DNA from: Mariprofundus aestuarium
GTDB lineage: Bacteria > Pseudomonadota > Zetaproteobacteria > Mariprofundales > Mariprofundaceae
Reading direction: 5' to 3'
DNA: 64,000 bases
NCBI RefSeq assembly: GCF_002795805.1
Contig: NZ_CP018799.1
Location: 1,419,001 to 1,483,000, forward strand
Each line of letters opens with the position of its first letter. Positions within the stretch are counted from its first letter, which is position 1. Below, piece after piece: positions 1-64,000 of this stretch. The notes below the pieces were generated by a model that had not been told where the DNA came from, made no database searches, and saw nothing but the letters and a program-made list of their open reading frames with translations. The position numbers and the translations under genes were made by a program.

Positions 1-28
1 CCACGCAGGGCTTTTACTATTCAATCAA

Positions 29-238
29 TTACCCGCCACCAATCATGTGAACCAGCTCAATACGATCCCCATCTTTCAGGGCAGTACTGTCGTATTGGCT
101 CTTTGGAACAACCTCTAGGTTGCACTCGATGGCAATCATGCGTTTCTCGAGCCCCATTTCTGCAACCAGCTCCGTCAAAGTGCCCGCTCGTACAGTACGA
201 TCTTCTCCATTAATATGGATAGTAATTTCACCGGACAT
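29..238 (-). CDS. thiS: Sulfur carrier protein ThiS
   Basis: Small ubiquitin-like sulfur carrier of 69 residues for thiazole formation in thiamine biosynthesis. It is adenylated and thiocarboxylated at its C-terminal glycine and hands sulfur to ThiG. The protein ends in HMIGGG, the Gly-Gly tail required by the family, and contains the typical beta-grasp pattern (ITIHINGEDR near the start, LKDGDRIELVH near the end). The start ATG at 238 is chosen because a strong AGAGAGGG Shine-Dalgarno lies just upstream; longer in-frame extensions have no ribosome site. thiG would be expected next on this strand, beyond the left edge, but cannot be seen. Confidence 0.93.
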   Translation of the reverse strand: MSGEITIHINGEDRTVRAGTLTELVAEMGLEKRMIAIECNLEVVPKSQYDSTALKDGDRIELVHMIGGG

Positions 239-366
239 ACAACCCTCTCTGAAATTCACAAAAACCAACCGGAATGAACACTTTATGGCCGGAATCGAGC
301 ATTTTTCACCAGTTTTCACCCTCAACCTGATTGACCCGGTTTGTGCGAACACATAGTGTGAGGCAC

Positions 367-816
367 ATGCTAACAGCAAGCGCCAGCACACCCAATACCC
401 TGCAGAAAAAAGCAAAGTCTGCCCCTACACCAGATAATTGGTACGGGGTTGCAGGCGGCATGGATGCGGCAAAGAAAGCTATTACATGTGGTGCGCTTGA
501 ACAGGCCGAACAGATACTAACCGAGATGCTTGAGTTCGCCCCTGCAGAAACGCCTGCATGGAAACTTCTGGCCCGGGTTCAGAGAAAGCTCGGCCGTGTT
601 GAAGCAGGCATTAAGAGCGCAACCCGTGCTTTGCAACTGCAGATCCCACGACCGCAGCCTCAAGCTCCAGCATCTGTAACCCTTGCGCAGCTGCTCTGGA
701 AGCAGGGTGAAAAAGAGCTGGCCATGGAGATGTTATCCCTCCTGATAACTCGTCAGCCCGAAGATCAGTCACTGGTCGTGCTCAAAAGCAACTGGGATAA
801 GGAGTCCGATTCATGA
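367..816 (+). CDS. Small TPR-repeat protein of unknown function
   Basis: About 149 residues. The middle ([19 protein letters not shown], then [19 protein letters not shown]) reads as two helix-turn-helix TPR-like units, and a third follows near the C-terminus ([20 protein letters not shown]). There is no signal peptide or membrane segment, so a cytoplasmic scaffold role is inferred; no specific function can be assigned. Its stop overlaps the aroQ start by four bases (ATGA), so it is translationally coupled to aroQ-accB-accC. I place the start at 367 behind GTGAGG; an alternative ATG at 331 has no visible ribosome site. It is divergent from thiS. Confidence 0.75.
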
Positions 817-1262
817 AAAACCTGCGTTTCCTCGTCCTGCACGGGCCGAACCTGAACCTTCTCGGAACCCGCGAACCCGGCCACTACGGTCATGTCACCC
901 TTGCCGATATCAACCAATCTCTGATTGAACTGGGTGACACCCTCGGCATCGAGATATCAACATTCCAGAGTAACCATGAGGGTGAACTGGTTGATCGCAT
1001 CCATCAGGCTGCCAGTGACAATATTGATGGCATCATTATCAACCCGGCAGCCTACACCCACACCAGCATCGCTCTTCGTGATGCCTTACTGGCTATCAGC
1101 ATCCCGTTTATTGAAGTACACCTCTCTAACATCCACCGCCGTGAAGAGTTCCGACACCACTCCATGCTGGCGGATGCAGCTACCGGAATTGTGGCTGGAT
1201 TTGGTGCAACCTCATACCTGCTGGCCCTGCGTGGCCTGCAAGATCATTTACGTCAAATCTAA
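813..1262 (+). CDS. aroQ: 3-dehydroquinate dehydratase, type II
   Basis: Converts 3-dehydroquinate to 3-dehydroshikimate in the shikimate pathway; cytoplasmic dodecamer in the type II family. The 149-residue length is typical. The N-terminal signature [13 protein letters not shown] is followed by the catalytic Tyr25 in GHYG. The [16 protein letters not shown] segment and the EVHLSN motif with the catalytic His are all present. It overlaps the TPR gene upstream and sits 22 bases before accB, the common aroQ-accB-accC order of Proteobacteria, so the three are probably one transcript. Confidence 0.97.
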
Positions 1263-1284
1263 ATAGTAGAAACAGGAGATTAAC

Positions 1285-1731
1285 TTGGATATTGCCCATA
1301 TTCGCAAACTTATTAAACTGATTCAGAGCACGGATGTTACCGAGATCGAGATCACGGAAGGCACTGAAACTGTGCGTATTTCCCGTCAGGGATCTGTTGC
1401 CGTTATGCCACAGGCTGCGCCAGTCTATGCAGCTGCTGCAGCTGCTCCAGTTTCGGCAGAGGTTGCAGGCCCTGCAGCTGAGAGCACTGCCCATCAGGTG
1501 AAATCACCGATGGTAGGTACATTCTACGCATCCTCGAGTCCTGATGCCGATCCGTTTGTCAGCGTCGGCCAGAAGGTTAAAAAAGGTGACACCATCTGCA
1601 TCATTGAAGCGATGAAGATGATGAACGAGATCGAGTCCGAGTATGACGGCGTTGTTGAGGCCGTTCTTACTGAAAATGCAACGCCTGTTGAATACGGCCA
1701 GCCAATTTTCGTTATCACACCACTAGGCTGA
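1285..1731 (+). CDS. accB: Biotin carboxyl carrier protein of acetyl-CoA carboxylase
   Basis: Carries biotin between the AccC carboxylase and the AccAD transferase in the first step of fatty acid synthesis. It has 148 residues: an N-terminal helical region, an Ala/Pro-rich linker at about 45-70, and a C-terminal biotinyl domain with the biotin site EAMKMMNEI, where Lys111 is the modified residue. The start is TTG, supported by the AGGAG ribosome site at about 1274-1279 and by the family-typical N-terminus ([12 protein letters not shown]). It is followed after 11 bases by accC, its enzymatic partner. Confidence 0.97.
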
Positions 1732-1742
1732 TCGGAGGATAC

Positions 1743-3092
1743 ATGTTTCACAAAATCCTGATCGCCAACCGTGGCGAAATTGCCGTACGCATTATCCGTG
1801 CTTGTAAAGAGCTAGGAATCCGTTCGGTAGCCGTCTATTCTGAAGCAGATCGCGACTGTATGCATACAAGGCTTGCCGATGAGTCAGTCTGTATCGGCCC
1901 TGCATCAAGTACCCTCTCCTACCTAAATATTGCAGCCATCATGGCGGCAGCCGAGCTGACCGATGCGCAGGCGATTCATCCTGGCTTCGGCTTTCTGGCA
2001 GAAAATGCCGAGTTTGCCGACATTGTTAATGAATCCGGACTCGTATGGATAGGCCCCACGCCTGAATCAATGCGCATCATGGGCGACAAGGTTACTGCCA
2101 AGAAAAAGATGGCACTGGCCGGCGTACCTCTGGTTCCGGGTTCCGATGGCGCAGTAAAGGACATCGAAGAAGCCAGAGCAATCGCCAAACAGTCCGGTTT
2201 CCCGTTGATTATCAAGGCATCAGCTGGCGGCGGCGGCCGAGGCATGAAGGTGGTACACTCTGAAGCTTCGTTCTCAAACGCTTTTTCCATGTGCAAAGCG
2301 GAAGCCGGTGCCGCATTCGGTGATGATACCGTCTTTATTGAAAAGTTCCTCGTAGAGCCACGGCATATCGAGGTGCAGGTGCTCGGTGATACGCATGGCA
2401 ATATCGTTCATCTTTACGAACGCGAATGTTCCATGCAGCGCAACAATCAGAAAGTGCTTGAAGAGGCCCCAAGCCCGTCACTTGATGCGGAAACCCGCGA
2501 GAAGATTTGTGCAGCAGGCCTGGCAGCTGCCAAGGCAGTGGATTATGTCGGTGCCGGCACCATCGAGTTCCTAATGAATGCGGATAACTCATTCTATTTC
2601 ATGGAAATGAATACCCGTATTCAGGTTGAGCACCCTGTGACTGAATGGATCACCGGTGTAGACCTGATTGAGTGGCAGATCCGCGTAGCCAACGGTGAAA
2701 AGCTCGCCTTCAAACAGGAAGATCTCAAAATCAAGGGCCATGCCATTGAGTGCCGCATCAATGCGGAACACCCGTTCAAGTTCACACCGTCACCGGGAAC
2801 TGTAGAACTCTATCACGCACCGGGTGGACGTAGTGTACGTGTCGATTCACACCTCTATACAGGTTATAAAATTCCACCACACTATGACTCAATGATCGGT
2901 AAGATCATCACCCATGCACGCGATCGTGAAAAGTGCATCCGTCGCATGCAGCGGGCGATTGATGAGCTGGTCGTTCTGGGTGTCACCACCAATCAGGAGC
3001 TGCATCAGCGCCTGTTGGCCAATCCGGGATTCCAAAAGGGTGAGTTCAATATTCACTTCCTGGAGAAGTGGCTGAAACAGATGAGCCTGTAA
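1743..3092 (+). CDS. accC: Biotin carboxylase subunit of acetyl-CoA carboxylase
   Basis: ATP-dependent carboxylation of the biotin on AccB. The 449-residue length matches the E. coli enzyme. The N-terminal domain begins FHKILIANRGEIAVRIIRAC. The ATP-grasp core has the glycine-rich loop KASAGGGGRGMKVV, and the catalytic region contains FMEMNTRIQVEHPVTE. It is preceded by a GGAGG-type ribosome site, lies 11 bases after accB, and a strong bidirectional terminator follows its stop. Confidence 0.98.
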   Translation: MFHKILIANRGEIAVRIIRACKELGIRSVAVYSEADRDCMHTRLADESVCIGPASSTLSYLNIAAIMAAAELTDAQAIHPGFGFLAENAEFADIVNESGLVWIGPTPESMRIMGDKVTAKKKMALAGVPLVPGSDGAVKDIEEARAIAKQSGFPLIIKASAGGGGRGMKVVHSEASFSNAFSMCKAEAGAAFGDDTVFIEKFLVEPRHIEVQVLGDTHGNIVHLYERECSMQRNNQKVLEEAPSPSLDAETREKICAAGLAAAKAVDYVGAGTIEFLMNADNSFYFMEMNTRIQVEHPVTEWITGVDLIEWQIRVANGEKLAFKQEDLKIKGHAIECRINAEHPFKFTPSPGTVELYHAPGGRSVRVDSHLYTGYKIPPHYDSMIGKIITHARDREKCIRRMQRAIDELVVLGVTTNQELHQRLLANPGFQKGEFNIHFLEKWLKQMSL

Positions 3093-3114
3093 GGGGACTT
3101 GCATCTAAATCAAC

Positions 3115-3150
3115 AAAAAGGCCGGGCATACTGCCCGGCCTTTTTGTTTT
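3115..3150. terminator. Bidirectional rho-independent terminator between accC and leuA
   Basis: The stem GGCCGGGCA / TGCCCGGCC with loop TAC (3120-3140) is flanked by A5 on the left and T5GT4 on the right. It can therefore terminate accB-accC rightward and leuA leftward; the two genes converge on it. Confidence 0.93.
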
Positions 3151-3167
3151 CTCCTTTTACCGCTTAA

Positions 3168-4712
<1,545 letters not shown>

Positions 4713-4751
4713 TTTTATCTCCTATCATCATCCAAAAAAATCAGCACAAAC

Positions 4752-4777
4752 AAAAAAGGCCGCGGAAATCCGCGGCC
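4752..4777 (-). terminator. leu attenuator terminator
   Basis: On the minus strand GGCCGCGGA / TCCGCGGCC forms a near-continuous GC-rich stem followed by six U residues and UGUUU, just upstream of leuA. Its left arm is shared with an alternative hairpin: minus-strand GGTCTGTGCGTC (4818-4807) can pair over 12 consecutive positions, three of them G-U, with GATGTACAGGCC (4785-4774). This is the classic mutually exclusive antiterminator/terminator layout of amino-acid operons. Confidence 0.85.
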
Positions 4778-4800
4778 TGTACATCATCAGCTGAACCTAA

Positions 4801-4875
4801 TCAGCAGACGCACAGACCCATTCGAAGTAGTAGGTACTCCGTTGCAGTGGTGGATGCAGAAAACTGTGTGTTCAT
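4801..4875 (-). CDS. leuL: leu operon leader peptide
   Basis: A 24-codon reading frame ending EYLLLRMGLCVC, with three consecutive leucine codons (CTA CTA CTT), two of them the CTA codon that is rare in many proteobacteria. A ribosome stalled at these codons would leave the following segment (GGTCTGTGCGTC) free to form the antiterminator. A ribosome reaching the stop at 4801 would cover it and let the terminator form. There is no Shine-Dalgarno, and the predicted transcription start falls at or within a base or two of the ATG, so it may be translated as a leaderless message. The leader function is inferred from layout and Leu codons; I see no wider sequence family. Confidence 0.8.
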   Translation of the reverse strand: MNTQFSASTTATEYLLLRMGLCVC

Positions 4876-4882
4876 GCAGCGG

Positions 4883-4911
4883 ATTAAAGCACCATGCAAC
4901 TGCTTGGTCAA
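4883..4911 (-). promoter_or_regulatory. Sigma-70 promoter of the leu leader and leuA
   Basis: The minus strand carries TTGACC (-35, 4911-4906), exactly 17 bases, then TTTAAT (-10, 4888-4883). Five of six positions match the consensus in each box. It begins six bases after the pssA stop codon and points at the leader peptide. Confidence 0.8.
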
Positions 4912-4916
4912 TTCCC

Positions 4917-5717
4917 TCAGCTTTGATCTGCCCCTTCACTGCCACCCTGCTGCTGTTTTCGCTTGAGTTTACGTTGCTGGCGATACTGGGTTAAACGCCG
5001 ATTCTGCCAAAGACTTAACAGTGGCCCATGCATGCAGTAAACAAACAAAACACCAAATGGAAAGCGATACGGGTCTATGGCAATCAGCCCAATGACCAGA
5101 ATCATTCCAACCAGCACACCGGTAGAGCGACGCTCTTTCAGGTCAACATCCTTTCCGGAAATAAAACGCACATTACTGACCATCAGCCAGGCCATGAAAA
5201 GTGACAGGACAAACCAGAGCCACGGCAACGGCTCAATGCGTGCATCAACATGGTAAAGCACGGCTGTAGCAATCAGCAGCGCCGTACCTGGGGTGGGCAG
5301 CCCCTGAAAATAGCGGTTGTCCTGATGCTCGTGCTGCACATTAAAACGCGCCAGCCTGATAGCCGCACCGGCAACAAGGAAAAAGGCACCCAACCAAGCC
5401 AGCTTATGAAGATCGGGCCCAAGATTCACCAGTGCCCACATATAAAGAAGCACAGCAGGTGCGACACCAAAAGAGAGCATATCGCAGAGCGAATCGTACT
5501 CCGCCCCGAATGTACTCTCAGCATGCAGCAAACGTGCTACGCGCCCATCCAGCATATCGAATACTGCAGCGGCCATAATCGCCCAGGCAGCAAGCTCGAA
5601 ACGCCCCTGAAAGGCTGCAATCAGTGCATAAAACCCTGCAAACAGACCCATCGTGGTAAACAGGCTGGGCAGCAGATATACGCCTCTGCGGGCAACCTTC
5701 TCTTTAAGCATCGGCAT
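4917..5717 (-). CDS. pssA: CDP-diacylglycerol-serine O-phosphatidyltransferase
   Basis: Integral membrane enzyme that makes phosphatidylserine from CDP-diacylglycerol and serine. The CDP-alcohol phosphotransferase signature is complete: FDMLDGRVARLL, then G in STFGAEYDSLCD with the required Asp residues. Several hydrophobic segments follow, and the C-terminus is Lys/Arg/Gln-rich and cytoplasmic-looking. The start at 5717 (MPMLKEK) has GGAG six to seven bases upstream and overlaps the psd stop by 14 bases. psd-pssA are thus coupled and supply consecutive steps to phosphatidylethanolamine. The pssA stop lies six bases before the leu promoter. Confidence 0.95.
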   Translation of the reverse strand: MPMLKEKVARRGVYLLPSLFTTMGLFAGFYALIAAFQGRFELAAWAIMAAAVFDMLDGRVARLLHAESTFGAEYDSLCDMLSFGVAPAVLLYMWALVNLGPDLHKLAWLGAFFLVAGAAIRLARFNVQHEHQDNRYFQGLPTPGTALLIATAVLYHVDARIEPLPWLWFVLSLFMAWLMVSNVRFISGKDVDLKERRSTGVLVGMILVIGLIAIDPYRFPFGVLFVYCMHGPLLSLWQNRRLTQYRQQRKLKRKQQQGGSEGADQS

Positions 5718-6390
5718 TGATTTCTCCACCCTTCTCTTTCGTCTTGCGTGCAACCACAGTCAACCCAGCTGTAACCATTTCACCTACTTTCACACTCAGC
5801 TCATAGCCGGCAGGAATCTCGCAGTTTACACGTGAACCAAATCGGATCATACCGATGCGCTGGCCTGCCTCGACACGGTCACCTACCTCGACATAGGAGA
5901 CGATACGACGCGCTACCAGACCTGAAATCTGGGTGAAAGCGATATTGACTCCATCATCGCACGCCATTTCGAAACGGTTCCGTTCATTTTCCTCAGTGGC
6001 GTGATCAAAACTAGCATTTACGAACTTTCCCGGAAAGTACTGCATATGCGTAATGCGGCCGGCCATGGGTGCCCGGTTTACATGCACATTGAATACATTC
6101 ATAAAGATATCAACACGCTGATGCCCCTGATCGGTCATCTCAGCACGAATCACCTTACCATCGGCAGGAGAGACAAACAGGTCATCCCCCTGTGGCACGG
6201 CTCGCGCTGGATCCCTGAAAAAGTTCAGCAGAAACAGAAGCAGTACAAACAGCACCGTTGAGGATAGCCCCCAACCAAGTGCCCAGGTGATGAACATCAG
6301 AACTGCAGTCGGAACAATAAAACGCCACCCTTCTGGGGCGAATGGAATGGTGCCACTAGGCTCTCCGGACATCAGGAGTTCTTTAGTCAT
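5704..6390 (-). CDS. psd: Phosphatidylserine decarboxylase, short form
   Basis: Decarboxylates phosphatidylserine to phosphatidylethanolamine using a self-generated pyruvoyl group. About 228 residues, the compact family rather than the longer E. coli type. One or two membrane segments lie near residues 25-60, followed by the SPADGKV motif, the NVFNVHVNRAP motif and the self-cleavage site FGSR (cut between Gly and Ser). The start is uncertain: 6390 (MTKELL) leaves room for divergent promoters, whereas an upstream ATG at 6450 would lie only 16 bases from the divergent gene at 6467. The gene is coupled to pssA downstream. Confidence 0.93.
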   Translation of the reverse strand: MTKELLMSGEPSGTIPFAPEGWRFIVPTAVLMFITWALGWGLSSTVLFVLLLFLLNFFRDPARAVPQGDDLFVSPADGKVIRAEMTDQGHQRVDIFMNVFNVHVNRAPMAGRITHMQYFPGKFVNASFDHATEENERNRFEMACDDGVNIAFTQISGLVARRIVSYVEVGDRVEAGQRIGMIRFGSRVNCEIPAGYELSVKVGEMVTAGLTVVARKTKEKGGEINADA

Positions 6391-6466
6391 GGCGACAGGG
6401 TAGCGGCAACGCTGACCATACCCAAGCAATGTATGACATTCCAATTTCATCGGCTATGATAACACC

Positions 6467-7543
6467 ATGGCTCTAAGTGAAATAAAACTGCTACACAGCT
6501 ACCTTCGGCTCCACCATGTCTTTCCTGAAGACCTTCATATTGCGCGTCCGCTGATTAAGATGTTGCAAAAAACAGAGCGCATCACAGAGGCGCGTTCCCT
6601 TGCGCTCTCCATTGCAAGAAACATGCTTGCCAATGGCAAAGCGGGATTTGCTCTTGGCTTTCTTGCAATCTGCAAACAGCTGAATCACCCAAATGTAGAT
6701 GAGATCGAGGCACTCTCCGACATGGCACGGATTACAGATGCGGGTACGGCGGAGAGTGAAAGTGGTTCCGAAAAGCTTTTTGCTTTGATTGATCAGCTCT
6801 CCGATTCAGAAGCGCTCGACTTCATTGCCCAGGCAAATCTGATAAAGGTAAAGCCCGGCGAGGACATCGTCACGCAGGGTGAGGCCAGTGAGACTTTTTA
6901 CCTGATCCTGTACGGAAATGTCGATGTACGACTGATCCTCCCTGATGGGGATCCGACAACGCTCAAAACACTGAATCCTGGTGATTTCTTCGGTGAGTTT
7001 GCCTGCGTTTACAAGCTAAAACGCTCGGCAACCGTTACTGCCAGCAGCCCGACCATGCTGCTTGAGTTTTCCGGCGAATCGATTTCGCAGTTGATTGAGA
7101 GCTTCCCTCTGGCTGGCGATTACCTAATCCGAACAGTACAGACCCGCATGGTACACGCTGCCACCCACACCATCCCGGCATTTTCCGCGTTACCGGAAGA
7201 GGACAAGCTGTGGACAGCTGAAGAGTCCGTGGTTAATGAGTATGAGAGTGGTGACCTGATTTCAGTTAGTGACCGCTCTGCACCAGCCTGTCAAATCATC
7301 CTTTCCGGTGAGGCAGAGTTGAAAACAGCTGATGGACAGGGACTGTTACTCTCCACCGGAGATATGTTCGGCTCCGCAAGCCCCCTCATTGAACTTCCCC
7401 TTGATGCTGAAATCAAGGCAACAGAACATGCACTGGTGTGCGAGATGCCGGAAAAAATATTCCATACATTCATGAATCTTTATGCATCATTCGAACACCA
7501 CGTAAAACTGGCAGGAGAAAATCGGGAAGGCGCCAGCCATTAA
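6467..7543 (+). CDS. Protein with two cyclic nucleotide-binding-like domains
   Basis: 358 residues. A helical N-terminal region of about 110 residues precedes a clear cNMP-binding fold at about 115-225 (KPGEDIVTQGEASETFYLIL, then NPGDFFGEFACVY and the phosphate-cassette-like RSATV). A second, degraded copy follows at about 245-345 (YESGDLISVSDRS, LLSTGDMFGSAS). No DNA-binding or kinase domain is attached, so it may be a sensor or adaptor rather than a Crp-type regulator. It is divergent from psd and ends three bases before the convergent barrel-protein gene. The specific ligand and role are unknown. Confidence 0.85.
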   Translation: MALSEIKLLHSYLRLHHVFPEDLHIARPLIKMLQKTERITEARSLALSIARNMLANGKAGFALGFLAICKQLNHPNVDEIEALSDMARITDAGTAESESGSEKLFALIDQLSDSEALDFIAQANLIKVKPGEDIVTQGEASETFYLILYGNVDVRLILPDGDPTTLKTLNPGDFFGEFACVYKLKRSATVTASSPTMLLEFSGESISQLIESFPLAGDYLIRTVQTRMVHAATHTIPAFSALPEEDKLWTAEESVVNEYESGDLISVSDRSAPACQIILSGEAELKTADGQGLLLSTGDMFGSASPLIELPLDAEIKATEHALVCEMPEKIFHTFMNLYASFEHHVKLAGENREGASH

Positions 7544-7546
7544 CGG

Positions 7547-8782
7547 CTAAAAATAGCTCCGCACTTCAAAACCAATTGAGTTGGGGTAGAGACCAAACTC
7601 ACTATTGATAGACGCACCAGCTGGCCTTTTCCCATGTGAGAGTGAGCCACTGATTGCCAGTTCCGACTCATCACTTAACGAATAGAGTGCATAAACAGCA
7701 ACGAGAGATGAGTTATCCATCCAGTTATAGATCGCGGTCATATCCCCGCTTAACAGTGGTGTAAACTCGTAACTTGCTCCAAGTGCAGTGTAGTTTCGAG
7801 CCATATAAAAACCTTGAGCAGCCACAGGGGTCGCATAAGCGGCACTGCTCGAAACGCCTCCACCGTGATAGAACTGTTCAGCGCGCAGGGCAAGACTGTT
7901 GTCCCAGCGATGCTCAAGGCCGATAGCAAACTCGATGCGCCTATTTAACCCGGGCTGATCGGGAATATTCACATGCCCCTCTCCCCTGACGCCAAGCCAT
8001 TCGAAAAGCTCTCCCTGAAAATCAGTACCAATCACAACATCCCCTTTCACAGAACCGACTATAAGTGCCAACTCAAAATCACCAATAACGCCCGAGGTGC
8101 GAGCCAGATAGGAGTTCCGGGCACCTGCATTAGAATTACTCCAGCCATTGCCACTGAAGGAGTCAGCGCTGTAACCAAGCACAGAGATCAGCGACAGTTG
8201 TGAAAGCTCGGCCAGCTGAATATCTGCCCGCACTGCATCAACACCCGGTTTGTAGGCGCGGAAAAAGGTTTGAGCAGCAAACGGCGCAAAAAAATCGTTA
8301 GGGGTAAAATAGAAGGTCGCGGCAAGATTCACCGGCTGACGACCGACCTTCAGATTTAGCTTTTGGGAGGCATACTGCAAATTCAACCGATCAATCAGAA
8401 GATGTGCGCGCCGTGAGTCGAAACTCCAGTCCAGCAAATCACTGCGCTCAACATCGCGCAGCACGGCAATATTGCTGCCACCGCTCTGCAAATCTAGAGG
8501 GACATAGTTCTGAACCGCATGCATCTCAAAGCTGAAAGCTCCGCCAATACTGGCATCAATCATGAGGCGGCCTGAAGCAGCCACGCCCGCAACGGATCGC
8601 TTATTATAATAGAGTGGATTGTCGGGATTGTTTAACCAGAGCCCTGAGCCAGCAAGCATGGCTCGCATTTCAATTGCGCTATCGTCACCCTGCCATGAGA
8701 AGAAGGCATGGGCCGGTTGCGCAAAAACAACCAGAACAAGTGTGACAAGTATAATTCGGACGGTGCTAACCCCTGACTTCAT
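7547..8782 (-). CDS. Putative outer-membrane beta-barrel protein
   Basis: About 411 residues with a classical signal peptide (positively charged start, hydrophobic run, AHA cleavage site before FFSWQGDD). The mature part alternates polar and hydrophobic residues as in barrel strands and ends in Phe (VRSYF), the usual signal for BAM insertion. I cannot name a family with certainty; it recalls DUF1302-like or porin-like barrels seen beside lipid and lipoprotein transport genes. The start at 8782 overlaps the ABC ATPase stop by 17 bases, so it is the last gene of the operon 12700-7547 and is coupled to the transporter. Confidence 0.8.
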   Translation of the reverse strand: MKSGVSTVRIILVTLVLVVFAQPAHAFFSWQGDDSAIEMRAMLAGSGLWLNNPDNPLYYNKRSVAGVAASGRLMIDASIGGAFSFEMHAVQNYVPLDLQSGGSNIAVLRDVERSDLLDWSFDSRRAHLLIDRLNLQYASQKLNLKVGRQPVNLAATFYFTPNDFFAPFAAQTFFRAYKPGVDAVRADIQLAELSQLSLISVLGYSADSFSGNGWSNSNAGARNSYLARTSGVIGDFELALIVGSVKGDVVIGTDFQGELFEWLGVRGEGHVNIPDQPGLNRRIEFAIGLEHRWDNSLALRAEQFYHGGGVSSSAAYATPVAAQGFYMARNYTALGASYEFTPLLSGDMTAIYNWMDNSSLVAVYALYSLSDESELAISGSLSHGKRPAGASINSEFGLYPNSIGFEVRSYF

Positions 8783-9464
8783 CCGACTCGATCTTACCAT
8801 CATGGATGCTAATAATACGCCTTGCACGATCTATCACATGCTGGTCGTGGGTGGAAAAAAGAAAGGTTATCCCCTGCTCCCGATTCAGCTTCTGCATCAG
8901 ATCAAGAAGTGATTCGGCTGTATGCGAATCAACATTGGCCGTCGGCTCATCGGCCAGCACAATGGCAGGATTAGTGACTATCGCACGTGCAATCGCCACG
9001 CGCTGCTGCTGCCCACCGGACATTTCGTCAGGGCGCCGCCCCTCCAGCCCTTCAAGCCCCACGGCAGCAAGCGTTGCCATCACCCGCTCACGGCACTCTG
9101 TTTCACCGACACCCTGCAGGTTCAGAACAAACTCTGCGTTTTCATAAGCAGTCATCACAGGAATCAGGTTATAGGCCTGGAAAACAAATCCAATACGGTT
9201 TTTTCGTATTTCAGAGAGTTCGGTTTTACCCAGCGTTGAAAGATCAATTTCATCCACCCAGATCCTGCCTGAGCTTGGAATATCCAACCCGCCGATTAGA
9301 TTGAGAATACTTGTTTTACCGGAACCGGACGGACCACAGAGCACAGCAAAATCGCCATTCTCAATCGCAAGCGAAACATCATTTACGGCATGCACATCCA
9401 CTTTTCCCTGCCGGTAGGTTTTGACAACATCCTGCATGCGGACAATGTGTTCACTTTCACTCAT
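8766..9464 (-). CDS. ABC transporter ATP-binding protein, LolD/MacB type
   Basis: 232-residue ATPase of the family that works with FtsX/MacB-like permeases. The Walker A loop is GPSGSGKTS, the Q-loop region contains GFVFQAYNLIP, the signature is MSGGQQQRVAIARAI and Walker B is IVLADEPTANVD. It lies 10 bases after the second permease gene and overlaps the barrel gene. Gene neighbours suggest it powers release of a lipid-linked or lipoprotein cargo from the inner membrane towards the adjacent LolA-like protein; the cargo is unknown. It could be called LolD-like, but this is not the canonical lolCDE arrangement. Confidence 0.93.
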   Translation of the reverse strand: MSESEHIVRMQDVVKTYRQGKVDVHAVNDVSLAIENGDFAVLCGPSGSGKTSILNLIGGLDIPSSGRIWVDEIDLSTLGKTELSEIRKNRIGFVFQAYNLIPVMTAYENAEFVLNLQGVGETECRERVMATLAAVGLEGLEGRRPDEMSGGQQQRVAIARAIVTNPAIVLADEPTANVDSHTAESLLDLMQKLNREQGITFLFSTHDQHVIDRARRIISIHDGKIESDEVRG

Positions 9465-9474
9465 AGCATCGACC

Positions 9475-10713
9475 TCATATCGTTTTCAGGCTCTCAACAG
9501 GTGGTACACGCCCCGCTCTCCATGCCGGATAGAGTCCAGCCAGCAGCGCCAGCATAAAGAGTGTGCCAAGTATCGCCATCACACTCTCCTTAAACAGTCT
9601 CGCCTTGAACACTGGATCAACCAGAACTCCGCCATAGCTGAAGTCGTCTCCGAAGGCGCCGGTAAAATCGATTCCGTAATAATACAGGAAATAGTACCAG
9701 GGCGCGGTTATGATAACCCCCAGTATCAGCCCAACTATGGAGAGCCAGAACGACTCCACCATCACCAGCTTGAAAAGCACCTTGGGTGACATGCCAACCG
9801 CCATCATCACACCAAACTCTCGGGTACGCTCCAGCACACTCATCAACATGGTATTAAGAATACCTACGGCGATCAGTAACCCGACAAGAAACTGGCTGAT
9901 ATAGTTACCGGCCTTGTCGAAGGCGATCACCGCAGCAAGATCCGGTTGCGACTTTTTCCATGTCAGCACTGCGACACCACCTGCTTCGGGAAGGGCTGCA
10001 ATTCTGTCACGCATGGCCTCGGCATGTCGCTGATCCTTAATGATCACTGCAACCACCGTGGCTTCGTCAGGCGCATAGCTCAGTGTCTCCTGCACTGTTG
10101 CAATCGGCAACAGCGCCAGAATTCCATCAATCGTACTTTCTCCAGTAGTAAAGATTCCAGTTACCCGTGCAATGTTACTGACAATCTCACCGGTCGCATC
10201 GGTCGTCGTGTAAACCACCTTTTTGCCAATTTTAACCTGCAACTTTTGAGCCAGCCTGCTACCAATTACAATACCACGACCTCCGCGTTCATTAAAAAGC
10301 TTCCCTTCAACAAGTGAGCGAACCAGCAGATTGTTGCCTGCTGTTTCAAAATCGGGATCCACCGCAATAAAGGCACCTCCGACACTCTTGCGGGCACTTG
10401 CAAACATCGCCTGTCCGGTGATACGAACCGTGGCATCCGAAACACCATCCAGAGCAACGATTCTTTGACGTAGTGCATCGACACCGGAAAGCCTTTTATC
10501 CAGTGTAGGTTTAAGATGATATCCGACCGGCTCCACAGTCACATGACCCATGCCCATACTTGCACCCGTATCAATCATATTGGTATAGGTGTAGTCGCCC
10601 GAGCCGGTGAAGGTAACCGCAAGCATCACGCCGAAACCGATAGAGAATGCCGTAATCAGCGTTCGCCGCTTTCTACGCCAGATATTTCGCCATGCCAGCT
10701 GGTTCAGATTCAT
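9475..10713 (-). CDS. FtsX/LolC-type ABC permease
   Basis: 412 residues: one N-terminal membrane segment after LAWRNIWRRKRRTLI, a large periplasmic domain at about 45-270, then three C-terminal membrane segments with the family pattern (GILNTMLMSVLERTREFGVMMAVG). The protein ends in VPPVESLKTI, typical of FtsX-like permeases. It overlaps the first permease gene by four bases (ATGA) and lies 10 bases before the ATPase. The two permeases probably form a LolC/LolE-like heterodimer. Confidence 0.92.
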   Translation of the reverse strand: MNLNQLAWRNIWRRKRRTLITAFSIGFGVMLAVTFTGSGDYTYTNMIDTGASMGMGHVTVEPVGYHLKPTLDKRLSGVDALRQRIVALDGVSDATVRITGQAMFASARKSVGGAFIAVDPDFETAGNNLLVRSLVEGKLFNERGGRGIVIGSRLAQKLQVKIGKKVVYTTTDATGEIVSNIARVTGIFTTGESTIDGILALLPIATVQETLSYAPDEATVVAVIIKDQRHAEAMRDRIAALPEAGGVAVLTWKKSQPDLAAVIAFDKAGNYISQFLVGLLIAVGILNTMLMSVLERTREFGVMMAVGMSPKVLFKLVMVESFWLSIVGLILGVIITAPWYYFLYYYGIDFTGAFGDDFSYGGVLVDPVFKARLFKESVMAILGTLFMLALLAGLYPAWRAGRVPPVESLKTI

Positions 10714-11930
10714 CGGAAGTAGATCGCCTTGACCGGCCTTAACATGGCAGCTTTGACTGCCGGATAGATCACCGCCAGTGCTGCAACAATGAACAGGAAG
10801 AGTACCGGGTAGACCAGCGCCTCTGTTGTGATCGCCGCATACCAGAGGGGATCAAAGGCAATGCCTCCATATGCGATCGAATCTGCCATTGATGACAAAT
10901 CGATACCGTGAATCCGGTAGTAATCTGATACCCACCAGCCACCGGCAAGACCAACAATAGAGGCCAGCAGTGTAAGGATAAATGTTTCTGCAAACACAAG
11001 GGCAACAAGCTGCCAGGGAGAAACGCCGAGCGCTTTCATGATGCCAAACTCATGTATCCGTTCGAACACATTCATTAACATCGCATTGAGTACCACAGTA
11101 GCTACGGCAATATAGAAGATCACCAGCATGATCATGATCTGCACATCGGCCGTTTCGATCATGCGCGCGATCACCGGCATCAGCTGTTTCCAGTTTTTCA
11201 CCTCAAGACCTTCCGCTATTGCCTCAACCCTTGCAGTTTCCACGGTCAGATCCGTTGTTCGATCCGGGCGAATGATCACAATCTCATGCGCCCCCTCCGG
11301 GATCACCAGTAGATTTCTCAATGTCTGCATCGGCATGAACATTCCCATTCGATCGATGCCATCCGATACTGATTTCAAAATGCCTCTTACCCTGAAAAGC
11401 TCATTGGCCATGTATCCGTCCGAACTCTGACCGACAAATACAAGCTCATCGCCCAATTCTACACCAAGCGTGCCAGCTAGCTTCTTGCCGAGAATCACAC
11501 CATTTGCATCACTTTCATCAAGCCACTGACCACTACTGAGATGCCTGTGCAGTTCGGTGACCTTTATCTCCTGCTTGAGATCAATCCCACGTAGATGCAC
11601 GCCGCTTGAAGCCATCCTGGCAGCCAGAAGTCCGTAACCGTAGATGCGACTAGTGGCCCGAAACCCCTGTTTCTGCAAATTTCTGACCAAGAGGTCCGCA
11701 TCATTGATCTGGGTGTAGAGATCAGGGTCATCACGATACCCATGTGCATGAATCTGAATATCGCCCATATTCATCGATACCACACTGCGTTCACTGCCTT
11801 GGATCATCCCCTCCATCAGTGAGGCGAAAAAGATCATAATAAGGCAGGCAAATGCCATGGCCAGCATAGTTACCAGCGAGCGGTGCCAGTTCCTTCGCAC
11901 ATTTCTCGATGCCAGCGTCAGAATCCTCAT
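10710..11930 (-). CDS. FtsX/LolC-type ABC permease, second subunit
   Basis: 406 residues with the same layout as its neighbour: an N-terminal membrane segment (RNVRRNWHRSLVTMLAMAFA), a periplasmic domain, and a C-terminal three-segment FtsX domain with NAMLMNVFERIHEFGIMKALG and the ending MLRPVKAIYFR. The sequence is clearly diverged from its partner, suggesting a heterodimer rather than a recent duplication. It sits 11 bases after the LolA-like gene, and its stop overlaps the next permease start. Confidence 0.92.
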   Translation of the reverse strand: MRILTLASRNVRRNWHRSLVTMLAMAFACLIMIFFASLMEGMIQGSERSVVSMNMGDIQIHAHGYRDDPDLYTQINDADLLVRNLQKQGFRATSRIYGYGLLAARMASSGVHLRGIDLKQEIKVTELHRHLSSGQWLDESDANGVILGKKLAGTLGVELGDELVFVGQSSDGYMANELFRVRGILKSVSDGIDRMGMFMPMQTLRNLLVIPEGAHEIVIIRPDRTTDLTVETARVEAIAEGLEVKNWKQLMPVIARMIETADVQIMIMLVIFYIAVATVVLNAMLMNVFERIHEFGIMKALGVSPWQLVALVFAETFILTLLASIVGLAGGWWVSDYYRIHGIDLSSMADSIAYGGIAFDPLWYAAITTEALVYPVLFLFIVAALAVIYPAVKAAMLRPVKAIYFR

Positions 11931-11941
11931 ATCAAATCACT

Positions 11942-12700
11942 TCAACGGCGCTTCAGGCTTGATTTGGTGAACATGACATCACTGACAGGTATGTTCAGTT
12001 CAAGCGTCTCATAAATAAACTCGGTGTACTCATCAGGTTTGTCGGAAGGCACTACACGCAGCACAGCAGGACGATCACGCCCTCCCAGCATCTTCATATC
12101 GGTAAAGGTGAAGGTACGGGCCAAGACCATATCCTCATCGTAATAGTGCTCCATCAGCGGCGTGTAACCATCGGCCAGGATCGACAGCATCAGCTTACCC
12201 CACACAACAGGCGCATCCGGCTTGGGCGTTAACGTAAATTCAATAATATTTTGCCCGTCGCGCTCACCCTCGAAACTGATTATTGCCTCGTAGTCCTCCT
12301 CAAGCCGAGCCTCTTTCACGAGATCGTCATTGGTGAGATGGCTGCCCATCCAGGATCCCATCATCATACCGCTAGTCAGGCGAATGGTGCGGTCGGTCTT
12401 GGGCAGGTAGGTATAGATATGATTATCAGACTTAAGCGTCATCGTGCCCTTTTCGCGTAGTGGCTCCAGCACGCGAAACAGCGTCTTCTCTTTACCCTTG
12501 GACCACCCCTCCATACGCATGGTGCGGGTATAGTGCTCAGTTTTCACCTGCATGGTCACTACGGCATAGGAGGACTCACCACGCCAGAGATCATCAACTT
12601 TATTCAGGATGTAACTGGTTCGATCCTTACCGGCCTCCTCTTCAGCAGCGAAACATGGGGACACCAGAAAAATCGCAATCAGACAACAGAGAGCTCTCAT
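11942..12700 (-). CDS. LolA-like outer-membrane lipoprotein-sorting protein
   Basis: 252 residues with a signal peptide ending near CFAAEEE. The mature part matches the LolA-like sorting family seen beside MacB/RND-type exporters: WSKGKEKTLFRVLEP, TYLPKTDRTIRL, then the very characteristic MGSWMGSHLTNDDLVKEA. It is presumed periplasmic, carrying a hydrophobic cargo between the membranes. It is the first gene of the five-gene operon that continues with two permeases, an ATPase and a barrel protein. It is not LolA itself, which is shorter and differs in motif. Confidence 0.9.
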   Translation of the reverse strand: MRALCCLIAIFLVSPCFAAEEEAGKDRTSYILNKVDDLWRGESSYAVVTMQVKTEHYTRTMRMEGWSKGKEKTLFRVLEPLREKGTMTLKSDNHIYTYLPKTDRTIRLTSGMMMGSWMGSHLTNDDLVKEARLEEDYEAIISFEGERDGQNIIEFTLTPKPDAPVVWGKLMLSILADGYTPLMEHYYDEDMVLARTFTFTDMKMLGGRDRPAVLRVVPSDKPDEYTEFIYETLELNIPVSDVMFTKSSLKRR

Positions 12701-12759
12701 ACCACCAGTGTAGAAGATGGGCAGGAATTGTGAAAGCGGAAAACGTGCGACAAGCAGCG

Positions 12760-13125
12760 CTATTTTCCGAAGTTCAGAAAGGGACTCAGGCTTGCGTAGA
12801 GGATAAACAGCGACACTAACAGGAAAACGATCACCAAAACCGGGTGCTGCTTAAAAATATCGAGAAATGTGGTATGCCGCCCCTCCTCTCTCAGACTCTC
12901 GTATTCAGCATGCTTCTCTTCATAACGCTGCTTTTGATAGCTATCGATCAATGCACTCGCCCGTTCGAACTGCTCATCATCATGCAGCCAGATCGCTGGT
13001 GTACCGATACCAAAACCTCCGGCATGGGTTTCATAAAACGAAACCTCATGTTCGCTTAAGAGCAGGCGTACATCTTCCGCCTCATCATCAGGCACATTGC
13101 TGAGCTTAAAGAGTCTAACAGCCAC
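12760..13125 (-). CDS. DUF6164-like small membrane protein
   Basis: 121 residues. The N-terminal part (LFKLSNVPDDEAEDVRLLL, then VSFYETHAGGFGIGTPAIWL) matches a conserved proteobacterial protein that I know as DUF6164. The C-terminus has one membrane span (VLVIVFLLVSLFILYASLS). Function is unknown. The start is GTG with no good ribosome site. It is transcribed away from pilA, 59 bases before the LolA-like gene on the same strand, so it could belong to that operon. Confidence 0.75.
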   Translation of the reverse strand: MAVRLFKLSNVPDDEAEDVRLLLSEHEVSFYETHAGGFGIGTPAIWLHDDEQFERASALIDSYQKQRYEEKHAEYESLREEGRHTTFLDIFKQHPVLVIVFLLVSLFILYASLSPFLNFGK

Positions 13126-13239
13126 TGTTCATATCCATGACTCAACACTATGCTCATGCGGCATCCAAAGAAAAGCCTCAGAACCATTTAATATTAACAG
13201 CTAAAATCAGCGCTACCGCTCTGTTTCGTCACTCCTGAC

Positions 13240-13254
13240 TGACACTTTTTGTCA
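13240..13254. promoter_or_regulatory. Possible activator site upstream of pilA
   Basis: The inverted repeat TGACA-CTTTT-TGTCA is centred about 72 bases before the start expected from the sigma-54 box. The position and TGTC content suit a PilR-type enhancer site, but no pilR gene lies in the window and this is inference only. Confidence 0.35.
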
Positions 13255-13292
13255 CAAAGAGCGTAAAACCCGCAAAAAAAGCCCAAATTTCT

Positions 13293-13307
13293 TGGCATCC
13301 AGATTGC
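13293..13307 (+). promoter_or_regulatory. Sigma-54 promoter of pilA
   Basis: TGGCATCCAGATTGC keeps the -24 GG and -12 GC dinucleotides at the invariant spacing and matches the TGGCA-N6-TTGC core consensus. Transcription should start near 13319, giving a leader of about 44 bases to the pilA ATG. RpoN-dependent pilA promoters are well known. Confidence 0.82.
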
Positions 13308-13362
13308 GTACTACTAAGTATACGATGCCAAAGAAGGCACCAAACTCATGAAGGAGAACAAA

Positions 13363-13818
13363 ATGATGAATCTAATTAAAAAAGAGAAGGGCTTCACGCT
13401 GATCGAGCTGATGATCGTAGTAGCCATCATCGGTATTCTGGCAGCAATCGCAATTCCGCAGTTTGCTTCCTACCGTGTTAAAGCATTCAACTCAGCAGCA
13501 CAGGCTGACCTGCACTCTGCACAGACTACGTTTGAAGTTTTCTTCAACGACAACAACAAATATCCCAACGCCAATGCAGCAGCATCAACAAGCCCGCTTA
13601 CCCTGACTGACGGCACCAACACTGCAACAATGAACCTCTCTAGCAGCGTATCCTTCGGTAGCACTGCTGGCACTGGTAACCAGACATATGGCGCTGCAAC
13701 CAAGCACCTCGCTGGTGATACAGTTTATAAAACCACTAGTGCAGCACCTACCATTGTTTCAGCAACTGGTACAGCTGGTACTGCATTGGCAGCTGGCGAT
13801 CTACCTGCCGCACCATAA
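13363..13818 (+). CDS. pilA: Type IV major pilin
   Basis: Prepilin of about 151 residues. A short positive leader ends in KKEKG, cleaved before [14 protein letters not shown], and Glu5 of the mature chain is present. The hydrophobic N-terminal helix is followed by a Thr/Ala/Ser-rich globular part with few charges. AAGGAG at 13351-13356 fixes the start at 13363; an ATG at 13348 lies before that ribosome site. Upstream is a sigma-54 promoter and downstream a strong terminator, so it can be expressed at high level on its own. An ABC transporter and a second pilin follow. Confidence 0.95.
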   Translation: MMNLIKKEKGFTLIELMIVVAIIGILAAIAIPQFASYRVKAFNSAAQADLHSAQTTFEVFFNDNNKYPNANAAASTSPLTLTDGTNTATMNLSSSVSFGSTAGTGNQTYGAATKHLAGDTVYKTTSAAPTIVSATGTAGTALAAGDLPAAP

Positions 13819-13837
13819 TTAAAATAAATACCGATAA

Positions 13838-13873
13838 CGAAAAAGAGGGCTATTTAGCCCTCTTTTTTTTTCT
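13838..13873 (+). terminator. Rho-independent terminator after pilA
   Basis: GAGGGCT-ATTT-AGCCCTC stem followed by about nine T residues (13860-13870). It separates the abundant pilA message from the transporter genes that follow. Confidence 0.92.
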
Positions 13874-13921
13874 TATGATAAGTAACTTGAATCATCCCGA
13901 TATTCGTTAATAATCCGATGC

Positions 13922-14602
13922 ATGCCCGCAGCCCTGACCGTCACCAATCTAAGTAAACAGTACAATCATAATCTCGTGGTAGATGACGTCAGTTACTCAC
14001 TACATCGAGGTGAAGCCGTTGGCCTGTTAGGTGCAAACGGCGCGGGTAAAAGCACAATGATTAAATCTATTCTTGGACTGGTGCGCCCCAGCCGCGGCAC
14101 CATAATACACCCGGAGTTATCACCGGCCTACCTCCCGGAACTGCCTCAACTGCCCACGTCCCTCTCCGCTCTGGCTCTGCTGCGTTTCAAGTGTTCAGCT
14201 TTGGGGCTGGATTCTGCACTGGCAGAGGAATGCTTAATGGAAGTAAACCTGTCGAAAAAAGCGTACAAGCAGCCAATCAAGCAGTACTCCAAAGGCATGC
14301 GGCAGCGAACTGCACTGGCGCTCACCTTGTGCGGTAACCCGATGCTGGTTTGCCTTGATGAACCGATGTCAGGTCTTGATGCACTGGGACGGGTGGAAAT
14401 ACTGAACCTACTGAAAGAGAAGAAGAAACAGGGCGCGGCATTTCTGATGTCCAGCCATATTGTTCCCGACATGGTTCAGCTTTGTGACCGGGTATTGATC
14501 ATGGCACATGGCAGAATATGTGAAGATGTCCTAATACAAGAACACTCACTGGAAGAGGCAATGGCACTTGAAGGCAAACTTGCCCTATGGACAACAACAT
14601 GA
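13922..14602 (+). CDS. Pilin-linked ABC transporter ATP-binding protein (PilH-like)
   Basis: 226-residue ATPase. Walker A is GANGAGKST. The signature region is QYSKGMRQRTALAL, which departs from LSGGQ but is common in this subfamily. Walker B is MLVCLDEPMSGLD, and the switch His lies in MSSHIV. It follows pilA after the terminator, overlaps the permease gene, and is flanked by a second pilin gene. Myxococcus pilGHI encode a pilin-linked ABC transporter needed for pili, and by position this is its likely counterpart. The substrate is unknown. Confidence 0.88.
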   Translation: MPAALTVTNLSKQYNHNLVVDDVSYSLHRGEAVGLLGANGAGKSTMIKSILGLVRPSRGTIIHPELSPAYLPELPQLPTSLSALALLRFKCSALGLDSALAEECLMEVNLSKKAYKQPIKQYSKGMRQRTALALTLCGNPMLVCLDEPMSGLDALGRVEILNLLKEKKKQGAAFLMSSHIVPDMVQLCDRVLIMAHGRICEDVLIQEHSLEEAMALEGKLALWTTT

Positions 14603-15408
14603 ATCAACTGATTACATTGACATGGTTCACACTCAAAGAGGTTGCCTATCAACGCATTTATAAAATATTATTAGTTACGCTGATCATCATTCCATGGTTG
14701 CTTCTGATTCCAACCTCACTGTTTCTGCTTGATATGGGCAAGGTATTCATGGACATGTTGTTTACAACCCAGCATGCGTGGCTGACTGCCTACCTTTTCT
14801 TTCTCGCCGTACCACTGTTGGTCAGGGATATAGAGCAGGGTGTTTGCAGCATATTCCTCACCCTTCCAATGTCTCGTGAAAAGTACCTGTGGGGACGTTT
14901 TATTGGCATCCTTTTCAGTATTCTCCCTCTGCTTCTTTGCTACATCATTTCGGCAGTTGTTGCATTTTTTTGGGCTGAGAACAGCTGGCCCAGCTATGTT
15001 TTGGCAGATTCAGGACTTTCATTCAGTTATGGCAGCATACTGATTCTCTTGCCTTATCTGGCACTGGCTGCCGTTCTGTTCCTGATTGCTGCAGGCGCTA
15101 GCGGATCAGCCGAAATCACGCTGTTTCTGCTCTCTGTATGGTTGATCTGCTGGGCTCTTCCACCTGTTCTTGATGCATTGCAGAATATTGAAGTAGCCGA
15201 AAGTACGCCGGCATGGACAGGCATGCTGCTATACGGAATTAACCAGCTCCTGCCTGATCTTTCAAGCAGCCAGATTTCGCTCAAGCTGGCACACCAATTG
15301 CCTTTGAATCCAGCGTCGGTTTTTGCTTACTGTATCCAGCACACTACTTATGCCGCACTTGCCATTATAGCTGCTTCAGCGGTTTTCAAACGGCGAGACC
15401 TTAGCTGA
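14599..15408 (+). CDS. Pilin-linked ABC transporter permease (PilI-like)
   Basis: About 269 residues with six likely membrane segments: an N-terminal span (ILLVTLIIIPWLLLIPTSLF), four in the middle and one at the C-terminus. The charged loop SREKYLWGRFIGI resembles coupling regions of ABC-2 type permeases. The start at 14599 gives the usual ATGA overlap with the ATPase gene; an in-frame ATG at 14587 is possible. One base separates its stop from the next gene's start. Probably one operon with the ATPase and the second pilin. Confidence 0.85.
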   Translation: MNQLITLTWFTLKEVAYQRIYKILLVTLIIIPWLLLIPTSLFLLDMGKVFMDMLFTTQHAWLTAYLFFLAVPLLVRDIEQGVCSIFLTLPMSREKYLWGRFIGILFSILPLLLCYIISAVVAFFWAENSWPSYVLADSGLSFSYGSILILLPYLALAAVLFLIAAGASGSAEITLFLLSVWLICWALPPVLDALQNIEVAESTPAWTGMLLYGINQLLPDLSSSQISLKLAHQLPLNPASVFAYCIQHTTYAALAIIAASAVFKRRDLS

Positions 15409-15409
15409 C

Positions 15410-16096
15410 ATGATCATCCGCCTGGCGCTCATTGCCGCATTGATTGCTGCCATCGGCTGGGGACGCTCAAACACACCTTCGCAGCAGGAACTCTTACCAC
15501 TAACAACATCCCCATGGTCAGAAAACCATGCGCTGTGGAGCCGCGCATGGGCTGGCCCTGTGCCTGCTTTTTCTGCGGACATGGCAGTCCTGAACATCTT
15601 CAATATTTATGCTCAGGCTACGGCAACACCTGCCGAAAACAGGGCGCCGTGGTGGTCAGCGTTAAAATACCAGCTGCGCCTTGGCCAGAGTATGGATCCC
15701 TACTTCAGGGATATCTATCGCCTGACAGAAGGCCTCCTGGCCTATGAAGCCCAGGAGATGCGGGAAGCCATTGAAATCCTCGGCATGAGTGAACCTTACC
15801 TGAACAGCTCTGATCCATTGCTTGTTGCCGCCTTTATTGCCCATCAGGAACTTAAGAATGATCAGTTAGCACTCTCACTGGCCAAGCGAGCTGCTAATCA
15901 ACCCGATAGCAGCCCGCTTGTAATAGGCTTTACAAGCAATATCATTCAAGGGCAGAGTGGTTGTAGGGCTGCACTAGCCTTTCTGAATAGTCGTCTGGAC
16001 TCTGTGCCAGAAAAGTACCAGCAGGGTATTGTCCGGCGCATCAGAAAGCTGCAAAGGGAGGAATTATGCCGAAAAGAGATTCAGGGTTCTCTTTAA
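15410..16096 (+). CDS. Membrane-anchored helical repeat protein in the pilin locus
   Basis: 228 residues with an N-terminal hydrophobic segment ([14 protein letters not shown]) that is either an uncleaved anchor or a signal peptide. The rest is alpha-helical and TPR-like ([16 protein letters not shown], then [19 protein letters not shown]). I do not recognise a named family. It is wedged between the ABC permease (one base gap) and the second pilin gene, which it overlaps by 31 bases, so co-translation and a joint role are likely. By position it could stand where PilG stands in Myxococcus, but I cannot show homology. Confidence 0.75.
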
Positions 16097-16569
16097 TTGA
16101 ACTTATGATCGTCGTTGCCATTATTGGTATTCTGGCAAGCATCGCTATCCCCTCTTACAACAGCTACAGACAAAAGGCATACAATGCCCAAACGGTCGCA
16201 GATGTGTTTCACATCAATCTCTTTGAAAATCAATTCTTCAATGATAACAAAACTTTTGTACCGATTAGTGTTACTGATAAACAGGCAGATGGACTGATCA
16301 GCAAAAATGTCACACTTGCAGACAGCAGTGTCGCACTGTTTGAAATAAGAAGCCTGAGTCTTGATGTTAAGGTTGCAGCTAATGTTGACGCCAGCAAACA
16401 AACCATTGTTATCGGCGGCAAACACGATGCCAGTACAACCGTTATAGCTGTGGATCTTGAAGACGGCAACAATCGTAAAAAAACCATCACCGGCAACTTT
16501 ACCGCTGCTGATATACCGGCAGCAACTACGGGTAATGATTTGTCATCATGGGCCATGTATCAGAAATAG
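16066..16569 (+). CDS. Second type IV pilin-like protein
   Basis: 167-residue prepilin: leader MPKRDSG, then [17 protein letters not shown] with Glu5, then a globular domain. It is clearly a different protein from PilA beyond the shared helix (more charged, with [10 protein letters not shown] and [10 protein letters not shown]). The AGGGAGG ribosome site lies inside the preceding gene, which it overlaps by 31 bases. It is likely a minor or alternative pilin used together with the adjacent ABC transporter. Confidence 0.92.
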
Positions 16570-16618
16570 ATTTAATGATTACTGCTTCATACCAGCAACG
16601 CTAGGTCGATAAGAGTAA

Positions 16619-17647
16619 TTACGAATGCAATGTCCACCTGGGCGTTGCATCCCACTCATCCGGTGCGGCAAGACCAGCGCATTGATGCTGGAATCCGGCA
16701 TAGGCGATCATGGCTGCATTATCAGTACAGTGTTTGGGGTGTGGAAGATGCACCTCAACACCTTTTGCCTCCGCCAGCTTGAACAGCATATTCCTCAGGG
16801 TCTCATTAGCAGCCACCCCACCGGCTATCACCAGTCTTGGGGCATCTTCGCGAAGACAAGCGCGGATACTCTTCTTCACCAGCACCTCGCAGGTCGCTGT
16901 TTCGATTCCAGCTGCCATATCTTTCATCGTCTGCAAATCGAATGATTCGACGCCACCAGCAGCTTTTACGGCATACATCACTGCCGTTTTCAAACCTGAA
17001 AAGCTGAAATCGAGGTTGTCCTTATTCAGCATCGGGCGAGGCAATTTGAAACGCTTGGCATCTCCACCTTTGGCCAGCATGGCTATCTCCGGACCTCCCG
17101 GGTAAGGAAGCCCCAACAGCCTTGCCGACTTATCGAAACACTCCCCAGCCGCATCATCCAGGGTCTGTCCGATCACACTGTATTTTCCGATGGCATCCAC
17201 ACGCACCAACATCGTATGTCCACCGGAGACCAGCAGCGTAATAAACGGGAACTCGGGCAGCACACCGGCCAGCCCCGGTGCCAGCAAATGCCCCTCCATG
17301 TGATGAACAGGTGAAACAGGAATATTGTGCACCATCCCTGCAGCCCTTGCATAGGAGGTGCCGACCAGCAGTGCGCCCATCAGACCGGGGCCAGCCGTCA
17401 CCGCTATCTCATCAATCTGCGCCCACGTAAGTTCGGCCTCAGCCAATATCGATTCCACCATCGGAGGCAGCGCTACCAGATGCTCACGTGATGCAACCTC
17501 TGGCACCACACCGCCAAAGCGAGCATGTGTTTCGATTTGCGAGGCAACCTGTTCAGCCAGCAGCACACCCAAACCGGTTGCTGTGTCACCCTCATAGATC
17601 GCTACTGCTGTCTCATCACAAGAGGTTTCAATACCCAGTATCTTCAT
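16619..17647 (-). CDS. tsaD: tRNA threonylcarbamoyl transferase TsaD
   Basis: Catalytic subunit for N6-threonylcarbamoyladenosine at position 37 of ANN-decoding tRNAs. 342 residues beginning MKILGIETSCDETAVAIYEG, with the metal-binding VHHMEGH, the nucleotide-site signature SGGHTML, and the C-terminal HCTDNAAMIAYAG. The start at 17647 follows an AAGGGG ribosome site; upstream GTG codons are less likely. It converges with the second pilin gene and lies 14 bases after the hydantoinase gene on its own strand. Confidence 0.97.
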   Translation of the reverse strand: MKILGIETSCDETAVAIYEGDTATGLGVLLAEQVASQIETHARFGGVVPEVASREHLVALPPMVESILAEAELTWAQIDEIAVTAGPGLMGALLVGTSYARAAGMVHNIPVSPVHHMEGHLLAPGLAGVLPEFPFITLLVSGGHTMLVRVDAIGKYSVIGQTLDDAAGECFDKSARLLGLPYPGGPEIAMLAKGGDAKRFKLPRPMLNKDNLDFSFSGLKTAVMYAVKAAGGVESFDLQTMKDMAAGIETATCEVLVKKSIRACLREDAPRLVIAGGVAANETLRNMLFKLAEAKGVEVHLPHPKHCTDNAAMIAYAGFQHQCAGLAAPDEWDATPRWTLHS

Positions 17648-17661
17648 CACCACCCCTTCAA

Positions 17662-19203
17662 TTACGCGCTGCCAAAGCCGCCACCACCCGGTGTCTCGAT
17701 TTTAATCCGGTCACCGCGCTTGAGCTCAAAGCTGCCTTTGGCAGCAAGTGCGCGCCACTCTCCATTTCGCCAAAGGCTGTTCACACCACGCTTGCCAACT
17801 TTTCCACCGGCAAGCCCGTAGGGCTGGCTGCTTCTCCTTTCAGTCAAAAGTGACAGGTTGCAATCCTTCAAAACAGACCATTCACGCACCAGCCCGTCTC
17901 CTCCGTCAAAAGCTCCTTTGCCACCAGATCCATCGCGCACGGCATAGGTGGAGATGCGCAGCGGATAGTGCATCTCCAGTACCTCGATCGACGAGTTTTT
18001 GGTGTTGGTCATATGACACTGGACTGCGGAGAGGCCTTCCCCACCATTAAACGCCCCCATGCCTCCGGCCAGTGTTTCGTAATATACCCAGGCTTCGCCG
18101 TTCGTTGTGCCACCAAATATCACGTTGTTCATCGTCCCCTGCGCCGCAGCAGGGACACGATCAGGAATTGCCTTGGCAAGTGCGCCAAGCAGAACATCGA
18201 CAATGCGCTGGCTTGTCTCCACATTTCCCGCAGCAACCGGAGCTCCTCTTCCGGCATTCACCAGACACCCTTGGGGCGCACGAATCGAAATCGGATGAAA
18301 TACTGCTGCTGTCTGCGGGGTATGCTCCGGCATCAGGCAGCGAAAGACATAAAAGACACTGGCAGCCGTGACTGCTAACGGGCAGTTAACCGGCCCTTTG
18401 CTCTGTAAGACCGTGCCAGTGAAGTCGACAATGGCAGATTCACCCCTTACCTGAACATCGGCTCGAATGACCAATGGTCCCGAACCAAAGCCATCATCCT
18501 CCAGAAAATCTTCAAAGGCATAGTTACCATCCGGGATCGAAGAGAGTGCAGCCCGACCGTAACCTTCGGATACGGAAATAAGGGCTGCGAACATCTCTCG
18601 CAACTTCTCCGCTTTATAGTCATTCAGCCGCTCGCCACCGCGCAGAGCTGCAGCCCTCTGTGCTGAGAGATCCCCCATGCGCTCGGCAGGCGCACGCACT
18701 GACTCATAAAACAGGTGAGGCAACTTCATATCCTCAATGCCGGCTTCGAACCAGTAGCAGGGAGAGATGATCACCCCCTCATCCTCCAGCCGTATCTCCA
18801 CCCCCATCGAGCCGGGGGAAACACCACCGATATCGGCATGGTGTGCCCGTGCAGCAGAGAAAGCGACAAGCTCTCCATCGATAAAGACCGGAGCTACAAC
18901 GGTAATATCAGGAAGGTGGGTGCCACCGAGAAATGGATCATTGAACACCACCACATCACCGGGCTTCCATTCAAACAGAGGGATCACGCCTGACATCGCA
19001 AAAGCCATTGAACCCAGATGAACCGGAATATGGGCCGCTTGTGAAATCAACTCCCCCTTTTCATCAAACAGAGCACAGGAAAAATCCTCGCGATCACGAA
19101 TATTGGGAGAGATGGCACTGCGCTTAAGCACTGCACCCATCTCTTCGCAGATCGCCGCCAACCGGTGTGCAAACAGGCTTATCTCAACTGCATCAATGCT
19201 CAT
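17662..19203 (-). CDS. hyuB: Hydantoinase/oxoprolinase B subunit
   Basis: 513-residue member of the HyuB family (N-methylhydantoinase or 5-oxoprolinase beta part, also acetone carboxylase alpha). Typical segments: VLKRSAISPNIRDREDFSCA, DVVVFNDPFLGGTHLPD, HHADIGGVSPGSM, and the C-terminal GDRIKIETPGGGGFG. The start (MSIDAVEISL) overlaps the hyuA stop by 11 bases, so A and B subunits are made together. The exact substrate cannot be read from sequence; 5-oxoproline or a hydantoin is likely from the family. Confidence 0.92.
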   Translation of the reverse strand: MSIDAVEISLFAHRLAAICEEMGAVLKRSAISPNIRDREDFSCALFDEKGELISQAAHIPVHLGSMAFAMSGVIPLFEWKPGDVVVFNDPFLGGTHLPDITVVAPVFIDGELVAFSAARAHHADIGGVSPGSMGVEIRLEDEGVIISPCYWFEAGIEDMKLPHLFYESVRAPAERMGDLSAQRAAALRGGERLNDYKAEKLREMFAALISVSEGYGRAALSSIPDGNYAFEDFLEDDGFGSGPLVIRADVQVRGESAIVDFTGTVLQSKGPVNCPLAVTAASVFYVFRCLMPEHTPQTAAVFHPISIRAPQGCLVNAGRGAPVAAGNVETSQRIVDVLLGALAKAIPDRVPAAAQGTMNNVIFGGTTNGEAWVYYETLAGGMGAFNGGEGLSAVQCHMTNTKNSSIEVLEMHYPLRISTYAVRDGSGGKGAFDGGDGLVREWSVLKDCNLSLLTERRSSQPYGLAGGKVGKRGVNSLWRNGEWRALAAKGSFELKRGDRIKIETPGGGGFGSA

Positions 19204-21148
19204 CGTAGCGCTCCAGTAAAAGGTGCCCGTGAACTGAGGCTTGCATCCGCCATCCATCTGGCAGCCATAGCGTTGAGGTATCCTCAAGAATCAGGGCAGG
19301 CCCCGAAAACGCACAACCGGGCCTTAAATCGGAACGCTGCAGGTGCGGCACCTCCCCTGCCCCGTAAACTGCAGAGTAGCCACTTGGTTCAATCTCTTTG
19401 TCAGATGATGATAGCTGCGGAAATTCAAGCTCAGGGCGATCGACAAATGCAGTCACCCTTGCGGTCATAATCTCAATGGGGCGACCCAGATCATGGCCGT
19501 AAGCACAGCGGTGGGCCGTTTTAAAACTCTCGATTAAACCGCTCATCTCATCCTGCATTGCTACAGTCAGATGAAATCCCTGCCCGACATAACGCAGATC
19601 CAGACGCCGCTCGTATGAGAGGTTCAGCCCCTGCATGCCAGAAGCCGCCTCCTGTTCAAGTTCAGCAAACATCGCCTGTAACAGGCTTGGTGCATCAACA
19701 TCATCGATAGCAATACGCCTGCTTCTGGAAAACTCGCTCTGCTGCCTTCCAGCCAGCATCCCCAGTGCAGAAAAGGCACCGCTGGCAAGCGGGAAGATCA
19801 CCTTCGACATGCCAAGCTTTTCAGCCAAGGCACAGGCATGCAGGCCACCGGCTCCACCAAAACTTAACAGCGAGAAATCCTCAGGGTTGTGCCCCCGTTG
19901 CACCGATACCACTCGCAAGGCTCCGACCATGTGCTCTTCAGCGATACGGATTACGGCATGGGCTGCCTCTTCAGAACTCAATCCGAGTGGTTCTCCATAA
20001 GCGTCAAATGCAGCAAGGGCTGCTTCACGATCAAGCTCCATTCTACCGGCCATTCGTGCCATTGGCGGAATACGTCCAAGTACCAGATTGGCATCTGTCA
20101 CAGCAGGTGTAGTGCCACCCTGTCCATAACAGACCGGGCCTGGGCTCGCTCCTGCTGACTCAGGACCCACCTGTGGAAGCCCTGCTTCATCAATCCAGAC
20201 AAGTGATCCCCCGCCCGCTCCAATGGTGTGAATATCGAGCATCGGCAATCCAATCGGGATACCGGCTATCTCCGACTCGGTAGTCATTGCCGCCTTGCCC
20301 TGAATCAGCGCCACATCGGTGCTGGTCCCCCCCATGTCGAAGGTAAGCAGGTTGGGCTCACCAAGCTGCCTGCCAATCGCTTCTGCAGCCACGAGGCCGC
20401 CTGCAGGCCCTGAGAGCGCAAGTTTTACAGCCTGGGCACCGGCTGAATCGGCAGCCATCACACCCCCGGCTGAGTGCATCACAAACAGATGTTTCGGACG
20501 CAATGTATAAGCAAGGCGTTTGAGATACCTCTGCACCAACGGCCCCACATAGGCATTGAGATAAGTGGTCGCTCCCCGCTCATACTCGCGGTATTCCGCT
20601 AACACCTGATGCGACAGAGAGATAAAAACATCCTCCGGAAGAGCCTTGGCAATTTGCTGTTCATGGAACTCATTGAGGAATGAGAAGAGCTGACAGACAG
20701 CAACGGCCCTGTAACCACCCTGAACGATGATTTCGGCAAGCCCTTCAATATCCTGTATATCAACCGGTTCAATCTCAAACCCATTTGCATCCATTCGCCC
20801 TGACAGACCCAGACAGTCCCGTCGTGCTATCCAGTCAGCCTTTGCCGCAGGGGTAAGCGTATAGAGCTCTTCTCGCGTCTGGCGACCGATAGTCAGCACA
20901 TCCTCGAGCCCTCTATTGGTGATAAAAAGAGTATTTACACCCTTGCGCTCAAGAATCGCATTGGTAGCCACGGTTGAGCCGTGAATGAGGTGAAGATCAC
21001 CTGCATTCAGCCCCAGGTTTACGATACCAAGCTCTATGGCGCGCGATGGATCTTCTGGTGTGGAGAGCTCTTTGTGGAAACGCAGACCCGAGCTGTCAAA
21101 CAGCACAAAGTCAGTAAAGGTTCCGCCTGTATCTACCCCTAAAAACAT
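19193..21148 (-). CDS. hyuA: Hydantoinase/oxoprolinase A subunit
   Basis: ATP-hydrolysing partner of the HyuB protein, about 651 residues with the actin/HSP70-like fold. The N-terminal phosphate loop is GVDTGGTFTDFVLFD, the middle has LTFDMGGTSTDVALI, and SGPAGG and SFGGAGGLHACA are present. I place the start at 21148 because the family begins right before this loop; an upstream ATG at 21193 gives 15 extra residues without homology. No dedicated transporter or regulator lies beside it. Confidence 0.92.
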   Translation of the reverse strand: MFLGVDTGGTFTDFVLFDSSGLRFHKELSTPEDPSRAIELGIVNLGLNAGDLHLIHGSTVATNAILERKGVNTLFITNRGLEDVLTIGRQTREELYTLTPAAKADWIARRDCLGLSGRMDANGFEIEPVDIQDIEGLAEIIVQGGYRAVAVCQLFSFLNEFHEQQIAKALPEDVFISLSHQVLAEYREYERGATTYLNAYVGPLVQRYLKRLAYTLRPKHLFVMHSAGGVMAADSAGAQAVKLALSGPAGGLVAAEAIGRQLGEPNLLTFDMGGTSTDVALIQGKAAMTTESEIAGIPIGLPMLDIHTIGAGGGSLVWIDEAGLPQVGPESAGASPGPVCYGQGGTTPAVTDANLVLGRIPPMARMAGRMELDREAALAAFDAYGEPLGLSSEEAAHAVIRIAEEHMVGALRVVSVQRGHNPEDFSLLSFGGAGGLHACALAEKLGMSKVIFPLASGAFSALGMLAGRQQSEFSRSRRIAIDDVDAPSLLQAMFAELEQEAASGMQGLNLSYERRLDLRYVGQGFHLTVAMQDEMSGLIESFKTAHRCAYGHDLGRPIEIMTARVTAFVDRPELEFPQLSSSDKEIEPSGYSAVYGAGEVPHLQRSDLRPGCAFSGPALILEDTSTLWLPDGWRMQASVHGHLLLERYDEH

Positions 21149-21323
21149 GGCAGCATTGTAGCTGTCAGAATTCGTAATGACTAACGCTGGCAAAGAAAGC
21201 AGCGCTCATGGAGCAGCTCTTCATCCAGACGGGTGATGCAGATCACTGATCCCTGCAGACGGCAAACGAGTATGCTGCCGCTAGGTTTATGGATAAAAAT
21301 CTAATCTCTTATTGGAGCTTATT

Positions 21324-22079
21324 ATGAAATTGAAAATTTTAGCTGCTCTCTCAGCCATGATGTTCGGCTACGCAGGCCTTGCCAGCGCCGATGAAACTGT
21401 TGCCGTCAAAGTCGGTTACATGGTTCTCTCTCCATCCGGCCAGTTTGCTGCAACCGTTGGCAATGTCGGAACCCGCGTAGATATGAATACCGATCTGGGC
21501 TTAAAAAACAGCAGCCAGCCAACCGGTGAAATCATCGTAAACCTGGGCGATTCGGCCATCTCACTCGGTTTTGTTCCCATGACCTTCAGCGGAACCAGCG
21601 TACTCGCCCGCCCCATCACCTATAACAACCAGACCTATACTGCCGGCTCAACCATCGCCAGCGAATTTAAAGCGGATATGATCGATATCGGTTATACCTA
21701 TTACATCGTCAACATGGATGACCTGCCATCCCGTTTCCAGCTCGGCATCGAGACCGCAGTAAAAACCGTTACCGCTAAAACCTCGATCACCAGCGCTGGC
21801 GTAACAACAAGTAAAAACGTGACCGTTCCGATCCCAACCGTCGGTGTGCGCGCCCGTGTTGCTCTGGCTGACTTCGTCGGCCTTACCGGCCGTGTTGGTT
21901 ACCTCGGTTATTCCGGCAACAGCATCCTGGATGCAGATGCCCAGGTTGAGTTTTCACCACTGCCAATGCTCGGCATCTACGCCGGTTACCGTCAGCTGAA
22001 ACTGAAGGTCGACACCAACAATGTTTACGTTAACACCACCTTCAGTGGCCCGTACGCAGGAGCATTCTTCCGCTTCTAA
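21324..22079 (+). CDS. Small outer-membrane beta-barrel protein
   Basis: 251 residues with a cleavable signal peptide (MKLKILAALSAMMFGYAGLA, then SADETV). The mature protein has alternating barrel-like strands (VKVGYMVLSPSGQF, IGYTYYIV, LGIYAGYRQLKLKV) and ends in Phe (GAFFRF). GGAG six bases upstream fixes the ATG at 21324. It is a single-gene unit with a strong terminator after it. Function unknown; a passive or structural barrel of the OmpW or TIGR04219 kind is possible. Confidence 0.85.
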   Translation: MKLKILAALSAMMFGYAGLASADETVAVKVGYMVLSPSGQFAATVGNVGTRVDMNTDLGLKNSSQPTGEIIVNLGDSAISLGFVPMTFSGTSVLARPITYNNQTYTAGSTIASEFKADMIDIGYTYYIVNMDDLPSRFQLGIETAVKTVTAKTSITSAGVTTSKNVTVPIPTVGVRARVALADFVGLTGRVGYLGYSGNSILDADAQVEFSPLPMLGIYAGYRQLKLKVDTNNVYVNTTFSGPYAGAFFRF

Positions 22080-22098
22080 TTGTTGCTGTCGAAGATAA

Positions 22099-22136
22099 TA
22101 AAAAGGCCGGATCATATGATCCGGCCTTTTTTTTGT
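22099..22136. terminator. Bidirectional terminator between the barrel gene and icd
   Basis: Perfect stem GGCCGGATCA / TGATCCGGCC around TA, flanked by five A residues and eight T residues. It serves the rightward barrel gene and the leftward icd gene. Confidence 0.93.
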
Positions 22137-22151
22137 TACAGCATACAGTCA

Positions 22152-23894
22152 CTAGTAACTCTTACGGAACTCCGTTGCATGACATGTCGGACATGGAGGT
22201 ACACGCCCTGTCTTCTTGAAATGCAGGTCATGTCCACATGCATTGCAGGTCAGTGTGCCTGCACTCGTAATCTCACCTGAACGACAACTGATGGCCTTCT
22301 GAGTACGCTCAGCGATCGATGAGAGTGCACTACCAGCCATATTCAGCAATGTGGACAGCGAAGACATTGCTCCAGCACCTACGCGTGATGGATTAAACTT
22401 CTCTTTCGCCTCATCCCTCATGACATTGGCCATCTGAGTGAAATCACGCTCCAGGAATCGTTTTAGATTTTTACCCTGCTCCTCACTGAATGCTCCGGCA
22501 GCGGTCAACTGCTGTCGCGCTTTTTCCATCGCAATTTGAGCAAACTCACTGCTCTTCTCAGCCCCCGCCTCGAACAATTCCTTAAAACGTTCGGCCAGTT
22601 CATCGTACTGGTCTTCAGGTTTCGCCTTTTCAGAACTTGCACCCATATGGGAGATCACGGCATCGCCAAATTCAGATGTAGAGAGCTTGGTAGCCCCTTC
22701 CATCAAACGATGGAAGTCGTAGGTCACAGTTTTGGCGACGATGGCACCATTAATTCCCTGCAGAATAAGATCTGCCGCTTCACTCCAACCCATATAGCGC
22801 AGCATCATCTCGCCTGAGAGCAGAACAGATGACGGATTCACCATATCCTTGTCGGCATACTTCGGTGCAGTGCCGTGTGTCGCTTCAAAAATGGCGTGAC
22901 CACTTGTGTAGTTAATATTCGCGCCCGGTGCGATACCGATACCGCCCACCTGAGCAGCAAGTGCATCGGAAAGGTAATCACCATTGAGGTTCAGGGTGGC
23001 AATCACATCAAACTCGGTTGCACGGGTCAGCACCTGCTGTAGCGCGATATCGGCAATTGCATCCTTGACCACTATGCCGTTGGGAAGCTGGCACCATGGA
23101 CCACCATCTATCTCAACCGCACCGAACTCATTCTTGGCCACCTCATAACCCCAGTTTCGGAAGCCTCCCTCGGTGAATTTCATGATGTTGCCTTTATGTA
23201 CCAGTGTCACCGAATCACGATTGTTATCAATTGCATACTGGATGGCCGCACGTACCAGGCGTGCCGTACCCTCCTGCGAAACCGGCTTCACGCCGATACC
23301 ACTGCTCTCCGGGAAGCGAATTTTGGTCACACCCATCTCATCCTGCAAAAAGGCGATCACCTTCTTCACTTCATCGGAGCCAGCCGCCCACTCAATGCCC
23401 GCATAGATATCCTCGGAGTTCTCACGGAAGATCACCATATCCACATCTTCTGGACGCTTCACAGGCGAGGGCACACCCTCAAAGTATTTCACAGGACGCA
23501 GACATGTGTAGAGATCCAGTTTCTGGCGTAGTGCCACATTCAACGAGCTGATGCCGCCACCGATTGGGGTAGTCAGAGGGCCCTTGATACCGATCAGATA
23601 CTCGGAGAATGCATCCAAAGTCTCCTGAGGCAGCCAGGCATCATCATCCTGACCATACATATTCCACGACTTCTCACCCGCAAAGACCTCCATCCAGGCG
23701 ATCTTGCGTCTCCCTGCATAAGCCTTTTCGACTGCAGCATCCAGAACACGCTGTGATGCGCGCCAGATGTCACGTCCGGTGCCATCACCTTCGATAAAGG
23801 TCACAATCGGTTGATCCGGCACATTCAGCTTGCCTTCCTTACCCATCGTGATTTTTTCGCCGTTCTCCGGCACACAGATTTTGTCAAAGGCCAT
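22152..23894 (-). CDS. icd: NADP isocitrate dehydrogenase fused to a zinc-ribbon domain
   Basis: 580 residues against about 416 for E. coli Icd. Residues 1 to about 418 are a full E. coli-type enzyme: [22 protein letters not shown] (Ser117 aligns with the Ser113 phosphosite), [14 protein letters not shown], and the NADP-type [19 protein letters not shown]. After a Glu/Lys-rich linker, residues about 430-580 are a helical segment ([18 protein letters not shown]) ending in a ribbon with Cys550, Cys553, Cys568 and Cys571 ([16 protein letters not shown]). This part resembles the stand-alone zinc-ribbon protein family DUF1451/YbeL. The frame is continuous, so the fusion is real in this sequence. 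It is transcribed alone towards the shared terminator. Confidence 0.93.
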
Positions 23895-23922
23895 GGTTTA
23901 CCTCACTAGGTATAAACAATAA

Positions 23923-24204
23923 TTACTGTTGGTTGGACTGTTTAATGCGAGCAGCCACCTGCGCATCGCGTTTGGCTTCCAGCGCCTTGCCGCGTGCTTT
24001 TTCGTAGCGCTCCTGCCGGATGGCTTCGGCGGCTTCTTCCATTGCTGTTTCGGCGGACTTCAGATAATTCTCGGATTGTTGGGTACTACCCGGAAGATCC
24101 TGCGCTGCCTTGATTGCAGAGCGCGCATTGGACATCTCCTGCACCGGCGGTTTTACAGCACAGGCAGAGAGCAACATAATCAGGATAAACAGGCTGCGTT
24201 TCAT
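23923..24204 (-). CDS. Small lipoprotein with a helical DUF4398-like domain
   Basis: 93 residues: signal peptide with lipobox LLSAC, then a mature helix rich in Ala, Glu, Lys and Gln (ARSAIKAAQDLP, AETAMEEAAEAI, ARGKALEAKRDAQVAA), probably a coiled coil. This pattern fits DUF4398 lipoproteins, which often sit near OmpA-like proteins. A good TTGACA box lies at 24241-24236, about 32 bases before the ATG, though its -10 element is unclear. It is followed by icd on the same strand. Confidence 0.8.
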   Translation of the reverse strand: MKRSLFILIMLLSACAVKPPVQEMSNARSAIKAAQDLPGSTQQSENYLKSAETAMEEAAEAIRQERYEKARGKALEAKRDAQVAARIKQSNQQ

Positions 24205-24326
24205 ACGTTGTAATGATTAGCTTATTCGAATCCGATGTCAATGCAGCCCCCAACATAAGGGTTGTCTTAAAGGGTGCGGTGCGAAGTGGAGCACTCCGGA
24301 TGAGTCGGGAGAGAGGCAGATAGCAC

Positions 24327-24354
24327 TAAAATGGCCGCCCAACTGGACGGCCAT
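24327..24354 (-). terminator. Terminator after aspS
   Basis: On the minus strand ATGGCCG and CGGCCAT form a stem with a mispaired top, followed by TTTTAG. It lies 17 bases after the aspS stop and separates aspS from the small lipoprotein gene. Confidence 0.7.
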
Positions 24355-24370
24355 TCATAACAAATCCTGA

Positions 24371-26158
24371 TCAGCTCTCTTTAATAGTTGGCCGTTTACG
24401 CAGCCCCAGCTCTTTCCACTGTGCATCAGCGACTTCACTCGGCGCATCAGACATTGGATCAGCTGCCTTTTGCGTTTTAGGAAATGCGATAACATCACGA
24501 ATCGAATCAACACCGGCCATCAGAGCCAGCACTCGATCAAGACCAAATGCCAGTCCACCGTGCGGTGGTGCACCATATTTCAATGCCTTGACCAGGAAGC
24601 CGAACTTCTCATCAGCCTCTTCATCAGAGATGCAGAGCGTTTTAAATACCCGCGCCTGCACTTCCGGTTTATGGATACGAATAGAGCCACCGCCAATCTC
24701 GGTACCGTTCCAGACCAGATCATAGGCCTGCGAACAGATATTCAGCGGATCTGTCTCCAGCTTGTGCAGTTCATCTTCGCGAGGTGCGGTGAACGGATGA
24801 TGCAGCGCCTCAGGACGCTTTTCATCTGCATTCCATGCAAACATTGGGAAGTCGACCACCCAGACAAAGCGGTGATCATTCTCGGCAATCAGGTTCAGAT
24901 CATGGCCCATCTTCACACGCAGATGCCCCAGGGCATCATTGACGACCTGGGTGTCGCCAGCACCAAAGAAGAGCAGGTCACCATTCTCAGCACCACTGGC
25001 TTCCAGCAGTTCAGCCAGCACATCTTCAGGCAGGAATTTCACAATCGGTGACTGCAGGCCACCCGGAAGATCGGATTTGTCATTCACTTTGATCCAGGCA
25101 AGACCGCGGGCACCGTAGATTGATACAAACTTGGTATAATCATCGATCTGTTTGCGCGACAGCTGTGCCGCACCATCAGGAACACGCATGACCTTGATCA
25201 GACCACCGTTGTCGGCTGGCTCGCGGAACACCTTGAACTCCACCTTTTTCATCAGCTCAGTGACATTAACATGCTCAAGTCCGAAACGGATATCAGGGCG
25301 GTCCAGGCCAAACCTCTCCATCGCCTCATTATAAGTGATGCGTGGGAACTCTTCAGGCAGGCGAATGCCAACACCAGCATCAAACATTGAACGCAGCAGC
25401 CCTTCAGCCACAGCCATTACTTCATCCTGATCGACAAAGGAGAGTTCAATATCCACCTGAGTAAATTCAGGCTGACGATCAGCACGCAGATCTTCATCGC
25501 GGAAGCAGCGGGCAATCTGATAATAGCGATCCATACCCGCCACCATCAGCAGCTGTTTAAAGATCTGCGGACTTTGTGGCAGCGCATAAAATGAACCAGG
25601 GTAAACCCTTGAAGGGACAAGATAATCTCGCGCACCTTCAGGCGTTGATTTATTTAGAATCGGGGTCTCGATCTCAAGAAACTTCTGGCTGTCGAGATAG
25701 TTTCGCGCAGCGTGGGTAACGCGGTGACGCAACTCCATAAAACGCTGCATTTTCGGACGACGGAGATCGAGATAACGGTATTCAAGCCGAACCTGTTCGG
25801 AAGTATCGCAATCATCATCGACCATAAACGGGGGGGTCTCTGAGCCGTTCAGCACAACGATATCGGTAGCCTTCACCTCAATCTCGCCGGTCGGGATATT
25901 GCCATTGACGGTTGCCTCGGAACGGGCAATCACTTCGCCAACCACTTCGATCACGTCCTGCTGACGCATCGCATGGGCAAGTTTATGCATCTCAGGGGTA
26001 TCAGGATGTACCACCACCTGCACCAGACCTGAGCGGTCACGTACATCAAGGAAAACCACGCCGCCATGGTCACGATTGGTCTGAGTCCAACCGTTCAGAC
26101 GAACAGTCTGACCGATATGCATTACTGTGAAATCTCCGCAATATGTGCGTGGTAGCAT
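24371..26158 (-). CDS. aspS: Aspartyl-tRNA synthetase
   Basis: 595-residue class II synthetase of the bacterial type. The N-terminal OB-fold anticodon domain begins [21 protein letters not shown]. Class II motif 2 is [16 protein letters not shown], and motif 3 is [15 protein letters not shown] bacterial GAD insertion lies between. The start at 26158 ([10 protein letters not shown]) is set by a near-perfect GGAGGTGG ribosome site; a longer reading frame exists but lacks one. Whether it is discriminating or non-discriminating (Asp/Asn) cannot be decided from this window alone. Confidence 0.97.
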
Positions 26159-26397
26159 GATTTCCACCTCCGAAAAGTCATCCGATCCCATTGAGATCAA
26201 ACGGTCGCGCACACTAGCGTCGCCTGTGGAATCAGGCAAAGGAACTATCTGGCCAACTCAATGGATCCCCACAACATTGAAAGGTATTCATGGAAGATGG
26301 TCGCAAACAAAGGAAATAACTTCCACATCACACAGATCAATGAAATCAGATGTGAAATAGAATAACATTCGCACCAATTCAGATTAGGGGCCCCATT
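26159..26397. other. Divergent intergenic region between aspS and the methyltransferase
   Basis: 239 bases, the longest gap in the window, carrying the upstream regions of both genes. I see no convincing -35/-10 pair, riboswitch or RNA gene. A weak inverted repeat (CACATC, 19 bases, GATGTG) lies at about 26323-26353, close to the methyltransferase start. Confidence 0.5.
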
Positions 26398-27351
26398 TTG
26401 AATAGTGAACAGACTCAGCATCCGGAAAATCAGTGCGACCTTTGCGGAGGCTCGACATTCGAAGAGATAGGCAACCGCGATCGACGCGGTGATGAACTGC
26501 ACACCGGCATCTGCACCGGCTGCGGTCTAGTAGCGCATATGCCCGTGCCCAGCGAAGAAGAGGTTTCAGCCTACTATGCCGAGCAGTATCGCCGCGATTA
26601 TCACGGAGAGAGCACCCCATCCACACGCCGCATCATGCGCGCCTGGAGAAATGGCGACCGCATCCTTAAACAGCTTTTCTCACGCCTTGATAAAGGAGCT
26701 AAGGTATTCGAAGTCGGTGCAGGCATTGGCTGCACGGTTAAATCATTCGAGCTGCAGGGATTTAATGCCAGCGGTATCGAGCCGAACAAGGATTTCAATG
26801 CATTCACCCGCGAGCAGCTCAAAGCATCGGTAGAGAACTGTAATCTCTACGACCTTCCTGCTGAACCCACTTATGATGTGGTTCTGCTGATCCATGTGAT
26901 TGAGCACTTCTCAAGTCCAACTCGTGCTCTGAACCATATCCACAGCCTGATCAATGAAGATGGTTACTTCTATGTTGAGTGCCCGAATATTGCAGCCCCA
27001 TTCGCCACCTACGATCGCCTCTTCCACTACGCGCACATCTATAATTTCACACCTGCAACCCTGATCGCGCTAGCGAAGAAGTGCGGCTTTGAGCTTGTCA
27101 GCCAGTTCACTGATGAAAACCATCCAGATATTCACATGCTGTTCCGCAAGGTGGAAGAGAAATCACTTGAGGTATCCCCTGAAGAGGCCGAACACACCAA
27201 AGCGGCGATTCACCGCTACAACATGCTCACCTATCACCTGCGTCCGGCCTATATTGTTCGCCGCATCAACAAGGTATTGAGCTATTTGGGTGAGTTCCTA
27301 CTGGCCCGTGTATTCGTCAAAGGGATGCTGAAACACTGCAACAAGGGATAA
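26398..27351 (+). CDS. Class I SAM-dependent methyltransferase with zinc-binding head
   Basis: 317 residues. The N-terminus holds a zinc-binding element (CDLCGGS, then CTGCG), as found in sugar C-methyltransferase-type proteins. The SAM-binding motif I is VFEVGAGIGCTVKSF, and the later motif VVLLIHVIEHF is typical of the Methyltransf_23 group. The start is TTG at 26398 with AGGGG eight bases upstream. Its stop is three bases from the convergent addA stop. The substrate is unknown; a surface-sugar or small-molecule acceptor is plausible. Confidence 0.85.
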   Translation: MNSEQTQHPENQCDLCGGSTFEEIGNRDRRGDELHTGICTGCGLVAHMPVPSEEEVSAYYAEQYRRDYHGESTPSTRRIMRAWRNGDRILKQLFSRLDKGAKVFEVGAGIGCTVKSFELQGFNASGIEPNKDFNAFTREQLKASVENCNLYDLPAEPTYDVVLLIHVIEHFSSPTRALNHIHSLINEDGYFYVECPNIAAPFATYDRLFHYAHIYNFTPATLIALAKKCGFELVSQFTDENHPDIHMLFRKVEEKSLEVSPEEAEHTKAAIHRYNMLTYHLRPAYIVRRINKVLSYLGEFLLARVFVKGMLKHCNKG

Positions 27352-27354
27352 TCC

Positions 27355-30300
27355 TTAAGCATCGCGACACACCTCTTTCAAGACATCGAGCATCGGAAAA
27401 TAGAGTGCAGTTCTAATCTCACGGCTTGGCTCCAGCGACTGCAGAATCAAGGCGTAACGGGACAACTGTGATTCATGACGTTTGGCCTCCTCCGCAAGGA
27501 AGCCTTCGAGATCGCTGCCCTCGTGTGCCGCAGTTTTGTAGTCGATGATCCAGCGCACCCCTTTTTCATCAATAAAACTGCGGTCGATGATATGATGGGA
27601 GACAAAACCTGCGCTCTGTGTGCTCAGTGCCCATTCACAGTGGGCACTTTCATGGTTGCCTGAGAGTATCCAGCGTCCCGTCTCACTGTTCAGCGTTCGA
27701 TCCAAAGCGTTCTCTGCACGTTTCTCTGCCTGCTGGAGCATGGCTCCGGAAAGCCCTTCAGCCAGCAGTATACGCCGGGTGCGCAGCTGACCCATTATCT
27801 TCTGATCTGCACCCCACCGCTCCACACCGACATCGCCAATGTGTTGCAGCGCTGCATGCACAGCATTACCCACAGGTGCCGCTTCAGGCCCTGCCCAGAG
27901 GTATTCCGCCTCGGACTCCCCCTCCTGCTTCTCAATGAACCTAGCGACCGGCAACTGCCTGATGCGTTGCAAAGGCAACTGTGGCACTGCATGGAGACCT
28001 GCCTGACTCACCAGGTCCACTAGCTCCGCACCGAAACAGCCGCCCTCGATACCGCCGGGAATCAACAGATTCAGCAACGAGCCCGACATAGCACTGCCAT
28101 TGGTTTCAGAGACGTAACCCAGCATATGTAGCGAGGTCTCTGCACGGGTGCAGGCCACATAAAGAAGACGCGCCAGCTCATAATCGTATTTGGACTTTTC
28201 AACCCCGTTAACCAGTGAAAAGAGAGCATCCCCGCCACGCGTGGCGGCGCGCACAGCCAGTAGCGGATGCACCTCGCCATGCACAGGCACATCGGTATAT
28301 GCCAGCAGCGGTGAATCACTGCTATTTCCCCGTTTACCCAGCCCCGGAAGGATCACCACATCCCACTGCAACCCCTTGGCGCCATGCATGGTCATCAGCT
28401 CCACCTGCGCGGCTTCCGGTGATGAGTCTGGTGCGGCATAGAGCTTCTCTAGCCGCTCATCAAAAAGGCTCAGATCAATCCGCCCTCCCTCATCGAGTGA
28501 GGCGATCAGATCAAGTGCCACATCGACATTCCTGCAACCGCTCTGATCAAGCAACTCAAACATGGCCAGTCGATGCCAGGCGCTCTCCAGCAGCTGCCGC
28601 ACCGGCACCCGCCCTGCCTGCTCCATGCATGGAGCAAGTGCCCGTTGCAGTGCAACCACCCTCTCTGCGGCTCCATGCTCCATAAGTGCCAACAGTGGCT
28701 CATCATTGATCAGCTGCCAAACCGGTTTTTCGCTGGCACCAAGCAGTGCGAAGAGATCAACTGTATTCAGGCCACAGTAGTTTGAGCGCAACAGCGCGGC
28801 CCATGATTCACGATCCGCCGGATGCAGCAGCGCACGCAGCAGCGCACGCAGCAGACGAATCTCCGGACGCGTGTGCAGCGGCAAAAGTTTGGTGGCGCGA
28901 AACGGAATACCGGCCTCCTGCAGGGCCGGCATGATGGCATGCAGATGTTTGCGTGAGCGGGCCAGCAGCGCGATTGATTGCGGCCTCCCATCTGCTTTCG
29001 TGATATCCCGTTCGCGGCGAACCAGCTCAACAACCGCCTCAGCCTCCTGAAGATCATCGCGCCCCAGTTGCTGAATATGCAGTTGAATGATACCGGCATG
29101 ATTAAGTGCAGGCGTGGCCGGTGCATGGGCAACTGCACCGCGAACGGTATCCTGCTGATCTGGAAAGATCGCTGCGAAGGCCCGGTTCACCCAATCCACA
29201 ATGGTTGGGGATGAACGGAAATTACGTTCAAGCTGCAGGGGCTCAACCACTGGCAGTCCGACCTGATTGGCTGCCGCCTGCAGAAAGAGCCCTACCTCCG
29301 CCTTTCTGAAACGGTAGATCGACTGCATCGGATCACCCACCATAAACAGCGTACGATGCCTGCCATCACCGGCCTGCCAGCCGGCTGTTAGGTTCTGCAA
29401 CAGGCGCATCTGCAACAGAGAGGTGTCCTGAAACTCATCCACGAGGATATGGTGAATACGGTAATCGAGTTTTAGCAGCAGATCCGAGGGGGTTCCCTGT
29501 TCCCCTTCAAGGGCTTTCAGGGCGCGCAGTGCGACCTCGGTAAAGTCCGCCTCGCCATTCTGCGCGAATCCTTGCTGCAACTGTCCGGCAGAGAGAATCA
29601 GCAGCGAGAAAAGCGCCTGCATCAACAGCCACTGCTGCTCGGAGTACCCCGGTTCAGCAGGCAGCTTCTGCAGCGCCAGCATCTCGACCTCCAAGCCCCT
29701 TATCTCCGCCAACTGCGACAAAATCTCCTGAAACTTCAGCTTCTGATCCGCATGCTCTTTTCCGGCCGGGAAACCACGTCGGGCATTGATGCCGCCCGGT
29801 TTCCTGAGACCGTCCTTGGTCAGCAGCTCTCCCGCAATCAACTGCCATTGCTGCAGCTGATTGAGCTCAGCATCCGGCCAGCCGTTCAAGGCCTGCAGTT
29901 GCGGCTCACCCCGTTGCTCTCCAGCAAAGGCAAGCAGTCCCGGCAAGGCTTCACGGATACCGATGGGGATCAATTCGGCACACAGCCGAAGCGGCTCCTC
30001 CATGATATCGCCAAGACCGGACTCCAGCATGGCCCGCAGCCCATCCATATCACGGGCATGGGATATGACGATCTCCAGCCACTGCTCGCGCTTGGCAAGC
30101 ATGTCAGCCACCAAGTCAATCAACACCACCGCCTGATGATCCAGATGCAGCAGTAGCAGTTCAGCCGCCTCGGTATCACTACGCAGCAGCTGGTTCAGCG
30201 CGGTCTCGGCCGCCTGCCGGTAGGCAGGATACAGGTAGTCACCCGGCCTTGGCATCTCGCCTAATCCCGAGAGCAGTGGCAATTGGGAAGCCAGTGAATG

Positions 30301-30651
30301 AGTTAGGCTGTCGAGTGTCATCAGCCTGAAGCGTCCGGCATGCTCACTGATGTGCCAACCGCGCTCTTCTGAACGTTTCAGGGCCGCCTGAGCAAGCTCC
30401 CATGTCTCCATCTTATGTGCCTGCGCTGCATCGGGGCGTGCCATGGAGAGCGCCTCGATAACGCGACTGCGCATCTCTGCAGCAGCCTTGCGGGTGAATG
30501 TGAGGGCCAGTATCTCCTCAGGCTCATCAACAAGTGCCAGCAGCGCCAGGATGCGTTGGGTTAACAGCTCGGTTTTGCCCGAGCCTGCCGGTGCCTGCAC
30601 CAGCGATGAGAGCTGTGGATTGCGCGCCTTCAGCCGCGCCTGCTCACTCAT
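27355..30651 (-). CDS. addA: AddA-type helicase-nuclease of double-strand break repair
   Basis: 1098 residues, UvrD-superfamily 1A helicase with a C-terminal nuclease. Walker A is APAGSGKTELL, then LALTFTRKAAAEM, LVDEFQDTS (motif II), VGDPMQSIYRFR and MTMHGAKGLQW (motif V region). The PD-(D/E)XK nuclease core is near the end (WIIDYKTAAHEG). Its start overlaps the addB stop by four bases (ATGA). AddAB resects broken ends for RecA loading and takes the place of RecBCD. No RecBCD genes are visible here. Confidence 0.93.
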   Translation of the reverse strand: MSEQARLKARNPQLSSLVQAPAGSGKTELLTQRILALLALVDEPEEILALTFTRKAAAEMRSRVIEALSMARPDAAQAHKMETWELAQAALKRSEERGWHISEHAGRFRLMTLDSLTHSLASQLPLLSGLGEMPRPGDYLYPAYRQAAETALNQLLRSDTEAAELLLLHLDHQAVVLIDLVADMLAKREQWLEIVISHARDMDGLRAMLESGLGDIMEEPLRLCAELIPIGIREALPGLLAFAGEQRGEPQLQALNGWPDAELNQLQQWQLIAGELLTKDGLRKPGGINARRGFPAGKEHADQKLKFQEILSQLAEIRGLEVEMLALQKLPAEPGYSEQQWLLMQALFSLLILSAGQLQQGFAQNGEADFTEVALRALKALEGEQGTPSDLLLKLDYRIHHILVDEFQDTSLLQMRLLQNLTAGWQAGDGRHRTLFMVGDPMQSIYRFRKAEVGLFLQAAANQVGLPVVEPLQLERNFRSSPTIVDWVNRAFAAIFPDQQDTVRGAVAHAPATPALNHAGIIQLHIQQLGRDDLQEAEAVVELVRRERDITKADGRPQSIALLARSRKHLHAIMPALQEAGIPFRATKLLPLHTRPEIRLLRALLRALLHPADRESWAALLRSNYCGLNTVDLFALLGASEKPVWQLINDEPLLALMEHGAAERVVALQRALAPCMEQAGRVPVRQLLESAWHRLAMFELLDQSGCRNVDVALDLIASLDEGGRIDLSLFDERLEKLYAAPDSSPEAAQVELMTMHGAKGLQWDVVILPGLGKRGNSSDSPLLAYTDVPVHGEVHPLLAVRAATRGGDALFSLVNGVEKSKYDYELARLLYVACTRAETSLHMLGYVSETNGSAMSGSLLNLLIPGGIEGGCFGAELVDLVSQAGLHAVPQLPLQRIRQLPVARFIEKQEGESEAEYLWAGPEAAPVGNAVHAALQHIGDVGVERWGADQKIMGQLRTRRILLAEGLSGAMLQQAEKRAENALDRTLNSETGRWILSGNHESAHCEWALSTQSAGFVSHHIIDRSFIDEKGVRWIIDYKTAAHEGSDLEGFLAEEAKRHESQLSRYALILQSLEPSREIRTALYFPMLDVLKEVCRDA

Positions 30652-33320
30652 GACTCATCCCCTGCATCCCTGTCAAAACCGGTCTCCTCGATCCTGCACA
30701 CCGCCTCAAGACCACAATAGTTACACGCCTGTTCATCACGCGGTGACACATCACAGCGCCCCTGCGCAAACTCCTCCGCCAGGGCATTAATATTCTCCCG
30801 CCACGACTGCAGCAGTAAGCTCCAATCATCGGGGCTGTTGCGCTTGCCATCACACGGAGTAATGCCCCTGATACCGATATCCTCAGCGGCCAAACCTTCA
30901 AACCCCATTTCGCCACTGCGTACCCGCGCATAACTGACCGCGTCATCCTCACCCAGATCGGCAGCCATGGCATAGAGCGGCAGTTGCGGCTCCTCGATAC
31001 GCTCACCAACCCACTTGCTCACACTCTGTTTGGCACCGGTTTTATAATCGATCAATATTCTTCGTCCATGCGCATCACGGTCGATTCGGTCAGCCTTGAT
31101 GGAGATGGGAAACTGTCTACTCCCCTGCTCCGGCAACAGTAAACGGTAAGGTTTCTCTATAGAGAGAAGCTGGAATGGTGGGCGACTGCTTTCTAACTCC
31201 AGCCACTCAAACAGCACGGACTGCATACGGCGCACCTCAATCTCGCGCAGTGAGGCAGGAACGCTTGCCCTGTTCTGCTGCCAGGCAGAGGTGATTGCCT
31301 CATCAATCAGATCCCGCCGACTCTCCTCGTCCAGCACCTGCAGCCGCTCCGCCGTCTGCAACCGTGTCCAGATGAACTCAAGTGCCAGGTGCAAAAGCGA
31401 GCCTTTGGTGCTCGGCTCAATGCCGGGGCTGGAATCGCCGAGCTCACGAATCATTAGTCGATGGCGGGCAAATGCCTTGAACGGGCAGGCCGACTGATCC
31501 TTGATCAGCGCCGTGCCACCACCTCGCTGCTCCTGATCCTGCAACGGCAGCGCCGGTGCATCCTCATAGAACTCCAGTTCCAGCCTGTCTCTTTGACTGA
31601 CCGCTTCCGATTCGCATTCACGCTCGACAGCGCCGCGTGCAAATGGTGAAAGCCTGCTCTCCTGCTCTCCCCGCTGTAGCGCATAACTGATCTCGATGTG
31701 GGGAGCAGCAGCCAATAGCTGCTGCCAGATAAAACGGGAGCTCTCAAATGCCAGTGTCGCCTGACTCATGCTAATCGCATACTTTTGTTGCACGGGCAGT
31801 GGCAGCAACGCGAGCGTGCGCGCATTCATCGGAAAGACCTGCTCCTCCAGCCCTGCTACAAAGATATAATCAAACCTCAGCCCCACAACCTGATCCAGCG
31901 GCATCACCACCACATTAGGGTGGCAGACCTCAGCCCGAACCTTTGCATCGGCTGAACGCAGCATGGAGAGCAAGCGCGACCAGCTCATCGTTTCGTTGAC
32001 CGCATCAAGAGAGACCAGCGAGCCAAGGGCATCACGAAAGCTATTGATTAGGCGAATCTCATCATTACTGCGCAGCACCTCCCCGAACCCGGAAGGGACA
32101 AAACCGGTATCCTGTAGCAGTTTATGTACCCGCTTAACCCACTCACTTGGACGCTGGCGAGACGCTTTCCACTGTATCAATGACGTCAACGCAGCAGCCA
32201 GCTCGGGCAAATTATCCAGCAGTTGCGACTCAAGCAGGGATGAGAGCGAAATATGGTGTCGATTCTGCTGACGCAGCACCCTGTCGAGCTCTGCCCTTGC
32301 AAAACGTTCGGACTCATAACCCTTGAGCCATGGCAAAAACAGCAGGCGCGAGAAATCACTGAAGCTGATGTTACTCTCTCCTGCCAGTCCCAGCACAAAC
32401 AGAAGTTGCTTGATCATCGCTCCCTCGGTCAGGCGCTCACCCGGCATGGTCACCGCCTGAAGAGCAATTGCAGGGTTATCAACATCCTCAGGAATCAGGG
32501 CTTCGGTGAGCTTGCGTTTCAGTGGCGATAGGTCGCTGATGGCATCACTGGTGAGCAGCGCAATGCGTGCCTGCGGCGACTGGCTAAGGATATCGGTTAT
32601 GCGGCCACTGATGTGGTTTAGCTCTGCAAGCTCGTCCGGACAGGATATAACTGCGGGAACCACGTCACTAGGAGGCTCCGGTCTGACCTTTTGCAAGCGC
32701 ACGCCAGCCCGTAGGAACGCCTGCATGATTGCATCCTGCTGCGGCGAAAAGGCTTCAAAGCCATCGAGCAGGATCATTTTAAAATCGATCAGCTGATGAA
32801 TCCTGGGAAGCAGCAGTTCGACCTGATCGGCAGCAAGAAGACGGCCGTTCAGGCGCTCTTCCTGCAGTGAGGTTTTCATCTCTCTTACCCAACGGAGCAG
32901 TGACTCCGCCTCTTCTCCGGCATGCTCAAGTTCAGACAGAGGGATCCGGTACTGCTGCATGATTGCCCATGCTTCACGGGCATGGCGGGCAAGCCCGCGA
33001 ATGGAGGAGAGAGACTGGGAGCCATCGGAGAGATCGGCGCGAATCACCTGCTCCCAGAGTTGCATCTCCTGCATCCTGTTCAGTGTTACAGGCAGCGATG
33101 TATCACTTTCAACCAGTTCAGATATCCACTCCTGCCAGCTGCTTACGCACGGCGTTGGGCTAACAGGCGATACTGAGGCAGTGGTGATGCGACGTTTCCA
33201 ATCAATGGCATGTGTAGCAGAGGCGGTCAGCAGCAGTGCTCCCTTTTCCAGAGCCGCAGTGACATCGGCAGCTGCAATTTCACCAATCGGCGGAGTTACG
33301 TCAAAAAGGGAGGGCTGCAT
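30648..33320 (-). CDS. addB: AddB-like nuclease subunit with Fe-S cluster cysteines
   Basis: 890 residues, partner of the AddA helicase. The N-terminal two thirds resemble an inactivated helicase, followed by a PD-(D/E)XK nuclease (RRILIDYKTGAKQ). An iron-sulfur staple is formed by Cys in SACPFKAFARHR and a C-terminal group (ACNYCGLEAVC), the pattern known from AddB nuclease domains. It matches the proteobacterial 'probable DNA repair protein' form of AddB. It follows two small genes on the same strand and overlaps addA. Confidence 0.88.
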   Translation of the reverse strand: MQPSLFDVTPPIGEIAAADVTAALEKGALLLTASATHAIDWKRRITTASVSPVSPTPCVSSWQEWISELVESDTSLPVTLNRMQEMQLWEQVIRADLSDGSQSLSSIRGLARHAREAWAIMQQYRIPLSELEHAGEEAESLLRWVREMKTSLQEERLNGRLLAADQVELLLPRIHQLIDFKMILLDGFEAFSPQQDAIMQAFLRAGVRLQKVRPEPPSDVVPAVISCPDELAELNHISGRITDILSQSPQARIALLTSDAISDLSPLKRKLTEALIPEDVDNPAIALQAVTMPGERLTEGAMIKQLLFVLGLAGESNISFSDFSRLLFLPWLKGYESERFARAELDRVLRQQNRHHISLSSLLESQLLDNLPELAAALTSLIQWKASRQRPSEWVKRVHKLLQDTGFVPSGFGEVLRSNDEIRLINSFRDALGSLVSLDAVNETMSWSRLLSMLRSADAKVRAEVCHPNVVVMPLDQVVGLRFDYIFVAGLEEQVFPMNARTLALLPLPVQQKYAISMSQATLAFESSRFIWQQLLAAAPHIEISYALQRGEQESRLSPFARGAVERECESEAVSQRDRLELEFYEDAPALPLQDQEQRGGGTALIKDQSACPFKAFARHRLMIRELGDSSPGIEPSTKGSLLHLALEFIWTRLQTAERLQVLDEESRRDLIDEAITSAWQQNRASVPASLREIEVRRMQSVLFEWLELESSRPPFQLLSIEKPYRLLLPEQGSRQFPISIKADRIDRDAHGRRILIDYKTGAKQSVSKWVGERIEEPQLPLYAMAADLGEDDAVSYARVRSGEMGFEGLAAEDIGIRGITPCDGKRNSPDDWSLLLQSWRENINALAEEFAQGRCDVSPRDEQACNYCGLEAVCRIEETGFDRDAGDES

Positions 33321-33334
33321 CTACTTAAAGCCGG

Positions 33335-33679
33335 TCAATCAGCTTTCGGCGCTTTCGGTTCCCAGTGGCCCGGAATAATCTTGCCCGAATCATCGGTGTA
33401 GGCCGGCACATACTGCTGCGGATCAACATCATCCGTCTTCTGCAGCTCGATAAACACAGTTACCGCACACGTCAGACTGATGATTACAACAATAATGACA
33501 AACCAGTTCGGATGAATGTGATTATGAATCGGGGTGACATCAATGATCTTGTGCTCAAGCTCTCTCTTGTGACGATTCTTCAACCACAACAGCCCTATCA
33601 GCACCATATTGCGTGCGATAAACAGCAGCAGTGCGGGACCGATAAAAAAGACGATCGAAACAAGCAGGTTTCTAAACAT
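33335..33679 (-). CDS. Small membrane protein, DUF6111-like
   Basis: 114 residues with two membrane segments (LLVSIVFFIGPALLLFIA and WFVIIVVIISLTCAVTVFI) and a polar C-terminus containing YVPAYTDDSGKIIPGHWEP. That tail recalls the conserved ending of DUF6111 proteins. The start shares one base with the stop of the DUF1841 gene, and the stop lies 14 bases before addB. Function unknown; co-transcription with addBA is likely. Confidence 0.72.
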   Translation of the reverse strand: MFRNLLVSIVFFIGPALLLFIARNMVLIGLLWLKNRHKRELEHKIIDVTPIHNHIHPNWFVIIVVIISLTCAVTVFIELQKTDDVDPQQYVPAYTDDSGKIIPGHWEPKAPKAD

Positions 33680-34125
33680 CAGGCAGCAAGCTCCTTCATA
33701 CGCCGGGCATAAGCTTCCACATCCGGCTCACGACCAGCACGCTGGGCGTAGTAAACGGTTTCAGCAAGAATCTCTAGAAGCTTGTGCAGGGCATCGTGGC
33801 GATCCATCTTTTTCACCGTCATCATATGTACCATGGCATTGGCTGCTTCCGGCGGATGTTTGGTCGCCAGCTGCTCCTCAATGGCCAGATGCAGGGAGAG
33901 GTGCAGGTATGGATTCATGCCATCATCAACCTGAAAGTCGCGTTCGAGAAAATCTTCCATATCATCAAAGAAGTGATGGTGTTCAGGGTGCATCTGAATC
34001 ACACGTGCGATGCGCACTTCAAGTGCATTAAGTGGCAGGTCAGCCTGCGCCTTATGCCATGCATCCCAGAAAATTTGCCGATGTGCCCTGAGCTGCTCCC
34101 TGCTCGGCCCGTTCTGTTCAGTCAT
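33679..34125 (-). CDS. DUF1841 family protein
   Basis: 148 residues, soluble and mostly helical. The conserved stretches are MNPYLHLSLHLAIEEQL and HPEHHHFFDD, and the C-terminal helix (YYAQRAGREPDVEAYARRM) fits the DUF1841 family of Proteobacteria. Its molecular role is unknown. It is first in a four-gene run with the DUF6111-like gene, addB and addA, and is divergent from the lipase gene. Confidence 0.85.
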   Translation of the reverse strand: MTEQNGPSREQLRAHRQIFWDAWHKAQADLPLNALEVRIARVIQMHPEHHHFFDDMEDFLERDFQVDDGMNPYLHLSLHLAIEEQLATKHPPEAANAMVHMMTVKKMDRHDALHKLLEILAETVYYAQRAGREPDVEAYARRMKELAA

Positions 34126-34280
34126 TCGATCTCCCTTTCATCATCTGGCGAAACTGTAACACGATCACGGCAATGATAAACGCACAGCCTTTACATCTCG
34201 AGTTGAAATTGATGACGATTTGGCAGTTTCCAAACAGGCATCTATGATAAGAGATAGTTCTAACGTTTCCTGAGGTATAA

Positions 34281-35210
34281 ATGGGCAGCCTTAAAGCAAA
34301 ACCGTTACCGACCGATCTTTCTTTCCATGGCCTTTTTGCGCCGAACAGCACGTATCATTATTTCAAAGATGCTGAAAGCCAGTCGTTCAGACATAACAGC
34401 AATAAATTCCAGTCGGTCAATGCCTGGTGGCTGGCGGAATGCTCACTGCTTGCTTATGTCCGCGATCACGCTTTTGTATCGCAGGCTCTGGCCAGTGCCG
34501 GACTGCCTCAGACCCGCTTCTTCGAGAATAACGGCACCCAATGTTTTGTGGCGCATAACGATAACTTTGCCATCGTCTGCTTTCGCGGCACTGAGGTCGG
34601 TGAAGTTCAGGATATTCTCACCGACCTGAATCTACCGCTAACAAACAACGATGAGAGAGGCCAGGTCCACTCCGGGTTCAAAAATGCGCTGGATCAGGTA
34701 TGGAACAGGGGGGATTGCAACAGCCATAATTTACTCGAACATATTAACACTATCACTGAAGCCAATTCGGAGCTGAAAATATGGTTTACAGGTCACAGTC
34801 TGGGTGCTGCACTTGCCACTCTAGCAGCAGATCGTTTCCCCGAAGCTCAGGGGCTTTACACCTTCGGCTCCCCCCGCGTCGGCGATCGCGAATTCGCCTG
34901 GAAGTTTGAGACAACTGCATACCGCTTTGTAAACAACAACGATATCGTGACAATGGTTCCGCCAGCGATCAGCTACCAGCATGTCGGTCTGCTAAAATAT
35001 ATTGATGACACAGGGCATATCCACGACAACCCGACACGCTGGATCACCATGAAGAGCCGCATCACAGGTCACTTGGGCTATCTAGGCGAGGTCCTGAATA
35101 GCTGGAGTCATGGCAACTTGAGTGCCATCCCTGTCGACTACCTGAACGATCACGCCCCGATCTACTATGCCGTATACATATGGAACAACCATCTCAATGA
35201 CATGGAGTAA
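34281..35210 (+). CDS. Class 3 lipase-like alpha/beta hydrolase
   Basis: 309 residues of the Lipase_3 family: CFRGTEVGEVQDILTDL, VHSGF, the nucleophile elbow FTGHSLGAAL with Ser173, TFGSPRVGD, Asp221 in NNNDIVTMVPP, and His in NDHAPIYYAVY complete a likely Ser-Asp-His triad. There is no signal peptide or anchor, so the enzyme appears cytoplasmic or uses another export route. It is a single gene between divergent and convergent neighbours. Substrate unknown; the family acts on acylglycerols and phospholipids. Confidence 0.87.
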   Translation: MGSLKAKPLPTDLSFHGLFAPNSTYHYFKDAESQSFRHNSNKFQSVNAWWLAECSLLAYVRDHAFVSQALASAGLPQTRFFENNGTQCFVAHNDNFAIVCFRGTEVGEVQDILTDLNLPLTNNDERGQVHSGFKNALDQVWNRGDCNSHNLLEHINTITEANSELKIWFTGHSLGAALATLAADRFPEAQGLYTFGSPRVGDREFAWKFETTAYRFVNNNDIVTMVPPAISYQHVGLLKYIDDTGHIHDNPTRWITMKSRITGHLGYLGEVLNSWSHGNLSAIPVDYLNDHAPIYYAVYIWNNHLNDME

Positions 35211-35228
35211 AAACGTGGCCTTTTAACA

Positions 35229-36005
35229 CTAATTTCCGAGCAGCCCCTTTAGTGCACCAGCACCTCCGGTTGCCCCGCCAATACTTCCTTTGGCTTTGTC
35301 GATTGCGCCACTCTTCAATGCATCGGCCGATTTACCGAGATATTGGCTCACCCCGATTTTGACAACTGAGTCCTGCACATTTTTCAGCATCTTCGAAGAG
35401 AGAATCTGGGCTACCTCTGCTGCTGTTGCTCCTCCGCTCTTTTTGCCGACATCAGTCAGTTGAATCCTCGGCAATTTCACTATCTGATCCTTGTCACCAA
35501 GAGATGCGATACGCACCGTGGCCTGTCCGCCCTCAACCACCAGCTTGCGAATGATAAGCTTCAGTTCATCGCCTCCTTTGCTTGCCGAGAACTCGCTCGA
35601 TCCGCCAGCGCTCTGCCCGAGATTCTTTTTCAGCACGTCAACGTTGGACACACCTGATTTGTTGATTTCATAGACAACCGCAGGCGAAGAGATAATTATT
35701 TCATCGATAATAACCGGATTTTTTGTCACCGTGGATGTGTCGATTTTAGTGCTGATCATACCAAGTTCAAACACGTTTGGGTTTGCAAAACCGGCGGGGT
35801 TGCCGACAGTAAGGCCTTTAATACTACCTGAACCCGACTCCAGTTTAATCTTCACTTCTGCTACGCGAACTGCCGTTTTCGTGGCTTCAGAGCCGTAGGT
35901 CTGAATGGCATCTTTCACAATGCTATCCAGATTGGACCAGAGAAACGCTAGCCCACCAACAACAATCAGGGCGATGCCCACCACACCAATCAATACCTTT
36001 TTCAT
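35229..36005 (-). CDS. AsmA-like periplasmic protein
   Basis: 258 residues with one N-terminal membrane anchor (VLIGVVGIALIVVGGLAFLW) and a beta-rich periplasmic part (VRVAEVKIKLESGSGSIKGL, then IDEIIISSPAVVYEI) that resembles AsmA/DUF748 domains. The C-terminus is Gly/Ala-rich and low in complexity. AsmA-like proteins are linked to phospholipid transport between membranes, but this short member has no assigned role. It converges with the lipase gene and is divergent from the histidine kinase gene. Confidence 0.7.
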   Translation of the reverse strand: MKKVLIGVVGIALIVVGGLAFLWSNLDSIVKDAIQTYGSEATKTAVRVAEVKIKLESGSGSIKGLTVGNPAGFANPNVFELGMISTKIDTSTVTKNPVIIDEIIISSPAVVYEINKSGVSNVDVLKKNLGQSAGGSSEFSASKGGDELKLIIRKLVVEGGQATVRIASLGDKDQIVKLPRIQLTDVGKKSGGATAAEVAQILSSKMLKNVQDSVVKIGVSQYLGKSADALKSGAIDKAKGSIGGATGGAGALKGLLGN

Positions 36006-36127
36006 GATGACCTCCTGTTCATTACAAAGTGCTAAAACAAGTATAGCAGAGTTTCCCCCCTAATATTCTTTGGAATTGGCGCGATAGAATGTAGATTCGG
36101 TATCAATAAAATATGGAGCGGTGATTC

Positions 36128-37888
36128 ATGAGTCAGAAGGAAGGTTATTTTTATCTCAACTGTGTCCTCCGGCTGACAGCTATCATCCTGGTCGCGGAAG
36201 TGGTCGACATGATGATTTTCGAAGCCACCATCCACGGCACCCTCCACCCTCTTACTGAGGCAATCCTGGATGGCCTCCTGCTCATTTTATTATCGGTCTA
36301 CCCACTCTTCCGTTTCGTCTACCTACCGATCCTGAAGCGCTTCAGGAAAGACCAGCAGAAGATCGAGATGCTTGCCGAAGCCCTGCAGGGAGCTGGCGAG
36401 AGCGTCATCATCACCCGCCCGAATGGAGAGATTATCTATGTGAATCAGGCGTTTTCCGATATCACCGGCTATTCGCATGATGAAGCGATCGGAAAAAACC
36501 CGAACATACTGCAGTCCGGAAAACAGGATGCTAACTTTTATAGGCGAATGTGGGGCTCGATCCAGAGCAGAGGTCAGTGGAAGGGCGAGCTGTGGAATAG
36601 ACGAAAAAACGGCGAGCTCTATCCTGAGGCACTGGATGTCAGAGCTATACCTGGTGAAGACGGCACTACAAAATTTCTTGTTGGCGTCTTCTCAGACCTG
36701 ACCGAACAAAAACGGGTGGAGAGCGCCCTGCTGCAAACACAAAAACTGGAGGCAATTGGTACCCTGGTCGGTGGCGTTGCCCACAATTTCAATAACCTGC
36801 TGGCTGCCATATCTGGGAAGGCCTATTTAGCCCAGATGAAGGCAAAGAAAAGCAATGCACCGACTGCAGTCACTGATAACCTGAATGATATACAAACCCT
36901 CTCGTTCGATGCGGCCCACTTGGTCAAGCAGCTGCTCGCCTTTTCAAGGGAGTCCCAACATGAGAAGGAAAAAATTCATTTAGTTTCTGCGGTTAAGGAC
37001 GCAGTAGCCACAGCCCAGATTGGTATTCCCGAGGATGTGGAGGTCAATCTTGACCTCTCCAGCGAGCCAATGACCGTATTTGCAGATCAGACGCACATCA
37101 AACAGGCTATCATCAACCTGATCAACAATGCCCGTGATGCCGTAAACAGCAGTGAAACCAAGGTTATCAATATTAGCCTCTACCCGAGCAGCCCTGAGAG
37201 CTGCAATGATCATGGCTCTTGTCATATCCACTGTAATAAAATCGCCTGCCTGGAAATTCGTGATACGGGAACAGGTATCAACTCAAGCGATCTGGATAAG
37301 ATATTCGAGCCCTTTTTTACCACCAAGGAGGTGGGACAGGGGACAGGGCTCGGCTTATCTACCGCGCATGGGATAATCAACTCGCATAACGGCTCCATTC
37401 ATGTAAGCAGCACCTTCTCCAAAGGAACAACATTCAAGATATGCCTGCCACTTTCCCAACCCTCAAAGGAAGAAGAGAAGCTGGAAGCTGAGAGTCGAAG
37501 CACAGCAAACTATACAGGTGCGATTCTGGTAGCCGATGATGCAGAAGAAGTGCGCCAAACGGTTGCATCCTTGCTTGAAAGCTTCGGCCACATGGTGATT
37601 CAGGCCACCGACGGCATTGACGCACTTGAGAAGTTCCATGCCCACCAGCACGATATCTCACTGGTAATCAGCGACATAGTCATGCCCAAGATGGATGGCG
37701 TGGACAGCGTACTTGAGATGCGAAAAAGCTATCCAGAACTACCTGTTATTTTCATTACTGGCTATGATGCCCCGAAAGATAAAACCAGTGAAATTCTAGA
37801 TAATGAGACGAGCCTGTTGCTAAACAAGCCTTTCAAAACAGCCGACTTAATCAGTCTTGTAAACAAGCTGACCCACAACGGTGGATAA
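36128..37888 (+). CDS. Hybrid sensor histidine kinase with PAS and receiver domains
   Basis: 586 residues: two membrane segments (about 12-32 and 44-70), a PAS domain at about 80-200 (ANGEIIYVNQAF-type pattern, ITGYSHDEAIGKNP), an NtrB-like dimerisation helix with His219 in GGVAHNFNN, an ATPase domain (INNARDA, RDTGTGI, FTTKEVGQGTGLGLS) and a C-terminal receiver with phospho-acceptor Asp516 (ISDIVMPKMDG). The ATPase domain carries an unusual insert with Cys359, Cys365, Cys369 and Cys374 plus three His just before the RDTGTG box. No cognate regulator is adjacent. Confidence 0.92.
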   Translation: MSQKEGYFYLNCVLRLTAIILVAEVVDMMIFEATIHGTLHPLTEAILDGLLLILLSVYPLFRFVYLPILKRFRKDQQKIEMLAEALQGAGESVIITRPNGEIIYVNQAFSDITGYSHDEAIGKNPNILQSGKQDANFYRRMWGSIQSRGQWKGELWNRRKNGELYPEALDVRAIPGEDGTTKFLVGVFSDLTEQKRVESALLQTQKLEAIGTLVGGVAHNFNNLLAAISGKAYLAQMKAKKSNAPTAVTDNLNDIQTLSFDAAHLVKQLLAFSRESQHEKEKIHLVSAVKDAVATAQIGIPEDVEVNLDLSSEPMTVFADQTHIKQAIINLINNARDAVNSSETKVINISLYPSSPESCNDHGSCHIHCNKIACLEIRDTGTGINSSDLDKIFEPFFTTKEVGQGTGLGLSTAHGIINSHNGSIHVSSTFSKGTTFKICLPLSQPSKEEEKLEAESRSTANYTGAILVADDAEEVRQTVASLLESFGHMVIQATDGIDALEKFHAHQHDISLVISDIVMPKMDGVDSVLEMRKSYPELPVIFITGYDAPKDKTSEILDNETSLLLNKPFKTADLISLVNKLTHNGG

Positions 37889-37944
37889 GCAATAAGAAAA
37901 CATCTCTTTCAGGTAACGCAGAGGATGACAGAGTAGAGGAACTA

Positions 37945-38145
37945 TTATGTCCCCTTCACTATTTTAATTTTATGATCAGCATTCAAAAAATATTTAAGCA
38001 GGAACTCCTCCTCAATGGGAGAAAGATCGTAGCGGCGACACGCCTCTTCAATGGCCTCAACATCGTATTGGTGCATTTCCGAAATCCAGCGAATAGCCAG
38101 CCGCATCGCATCGCCCTTTGGAAAGATTGATTTCGCACCATCCAT
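37945..38145 (-). CDS. Small conserved-looking protein of unknown function
   Basis: 66 residues, soluble, helical and acidic (SIFPKGDAMRLAIRWISEM, then EEACRRYDLSPIEEEF). AGAGG eight bases before the ATG at 38145 supports translation; a GTG at 38154 is too close to that site. It lies upstream of nothing on its own strand within 170 bases except the sucCD-mdh operon behind it, and may be the distal gene of that operon. No function can be assigned. Confidence 0.6.
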   Translation of the reverse strand: MDGAKSIFPKGDAMRLAIRWISEMHQYDVEAIEEACRRYDLSPIEEEFLLKYFLNADHKIKIVKGT

Positions 38146-38213
38146 CTCTGCCACCTCTGATTCTAGTGTAGCATAAAATGATAACTGTTTGTATTCAGGT
38201 GACTTTTATAGAG

Positions 38214-39083
38214 TCAGGATAACAGTTCCAGCATACGCCTGCCCAGCAGTGTCGGGTTGCGTTCAACGGTTACTCCAGCCGCATCAAGTGCTGCAAACTT
38301 GGCCTCAGCAGTCCCCTTGCCTCCGGATATAATGGCCCCGGCATGGCCCATGCGTTTGCCCTTCGGTGCGGTTGCACCGGCAATAAAGGCCACGACAGGC
38401 TTGCTGATAGCGTCGCGAATATATTCGGCGGCATGCTCTTCATCTGAACCGCCAATTTCACCGATCATGATTACACCCTCACTCTTCTCATCGGCCTCGA
38501 ACAACTTCAGAGCATCGATGAAATCAAGACCGTGAATAGGGTCACCGCCCATGCCGATGCAGGTACTCTGCCCCAGCCCTGTCTCTGTCAATTGCGCAAC
38601 AGCCTCATAGGTCAACGTACCGGACCGAGAAATCACGCCCACCCTGCCCGGCAGATGAATATGCCCCGGCATAATACCGATTTTCGCCTCTCCCGGCGTG
38701 ATAATACCCGGACAGTTTGGCCCGATAAGTGTGCAGGGTTTGTTGGATATCTCTCGCTTCACCCGCAGCATATCGAGCACGGGGATACCCTCCGTGATAC
38801 AACAGATCAGTTTGATGCCTGCATTGGCAGCTTCGATGATCGCATCGGCGGCAAAACGGGGCGGCACAAAGATAACGGTGGCCTCAGCCCCCTCCTGCTC
38901 AACCGCATCGGCTACAGAGTTAAAAACAGGCCGATCCAGATGAGTCTGGCCGCCTTTACCCGGTGTCACACCACCGACAAAGAAGGTGCCGTAGTCGATC
39001 ATCTGACTGGAGTGAAAGCTCCCCTGTTTACCTGTAAAACCCTGACAGATCACACGTGTATGTTTATCTAGAAGCACGCCCAT
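38214..39083 (-). CDS. sucD: Succinyl-CoA synthetase alpha subunit
   Basis: 289 residues. The CoA-binding N-terminus has [13 protein letters not shown], and GGVTPGKGG and [11 protein letters not shown] follow. The phosphorylated active-site His is in [15 protein letters not shown]. It forms succinate from succinyl-CoA with nucleotide triphosphate gain, or the reverse. It starts one base after the sucC stop with an AAGGGG ribosome site and is the third gene of mdh-sucC-sucD. Confidence 0.97.
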
Positions 39084-39084
39084 T

Positions 39085-40248
39085 TTATAACCCCTTCGCA
39101 GCAGCTACTGCAAATTCAGCAGCCTGATCAAGATCGTTGGCCCAGCGCACATCCAGCCCTGCGTCTTTCACCAGCTTACGCCCCTCTTCCTCATTGGTGC
39201 CAACCAGACGCATCACCACCGGCACATTCATCGGGTGGGTTTCAATGGCTTCAAGCAGACCCTGAGCGATCACATCACAACGCACGATGCCGCCGAAAAT
39301 ATTCACCAGCACCGCTTTCACATGGTTGTCGCTGAACAGCAACTTAAATGCCTCGCAGACTGCATCGACCGTGACGCCACCACCGACATCAAGAAAGTTG
39401 GCGGGCTTATCACCTTTAAGCTGGATAATATCCATCGTTGCCATAGCAAGCCCGGCACCATTAACCATGCAGCCGATATGTCCATCCAGCGCAATATAGT
39501 TCAGGCCGAACTGAGAGGCCTCGATTTCACGCGGGTCCTCCTCATCTAGGTCACGCAAGTCCACGATCTCCGGATGCCGGTAGAGTGCATTACTATCAGC
39601 AACAAACTTGGCATCCAGAGCCACCAGGTCACCATCACCTGTCACGATTAAAGGATTCAGCTCCAGCATGGAACCATCTTTGTCACAAAATGTACGGTGC
39701 AGTTTTGCCAGAAGCGTCGCACAGGCTTCAACCTGCATTCCTTCCAGACCGAGAAATGTTGCTATTGTTCGGCTTTCACTTTCAGAGACCTGATCACCAG
39801 CTACAGCTAGCGTGAGAATTTTTTCAGGTGTTGTTGCCGCCACCTCTTCGATATCCATACCACCGGCAGGACTGACAACAAATGCGACCTTTTCTGTTTC
39901 ACGATCCACAAGCAGGCTCAGATAAAATTCAGACTCGATATCCAACCCCTCTTCAACGTAGAGGCGATTAACCTGTTTTCCAGCCTCACCTGTCTGTTTA
40001 GTCACCAATACCGACCCCAGCAGATCCTCTGCTGCAGCTTTTACTTCAGCTGCAGATCGGCAGAGGCGAACACCACCGGCCTTACCCCGCCCACCGGCAT
40101 GAATCTGGGCCTTCACCACCCAAATCTTTCCGCCAAGCTGATCCATGGCTGCAACTGCCTCATCAACGCTAAGCGCAAGCTTTCCACGCGGAACCGGCAC
40201 CCCAAATTCATTGAGAATGGCTTTAGCCTGATATTCATGAATATTCAA
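39085..40248 (-). CDS. sucC: Succinyl-CoA synthetase beta subunit
   Basis: 387-residue ATP-grasp subunit: [21 protein letters not shown] at the N-terminus, [17 protein letters not shown] glycine-rich loop, and C-terminal [15 protein letters not shown]. The initiation codon is TTG, forced by a GGAGGAG ribosome site six bases upstream and by the family N-terminus. It lies about 100 bases after mdh and directly before sucD. Confidence 0.97.
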
Positions 40249-40351
40249 AGGTATCTCCTCCCAAGGAGCACAGACTCAGCACACCGTTAGTACTGCATCA
40301 GGTACTGAGTCAATTGATAGTGGCAAATGATGAAGGTCAATCAGTGAATCT

Positions 40352-41332
40352 TCAATAGAGACCGAAACCGTCCACCGTCTTCACAAGCTCAGCAACAGCC
40401 TGCATGGAGTGATCAAGCCCGGCAGACTCCTCTGGGGAGAGATCAAGCTCTACAATCGCTTCAAGGCCACCGGCTCCAAGCTTGCAGGGCACACCAAGAT
40501 AATAACCATTTACGCCATATTCACCCTCAAGGTAGGCACAGCACGGCAATATCCTTTTATTATCCCGGATGATCGCCTCTGCCATCTGCACCACCGATGC
40601 TCCCGGGGCGTAAAATGCCGAGCCGGTCTTCAACAGGTTGACGATCTCTGCACCTCCGTCAGCCGTTCGCTGGCTAATAGCGTCCACCCGCTCCTTCTCC
40701 AGAAGCTCAGTGATCGGAATGCCGGCAACCGTAGAATATCGTGCCAATGGCACCATCGTATCGCCATGTCCACCAAGCACAAAAGCGGTCACATTATTGA
40801 TCGAAACATTTAGTTCCTGTGCAATAAATGCACGCATACGAGCCGAATCAAGAACACCTGCCATACCGATCACACGATGCTTGGGGAATCCGGACACCTT
40901 CAGTGCGGTATAGACCATCGCATCCAGCGGGTTGGTCACAACCAGAATAATACAACTGGGAGAGTATTTAACGATATTCTGAGTTACATCGGCGATGATT
41001 TTGGCATTGATCAAAAGAAGGTCATCACGACTCATACCCGGTTTTCTGGCTATTCCTGCCGTAATGATGACCAGGTCTGAATTGGCCGTATCTGCATAGT
41101 CATTGGTACCGATCACCGATGCATCAAACCCCAGAATCGGAGATGATTCGAACATATCCAGGGCTTTCCCCTGTGGCACTCCCTCAACAACATCAATAAG
41201 GACGATGTCGGCCAACTCCTTCTGAGCAGCCAGGAATGCAGCTGTCGCACCAACATGGCCTGCACCAACAACCGTGATCTTTTTCCGATGAAATGCAGAC
41301 ATTTCCAAACTGTTAATATCAGACCAGCGCAT
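40352..41332 (-). CDS. mdh: Malate dehydrogenase, LDH-like type
   Basis: 326 residues of the lactate/malate dehydrogenase family, in the LDH-like subgroup used by many bacteria and unlike E. coli Mdh. The NAD motif is [15 protein letters not shown], an Asp for NAD over NADP is in VLIDVVEG, the substrate-specificity region is [14 protein letters not shown] (Arg-rich, malate type), and the catalytic His is in [18 protein letters not shown] seven bases before the ATG at 41332 fixes a start about 10 residues longer than usual. It leads the mdh-sucC-sucD operon. Confidence 0.96.
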
Positions 41333-41432
41333 AGACCCGCCTCCTTATTGTGAATAAGCTGTTCATAGTCTAGCCATAACGCTCCATTATTACAGTGAAA
41401 GGAGCGCTCACGACTTCACGCCAAAGCATGGC

Positions 41433-41460
41433 TTGCACTGAAAGGCTGGTAACGTAACAT
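41433..41460 (+). promoter_or_regulatory. Possible promoter of the HhH-like gene and epimerase gene
   Basis: TTGCAC, 16 bases, TAACAT, about 70 bases before the gene at 41529. Both boxes match consensus only partly, so this is tentative. Confidence 0.3.
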
Positions 41461-41528
41461 CCACCACCTGAAGAAATTCACTATTTCAATCAACAAACAG
41501 AGCCACCCGAAGGATGTAAAGTAACGAT

Positions 41529-41936
41529 ATGAGCAATGTAAAAGCATTTCCCGGCACATTCCCACTGCACGAAGATCGCAACTTTCTTGCTGAAAGCGAA
41601 TGGGTCATTTTCAAGCTGCTGTGCAGGCCTATCGACTCTATTTCAGAGGACAAACCTGAAGAGCTCTCTGTTGCCACTGGCAATCAGGTAACACCAGCTC
41701 GCTGCGCCGAATTGATTCGTATTGTACGAATCAATCAGCTTACCGGAATCGGTTCCTGGATTTCACGTATTTTTGCCGAAGCCGGCTTGAATGAAGTCGA
41801 TATCAGGGAGTTACCCGCTGAAGAGATCACCGAACGTGTTAACACCAAGGTTGGGTACAAAATCTGTAATGAGGCCACAACACGCGCTCTTGCATTGCTG
41901 CAATTGCAATGGAAAGGCGCGGAAGCAAAGGGATAA
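41529..41936 (+). CDS. Helix-hairpin-helix-like protein of unknown function
   Basis: 135 residues without signal or membrane segment. The C-terminal half (RINQLTGIGSWISRIFAEAG, then VDIRELPAEEITERV) resembles the tandem helix-hairpin-helix of DUF4332-type proteins; the N-terminal 60 residues match nothing I know. It lies 12 bases before the epimerase gene, so the two are probably co-transcribed. A nucleic-acid or protein binding role is possible but not shown. Confidence 0.7.
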   Translation: MSNVKAFPGTFPLHEDRNFLAESEWVIFKLLCRPIDSISEDKPEELSVATGNQVTPARCAELIRIVRINQLTGIGSWISRIFAEAGLNEVDIRELPAEEITERVNTKVGYKICNEATTRALALLQLQWKGAEAKG

Positions 41937-41948
41937 CGGACGAAAGAC

Positions 41949-42908
41949 ATGAGTGAACGAATTCTGGTTACCGGCGGATCCGGATACATTGGATCAAACA
42001 TTACTGCGGCGCTGCTTAAGCGACCGGGAACCGATGTGGTCGTCGTTGATGACTTCTCTTCCGGTGACTGGCGTAACCTGATCCATGTCGATTGTGAAGT
42101 GCGTGCTGCCGATTGTGATGATCCGTTCCTGCTTGAAGAGATAGCCGATGGCGCCTTTTCCGCCATTTATCATCAGGCCGCGATTACCGACACAACAGTA
42201 ATGGATCAGCGACTAATGGTTGAGGTCAACACCAATGCATTCGCCTCCATTCTTGAAGCCAGCAGCCTCTCCGGCACTCGGGTAACCTATGCCTCTTCAG
42301 CTGGCACCTATGGTAACTCACCTGCCCCCAACCGCATCGGCCATGGCGAAGAGCCTGAAAACATTTACGGCTTCTCTAAACTTGCCATGGACCGGATTGC
42401 CTGTCGCTGGTACGACCGGCACTCTGCTCCAATTATCGGCCTGCGTTACTTTAATGTTTTCGGCCCAGGTGAAACCCACAAGAATGAGAGGGAAGGCAAT
42501 AAAACCGCCTCGATGATCCTGCAACTCTACGAACAGGTAAAAGCGGGCAAACAGCTCCGCCTCTTTAAATATGGCGAGCAGAAACGTGACTTTGTTTATA
42601 TCCGCGATGTTGTTTCAGCCAACCTTGCCGCCCTAGATGCACCACGTTCAGGCGTATGTAATGTGGGCTCCGGTGAGGCGCGCAGCTTTAACGATATTGT
42701 CTCCAATCTCTCAGAGTTGCTCGGTTTGAAACTTGATGTCGAATATTTTGACAACCCGTTTTCATTCTATCAGGAGCATACGGAAGCGGACCTGAGCGAA
42801 AGTGAGTTGTTGCTGAACTGGAAGCCGGAATGGACTCTGGAAAGAGGCATGAAAGACTATATTTCACTACTTGAAAATGGCCATCGCGGCCCGGCGGAGA
42901 CAGCCTGA
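41949..42908 (+). CDS. hldD: NAD-dependent sugar epimerase, HldD-like
   Basis: 319-residue short-chain epimerase. The NAD site is VTGGSGYIGSNI, the catalytic pair is in SSAGTYG and YGFSKLAMD (Tyr-X3-Lys), and RYFNVFGPGETHKNE, GEQKRDFVYIRDV and the overall length resemble ADP-L-glycero-D-manno-heptose 6-epimerase, which makes lipopolysaccharide core heptose. An alternative is another nucleotide-sugar epimerase, since no heptose kinase or transferase is adjacent. The stop overlaps the BamE-like gene start (TGATG). Confidence 0.82.
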   Translation: MSERILVTGGSGYIGSNITAALLKRPGTDVVVVDDFSSGDWRNLIHVDCEVRAADCDDPFLLEEIADGAFSAIYHQAAITDTTVMDQRLMVEVNTNAFASILEASSLSGTRVTYASSAGTYGNSPAPNRIGHGEEPENIYGFSKLAMDRIACRWYDRHSAPIIGLRYFNVFGPGETHKNEREGNKTASMILQLYEQVKAGKQLRLFKYGEQKRDFVYIRDVVSANLAALDAPRSGVCNVGSGEARSFNDIVSNLSELLGLKLDVEYFDNPFSFYQEHTEADLSESELLLNWKPEWTLERGMKDYISLLENGHRGPAETA

Positions 42909-43225
42909 TGAAACCCCTTATCTCAATCCTTGCTCTGTGCGCCCTTATGCTTTCTGGCTGCCTGCACGAACCCATTCACCAGGGTAACAGGCTGGAAATA
43001 GGCAAAATCCTCCGTATTAACGTAGGTGATACAAAATTCCAGGTAGAACAGACGTTGGGCAGTCCCGTGCTCGATCATTCACTACACCCCAGCCGTGTAA
43101 TGTACTACGAAGAGTTTGAAGATGAAGAGAGTGGCGACCTGCTCAAGCGTGGTGCCGAGATCACCTATGATGATGCATGGCGTGTTAAGAGCATCCGACA
43201 CTTCGGATTTAAGAGCGAAGAGTAG
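42908..43225 (+). CDS. BamE/SmpA-like outer-membrane lipoprotein
   Basis: 105 residues: lipobox MLSGC after a short hydrophobic signal, then the SmpA/OmlA-like domain (IGKILRINVGDTKFQVEQTLGSPV). The family helps the BAM complex insert outer-membrane proteins. The fold match is moderate; several small lipoproteins share this pattern, so a true BamE role is inferred. It overlaps the epimerase gene by one base and precedes mltD by about 50 bases. Confidence 0.8.
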   Translation: MKPLISILALCALMLSGCLHEPIHQGNRLEIGKILRINVGDTKFQVEQTLGSPVLDHSLHPSRVMYYEEFEDEESGDLLKRGAEITYDDAWRVKSIRHFGFKSEE

Positions 43226-43275
43226 AGCTGGGTTGATCTATTCTACTCTGCCCCTCATTTCTTGATCTGCGATCT

Positions 43276-44553
43276 TTGAAGAATCTTTTCATCCATAACA
43301 GGTGTGAGCGTAATAACTTTTTTCGCTCTCTTATGGTCGCAGGGGTCTGCCTACTGTTTTCAGACTCTGCCTGGGCAGCAGACGAGCCGTTACAACTGGC
43401 CGCTCTTTCGAATGATCTGGCTGCAACGTATGTCACTGCTCCCAAACCACTGTTATACGGCATCAGTGAAAGCGACCTCAAAGAGGCCAAAAGGGTGGCT
43501 GAACAGCACTACGCCAAACGCTGGGATCTGGTCTCAAAACGCTCCCGTTTTGTTCGCCATCGCCTTGTTGAGAGTCTTAAACAGCAGACGGCGCCACTTT
43601 CACTACAGGTTATTCCAGTCGTTGAGTCCACCTACAACCCCTATGCCCTTTCCCACTCCGGTGCGCTAGGCCTGTGGCAACTGATGCCAGAAACAGCCAG
43701 AGGGCTTGGGATCAAACCAGATAAAAAAATTGATGGCAGGCGCGCCATTGAAAGCTCAACAAACGTAGCCTCACAATATCTGTTAGAGCTTTATGACCGT
43801 TTTGATAACTGGCCACTTGCCATTGCCGCCTACAATTTTGGCCCCAATGCCGTGGCCGCACGATTGCGAAATAAGCAGTGGGATATTGGTGACGGCCTTG
43901 ATGCCCTGCCGGTGCCTGATGTGACCAAAAATTATGTCATACACATCATTGGCCTGGCTGGACTTCTTGAGGATGGATTTCTCACATTCCCTGAACCCAT
44001 TAAAACTCAACCTCTACTTCTCAATCCACCTGTTGATATCCACCTGCTCGCAAATCTGAGTGGCATGGAGAAGGAAGAGATATTCCACTTCAATCCATCA
44101 CTGAATCAGGCGCAATACCTGAACAGGTCGGTCACCATCCATGTGCCTGAAACGCTGCATGAGAAGATACAGAATAACATCTCCCAGGCTGGCCCCAGGT
44201 TTGTATATGCCACGGTAAAAAAAGGCGACTCCATGTGGAGCATTGCACGAACCCACCATACCGATGTCAAATCAGTTAAACAGCTCAATCAGCGCAGCAG
44301 CGTACTGAAAATCGGACAAAAACTGAAAATCCCTGCTAATCAGCTGGCCAAAGCAAGCGCTAATATCAATCCGCTCATCCCCTCCAATCGCCGCATTCGC
44401 TATCGTGTACGCGCAGGCGACTCCCTATGGCGCATAGCCAACCGATTCGGCACAACCGTCAAGGCCATAGCCAAGGTCAACAACCTTTCACGAAAAAGTT
44501 ATATTCATGCCGGTGACACGTTATGGGTTCTGGCTCAAGTTCGTCCAGGCTGA
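43276..44553 (+). CDS. mltD: Membrane-bound lytic murein transglycosylase D
   Basis: 425 residues. The lytic transglycosylase domain has catalytic Glu117 in VVESTYNPYALS, then GALGLWQLMPETARGLG and AIAAYNFGPNAV. Two C-terminal LysM repeats (about 315-358 and 373-417; VKKGDSMWSIARTH and VRAGDSLWRIANRFG) bind peptidoglycan. It cleaves glycan strands with 1,6-anhydro product formation at the cell wall. The start is uncertain: TTG at 43276 gives a plausible signal sequence, while an ATG at 43333 would leave almost no positive charge. The stop precedes the peptide-binding lipoprotein gene by five bases. Confidence 0.92.
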   Translation: MKNLFIHNRCERNNFFRSLMVAGVCLLFSDSAWAADEPLQLAALSNDLAATYVTAPKPLLYGISESDLKEAKRVAEQHYAKRWDLVSKRSRFVRHRLVESLKQQTAPLSLQVIPVVESTYNPYALSHSGALGLWQLMPETARGLGIKPDKKIDGRRAIESSTNVASQYLLELYDRFDNWPLAIAAYNFGPNAVAARLRNKQWDIGDGLDALPVPDVTKNYVIHIIGLAGLLEDGFLTFPEPIKTQPLLLNPPVDIHLLANLSGMEKEEIFHFNPSLNQAQYLNRSVTIHVPETLHEKIQNNISQAGPRFVYATVKKGDSMWSIARTHHTDVKSVKQLNQRSSVLKIGQKLKIPANQLAKASANINPLIPSNRRIRYRVRAGDSLWRIANRFGTTVKAIAKVNNLSRKSYIHAGDTLWVLAQVRPG

Positions 44554-44558
44554 CTGAC

Positions 44559-46208
44559 ATGAAATGGTATGTCCTTCTCTCGCTGCTGCTTCTCGCCAGC
44601 TGCAATGAAGCCCCATCAGACGATGCCACGACCAGCGCACCCCTTGTTGAATATCAGGATACACCGGCACATGGTGACCGCCTGGTTGATGCATCTATTG
44701 GTGATGCCACCAATCTGATCCCCATGATTGCCGGCGATGCCTCAAGCCATGCCATCGCGGGTCAGCTCTACCTCTCCCTGCTGAAGTATGACAAAAACCT
44801 TGATCTCACCGGGCAACTGGCAGAGTCGTGGAAAATTTCTGCGGATAACCGAACGATCACCTTCCACCTTCGTCCCGACCTGCACTGGAGTGACGGCAAA
44901 CCGCTCACATCGGCTGACTGCCTGTTCACCCTGAACCTCATTCAGGCGGACAGCACCCAGAGTGCCTACAAGGCGGACTATATACTGGTCAAACGTGCCG
45001 AAGCACCGGATCTACAAACCTTTATCGTTCATTACGATGAGACCTTCTCTCCGGCACTCTCATCATGGTCGTCACTGGCGATCCTTCCCAAACACGTATT
45101 CGAACATGAAAACATCATGGATACGCCTCTATCACGCAAGCCCAAAGCCACCGTCGGCCCTTACAGGCTGGCGGAATGGCAATCCCAGCAGTCGATCCTG
45201 ATGCGCGCCAATGAAAACTACTTCGATGGCCCTGTCTGGATTACAGAACGTTTGACCCGCATTATCCCTGATCGCGCCACGCAGTTCCTTGAACTCTCGT
45301 CAGGAAGGCTGGACTCTGTTGGTTTGAGTCCGATGCAGTATTCGCGCCTGTTTGAAACCAGGGAATCCTTGAAAGCCAATTTCAATCGCTACAAATATCT
45401 CGATTTCGTTTACACCTACCTCGGTTTTAACCTCAAACGAGAACCATTTGATGATATTCGGGTACGCCAGGCGATTGCCTATGCCGTTGACCGGCAGGAG
45501 ATTCTCGATGGCGTTCAACTGGGGCTCGGGGAAACGATTGCCAGCCCATACAAACCCGGAACCTTCTGGGTAAATGAAAAGTTGAAGCCGCGCCCCTTTG
45601 ATCCGGAGAAGGCCCGTACCCTGCTTGTCGATGCCGGCTGGGTGGATTCCGATGGCGATGGCATCGTCGACAAGGGCGGCAAGCCCCTCTCTTTCACCGT
45701 ACTTACCAATAATGGCAACAAACAGCGCGCTGATGCAGCCGCCATCATGCAACAGCGGCTGAAAAAGGTCGGCATTGCCATGAATGTACGCTTGGTTGAG
45801 TGGTCAGCCTTTATTCAGAACTTTATCAACAAACGGAATTTTGATGCCGTGATTCTCGGTTGGTCTCTCTCACCCGATCCTGATCAATACACCATCTGGC
45901 ACTCATCACAGACAGGACCGCGTCAGTTTAACTTCCTCTCCTATAACAACGCCAATGTAGATGCTGCCCTGGATTCAGCGCGCAGGACTTTCGATCGAGA
46001 TCAGCGAAAAATGCATTATGATCGCATGCAAGAAGAGATTTATAACGATGTGCCGATGCTGTTTCTTTTTGCTCCCTACTCGCTGCCTGTCATGCACAAG
46101 CGCTTTCATGGCATTAAGCCCGAACCCGCAGGCATCGGTTATAACAGTGAAAAGTGGTATGTGCCCAGTGCATTGCAAAAGTACAAGGTTACAGCTATCA
46201 CCCCGTGA
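44559..46208 (+). CDS. Oligopeptide/nickel-type ABC substrate-binding lipoprotein
   Basis: 549 residues. The signal peptide ends in lipobox LLLASC at Cys12 or so, and the mature part belongs to SBP family 5 (LAESWKISADNRTITFHLRP, DDIRVRQAIAYAVDRQEIL). A Ca-binding-like loop VDSDGDGIVDKGG occurs in the middle. No permease or ATPase gene is adjacent, so it is an orphan that must share a transporter elsewhere or act otherwise. It directly follows mltD, which might suggest recovery of wall peptides, but this is inference. Confidence 0.9.
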   Translation: MKWYVLLSLLLLASCNEAPSDDATTSAPLVEYQDTPAHGDRLVDASIGDATNLIPMIAGDASSHAIAGQLYLSLLKYDKNLDLTGQLAESWKISADNRTITFHLRPDLHWSDGKPLTSADCLFTLNLIQADSTQSAYKADYILVKRAEAPDLQTFIVHYDETFSPALSSWSSLAILPKHVFEHENIMDTPLSRKPKATVGPYRLAEWQSQQSILMRANENYFDGPVWITERLTRIIPDRATQFLELSSGRLDSVGLSPMQYSRLFETRESLKANFNRYKYLDFVYTYLGFNLKREPFDDIRVRQAIAYAVDRQEILDGVQLGLGETIASPYKPGTFWVNEKLKPRPFDPEKARTLLVDAGWVDSDGDGIVDKGGKPLSFTVLTNNGNKQRADAAAIMQQRLKKVGIAMNVRLVEWSAFIQNFINKRNFDAVILGWSLSPDPDQYTIWHSSQTGPRQFNFLSYNNANVDAALDSARRTFDRDQRKMHYDRMQEEIYNDVPMLFLFAPYSLPVMHKRFHGIKPEPAGIGYNSEKWYVPSALQKYKVTAITP

Positions 46209-46242
46209 GTAAGTTGAGTAACAGCTTCACGCCGAGGAGCAG

Positions 46243-47346
46243 CTAATCATTAAACAGGGATAGCGCAGCTTTCACACCTTGGTGGATGATTTTTCCATTC
46301 CTTATGTTGATACCCAGATTCAGAGCCCTGTCTGCACCTGCCGCCTCCTCAATACCGAGGTCAGCAATAAGTCGCACATAGGGAAGTGTTGCATGGGTTA
46401 GTGCAGCCGTGCTGGTCTGGGGAACGGCTGCTGGCAGGTTTGGCAGGCAGCAGTGCAGCACACCCTCCTCCACATACACCGGATCTTCATAGCTTGTTGG
46501 CCTGCTTGTTTCACTCATGCCACCCTGATCAATAGCAACATCCATAAATACGCTCCCCTGCTTCATCAGAGCAACGTCAGAACGTTTTAACAACACAGGC
46601 GCATGTTTACCCGGAATAAGGGCCGCACCGATCAGAAGGTCACATAAGGGCAGGATTTGCTGTAAATTTTCATGCGTGTAGTGAATCACCTGAATATTCT
46701 TATGCGTTGTCTGCTGCAGCTTATGAATTCGTTCATCATTGGCCTCAAACAGCAGTACCTCAGCACCCAGGCACGCCACTGTCTCGGCAGCATTTATTCC
46801 GACATTGCCTGCCCCAAGAATGACTACCCGCGCCGCTGGCAGGCTTCCCATCCCTCCAGGAAGGCGCCCCACTCCCTGAAATATCGTACCATTTTCTTTT
46901 TGCAGATATTGAACACCCAGTTGCGCAGCAACCTTGCCTGCCACCTGGCTCATTGGCGCAAGCAGCGGAAGTTTGCCTGATTCAAGCTGGACGGTTTCAT
47001 AACCGATGGCACAAACACCGCTTGCCATTAGTGCCCTGGCCAGTTCGGGCACGGCCGCCAGATGAAGAAATGTAAACAGTGTCATGTCAGGCCTGAAGTG
47101 TTGGAATTCCGATTGTAGAGGCTCCTTGACCTTTACAATCAACTCACAGCCCCAAACCTCACCTGCAGAATCCACGACAGACGCACCGGCAGCTAGGTAG
47201 GCCTGATCAGAGAATGAGCTATCGATACCCGCCGAGGACTCAACAACAACCTCATGTCCGGCAGCTGACAACGCCATAACCCCTTCCGGCGTAATCGCGA
47301 CCCTGTGCTCACGGTTTTTTATCTCTTTGGGCACTCCAATTCGCAT
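46243..47346 (-). CDS. ald: Alanine dehydrogenase
   Basis: 367 residues. NAD-dependent oxidative deamination of alanine to pyruvate and ammonia, or the reverse. The N-terminus is RIGVPKEIKNREHRVAITPEGV. The NAD-binding core is VVILGAGNVGINAAETV, and the conserved SGVCAIGYETVQ and VDIAIDQGG-type (MDVAIDQGGMSETSRPT) regions are present. The start at 47346 has AGGGG six bases upstream. It stands alone and converges with the binding-protein gene. Confidence 0.96.
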   Translation of the reverse strand: MRIGVPKEIKNREHRVAITPEGVMALSAAGHEVVVESSAGIDSSFSDQAYLAAGASVVDSAGEVWGCELIVKVKEPLQSEFQHFRPDMTLFTFLHLAAVPELARALMASGVCAIGYETVQLESGKLPLLAPMSQVAGKVAAQLGVQYLQKENGTIFQGVGRLPGGMGSLPAARVVILGAGNVGINAAETVACLGAEVLLFEANDERIHKLQQTTHKNIQVIHYTHENLQQILPLCDLLIGAALIPGKHAPVLLKRSDVALMKQGSVFMDVAIDQGGMSETSRPTSYEDPVYVEEGVLHCCLPNLPAAVPQTSTAALTHATLPYVRLIADLGIEEAAGADRALNLGINIRNGKIIHQGVKAALSLFND

Positions 47347-47493
47347 CGACAACCCCTGCTACAGATTAGATTAAACTACATATTTCCGTATGAATATAAA
47401 CAGCTTTTCTTTTCATGACCATGAGAAGATATCTGTAGAGGCATAAAAAAATGAGCATTTCTGTAAAAAAAGAGGGGGGGAACGCTTACAGGC

Positions 47494-48084
47494 TTACAGG
47501 TGCGTGAACCGGTGAACATCCTCGGCTATAGCGCGAACATGCTCATCAGGAGGCAAATCCACATATACCTGTTTGATGATACCTCGAGTGTCAATCAGAT
47601 AGCTGAGGTTTCTCGCCAAATGGTTCATCGAGCTGTTGGCTGAATACTCTTCAATAATATCCCCTTCGGGATCGGAAAGAAGGGAGTGCGTGATATTCAA
47701 CCTTTCGGAAAACTCACGGTGTGATGGAACAGAGTCGTAGCTGATACCTATCAACTGCAGGTCGAGATCCTGAAAACTACTGTAGTTATCCCTGAATCGC
47801 CTAGCCTGAATCAGGCTCTCTGGGCGGCCTTCATTGTAGAAATAGACTAGGCACCAGTGCCCAAGATAGTCTTTCACCGAAACATTGGTGTTATGCTGAT
47901 TCGGCAAAATAAATTCAGGAACCTCTTTGCCTATCTGAATCGGTTTACCATTATTGACAATCATGCTGAGCATTACCACAGCTGGAATCACCATAACTAC
48001 AATCATGCCGAGTACAATCTTGACGATCGCAATCTGAACTTTTTTAGCCAACTCATGATTGGCAGGCAGTTTCCTCTCAGGCAT
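47494..48084 (-). CDS. Membrane-anchored peroxiredoxin-like protein lacking the peroxidatic Cys
   Basis: About 196 residues with one N-terminal membrane segment (VVMVIPAVVMLSMIV) and a thioredoxin-fold AhpC/BCP-type domain outside (GKEVPEFILPNQHNTNVSVK, LIGISYDSVPSHREF, DTRGIIKQVYV). In the BCP family the active site reads YFYPK..TPGCT; here it reads YFYNEGRPESLIQA, so the peroxidatic Cys is Ser. The only nearby Cys is in GHWCLVYFY. It is probably not a normal peroxidase. The start is uncertain; a GTG at 48147 would add 21 residues. Confidence 0.78.
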   Translation of the reverse strand: MPERKLPANHELAKKVQIAIVKIVLGMIVVMVIPAVVMLSMIVNNGKPIQIGKEVPEFILPNQHNTNVSVKDYLGHWCLVYFYNEGRPESLIQARRFRDNYSSFQDLDLQLIGISYDSVPSHREFSERLNITHSLLSDPEGDIIEEYSANSSMNHLARNLSYLIDTRGIIKQVYVDLPPDEHVRAIAEDVHRFTHL

Positions 48085-48233
48085 GCACGATTTATGCCAC
48101 GGAATGATTAATAAGTAAAGTCTAATATACGAATGCTTGAGGCGCACTATTTAATGTGAACAACAAGCAGCTCAAACAGTGTCAGTTCGCATCGAACCTT
48201 TTTCGAACTAATGATCTCTCTGATAGGGCGCTG

Positions 48234-48542
48234 TTATTTCTCTTCTGAAACTCTCTCTTTCTTGGCCCGGATTCGGGCTTTCTTATCATCTGCCGCATGG
48301 GCATTGCGCGGCTTGCGCGGCAGTGAGCGGTAGATCTCGACACGATCACCCTCCCGCAACGCCTGGCTTCCCTTAATAAGCTTGGCATATATCCCCAGCT
48401 TATGAACTGCCAGATCAATTTCCGGGCACTTATCCATCAGTTCACTGCTACGAACAGCCTCTTCAGCCGTTGTACCTTCAGGAACATCCAGCTCTTCAAT
48501 AAACTGTTGATGCGCTAGCGCATACACCACACTGACATGCAT
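48234..48542 (-). CDS. rnfH: RnfH family ubiquitin-like protein
   Basis: 102 residues of the RnfH/RatB family: VSVVYALAHQQFIEELDVPEG, AVHKLGIYAKL and GDRVEIYRSLPRKPR, a beta-grasp fold with a basic tail (KKARIRAKKER). In gammaproteobacteria it always accompanies ratA; here the ratA stop and rnfH start are adjacent. Its molecular role is not settled. Confidence 0.93.
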   Translation of the reverse strand: MHVSVVYALAHQQFIEELDVPEGTTAEEAVRSSELMDKCPEIDLAVHKLGIYAKLIKGSQALREGDRVEIYRSLPRKPRNAHAADDKKARIRAKKERVSEEK

Positions 48543-48977
48543 TCAGAGCCCCTTTAAAGCCATTGCCCGCTGCTCAAATGCCTGCACCATTGATTTGCAG
48601 GCAGTAGAGAAAATCGGACTGGCCACAATATCAAGCATCATACTGCGAAACTCAAATTCAATCGAAAAGTGGACTCTGCATGAGTTTTCATCAACCACTT
48701 CAAACGTCCAGATACTCTCCAGAAAACGAAATGGCCCATCAAGAAGACGAATTTCAATCAGTTTGTTTACAACAAAGCGATCTACTGTTTTAAAGCTGTG
48801 CCTAGAGCCAGCTAGGTCGGCTACGAGCTCTGCCGTCAGCTCTCCCTGTTCACGGGTAAGCACTGTCGCACCGGCCACCCACGGCAGAAACTGCGGGTAT
48901 GCCTGGATATCCATAACAACATCGAACATCTTTTCAGCACAACAAGCGATAACCCGGGTCTCTTCAAAACTACGCAT
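48543..48977 (-). CDS. ratA: RatA/Coq10-like START domain protein
   Basis: 144 residues, START/polyketide-cyclase fold. The sequence contains FDVVMDIQAYPQFLPWVAGA, HFSIEFEFRSMMLDI and the C-terminal MVQAFEQRA, as in the RatA family. RatA was described as a toxin that blocks 70S ribosome association, and the Coq10 relatives bind ubiquinone; the second role is often preferred. It lies three bases after der and directly before rnfH. Confidence 0.92.
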   Translation of the reverse strand: MRSFEETRVIACCAEKMFDVVMDIQAYPQFLPWVAGATVLTREQGELTAELVADLAGSRHSFKTVDRFVVNKLIEIRLLDGPFRFLESIWTFEVVDENSCRVHFSIEFEFRSMMLDIVASPIFSTACKSMVQAFEQRAMALKGL

Positions 48978-48980
48978 GGA

Positions 48981-50345
48981 TCAGCGCTTTTTCTCCGGAG
49001 CATAGGGGTTATTACCCCCTGCAAAGGTTAAACGAACAGGTACACCAGTCAGGTTGAATGTCTTACGAAAGGATTGCTCCAGATAACGACGGTAACTCGT
49101 TTTCAACGCCTGAGGGCGGTTACAGAATATTTTAATACTTGGTGGTGAGGTGGCAATCTGAGATGCATATTTAAGCTTCACTGCCGCGCCACGATCACTT
49201 GGGGGATGCTGTGCTTCCTGAGCAGCCTGCATCCAGCGGTTAAGCTCACCCGTCCCCACTTCAAAGCGATTACGACCGGCTGCCTTCACTGCCTCATCAA
49301 GAAGTTTTTTCACCCCTTTCCCGCTCTTGGCAGTGATTTTGCAAACCAGAATGTCGGATAATCCGCGCATGCGGAAATCGAGCCGTTCGACATAGTGTTT
49401 CCACTCAGCCTCTGTCATCAGGTCAAGCTTATTAACAGCTACGATGAGTGCACAGCCTTCATCTTGTGCCAGCTGCATCAGGCGCATGTCCTGCTCAGCA
49501 ACACCTTCAGGGCCATCAAGCACCATGACAGCTGCATCTGCACGACGAAATGCCTGCACGGCTTTCACACGGGCAACGAACTCAATGATATCACTGATTC
49601 GGCCATGTTTGCGTTGCCCTGCCGTATCCACCAGACGGACAACACCGTTGCGGTAATCAAGAAAACTATCGATCGCATCGCGTGTGGTTCCGGCAATATC
49701 ACTAACCACCATTCGCTCTTTGCCAAGCCATGCATTGATCAGGGTCGATTTCCCTACATTGGGGCGACCTATGACAGCTATGCTGGCAACCGGCTCCTGC
49801 CCCTCTTCTCTGGACTCAACCACCTCTGGAAGCATACGCTCAAGTTGCACGGAAAAATCGCGAATGCCGTTGCCATGGGAGGCAGATATCGCAACAGGAT
49901 CTCCCATGCCAAGGCTGAAAAAATCAAGTTCACTATCCGGCTTTTCAGCTTTATTGACAACCAGCGCAACAGGAATCTGATGACGGCGAAGTTTTGAGGC
50001 AATAGCCGCATCTACCGGTGTAGCTCCAGCCTGACCGTCAACAACAAACAGGACCACATCGGCAATTTCAAGGGCAGCCTCCACCTGTATATCGATAGCT
50101 GGCTGCATCACATCATAGGTACCCTCTCCGATACCACCGGTATCTACCAGCACCACATTCTGAGTGCCGATCAGGCATTCGCTCTCCAGCCTGTCGACGG
50201 TCACACCGGGACGATCCCCGACAATAGCTTTACGTGAGCCCAACAGGCGGTTGAACAGGGTTGATTTACCCACATTCGGGCGTCCGACAATGGCAACCAC
50301 CGGCAATCGGCCGGCTACCTGAGGGTGATTAGATTTCTGATTCAA
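48981..50345 (-). CDS. der: Ribosome biogenesis GTPase Der (EngA)
   Basis: 454 residues with two tandem GTPase domains: GRPNVGKSTLFNRL and DTGG with NKAE (about 15-170), then GRPNVGKSTLINAWL, DTAGQ and NKLD (about 190-360), followed by the KH-like C-terminal domain. It acts in 50S subunit maturation. The start is a TTG at 50345 with AGG seven bases upstream, just after the bamB stop; an earlier TTG at 50393 lies inside bamB. It is part of yfgM-bamB-der, as in E. coli. Confidence 0.96.
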   Translation of the reverse strand: MNQKSNHPQVAGRLPVVAIVGRPNVGKSTLFNRLLGSRKAIVGDRPGVTVDRLESECLIGTQNVVLVDTGGIGEGTYDVMQPAIDIQVEAALEIADVVLFVVDGQAGATPVDAAIASKLRRHQIPVALVVNKAEKPDSELDFFSLGMGDPVAISASHGNGIRDFSVQLERMLPEVVESREEGQEPVASIAVIGRPNVGKSTLINAWLGKERMVVSDIAGTTRDAIDSFLDYRNGVVRLVDTAGQRKHGRISDIIEFVARVKAVQAFRRADAAVMVLDGPEGVAEQDMRLMQLAQDEGCALIVAVNKLDLMTEAEWKHYVERLDFRMRGLSDILVCKITAKSGKGVKKLLDEAVKAAGRNRFEVGTGELNRWMQAAQEAQHPPSDRGAAVKLKYASQIATSPPSIKIFCNRPQALKTSYRRYLEQSFRKTFNLTGVPVRLTFAGGNNPYAPEKKR

Positions 50346-50367
50346 GGGGATACCTGTTTTGGCGCGC

Positions 50368-51537
50368 TCAGCGCAGTTTAAACAGAGTTCCAAGGTTATT
50401 TCTAACCATCACTCCGTCAGAGGAAACAACAGGAGCCAAGTCGATACGACCGGCTAGCTCCACCATTCCAAGTAGTTTACCGTCCAGACTCAGGCGGAAC
50501 ACCTTGCCAAACTCGTCTGCTACCCAGAGATTTTTATGCCATAATACAGGCCCTGCCAGCTCACCATTTGAGAGTTCCTGCTTCCACAGTGTTTCACCAC
50601 CAGAGGCATCCAGCATGCTCAGTGCGCCCTTGGCATCGGCTACGTATATCTGTTTCCCGACCTGAAGTGGTGATGATTTCGTGGAAATCACACGATTCAT
50701 CAATGTGCTCCCATCCAGCAGTGAGAGGAAAAAAATCTCGCCCTGAAAAATCGGCACAGCCAGCATGTCCTCGTGCCTTCCGGAGAGTTCCGCCAAAATC
50801 AGCACAGGGGTTGCAGCCGGAACCTTCAGTTCACTTAAAACAGTTGCATTGTTATTCAGCAACAACTGTCGTTGCCATAGAAAGCTTCCATTATCAGCTT
50901 TCAATGCAACGACATCACCATTCTTCATGGCAATATAAACGTGATCCCGGTGTACCACTGGAGAGGGCTGAATCTGCATGCCTAGGCCACCCAGTGGACC
51001 GGAATAACTCCAGACTTTTACTCCATTCGGAGTAAAGCGGAACACCTGGTTGTTCTCGGTTTGAACGATAAAGTCATCACCAACAGGAACCGGCCTGCTC
51101 ATAACGGAAGATGGAAGCTCCACACGCCAGGCCACAATCCCGGTGTTGATATCAAGGCCGAACAGCTTGCCATCCACATCACCAACGACAACCAGCCCAT
51201 TAGCTAACTGCAGACCTCCAGATTCACCGGGAGCGCTCAATGCAATGCGCTGAATCTCACTACCATTGGTATTAAACACCCTTGCTCTTCTGTCCTGGGC
51301 TCCAGCAACAATCACCTCGCCATGTTCTCCCTGCACCACTGCAGGGTTACTCATGCCGGATGGCGAAGCCGGACGCCTCTGGTCCAGGTCGATAGACCAG
51401 GCAACAGAGATCTCTGAATCGACAGTCAGTACGGCTTTTTCCTCAATCTCTTCAGATGTAAAAAATCCTGTCGAGCATGCCGACAGGATAAGAGCCGTGC
51501 CAATCAGAAATGGCAACTTCAAACGTTGACTGAGCAT
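50368..51537 (-). CDS. bamB: Outer-membrane assembly lipoprotein BamB
   Basis: 389 residues. Lipobox ILSACS, then a PQQ-repeat beta-propeller with repeats such as VDGKLFGLDINTGIVAWRVEL and NGDVVALKADNGSFLWQ. It is a scaffold subunit of the BAM complex, anchored in the outer membrane and facing the periplasm. Its start overlaps the YfgM-like gene stop by one base, and der follows 22 bases later. Confidence 0.95.
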   Translation of the reverse strand: MLSQRLKLPFLIGTALILSACSTGFFTSEEIEEKAVLTVDSEISVAWSIDLDQRRPASPSGMSNPAVVQGEHGEVIVAGAQDRRARVFNTNGSEIQRIALSAPGESGGLQLANGLVVVGDVDGKLFGLDINTGIVAWRVELPSSVMSRPVPVGDDFIVQTENNQVFRFTPNGVKVWSYSGPLGGLGMQIQPSPVVHRDHVYIAMKNGDVVALKADNGSFLWQRQLLLNNNATVLSELKVPAATPVLILAELSGRHEDMLAVPIFQGEIFFLSLLDGSTLMNRVISTKSSPLQVGKQIYVADAKGALSMLDASGGETLWKQELSNGELAGPVLWHKNLWVADEFGKVFRLSLDGKLLGMVELAGRIDLAPVVSSDGVMVRNNLGTLFKLR

Positions 51538-52169
51538 CAGGATACTTTCTTGCTCATCTGTGATTCGATTTTACGAATAAGATCAGCATCGTTTGCGGAT
51601 GGCGCATCCAGAGCCTTCTGCAGGTACTGCTGCTTCTCACTCTCATCGGTTGAGATCTGTGCGAGCATAAAATAACGAACCTGCTGATACTGCGTACCAA
51701 CATGCTCATCGAGCAGGGATTTTGCAGCAGCACTGTCGCCAGCTGAAATTTTGATTGCGGCCAGATCTAGCCTAGCCTGCCATACCCACTCTTCCATTGC
51801 TTTACTGTGGCTGATCAATGCGTTCAGGTGAACCTCTGAATTCTCAAGATCAACACCAGCCAGTTGCATCAGGGCAAGCGCACCATAACTGCTGCCAGAA
51901 AAGTCCCTGCTGACATTCTGCAACATAGCCTTTTTCTTACCCAGATCGGTTTCATTTACCGCCTGCTGATAAATGGTAGCTGCTGTAGCACGCTGGGAGC
52001 GATCACTTTCAATCCAGAATCCGGTAGCTATCAGCACAACCAATACTGCTGCAGCGGCACCCATCAGGCCGTTTTTATTGGCCTCAACCCAATCCATCCA
52101 CTGGGCAGAACGCATTTCCCGTTTCAATTCATCCAGGTCATTATCCTTCACTGGTATGTCATCACTCAT
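51537..52169 (-). CDS. yfgM: YfgM-like TPR protein, ancillary SecYEG subunit
   Basis: About 210 residues. A cytoplasmic N-terminus (ELKREMRSAQWMDWVEANKNG) precedes one membrane segment (GAAAAVLVVLIATGFWI) and a periplasmic helical TPR-like domain (ATAATIYQQAVNETDLGKKK). This is the E. coli YfgM layout, a SecYEG-associated chaperone partner. The start at 52169 has GAGG nine bases upstream; an in-frame ATG lies nine bases earlier. bamB and der follow it. Confidence 0.92.
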   Translation of the reverse strand: MSDDIPVKDNDLDELKREMRSAQWMDWVEANKNGLMGAAAAVLVVLIATGFWIESDRSQRATAATIYQQAVNETDLGKKKAMLQNVSRDFSGSSYGALALMQLAGVDLENSEVHLNALISHSKAMEEWVWQARLDLAAIKISAGDSAAAKSLLDEHVGTQYQQVRYFMLAQISTDESEKQQYLQKALDAPSANDADLIRKIESQMSKKVS

Positions 52170-52270
52170 CTCTTTCATCCTCGTTCACATCAATGAACAA
52201 CCGGCCTGATCGAGGCAATCCGGTTATATAAAGCTGCTGCACCCTAAAAGGCACCCGGCTACTGTCAATG

Positions 52271-53344
52271 TCAGGGTTCAATGCCCTGCATAGAATCGTG
52301 ACGTCGCTCCAGCACAATGGAGACTACACTTTTCACCAGTGCCGCCATCGGTATGGCAATCATTACACCAACAATGCCCCACAGGCTACCAAAGAGCAGT
52401 ATCGCCACAATAATAGCTATCGGGTGCAGGTTGACGATCTCCGAGAAGAGCCATGGCACTATCACATTTGCATCGATCGCCTGCACCACTCCATACGCCA
52501 TTACACTGTAAGCCATGGTGTCGGTCCATCCCCACTGAAAAAAGGAGAGTAGAATAACCGGAATGGTCACCACAGCAGCACCGACAAAGGGGATCCAGAC
52601 CGATATGCCGGTCAGTACACCAAGCAGCACCGCATATTCATGCCCCATCCACCAGAAGACCAGCCACATGGCTAAACCGACAATGAATGCTTCCCAGAAT
52701 TTACCCCGGATGTAATTACCGATCTGTGTATCAAGCTCAGCCCATACCCGCTGCAGCAGTGAGCGCTCCTTGGGCAGAAACTGCTGCATCCAGTCAATAA
52801 TGAGATGTTTGTCTTTGAGAAAGAAAAACACCATTACCGGCACAAGAACAGCGTAAACCAGCAGGGTAATCATGCCCGGAATGGAGGCTATGGAGAAGGT
52901 AAGCAGAGCGCCGCCCCACTCCTGAAGCTTGGTGGCTATCGCTGCAATCACCTTCTGCAGGAAGTCCGGATTTATCCACTCGGCATGATTGCTCTGCAAC
53001 TGCAAAAACATCTCTCTGATCGACTGCACGTACTGCGGCGCATGCGTAACCAGCCGACCCACCTGTTCAGTTAATAGCGGTAGAACGGCCAGCAGGGCGA
53101 ACATAATCAGCAGAAGTGCCCCTCCGCCCGCAATTGCGATCGCCAGCATGCGCGGTGTTTTGCAGCGCACCAGGAGATCAACTACACCATCGAGCACATA
53201 TGCCAGCGCAATGGCCAGAAGCACCGGAGCCAGGACCGGCACCAGAAGGATCAACAGCAGGAAGATAACCAGCAGTGATGAGAGCAACATCACCAGTTCG
53301 GTATCAGCCAGGCGCTTCTTCAGCCAGTCGGTTAAGACGAACAT
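52271..53344 (-). CDS. AI-2E family transporter (PerM/YhhQ-type)
   Basis: 357 residues with about eight membrane segments and a soluble loop. Characteristic stretches are ALAYVLDGVVDLLV, the central VLVPVMVFFFLKDKHLI, and GVLTGISVWIPFVGA and NVIVPWLFSEIVNLHP near the end. The family includes TqsA and PerM exporters; the substrate here is unknown. It overlaps the DUF4149 gene by 13 bases and lies about 100 bases before yfgM. Confidence 0.93.
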   Translation of the reverse strand: MFVLTDWLKKRLADTELVMLLSSLLVIFLLLILLVPVLAPVLLAIALAYVLDGVVDLLVRCKTPRMLAIAIAGGGALLLIMFALLAVLPLLTEQVGRLVTHAPQYVQSIREMFLQLQSNHAEWINPDFLQKVIAAIATKLQEWGGALLTFSIASIPGMITLLVYAVLVPVMVFFFLKDKHLIIDWMQQFLPKERSLLQRVWAELDTQIGNYIRGKFWEAFIVGLAMWLVFWWMGHEYAVLLGVLTGISVWIPFVGAAVVTIPVILLSFFQWGWTDTMAYSVMAYGVVQAIDANVIVPWLFSEIVNLHPIAIIVAILLFGSLWGIVGVMIAIPMAALVKSVVSIVLERRHDSMQGIEP

Positions 53345-53823
53345 GACTCTCCGCGCCCTGTCGGCCCTAGAGCAACCATTCCCGCTGCCGCAATTGCCGA
53401 AATCAGATGCAACACAGCACTGACTCCATGCCAGATCCCGAATTGCTGGCGAATCGGATCATCTTTGGCCACCAGGTCCATAGACCCAACCTGCGCTTTC
53501 AAATCGGCCAGAATCGGCGAGATGCCGTACTCATTGGTTACGATCAGGGCGGCCAACAGAAGAAGAAGCGACCAGCGCATCCGGCCAACCTCCATGCCGC
53601 TGCTTCGCATAAGCCAGAGTGTAATGACTACCGCTGAAAGCAGTATCAGAGCCATGTTGGCCATATGGAAAACTTCGCCTGCAAGCATACCTGCCATCGA
53701 AACAGCTCCTGCTTTGGCGAACAGAACCGGAGCGACGAGATAACCCGGGACAGCCAGAAGACCCAGCATCAGGGCAAGGCAGAGGCGAAGCGTGCCTATG
53801 CGCAGGCACTTTGCGTTCACCAT
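53332..53823 (-). CDS. DUF4149-like membrane protein
   Basis: 163 residues with four membrane segments (LCLALMLGLLAVPGYL, ALILLSAVVITLWLM, LLLLLAALIVTNEYG and a C-terminal span). The final HGVSAVLHLISAIA and the middle GEVFHMANM fit DUF4149, a small family of unknown role. AGGTG six bases before the ATG at 53823 sets the start. It lies 28 bases after greA and overlaps the transporter gene. Confidence 0.8.
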   Translation of the reverse strand: MVNAKCLRIGTLRLCLALMLGLLAVPGYLVAPVLFAKAGAVSMAGMLAGEVFHMANMALILLSAVVITLWLMRSSGMEVGRMRWSLLLLLAALIVTNEYGISPILADLKAQVGSMDLVAKDDPIRQQFGIWHGVSAVLHLISAIAAAGMVALGPTGRGESCSS

Positions 53824-53851
53824 GACATGCACCTGCCGACCAATAAAGCCC

Positions 53852-54325
53852 TCACTCGTAGCGAATCTCCTGAACCTCATACTCGCGTTCACCAGAAGGA
53901 GCCTGAACAGCGATTATATCGCCCTCCTCCTTGCCGATCATCGCACGTGCGATCGGTGAGGTAATGGATACTTTACCATTTTCAATATCAGCCTCATCAA
54001 CACCCACCACCTGATAGGTCACCTCAGTTCCCTCATCAAGGTCGATCAAGTCGACAGAGGCACCAAAAACAATCTTCTCGGCTGTGATGGTAGATGGATC
54101 GATAACATGAGCTCGCGCCAGTTTGTCTTCAATCGAGGTGATGCGACTTTCATTCATGCCCTGCTCTTCTTTGGCAGCGTGATACTCGGCATTTTCGGAG
54201 AGATCACCGTGTGCACGCGCCGTTTCAATCGTTCTCACGATCCTGTGACGATTCTCCCCCTTTAGAAAAGCAAGAGTTTCACGCAGTGCTTCAGCACCCT
54301 GTTTTGTCATCGGTACACGTTCCAA
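53852..54325 (-). CDS. greA: Transcription elongation factor GreA
   Basis: 157 residues with an N-terminal coiled coil and the acidic tip motif (ARAHGDLSENAEYHAAKEEQ), then the C-terminal FKBP-like domain (SITSPIARAMIGKEEGD). It enters the RNA polymerase secondary channel and rescues backtracked complexes. The start is TTG, with GGGG nine bases upstream inside the carB stop region, so translation is tied to carB. The order carB-greA is common in Proteobacteria. Confidence 0.97.
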   Translation of the reverse strand: MERVPMTKQGAEALRETLAFLKGENRHRIVRTIETARAHGDLSENAEYHAAKEEQGMNESRITSIEDKLARAHVIDPSTITAEKIVFGASVDLIDLDEGTEVTYQVVGVDEADIENGKVSITSPIARAMIGKEEGDIIAVQAPSGEREYEVQEIRYE

Positions 54326-54331
54326 TTACTG

Positions 54332-57300
54332 TTACCCCTTGTGGTATTCCTGAATACTTTTTACTTCTGTTACATCTGAATGGCCGGCAATGGCTTCTGC
54401 AGCAGCAAGGCCACCAGCCAATGTTGTGAAATAGGCGATACCACGCTCCAGCGTTGCCTGACGAATCGATTTAGAATCCTTGATCGTCTGCAGACCTTCT
54501 GTGGTGTTAACTATCAGATTCACCTCATCGTTAAGCAGGCGATCCACGATATGCGGACGCACACCATCGGTCACCTTGGCGACCTGCTCCACTGCAATCC
54601 CTGCGTCACTAAGTACTTGATAGGTGCCGCTGGTTGCCAACAGTTCGAAGCCTGCCTCAACAAGTAATTTACCCAACTTCACAGCTCCTCCCTTATCGGC
54701 ATCACGCACCGAAACAAAGGCCCGACCGGACTCAGGCAGGCGAAGCCCACCACCCAACTGAGCCTTTGAGAAGGCTGCTGCGAAGGTTGTAGCAATACCC
54801 ATAACCTCACCTGTCGATTTCATCTCGGGGCTCAGCAGCGGATCAACACCGCGGAACTTCACAAATGGGAACACTGCCTCTTTTACCGAACGGAATGTGG
54901 TTGGCTGTGGGATTTCATCAATACCGAGATCATCCAGCGACTGCCCTGACATGATACGTGCCGCAATCTTGGCCAGCGGCTTGCCGGTCGCCTTGGATAC
55001 AAAAGGCACGGTACGTGATGCGCGCGGATTGACTTCCAGCACATAGATCGTATCGCCCTGAATAGCGAACTGGATATTCAGCAGGCCTTTCACATTCAGT
55101 GCCAGACCAAGCATTTCAGTCTGACGACGAACTTCGGCAATAATATCTTCAGCAATGGTATGCGGTGGCAGGCAGCAGGCCGAATCACCTGAATGAACGC
55201 CAGCCTCCTCAATATGTTCCATGATGCCGCCAATCACGACACGCTTGCCATCAGCGAGCGCATCAACATCCAGTTCAATGGCAGCGTTCAGGAAGCGGTC
55301 CAAAAGCACCGGATGATCCGGAGATGCCTGCACCGCCTCACTCATATAACGGAGCAGCCCCTTCTGATCATGAACAATCTGCATCGCACGGCCACCGAGA
55401 ACATAAGATGGACGCACCACAACCGGATAACCGATTTCAGCAGCAACCTCAATCGCCTCTTCAGTGGAACGGGCCGTACCGTTCTCAGGCTGTTTAAGCC
55501 CCAGATCTTGCAGCAGTTTCTGGAAGCGTTCACGATCCTCTGCCAGATCGATCATATCTGGACTGGTGCCGATAATCGGAACACCGGCAGCCTCAAGCGA
55601 CTCAGCCAGTTTCAGAGGCGTCTGGCCACCATACTGGACGATCACACCATCAGGTTTCTCAACATCAACAATGGCCATCACATCTTCGTAGGTCACCGGC
55701 TCAAAATAAAGGCGGTCGGAGGTGTCGTAATCGGTGGAAACGGTTTCAGGGTTACAGTTGACCATGATCGTTTCAAATCCGTCTTCCGACAGAGCGAATG
55801 CAGCATGTACGCAGCAGTAGTCAAATTCAATACCCTGACCGATGCGGTTGGGGCCACCACCAAGCACCATGATCTTCTTCTTGTTACTCGGGCGCGCTTC
55901 ACACTCATCTTCATAGGTGGAGTAGAGGTAAGGGGTATGCGCTTCAAACTCGGCAGCACAGGTATCCACACGTTTAAACACAGGATTCACACCGGCTGCC
56001 TGACGAGCTTTGCGCACAGTCAGCTCATCACTGGCCAGCAGCTGTGCCAGGCGCATATCTGAAATGCCTTCACGCTTAGCTTCAAGCCACTGCTCTCGCG
56101 TCAACCCGCCCACATCTCGGCCACAAAGGTTTTTTTCAAGCAGGATTACAGCTGTGATCTCACGGATAAACCACGGATCGATATGCGTCACATCAAACAC
56201 CCGCTCTTCAGTCCAGCCAGCGCGCAGCGCCTCACCGATCCACCAGAGGCGCTCAGCCCTGGGAACAGCAAGTTTATCCTGCAAGAATCGATCCTCATCG
56301 ACATCATCAGGTATGTTGTAATCGAAGCCACAGGAGCCGGTTTCAAGGCCGCGCATCGCTTTACCCAGCGACTCAGTGAAGGAACGACCAATGGCCATCA
56401 CCTCACCCACAGACTTCATCTGCGTTGTCAGGCGTGTATCGGCACCCGGGAACTTTTCAAACGCAAAGCGTGGCAGCTTGGTGACCACGTAATCGATGGT
56501 CGGCTCAAAGGCCGCCCACGTTTCACCGGTAATATCATTGCGAATCTCATCCAGCGTGTAGCCAACGGCCAGCTTGGCCGCAATCTTGGCAATCGGGAAG
56601 CCGGTCGCCTTGGAAGCAAGGGCTGAGGAGCGGGAAACGCGAGGATTCATCTCAATTACAATCAGCCGGCCATCTTTTGGATTCACCGCGAACTGTACAT
56701 TGGAGCCGCCCGTTTCAACGCCGATCTCACGCAGAATGGCAATCGAAGCATCACGCATCTTCTGATACTCTTTATCCGTCAGCGTCTGGGCAGGTGCCAC
56801 GGTAATGGAGTCACCGGTATGCACACCCATGGCATCGAAGTTCTCAATCGAGCAGATGATGACGCAGTTATCAGCGTGATCGCGCATCACTTCCATCTCA
56901 TACTCTTTCCAGCCGATGATCGACTCTTCAACGAGAATCTCATCGGTAGGTGAAGCATCAAGGCCGGAAGCTGCAATCTGCTCCAGCTCTTCAGGGTTGT
57001 AGGCGATACCGCCGCCGGAACCGCCAAGCGTGAAGGATGGACGAATAATGATCGGATAACCGATCTCGGCAGCCAGTGCTCTGGTCTCCTCCATCGAGTG
57101 GGCAAAGCCACCACGCGCCATTTCCAGACCAATATGGTCCATTGCATGTTTGAACCGTTCGCGATCTTCAGCCTTGTCGATCGCATCAGGTTGGGCACCA
57201 ATCAGCTTCACATTGAACTTCTCAAGGATGCCGTGTTTATTCAGGGAAAGAGCACAGTTCAGCGCTGTCTGACCGCCCATAGTTGGCAGAATCGCATCAG

Positions 57301-57547
57301 GGCGTTCCTTCTCAATAATCTTGGCTACAACTTCCCAGGTAACCGGCTCAATGTAGGTCGCATCGGCAAACTCGGGATCGGTCATGATCGTGGCGGGATT
57401 GGAGTTTACCAGGATAACCCGGAACCCTTCTTCCTTGAGCGCCTTACAGGCTTGAACTCCAGAGTAATCAAACTCACAAGCCTGACCGATAACAATCGGA
57501 CCTGCTCCCAGAATCATGATGGATTGAATATCATTACAGCGTGGCAT
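54332..57547 (-). CDS. carB: Carbamoyl phosphate synthetase large subunit
   Basis: 1071 residues with the two homologous ATP-grasp halves: [21 protein letters not shown] at the N-terminus, [19 protein letters not shown] in the second half, and a C-terminal allosteric domain ([17 protein letters not shown]). It makes carbamoyl phosphate for pyrimidines and arginine. The ATG at 57547 is supported by AGGAG; a GTG at 57589 is not. carA is not directly upstream, which is unusual. A 9-bp hairpin with a short U run lies about 50 bases before the start. Confidence 0.97.
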
Positions 57548-57591
57548 CGGCGTAGTTTCTCCTCGATCGGAATCTTGAATTCCAGACACAG

Positions 57592-57618
57592 AAAACGGGT
57601 AAGTTCATGACTCACCCG
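57592..57618 (-). terminator. Terminator-like hairpin in the carB leader
   Basis: Minus strand CGGGTGAGT-CATGA-ACTTACCCG forms a nine-pair stem (one G-U) followed by TTTTCTG. It lies 49 bases before carB and about 130 bases after the GGDEF-EAL stop. It could end that transcript or act as an attenuator for carB. The U run is short, so strength is doubtful. Confidence 0.5.
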
Positions 57619-57751
57619 CCAATTCGCCAACCCTAGCGCAGCATCAGCCGTCGGAAAAGGTGCAAGCTGTCTTTATGGAGCCCGTGACAGACATCTTTTT
57701 CTTAACTGCATCAGATTATTGGCAATAAGCTTACTTACCCATTGTTTCTGG

Positions 57752-59020
57752 TCAGGAGAATTGACCGCCAGCAACTGCTTCGCCGAACAGAAATCCCTGA
57801 GCAACATCACATTCATACAGCTTTAGCAGTTCGAGATCTTCAGGCGTTTCCACCCCTTCGGCCACAACTGTGAGCTCAAACTCATGGGCCAGACTGGTAA
57901 TGGCACGTACCAGCTTCTGGTTAGCCGGACTATTGTACAGCCCGATAACAAAACTACGATCGATCTTCAACTCATCTGCAGGGATATTCTTCAGGTAGGC
58001 AAGCGACGAATAGCCTGTGCCAAAATTATCTATAGATATCCTGAATCCCGCTTGATTTAGCTGGTGAAGTGTTTTTACCGCATGATTAACATGCTGCATC
58101 ACCGAGTTTTCTGTTACTTCGAAGGTAAGCGGATAGCCAGAGACTCCGTACTCATCGACCTTCTTCTGGACGGAACTGGCGAATTTCGGGTTGAGCAGGT
58201 CTCGTGTTGAGATATTCACTGACAGCCCATGTTCCACACCCTTGCGCTTCCAATCAGCGGCCTGTTTGAGGCTTGCATCCAGCATCCACTCCGTTAAATC
58301 ACAAATCAGGCCGGTGGTTTCAGCAACTGGGATAAATTTTAAAGGTGATATATTCGCACGCCCCCAGCGGGCGAGTGCTTCCACAGCAACCATTTTTTCT
58401 GATCTAATATCGATCTGGGGCTGGAAATTCAATTCAAGTGATCCTGAATGAATCGCTTTTCGCAAGGCTCCGAAAATCTGGAGGTTCTCACTAGCCTGCT
58501 GGTTCATATGGCCACTATAGTTGACTACATTCTCTTTTCTTGCCTTGGCATCTTTTACTGCGACCATGGCTCCACGCATCATCTCTTCGGGAGTCGCGCA
58601 GTTTAGCGGATAGGTAGCAATCCCCATATTCAACCCAAGAAAGATTGATTCGCCCTTCACCTTGAATGGCTCTTCAAAGCAGGTTAAAAGTTTTGCGGTT
58701 ACCGTCTGAACCAACTCTTCACTGACCGTCGGCATTAACAGCGCAAACTCATCGCTGGAGAGGTGGGCTACGGTATCTGCCCTCCTGACAATGGCCTGCA
58801 GTCGTTCTGAAAACTGAACCAGCAACTCATCACCAACATCGAATCCCAGTGCGCTATTGATATCAGAGAAGGGAAAAGGATCAATGTGAAGCAAGGCAAG
58901 CGAAGTCCTGTTTCTTTCTGCCACTCGAATCTCGTGTTTGATACGATCAATCAGAAGCACCCTATTTGGCAGACCTGTCATTTCATCATAAAAGGAGTCG
59001 CCAGCGTCGCTGCTCACCAT
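57752..59020 (-). CDS. GGDEF-EAL domain protein with degenerate motifs
   Basis: 422 residues, no membrane segment. The diguanylate-cyclase-like domain spans about 10-165 (DEMTGLPNR) but its active site reads HLSSDEFALL in place of GGDEF, so synthesis of c-di-GMP is unlikely. The EAL domain (about 180-422) keeps VEALARW, VNIS and FEVTENSV, yet the loop DDFGTGYSS reads DNFGTGYSS, losing one Asp used in metal and loop-6 function. It may bind c-di-GMP or have lowered phosphodiesterase activity. It follows an AAGGG ribosome site and precedes carB on the same strand. Confidence 0.9.
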   Translation of the reverse strand: MVSSDAGDSFYDEMTGLPNRVLLIDRIKHEIRVAERNRTSLALLHIDPFPFSDINSALGFDVGDELLVQFSERLQAIVRRADTVAHLSSDEFALLMPTVSEELVQTVTAKLLTCFEEPFKVKGESIFLGLNMGIATYPLNCATPEEMMRGAMVAVKDAKARKENVVNYSGHMNQQASENLQIFGALRKAIHSGSLELNFQPQIDIRSEKMVAVEALARWGRANISPLKFIPVAETTGLICDLTEWMLDASLKQAADWKRKGVEHGLSVNISTRDLLNPKFASSVQKKVDEYGVSGYPLTFEVTENSVMQHVNHAVKTLHQLNQAGFRISIDNFGTGYSSLAYLKNIPADELKIDRSFVIGLYNSPANQKLVRAITSLAHEFELTVVAEGVETPEDLELLKLYECDVAQGFLFGEAVAGGQFS

Positions 59021-59119
59021 ACACCCACCCTTAAAAGGTTATCCCGTCAGTTAATATCTATGCCTATATATCCATTATAGACGATATCGCCTTGGCTGCA
59101 AAATCGGAAGCAACAAACG

Positions 59120-59707
59120 TTAAGCGCCGCCCCAGCCTGCCCGCTCAAGATCCTCTTCATGGTCGATATCAAAACCCTTATCGAGCATGGCATAAGAGAG
59201 GTTCAAACCTCTGATGTTATCCACTGTTTCTTCAGTAACCCGCTCAGTGGACCAGCTTATATTACTGAAAACAGGCTGAGGTGAAACCAGGGCAATCAGG
59301 TCATAGCCTCCATCCTCTACCGGCCCAAGCACAACTTCATATTCGTGCAGCAGTCCGGCTGCCTCCAGCAATCGCCTTTCTTTCATATGGGGTGAATCAG
59401 TACCGAGAAACATCACCGCCTCTGCGCCATCATCAAATGCCGACAGCATCAAACGATTCATTCGGGAGCCAAGGTCACCCTCACCTTGTCTAAGGGTAGG
59501 AGCGTTAAAGCCTGAAAAAAACGAATGTCCGGGATCGTCAGCAGCAATAAAGACAGCATCAAACAGCCTGAGTGCCCGCTGAATGACAGCGGTAGCCATT
59601 TTTGAATGTAGACAGGCTGCCTCATGGGGGGAGTAGCGACCAATAAGCCTAGTCTTCACAGCCCCTGGAATAGGCGCTTTACACATAATGATAACATGCA
59701 GCCTCAT
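59120..59707 (-). CDS. DUF2064/TIGR04282 glycosyltransferase-like protein
   Basis: 195 residues, nucleotide-sugar transferase fold of the TIGR04282 type associated with arsenosugar genes: VIIMCKAPIPGAVKTRLIGR at the N-terminus, VMFLGTDSPHM, and LGPVEDGGYDLIAL. It overlaps its upstream partner gene by four bases. No arsM or radical SAM arsenosugar gene is visible in the window, so the actual substrate is open. Confidence 0.88.
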   Translation of the reverse strand: MRLHVIIMCKAPIPGAVKTRLIGRYSPHEAACLHSKMATAVIQRALRLFDAVFIAADDPGHSFFSGFNAPTLRQGEGDLGSRMNRLMLSAFDDGAEAVMFLGTDSPHMKERRLLEAAGLLHEYEVVLGPVEDGGYDLIALVSPQPVFSNISWSTERVTEETVDNIRGLNLSYAMLDKGFDIDHEEDLERAGWGGA

Positions 59708-60396
59708 CGGGCATGCCTGTACAACTCAGCCAATCTCTCCGGAGAGATGCCGATCCAATAGAGAAACCTCAGCTTCCACATCAGCAGTATCGTTTTCACA
59801 ACACCTTTCTTCTCCCAGCGGCGACTACTTGTAACCACCCGCTCTTTTAGACAGACAACTCTCCCTTGCCGCTTCAGCCGCTTTGAGAATTCGATATCCT
59901 CCATCAACGGCAATTCAGCAAATCCGCCCATCTTCTCAAACAGGGCACGGCGCACAAAAAGACACTGATCGCCGGTACTGATTTTTGAAATGCGCGAACG
60001 CAGGTTGATAAATCCCTCAATCAGACGATAAAATAAAGAGCCCCCTGATAGACGCAGATCAAAGCGCCCACCCACCACTTCAGGCGACCCAACCACCCTC
60101 TTTAATGACCTCAGACAATCAGGGTGAAAAATTGTATCTGCGTGAATAAAAATAAGAATATCGGATACGCATTCTGAAGCTCCGACATTCATCTGCCTTG
60201 CCCTTCCCTGCTCTGATGCTATCCACTTCAGGCCAGAATCCATGAGTATCAACTCACTTTCATCGCTAGATCCACCGTCGACAACAACAAGTTCATTAAA
60301 ACCTAATTCACTCAATCTTGCGATCATTCCAGGTAAAATTTTTGCCTCATTATACACGGGCACAACCGCTGCAACCGTGGCTTCATCAGCCCTCAA
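59704..60396 (-). CDS. TIGR04283-type family 2 glycosyltransferase
   Basis: About 230 residues, GT-A fold: VAAVVPVYNEAKILPGMIARL, VVVDGGSSDES, GRARQMNVGA, ILIFIHADTIFHPD, and STGDQCLFVRRALFEKMGGF. It matches the TIGR04283 class, which usually sits next to TIGR04282. The start is uncertain: TTG at 60396 or GTG at 60417, both within the end of the ATP-grasp gene. Its stop overlaps the next gene by four bases, so the pair is coupled. Confidence 0.88.
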   Translation of the reverse strand: MRADEATVAAVVPVYNEAKILPGMIARLSELGFNELVVVDGGSSDESELILMDSGLKWIASEQGRARQMNVGASECVSDILIFIHADTIFHPDCLRSLKRVVGSPEVVGGRFDLRLSGGSLFYRLIEGFINLRSRISKISTGDQCLFVRRALFEKMGGFAELPLMEDIEFSKRLKRQGRVVCLKERVVTSSRRWEKKGVVKTILLMWKLRFLYWIGISPERLAELYRHAR

Positions 60397-61453
60397 TAGA
60401 CAAAGCCACCCAACCACTGCCAGGCTCGCGAAAATTGGTCACCTGCCCACGCCAGACACGACCAGCCAGGGCGATCAGCTTTTCACCATGCATGTACAAG
60501 CGAATATCAAGCTTCATATTTTGACCTTCAACTTCCACTTGGGAAGCCGGAACAAGCTGCTGAATAATCGTCTCCCCGCTATCCAGTGATTCAAATCGTT
60601 TGCGACTCATGCCTTTACCGAGCACAACGCCTTTACCACCATGCCTTGCTGCAGGTTTAAAAACCCACTTTTTACGGTCAGTCCAAACCTTGTCCAAGTC
60701 CACCTCAGCAAACTGAAGCGTTTGCGGTGTTACTGCACGAATCCTGTCAATAGCATCAATTTCGATACACTGCTCAAGCAACCCTTCACGCCACCAGTCT
60801 ACCATGCGCGATTTATCACCGATTAGCGCGTAACTGCGTGGATGCGGATTAACGACAACCTGACCTAGTTCGTAAGCGGTGCGAACATGAGTGAGATCAG
60901 CTCCTTCCAGGTAAAAATCGGTATGCCGGTTGTAGATCGCATCTATCTTCCTTCCATCAAAATAGAGCCCATCACCGCTCAGCTGAAGATCTTCAGGGCT
61001 CACCACGACAACATGGCGACTGTCCCGCTCAAGGTGTGACGCATAAGCAAGCATCTCTGGATACATATACTGATTGGTTACATCCTCATCCATAATCGCA
61101 ATGGTCGCCCAATCAGCATGAAACATTTCAGTCAGCCGTTGCTCAAGCGACCCAGGAAGCTCAGCAATAGCAGGTTGAGGCAACCAGCGATTATCACCAA
61201 CATAGAGGCCACCAGCATTGTTATTGATTTCGATTAATTTCGGCCCGTCCGGGGTCAGGTGATAATCAAAACCCATCAACACACTAGGCCACTGGGTTTT
61301 TATCTTTGCGGTATCCGGAAGATAAGCTTCCAGCAGATCGAGATAGGTTTGGTTATCCTTCAAGCTGAACACAGTGCGCGCAAAGTCGAGCATGATATTG
61401 AAATCATGCGATGGGATAGATACGGGGGTTTCACTTGCCAGAGATATTGCCAT
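60386..61453 (-). CDS. Circularly permuted ATP-grasp-like ligase
   Basis: 355 residues. KLIEINNNAGG lies near residue 75, YALIGDKSRMVDWW near 210, and the glycine-rich WVFKPAARHGGKGVVLGKG near 265. This order, with the E-x-N metal motif before the ATP loop, is as in glutathionylspermidine synthetase-like and circularly permuted ATP-grasp proteins, not ordinary ones. A carboxylate-amine type ligation is therefore likely, but the substrates are unknown. It overlaps the glycosyltransferase gene by 11 bases and is divergent from rlmN with only 37 bases between starts. Confidence 0.78.
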   Translation of the reverse strand: MAISLASETPVSIPSHDFNIMLDFARTVFSLKDNQTYLDLLEAYLPDTAKIKTQWPSVLMGFDYHLTPDGPKLIEINNNAGGLYVGDNRWLPQPAIAELPGSLEQRLTEMFHADWATIAIMDEDVTNQYMYPEMLAYASHLERDSRHVVVVSPEDLQLSGDGLYFDGRKIDAIYNRHTDFYLEGADLTHVRTAYELGQVVVNPHPRSYALIGDKSRMVDWWREGLLEQCIEIDAIDRIRAVTPQTLQFAEVDLDKVWTDRKKWVFKPAARHGGKGVVLGKGMSRKRFESLDSGETIIQQLVPASQVEVEGQNMKLDIRLYMHGEKLIALAGRVWRGQVTNFREPGSGWVALSIEG

Positions 61454-61490
61454 TGCCCAATGCTATCTCAGAAACACGGTCTCTGTCACA

Positions 61491-62594
61491 ATGCGCCGTA
61501 TGCCTACCTCTACTTTGACAACGAACAGTAATGACAAACCGCAGTTGCCAGTCATCAGCCTCGCGGCTCTGCAGTCACTTATGAAGGACCGAGGTCAGCC
61601 CGCCTTTCGAGCCAAGCAGGTAATCGACTGGCGCAACAAAGGCGTCCTTAATCCTGATGAGATGAAAAATATCCCTAATGAACTGCGTCTTATCCTCAAT
61701 GAAGAGCTTTTGTGCCAGCCATTGCGACTGGTTCGTCGCGAGTGCTCCAGTGATGGCACACGCAAATATGTCTTTGCCCTTAATCGACCGCGCATGGCCG
61801 GAAAGATGGTTGAGAGCGTACTGATCCCCGAAGAGAGCCGGGGAACCGTCTGCATCTCGTCACAGGTAGGTTGCGTACTGGATTGCCCCTTCTGCCACAC
61901 CGGCACGCAGGCTTTCGAGGCAAACCTGACTGCGGGTGAGATCATTGCCCAGGTACTGATGATCAAGGCAGACCTGCGCAACGAACCGCTAACGGGTGAG
62001 CTACACAATGAGGTCACGCATATCGTCTACATGGGCATGGGCGAACCCTTGGCCAACGAGGCAGGGCTGCATGAGAGCCTGATCATGCTATTATCGGATG
62101 ATGGGCTGAAACTCTCACGCCGCAGAATCACCGTATCGACCTCCGGACTGGTACCCCAGATCAACCGTCTTGGCGAAACATTCAATGTTAACCTTGCCAT
62201 TTCGCTGCACTCGGCGATTGATACGCTTCGCGATGTGCTTGTGCCGATTAACAAGAAGCACCCGCTGAAACAGCTGCGCGACTGCCTGAATCGCTACTCC
62301 CTGGGCAAACAGCGACACATCACACTTGAATATGTATTACTCAAAGAGACCAATGACAGGGAGGAGGATCTCCAGGCTCTGATTGATTTCGTTAACCCGG
62401 AGCGTGAGCGCGTCAACCTCATCCAGTTCAACACCTACCCCGGTAGCCCCTACGAAGGAAGCTCAAAGGAACACATGAGCAAGTTTGCGCAACGCTTGAT
62501 TTCAAAAGGAATTCGTGCCACTGTGAGGCGCTCGCGCGGACAGGATATTATGGCTGCCTGCGGACAACTGAAGGCGGAGACCTCAGTAGAGTAA
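61491..62594 (+). CDS. rlmN: 23S rRNA and tRNA adenine-C2 methyltransferase RlmN
   Basis: About 367 residues, radical SAM enzyme methylating A2503 of 23S rRNA and A37 of some tRNAs. The CxxxCxxC cluster motif is in SQVGCVLDCPFCHTG, the conserved MGMGEPLAN and LAISLHSAID follow, and the catalytic C-terminal Cys is in MAACGQL. The start is placed at 61491 or 61500; earlier ATGs lie inside the divergent ATP-grasp gene. It is followed without gap by mtnP and then a PilF-like gene, close to the usual rlmN-pilF order. Confidence 0.95.
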   Translation: MRRMPTSTLTTNSNDKPQLPVISLAALQSLMKDRGQPAFRAKQVIDWRNKGVLNPDEMKNIPNELRLILNEELLCQPLRLVRRECSSDGTRKYVFALNRPRMAGKMVESVLIPEESRGTVCISSQVGCVLDCPFCHTGTQAFEANLTAGEIIAQVLMIKADLRNEPLTGELHNEVTHIVYMGMGEPLANEAGLHESLIMLLSDDGLKLSRRRITVSTSGLVPQINRLGETFNVNLAISLHSAIDTLRDVLVPINKKHPLKQLRDCLNRYSLGKQRHITLEYVLLKETNDREEDLQALIDFVNPERERVNLIQFNTYPGSPYEGSSKEHMSKFAQRLISKGIRATVRRSRGQDIMAACGQLKAETSVE

Positions 62595-62605
62595 TGGGAG
62601 ATCAG

Positions 62606-63469
62606 ATGCAAGCGCGCACGGGCATTATCGGCGGCAGCGGGTTATATGACATTCAGGGAATCGAGGTAATCGACACCCTTGAGATTGAAACGCCATACGG
62701 AAAGCCCTCTGATCAACTGCTTCTGGCAACTATCAACGGCCACGAGGTTGTTTTCCTCCCCCGCCATGGGCGCGACCACAGCACTCCTCCTCACAAGATT
62801 AATTATCGCGCCAATATCTATGCCATGAAACTTGCCGGTGTGAATCGTATTATCTCCATCTCTGCCGTTGGCTCACTGCGTCAGGAGATCGAACCGGGCC
62901 ACTTTGTCCTTGTCGATCAGTTTGTAGACCGCACCCATGGCAGAGAGAATACTTTTTTTGACGGCCCGATTGTTGCCCATGTCTCGATGGCCGACCCGGT
63001 CTGCTCCTGCCTGAAAAAAGAGCTATTAACCGCCTGTAGCGGTGCGTCCATCACCACTCATGCTTCGGGCAGCTACCTGGTGATGCAGGGGCCGCAATTC
63101 TCCAGCCGCGCTGAGTCAGAACTCTACCGGAACTGGGGCATGGACGTGATCGGCATGACCAACATGCCGGAAGCAAAACTCGCCCGAGAAGCCGAGATTT
63201 GCTACGCAACAGTTGCCATGAGCACTGATTACGACTGCTGGCATGAAGAGGAAGAGGATGTTTCCGTACAGTCGATTGTCGCAGTCATGCATGGCAATGT
63301 GGCTAAAGCACAGGCCATGCTGCAGTGCTTTTTCAAGGACTCTTCAGATAAACACGTCTGCAGCTGTGGCTGCTCAACTGCGCTTGAAAATGGCGTTTTT
63401 GCTGACCTTAAGAAACAGAGCGACGATGCCCTCAGGCCCATTCATGCACTGGTAGAGAGGCTTTTGTGA
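62606..63469 (+). CDS. mtnP: S-methyl-5'-thioadenosine phosphorylase
   Basis: 287 residues: RTGIIGGSGLYDI, FLPRHGRDHSTPPHKINYRAN, SAVGSLRQEIEPG and the base/ribose site GMTNMPEAKLAREAEICYA with STDYDCW. The last places it in the MTAP group acting on methylthioadenosine in methionine salvage. GGGAG five bases before ATG 62606 sets the start, 11 bases after the rlmN stop. The stop overlaps the next gene's GTG start. Confidence 0.94.
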   Translation: MQARTGIIGGSGLYDIQGIEVIDTLEIETPYGKPSDQLLLATINGHEVVFLPRHGRDHSTPPHKINYRANIYAMKLAGVNRIISISAVGSLRQEIEPGHFVLVDQFVDRTHGRENTFFDGPIVAHVSMADPVCSCLKKELLTACSGASITTHASGSYLVMQGPQFSSRAESELYRNWGMDVIGMTNMPEAKLAREAEICYATVAMSTDYDCWHEEEEDVSVQSIVAVMHGNVAKAQAMLQCFFKDSSDKHVCSCGCSTALENGVFADLKKQSDDALRPIHALVERLL

Positions 63470-64000
63470 TCCGCTACATGCACATACGCAAAGGGTTCAC
63501 CACCACCCTGCTCATTCTTCTGGTTATAGCTCTTACAGGGTGCGCCGGAAATCAGAAGCAACGGGATCAAGACCATAAACTTGCCGACACCCACTACAGG
63601 CTTGGACTGGATGCACTTCAAAAGGAGGGTATGCTGCCCAAGGCGTTTGAGGAGCTGATGAAATCCAACAAACTCCGCCCGAATCAACCTGTGGTTCTCG
63701 ATGCACTTGCTTATGCCTGGTTGCTGCGCGGCAATCTGGATAAATCCGAGTTATATTATAAACGCGCCTTGAAATATGGCGCCGCTTCAGCCACAAAAAA
63801 CAACTATGCCAACCTGCTGAATAAACTTGAACGCTTTGAGGAGGCTGAAAAGATGGCCCGCAGTGCGCTTGATGACCCACGCTACCCCAATCAGGATTTG
63901 GCTTTCATCAATCTTGGCGATGCATTGCTCGGTCAGAAAAAGAGTGCCGATGCTATTCAAGCCTATCGTCAGGCTCAGGTTTTCAGCCCAGACAGCATGC
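63466..64000 (+). CDS. PilF/PilW-like TPR lipoprotein (cut by window edge)
   Basis: Partial, at least 178 residues and running past the right edge. It begins with GTG at 63466, overlapping the mtnP stop, behind GAGAGG. A signal peptide with lipobox LTGC is followed by TPR units (YRLGLDALQKEGMLPKAFEE, AYAWLLRGNLDKSELYYKRA, AFINLGDALLGQKK). Lipoproteins of this layout beside rlmN are PilF/PilW, which help the type IV pilus secretin assemble. That fits the pilin genes at 13-16 kb, but the identity rests on position and layout. Confidence 0.82.
   Translation, partial: MIRYMHIRKGFTTTLLILLVIALTGCAGNQKQRDQDHKLADTHYRLGLDALQKEGMLPKAFEELMKSNKLRPNQPVVLDALAYAWLLRGNLDKSELYYKRALKYGAASATKNNYANLLNKLERFEEAEKMARSALDDPRYPNQDLAFINLGDALLGQKKSADAIQAYRQAQVFSPDSM

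Follow-up and report, generated by a model that had tools for sequence, protein, structure and literature searches.

On the minus strand of the analysed window (the whole stretch of 64,000 nucleotides from Mariprofundus aestuarium), the gap between pssA and leuA holds a sigma-70-type promoter, a leucine-rich open reading frame (ORF), an antiterminator and a GC-rich terminator, as read from the sequence. The setting is leuA of the iron-oxidising Zetaproteobacteria, located behind a putative leucine-sensing switch. The closest named relative of this leuA belongs to Mariprofundus sp. KV (96%), followed by other Mariprofundus and zetaproteobacterial records, which include M. ferrooxydans PV-1, M. 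erugo, M. micogutta and Ghiorsea. The features are as follows:

4919-4917, minus strand: stop codon of pssA (sequence)
4906-4911, minus strand: -35 box TTGACC (sequence; TTGAC kept in the leaders of 45 of 45 relatives)
4883-4888, minus strand: -10 box TTTAAT, separated from the -35 box by a 17-nt spacer and from the ATG by 7 nt (sequence)
4801-4875, minus strand: leader ORF MNTQFSASTTATEYLLLRMGLCVC, 24 codons and a stop codon, with the ATG at the predicted transcription start (sequence, relatives)
4825-4833, minus strand: leucine control codons CTA CTA CTT, codons 15-17 (sequence; CTA enriched)
4823-4841, minus strand: local hairpin around the leucine codons, possibly a pause hairpin (minimum free energy fold; looser covariation)
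4807-4818, minus strand: antiterminator 5' arm GGUCUGUGCGUC, within the leader ORF directly 3' of the leucine codons (covariation)
4774-4785, minus strand: antiterminator 3' arm GAUGUACAGGCC, partly shared with the terminator 5' arm (covariation)
4790-4805, minus strand: inner antiterminator helix, GCUGA (4805-4801) with UCAGC (4794-4790) (covariation)
4752-4777, minus strand: intrinsic terminator GGCCGCGG-AUUU-CCGCGGCC (4777-4758) and U6 (4757-4752) (sequence, fold, relatives)
3168-4712, minus strand: leuA, 2-isopropylmalate synthase, start codon at 4712, preceded by an AGGAG of its own (4723-4719) (ORF; close matches within the class)

All numbers given by the sequence-only reading of this region (promoter with 17-base spacing, 24 codons, three leucine codons, 12 pairs and a U run) were confirmed on the minus strand. 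Beside CTA CTA CTT, the leader ORF contains a CTG. The outer antiterminator helix consists of 12 contiguous pairs, G-U pairs included (4818-4807 with 4785-4774). GGCC at 4777-4774 is common to the antiterminator and the terminator, so that the two helices are mutually exclusive. The 124-nt leader has a minimum free energy of -44.8 kcal/mol in comparison to -31.7 kcal/mol in dinucleotide shuffles (z = -3.7; 0 of 200 shuffles).

A search of 78 genomes of the class yielded leuA in 69, and the upstream DNA of 67 leuA copies was read. A leader was assigned if an ORF with a run of leucine codons stood between a TTGAC promoter and a terminator. The same arrangement is present upstream of 45 of these 67 copies (42 detected by script and three by inspection), and 11 of 17 genera possess it; the table by genus lists the second leuA of G012 as an eighteenth row. 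Several of the relatives are incomplete metagenome-assembled genomes. The combination of promoter, leucine-rich ORF and T-run occurred in 42 of 67 real upstream regions, compared to 44 of 1005 dinucleotide-shuffled ones (4.4%). A covariance model of the RNA detected exactly one element per genome in 39 genomes, adjoining leuA, and no second copy beyond this one in any of them. With the RNA model a 46th leader (G028) was found, whereas seven divergent leaders of the genera g9, g10, g12 and g13 were not matched by it; for these, ORF, promoter and terminator were the only criteria of assignment. None of 25 non-zetaproteobacterial leuA upstream regions carried the same leader; L126, which stands in that list, is a member of the class. 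Leader peptides, spacers and stems vary considerably among the genera, and unconstrained shared ancestry is therefore unlikely as an explanation for the conserved layout.

The remaining 22 of the 67 leuA copies lack the leader (among them L014-L016, L019, L022, L024, L029-L031 and L040). Many of these copies are located close behind the upstream gene, often at less than 60 nt. It looks as if promoter and attenuator had been lost before such copies, sometimes within one genus. A second leuA copy without leader (L060, G012:C187) stems from a bin listed with 8% contamination.

Leucine accounts for 23.5% of the residues in the leaders of the relatives. CUA makes up 20% of the leucine codons of the leaders, but only 5.5% of those in the long ORFs of the window, an enrichment which is expected for sensitive control codons.

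Covariation was analysed in an alignment of 37 distinct leaders. In the antiterminator, 95.0% of the cells are paired, compared to 26-38% in slid controls, and changes on both sides of a pair were counted 49 times versus 16 in shuffles (0 of 500). For the outer helix, Mariprofundus has GGUCUGU/ACAGGCC where the g4/g6 group has GGCUCGU/ACGAGCC, and the inner helix shows 95.7% paired cells with changes on both sides at three of its five pairs. For the terminator, 97.2% of the cells are paired. The local hairpin around the leucine codons covaries more loosely (67.7% paired; 41 cells with changes on both sides versus 17 in shuffles) and may represent a hairpin at which RNA polymerase pauses. In four leaders of g6 (L042, L045, L065 and L066), a one-base change in length relative to their neighbours lets the leader frame end at a later stop codon; the antiterminator pairing is kept in these leaders despite the frame shift. 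Both the covarying stems and the conserved leucine codons, by which the attenuator was to be checked in related genomes, are thus present (in the 37-leader alignment and in the 45 leaders, respectively).

The distance between promoter and leader ATG is fixed. When the best promoter was sought anywhere within 0-25 nt before each leader ATG, the -10 box was located 7 nt upstream in 40 of 45 leaders and 6 nt upstream in the other five, and nowhere else in this range; G028 also shows 7 nt. In shuffled upstream regions these distances are scattered over 1-25 nt. Since real and shuffled upstream regions differ in the frequency of leaders as well as in the spread of this distance, chance is excluded. 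The spacing of the -35 and -10 boxes varies among the leaders (16, 17 or 18 nt), and it is therefore the interval between -10 box and ATG that stays constant. In the same DNA, a match of at least 5 nt to the anti-Shine-Dalgarno complement occurs before only two of the 45 leader ATGs, but before the leuA ATG in 43 of 45 cases. Furthermore, the reading frame upstream of the leader ATG is not conserved among the relatives. Transcription preferentially starts with a purine at the usual distance from the -10 box, and at just this distance the leader ATG as a rule supplies, with its A, the first purine of a pyrimidine- or GC-rich stretch. The leader peptide hence appears to be read leaderless, from the first base of the RNA. 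The sequence-only reading had placed the predicted start of transcription on the leader ATG and had seen no ribosome site; this agrees with the 6-7 nt observed in all 46 leaders and with the two Shine-Dalgarno matches in 45. As leuA itself possesses an ordinary ribosome site, leaderless initiation looks like a feature of the switch.

A genome-wide search for the pattern TTGAC-18/19-NNNAMT-7-ATG gave six matches versus four in the reversed control, and at this stringency the layout is uncommon. The start of trpE has no evident Shine-Dalgarno sequence in the same genome and in several relatives (L159, L161 and L163-L165). The sequence upstream of it (..GCTTGTCAAYATGA..) lies near a tRNA gene, and the trpE mRNA is possibly leaderless, too. 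Inspection by eye of the regions upstream of trpE, ilvB, hisG and pheS of this genome revealed no other peptide attenuator.

It is very probable that the element controls leuA through ribosome-mediated transcription attenuation and senses charged leucyl-tRNA by means of a leaderless leader peptide. The attenuation reading is based on the conserved leucine codons, the covarying antiterminator and terminator, and the occurrence of one copy per genome, always before leuA; in this respect the comparison bears out the proposal of a leu attenuator made from the window alone. RNA polymerase would start at the A of the leader ATG or within one base of it, and a ribosome would load straight onto the 5' end of the RNA and translate the 24-codon peptide. 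If leucyl-tRNA is scarce, the ribosome would stall on CUA CUA CUU, and GGUCUGUGCGUC, left uncovered, could pair with GAUGUACAGGCC. As the terminator 5' arm would be taken up by this pairing, leuA would be transcribed. If leucyl-tRNA is plentiful, the ribosome would reach the stop codon and cover GGUCUGUGCGUC, the terminator would form, and transcription would end before leuA.

Folding of the nascent RNA was calculated before the 3' arm of the terminator is made, with an assumed ribosome footprint of 12 nt downstream of the A site. With the ribosome at the first leucine codon, the antiterminator is predicted with a mean probability of 0.96-0.99 in groups A and B, and with the ribosome at the stop codon its probability is 0 in both. 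The antiterminator is thus on with a stalled ribosome and off with a ribosome at the stop, as attenuation requires. In full-length equilibrium folding the terminator usually wins, and the order of folding therefore matters.

Two other explanations concern the start of the leader peptide and would leave attenuation in place. It might be translated from the upstream in-frame TTG at 4911 on a read-through mRNA of pssA, which would yield 36 residues and no leaderless start. In the window this TTG is in frame with the ATG at 4875, and GAGG occurs 4-5 nt before it (GAGGG at the pssA stop). In the relatives, however, the TTG of the -35 box shares the phase of the ATG in just 20 of 45 leaders; within 36 nt upstream of the ATG, an in-frame stop codon occurs in 25 of 45. 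The TTG at 4911 is part of the -35 box itself, and what stays constant among the leaders is how far the ATG lies from the -10 box. Such an upstream start is highly improbable and was rejected due to the phase and the in-frame stops in the relatives. Transcription starting a few bases off the ATG, with 1-5 untranslated nucleotides, Shine-Dalgarno-free initiation and the same function, is rather unlikely; such a leader would strictly be near-leaderless. The distance of mostly 7 nt, but 6 nt in five of 45 leaders, gives room for a start one base to either side, and a start one nucleotide from the start codon has a precedent in ilvBNC of Corynebacterium glutamicum (PMC11857589). Against it stands the first purine at the usual start distance, as a rule the A of the ATG itself.

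A more radical alternative is that there is no attenuator at all, but a chance leucine-rich ORF followed by the terminator of pssA, with leuA expressed from elsewhere. The element does lie directly 3' of pssA, and 22 leuA copies of the class manage without it. Nevertheless, the leucine-rich ORF is conserved, the covarying antiterminator excludes the terminator, the promoter is located upstream of the terminator, and a comparable leader arises in just 4.4% of shuffled upstream regions, which makes this explanation extremely improbable.

The behaviour of the leucine attenuator in case of lost translation is a separate matter. The region had been described as the textbook arrangement, and its elements are indeed present; the Mariprofundus-type leader, however, shows no conserved protector (1:2) stem, and upstream pairing in the Mariprofundus group is no better than in codon-shuffled leaders. 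Consensus folding does support a competing stem upstream in the g4/g6 group. When no ribosome was included in nascent folding, the antiterminator still formed with a mean probability of 0.95 in both main groups. Lost translation might hence give read-through instead of termination in the Mariprofundus group. At the stage when the antiterminator still lacks its 3' arm, most leaders are predicted to pair weakly upstream (means 0.59-0.72), and read-through as the default is therefore a prediction and not a result. In the g4 leaders L026, L027, L033 and L035, the start region AUGAGYY can form seven pairs with the antiterminator 5' arm GGCUCGU, with a codon-shuffle P of just 0.05-0.20.

Taken further, the element would be a two-state leucine attenuator without protector stem, read solely from its own leaderless 5' end, which is a speculative and rather doubtful proposal. 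If no ribosome is loaded, the antiterminator would form and leuA would be on; termination would require a ribosome that loads on the leaderless RNA and reaches the stop codon. If true, the leader would report the charging of leucyl-tRNA together with the capacity of the cell for leaderless initiation, and this would reverse the trp-type rule, by which an untranslated leader leads to termination. The element makes it possible to test how such a leaderless attenuator behaves when its leader is wholly untranslated.

The enteric leu attenuator (leuL-leuABCD; RF00512) controls the same gene, and a leader with leucine codons including CUA, an antiterminator and an intrinsic terminator precede leuA there as well. 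Apart from this principle the sequences are unrelated, and with the Rfam model RF00512 (Leu_leader) the window scores 22.4 bits (E 0.026), which is far below the gathering score of 50 bits. The leuL message of E. coli carries GGAG as a ribosome site in a 5' untranslated stretch, whereas no ribosome site was seen before the leader ATG of the window. In the literature searched, with subscription journals partly covered, no description of a leaderless leu attenuator in Zetaproteobacteria was found; few papers combine Mariprofundus or Zetaproteobacteria with leaderless transcripts and, by title, none of them concerns the leuA leader.

The leaderless leader had been taken as the odd part of the arrangement; it has precedents, as leaders which are leaderless or one nucleotide off are known from other bacteria. 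The RNA rnTrpL of Sinorhizobium meliloti starts at the trpL ATG and is the leaderless leader of the trpL-trpE(G) attenuator (PMC7298713). As proposed for the leuA leader, the RNA of this proteobacterium starts at the leader ATG and acts in ribosome-mediated attenuation; unlike the leuA leader, it senses tryptophan before trpE(G), encodes a 14-residue peptide, and the terminated RNA acts in trans (PMC7298713). In ilvBNC (IlvL) of C. glutamicum, the first transcribed base lies one nucleotide from the start codon of the leader, and the start near the ATG, the ribosome-controlled terminator and the relation to branched-chain amino acids are similar (PMC11857589). There, a 5' hairpin that shields the start region serves as an anti-antiterminator, and expression falls by 80% if the ATG is lost (PMC11857589). 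A conserved equivalent of this hairpin is not seen in the Mariprofundus group, but it is resembled by the AUGAGYY/GGCUCGU pairing of the g4 leaders. In Streptomyces lividans, leuL1, leuL2, trpL1 and others are leaderless (PMC8079986). The Streptomyces leuL (before leuA and leuS) shares the leaderless leader with a leucine run before leuA, whereas the leader of leuA lacks a typical terminator (PMC8079986); for the actinobacterial leuA region, a pseudoknot LEU element has been proposed (PMC1262725). Leaderless leaders are thus already known from S. meliloti, C. glutamicum and Streptomyces, and their probable occurrence in Zetaproteobacteria is the new addition. Hereby the Zetaproteobacteria would join the groups with leaderless attenuators, with a leaderless sensor peptide that selection has apparently maintained at a single gene in a large part of the class.
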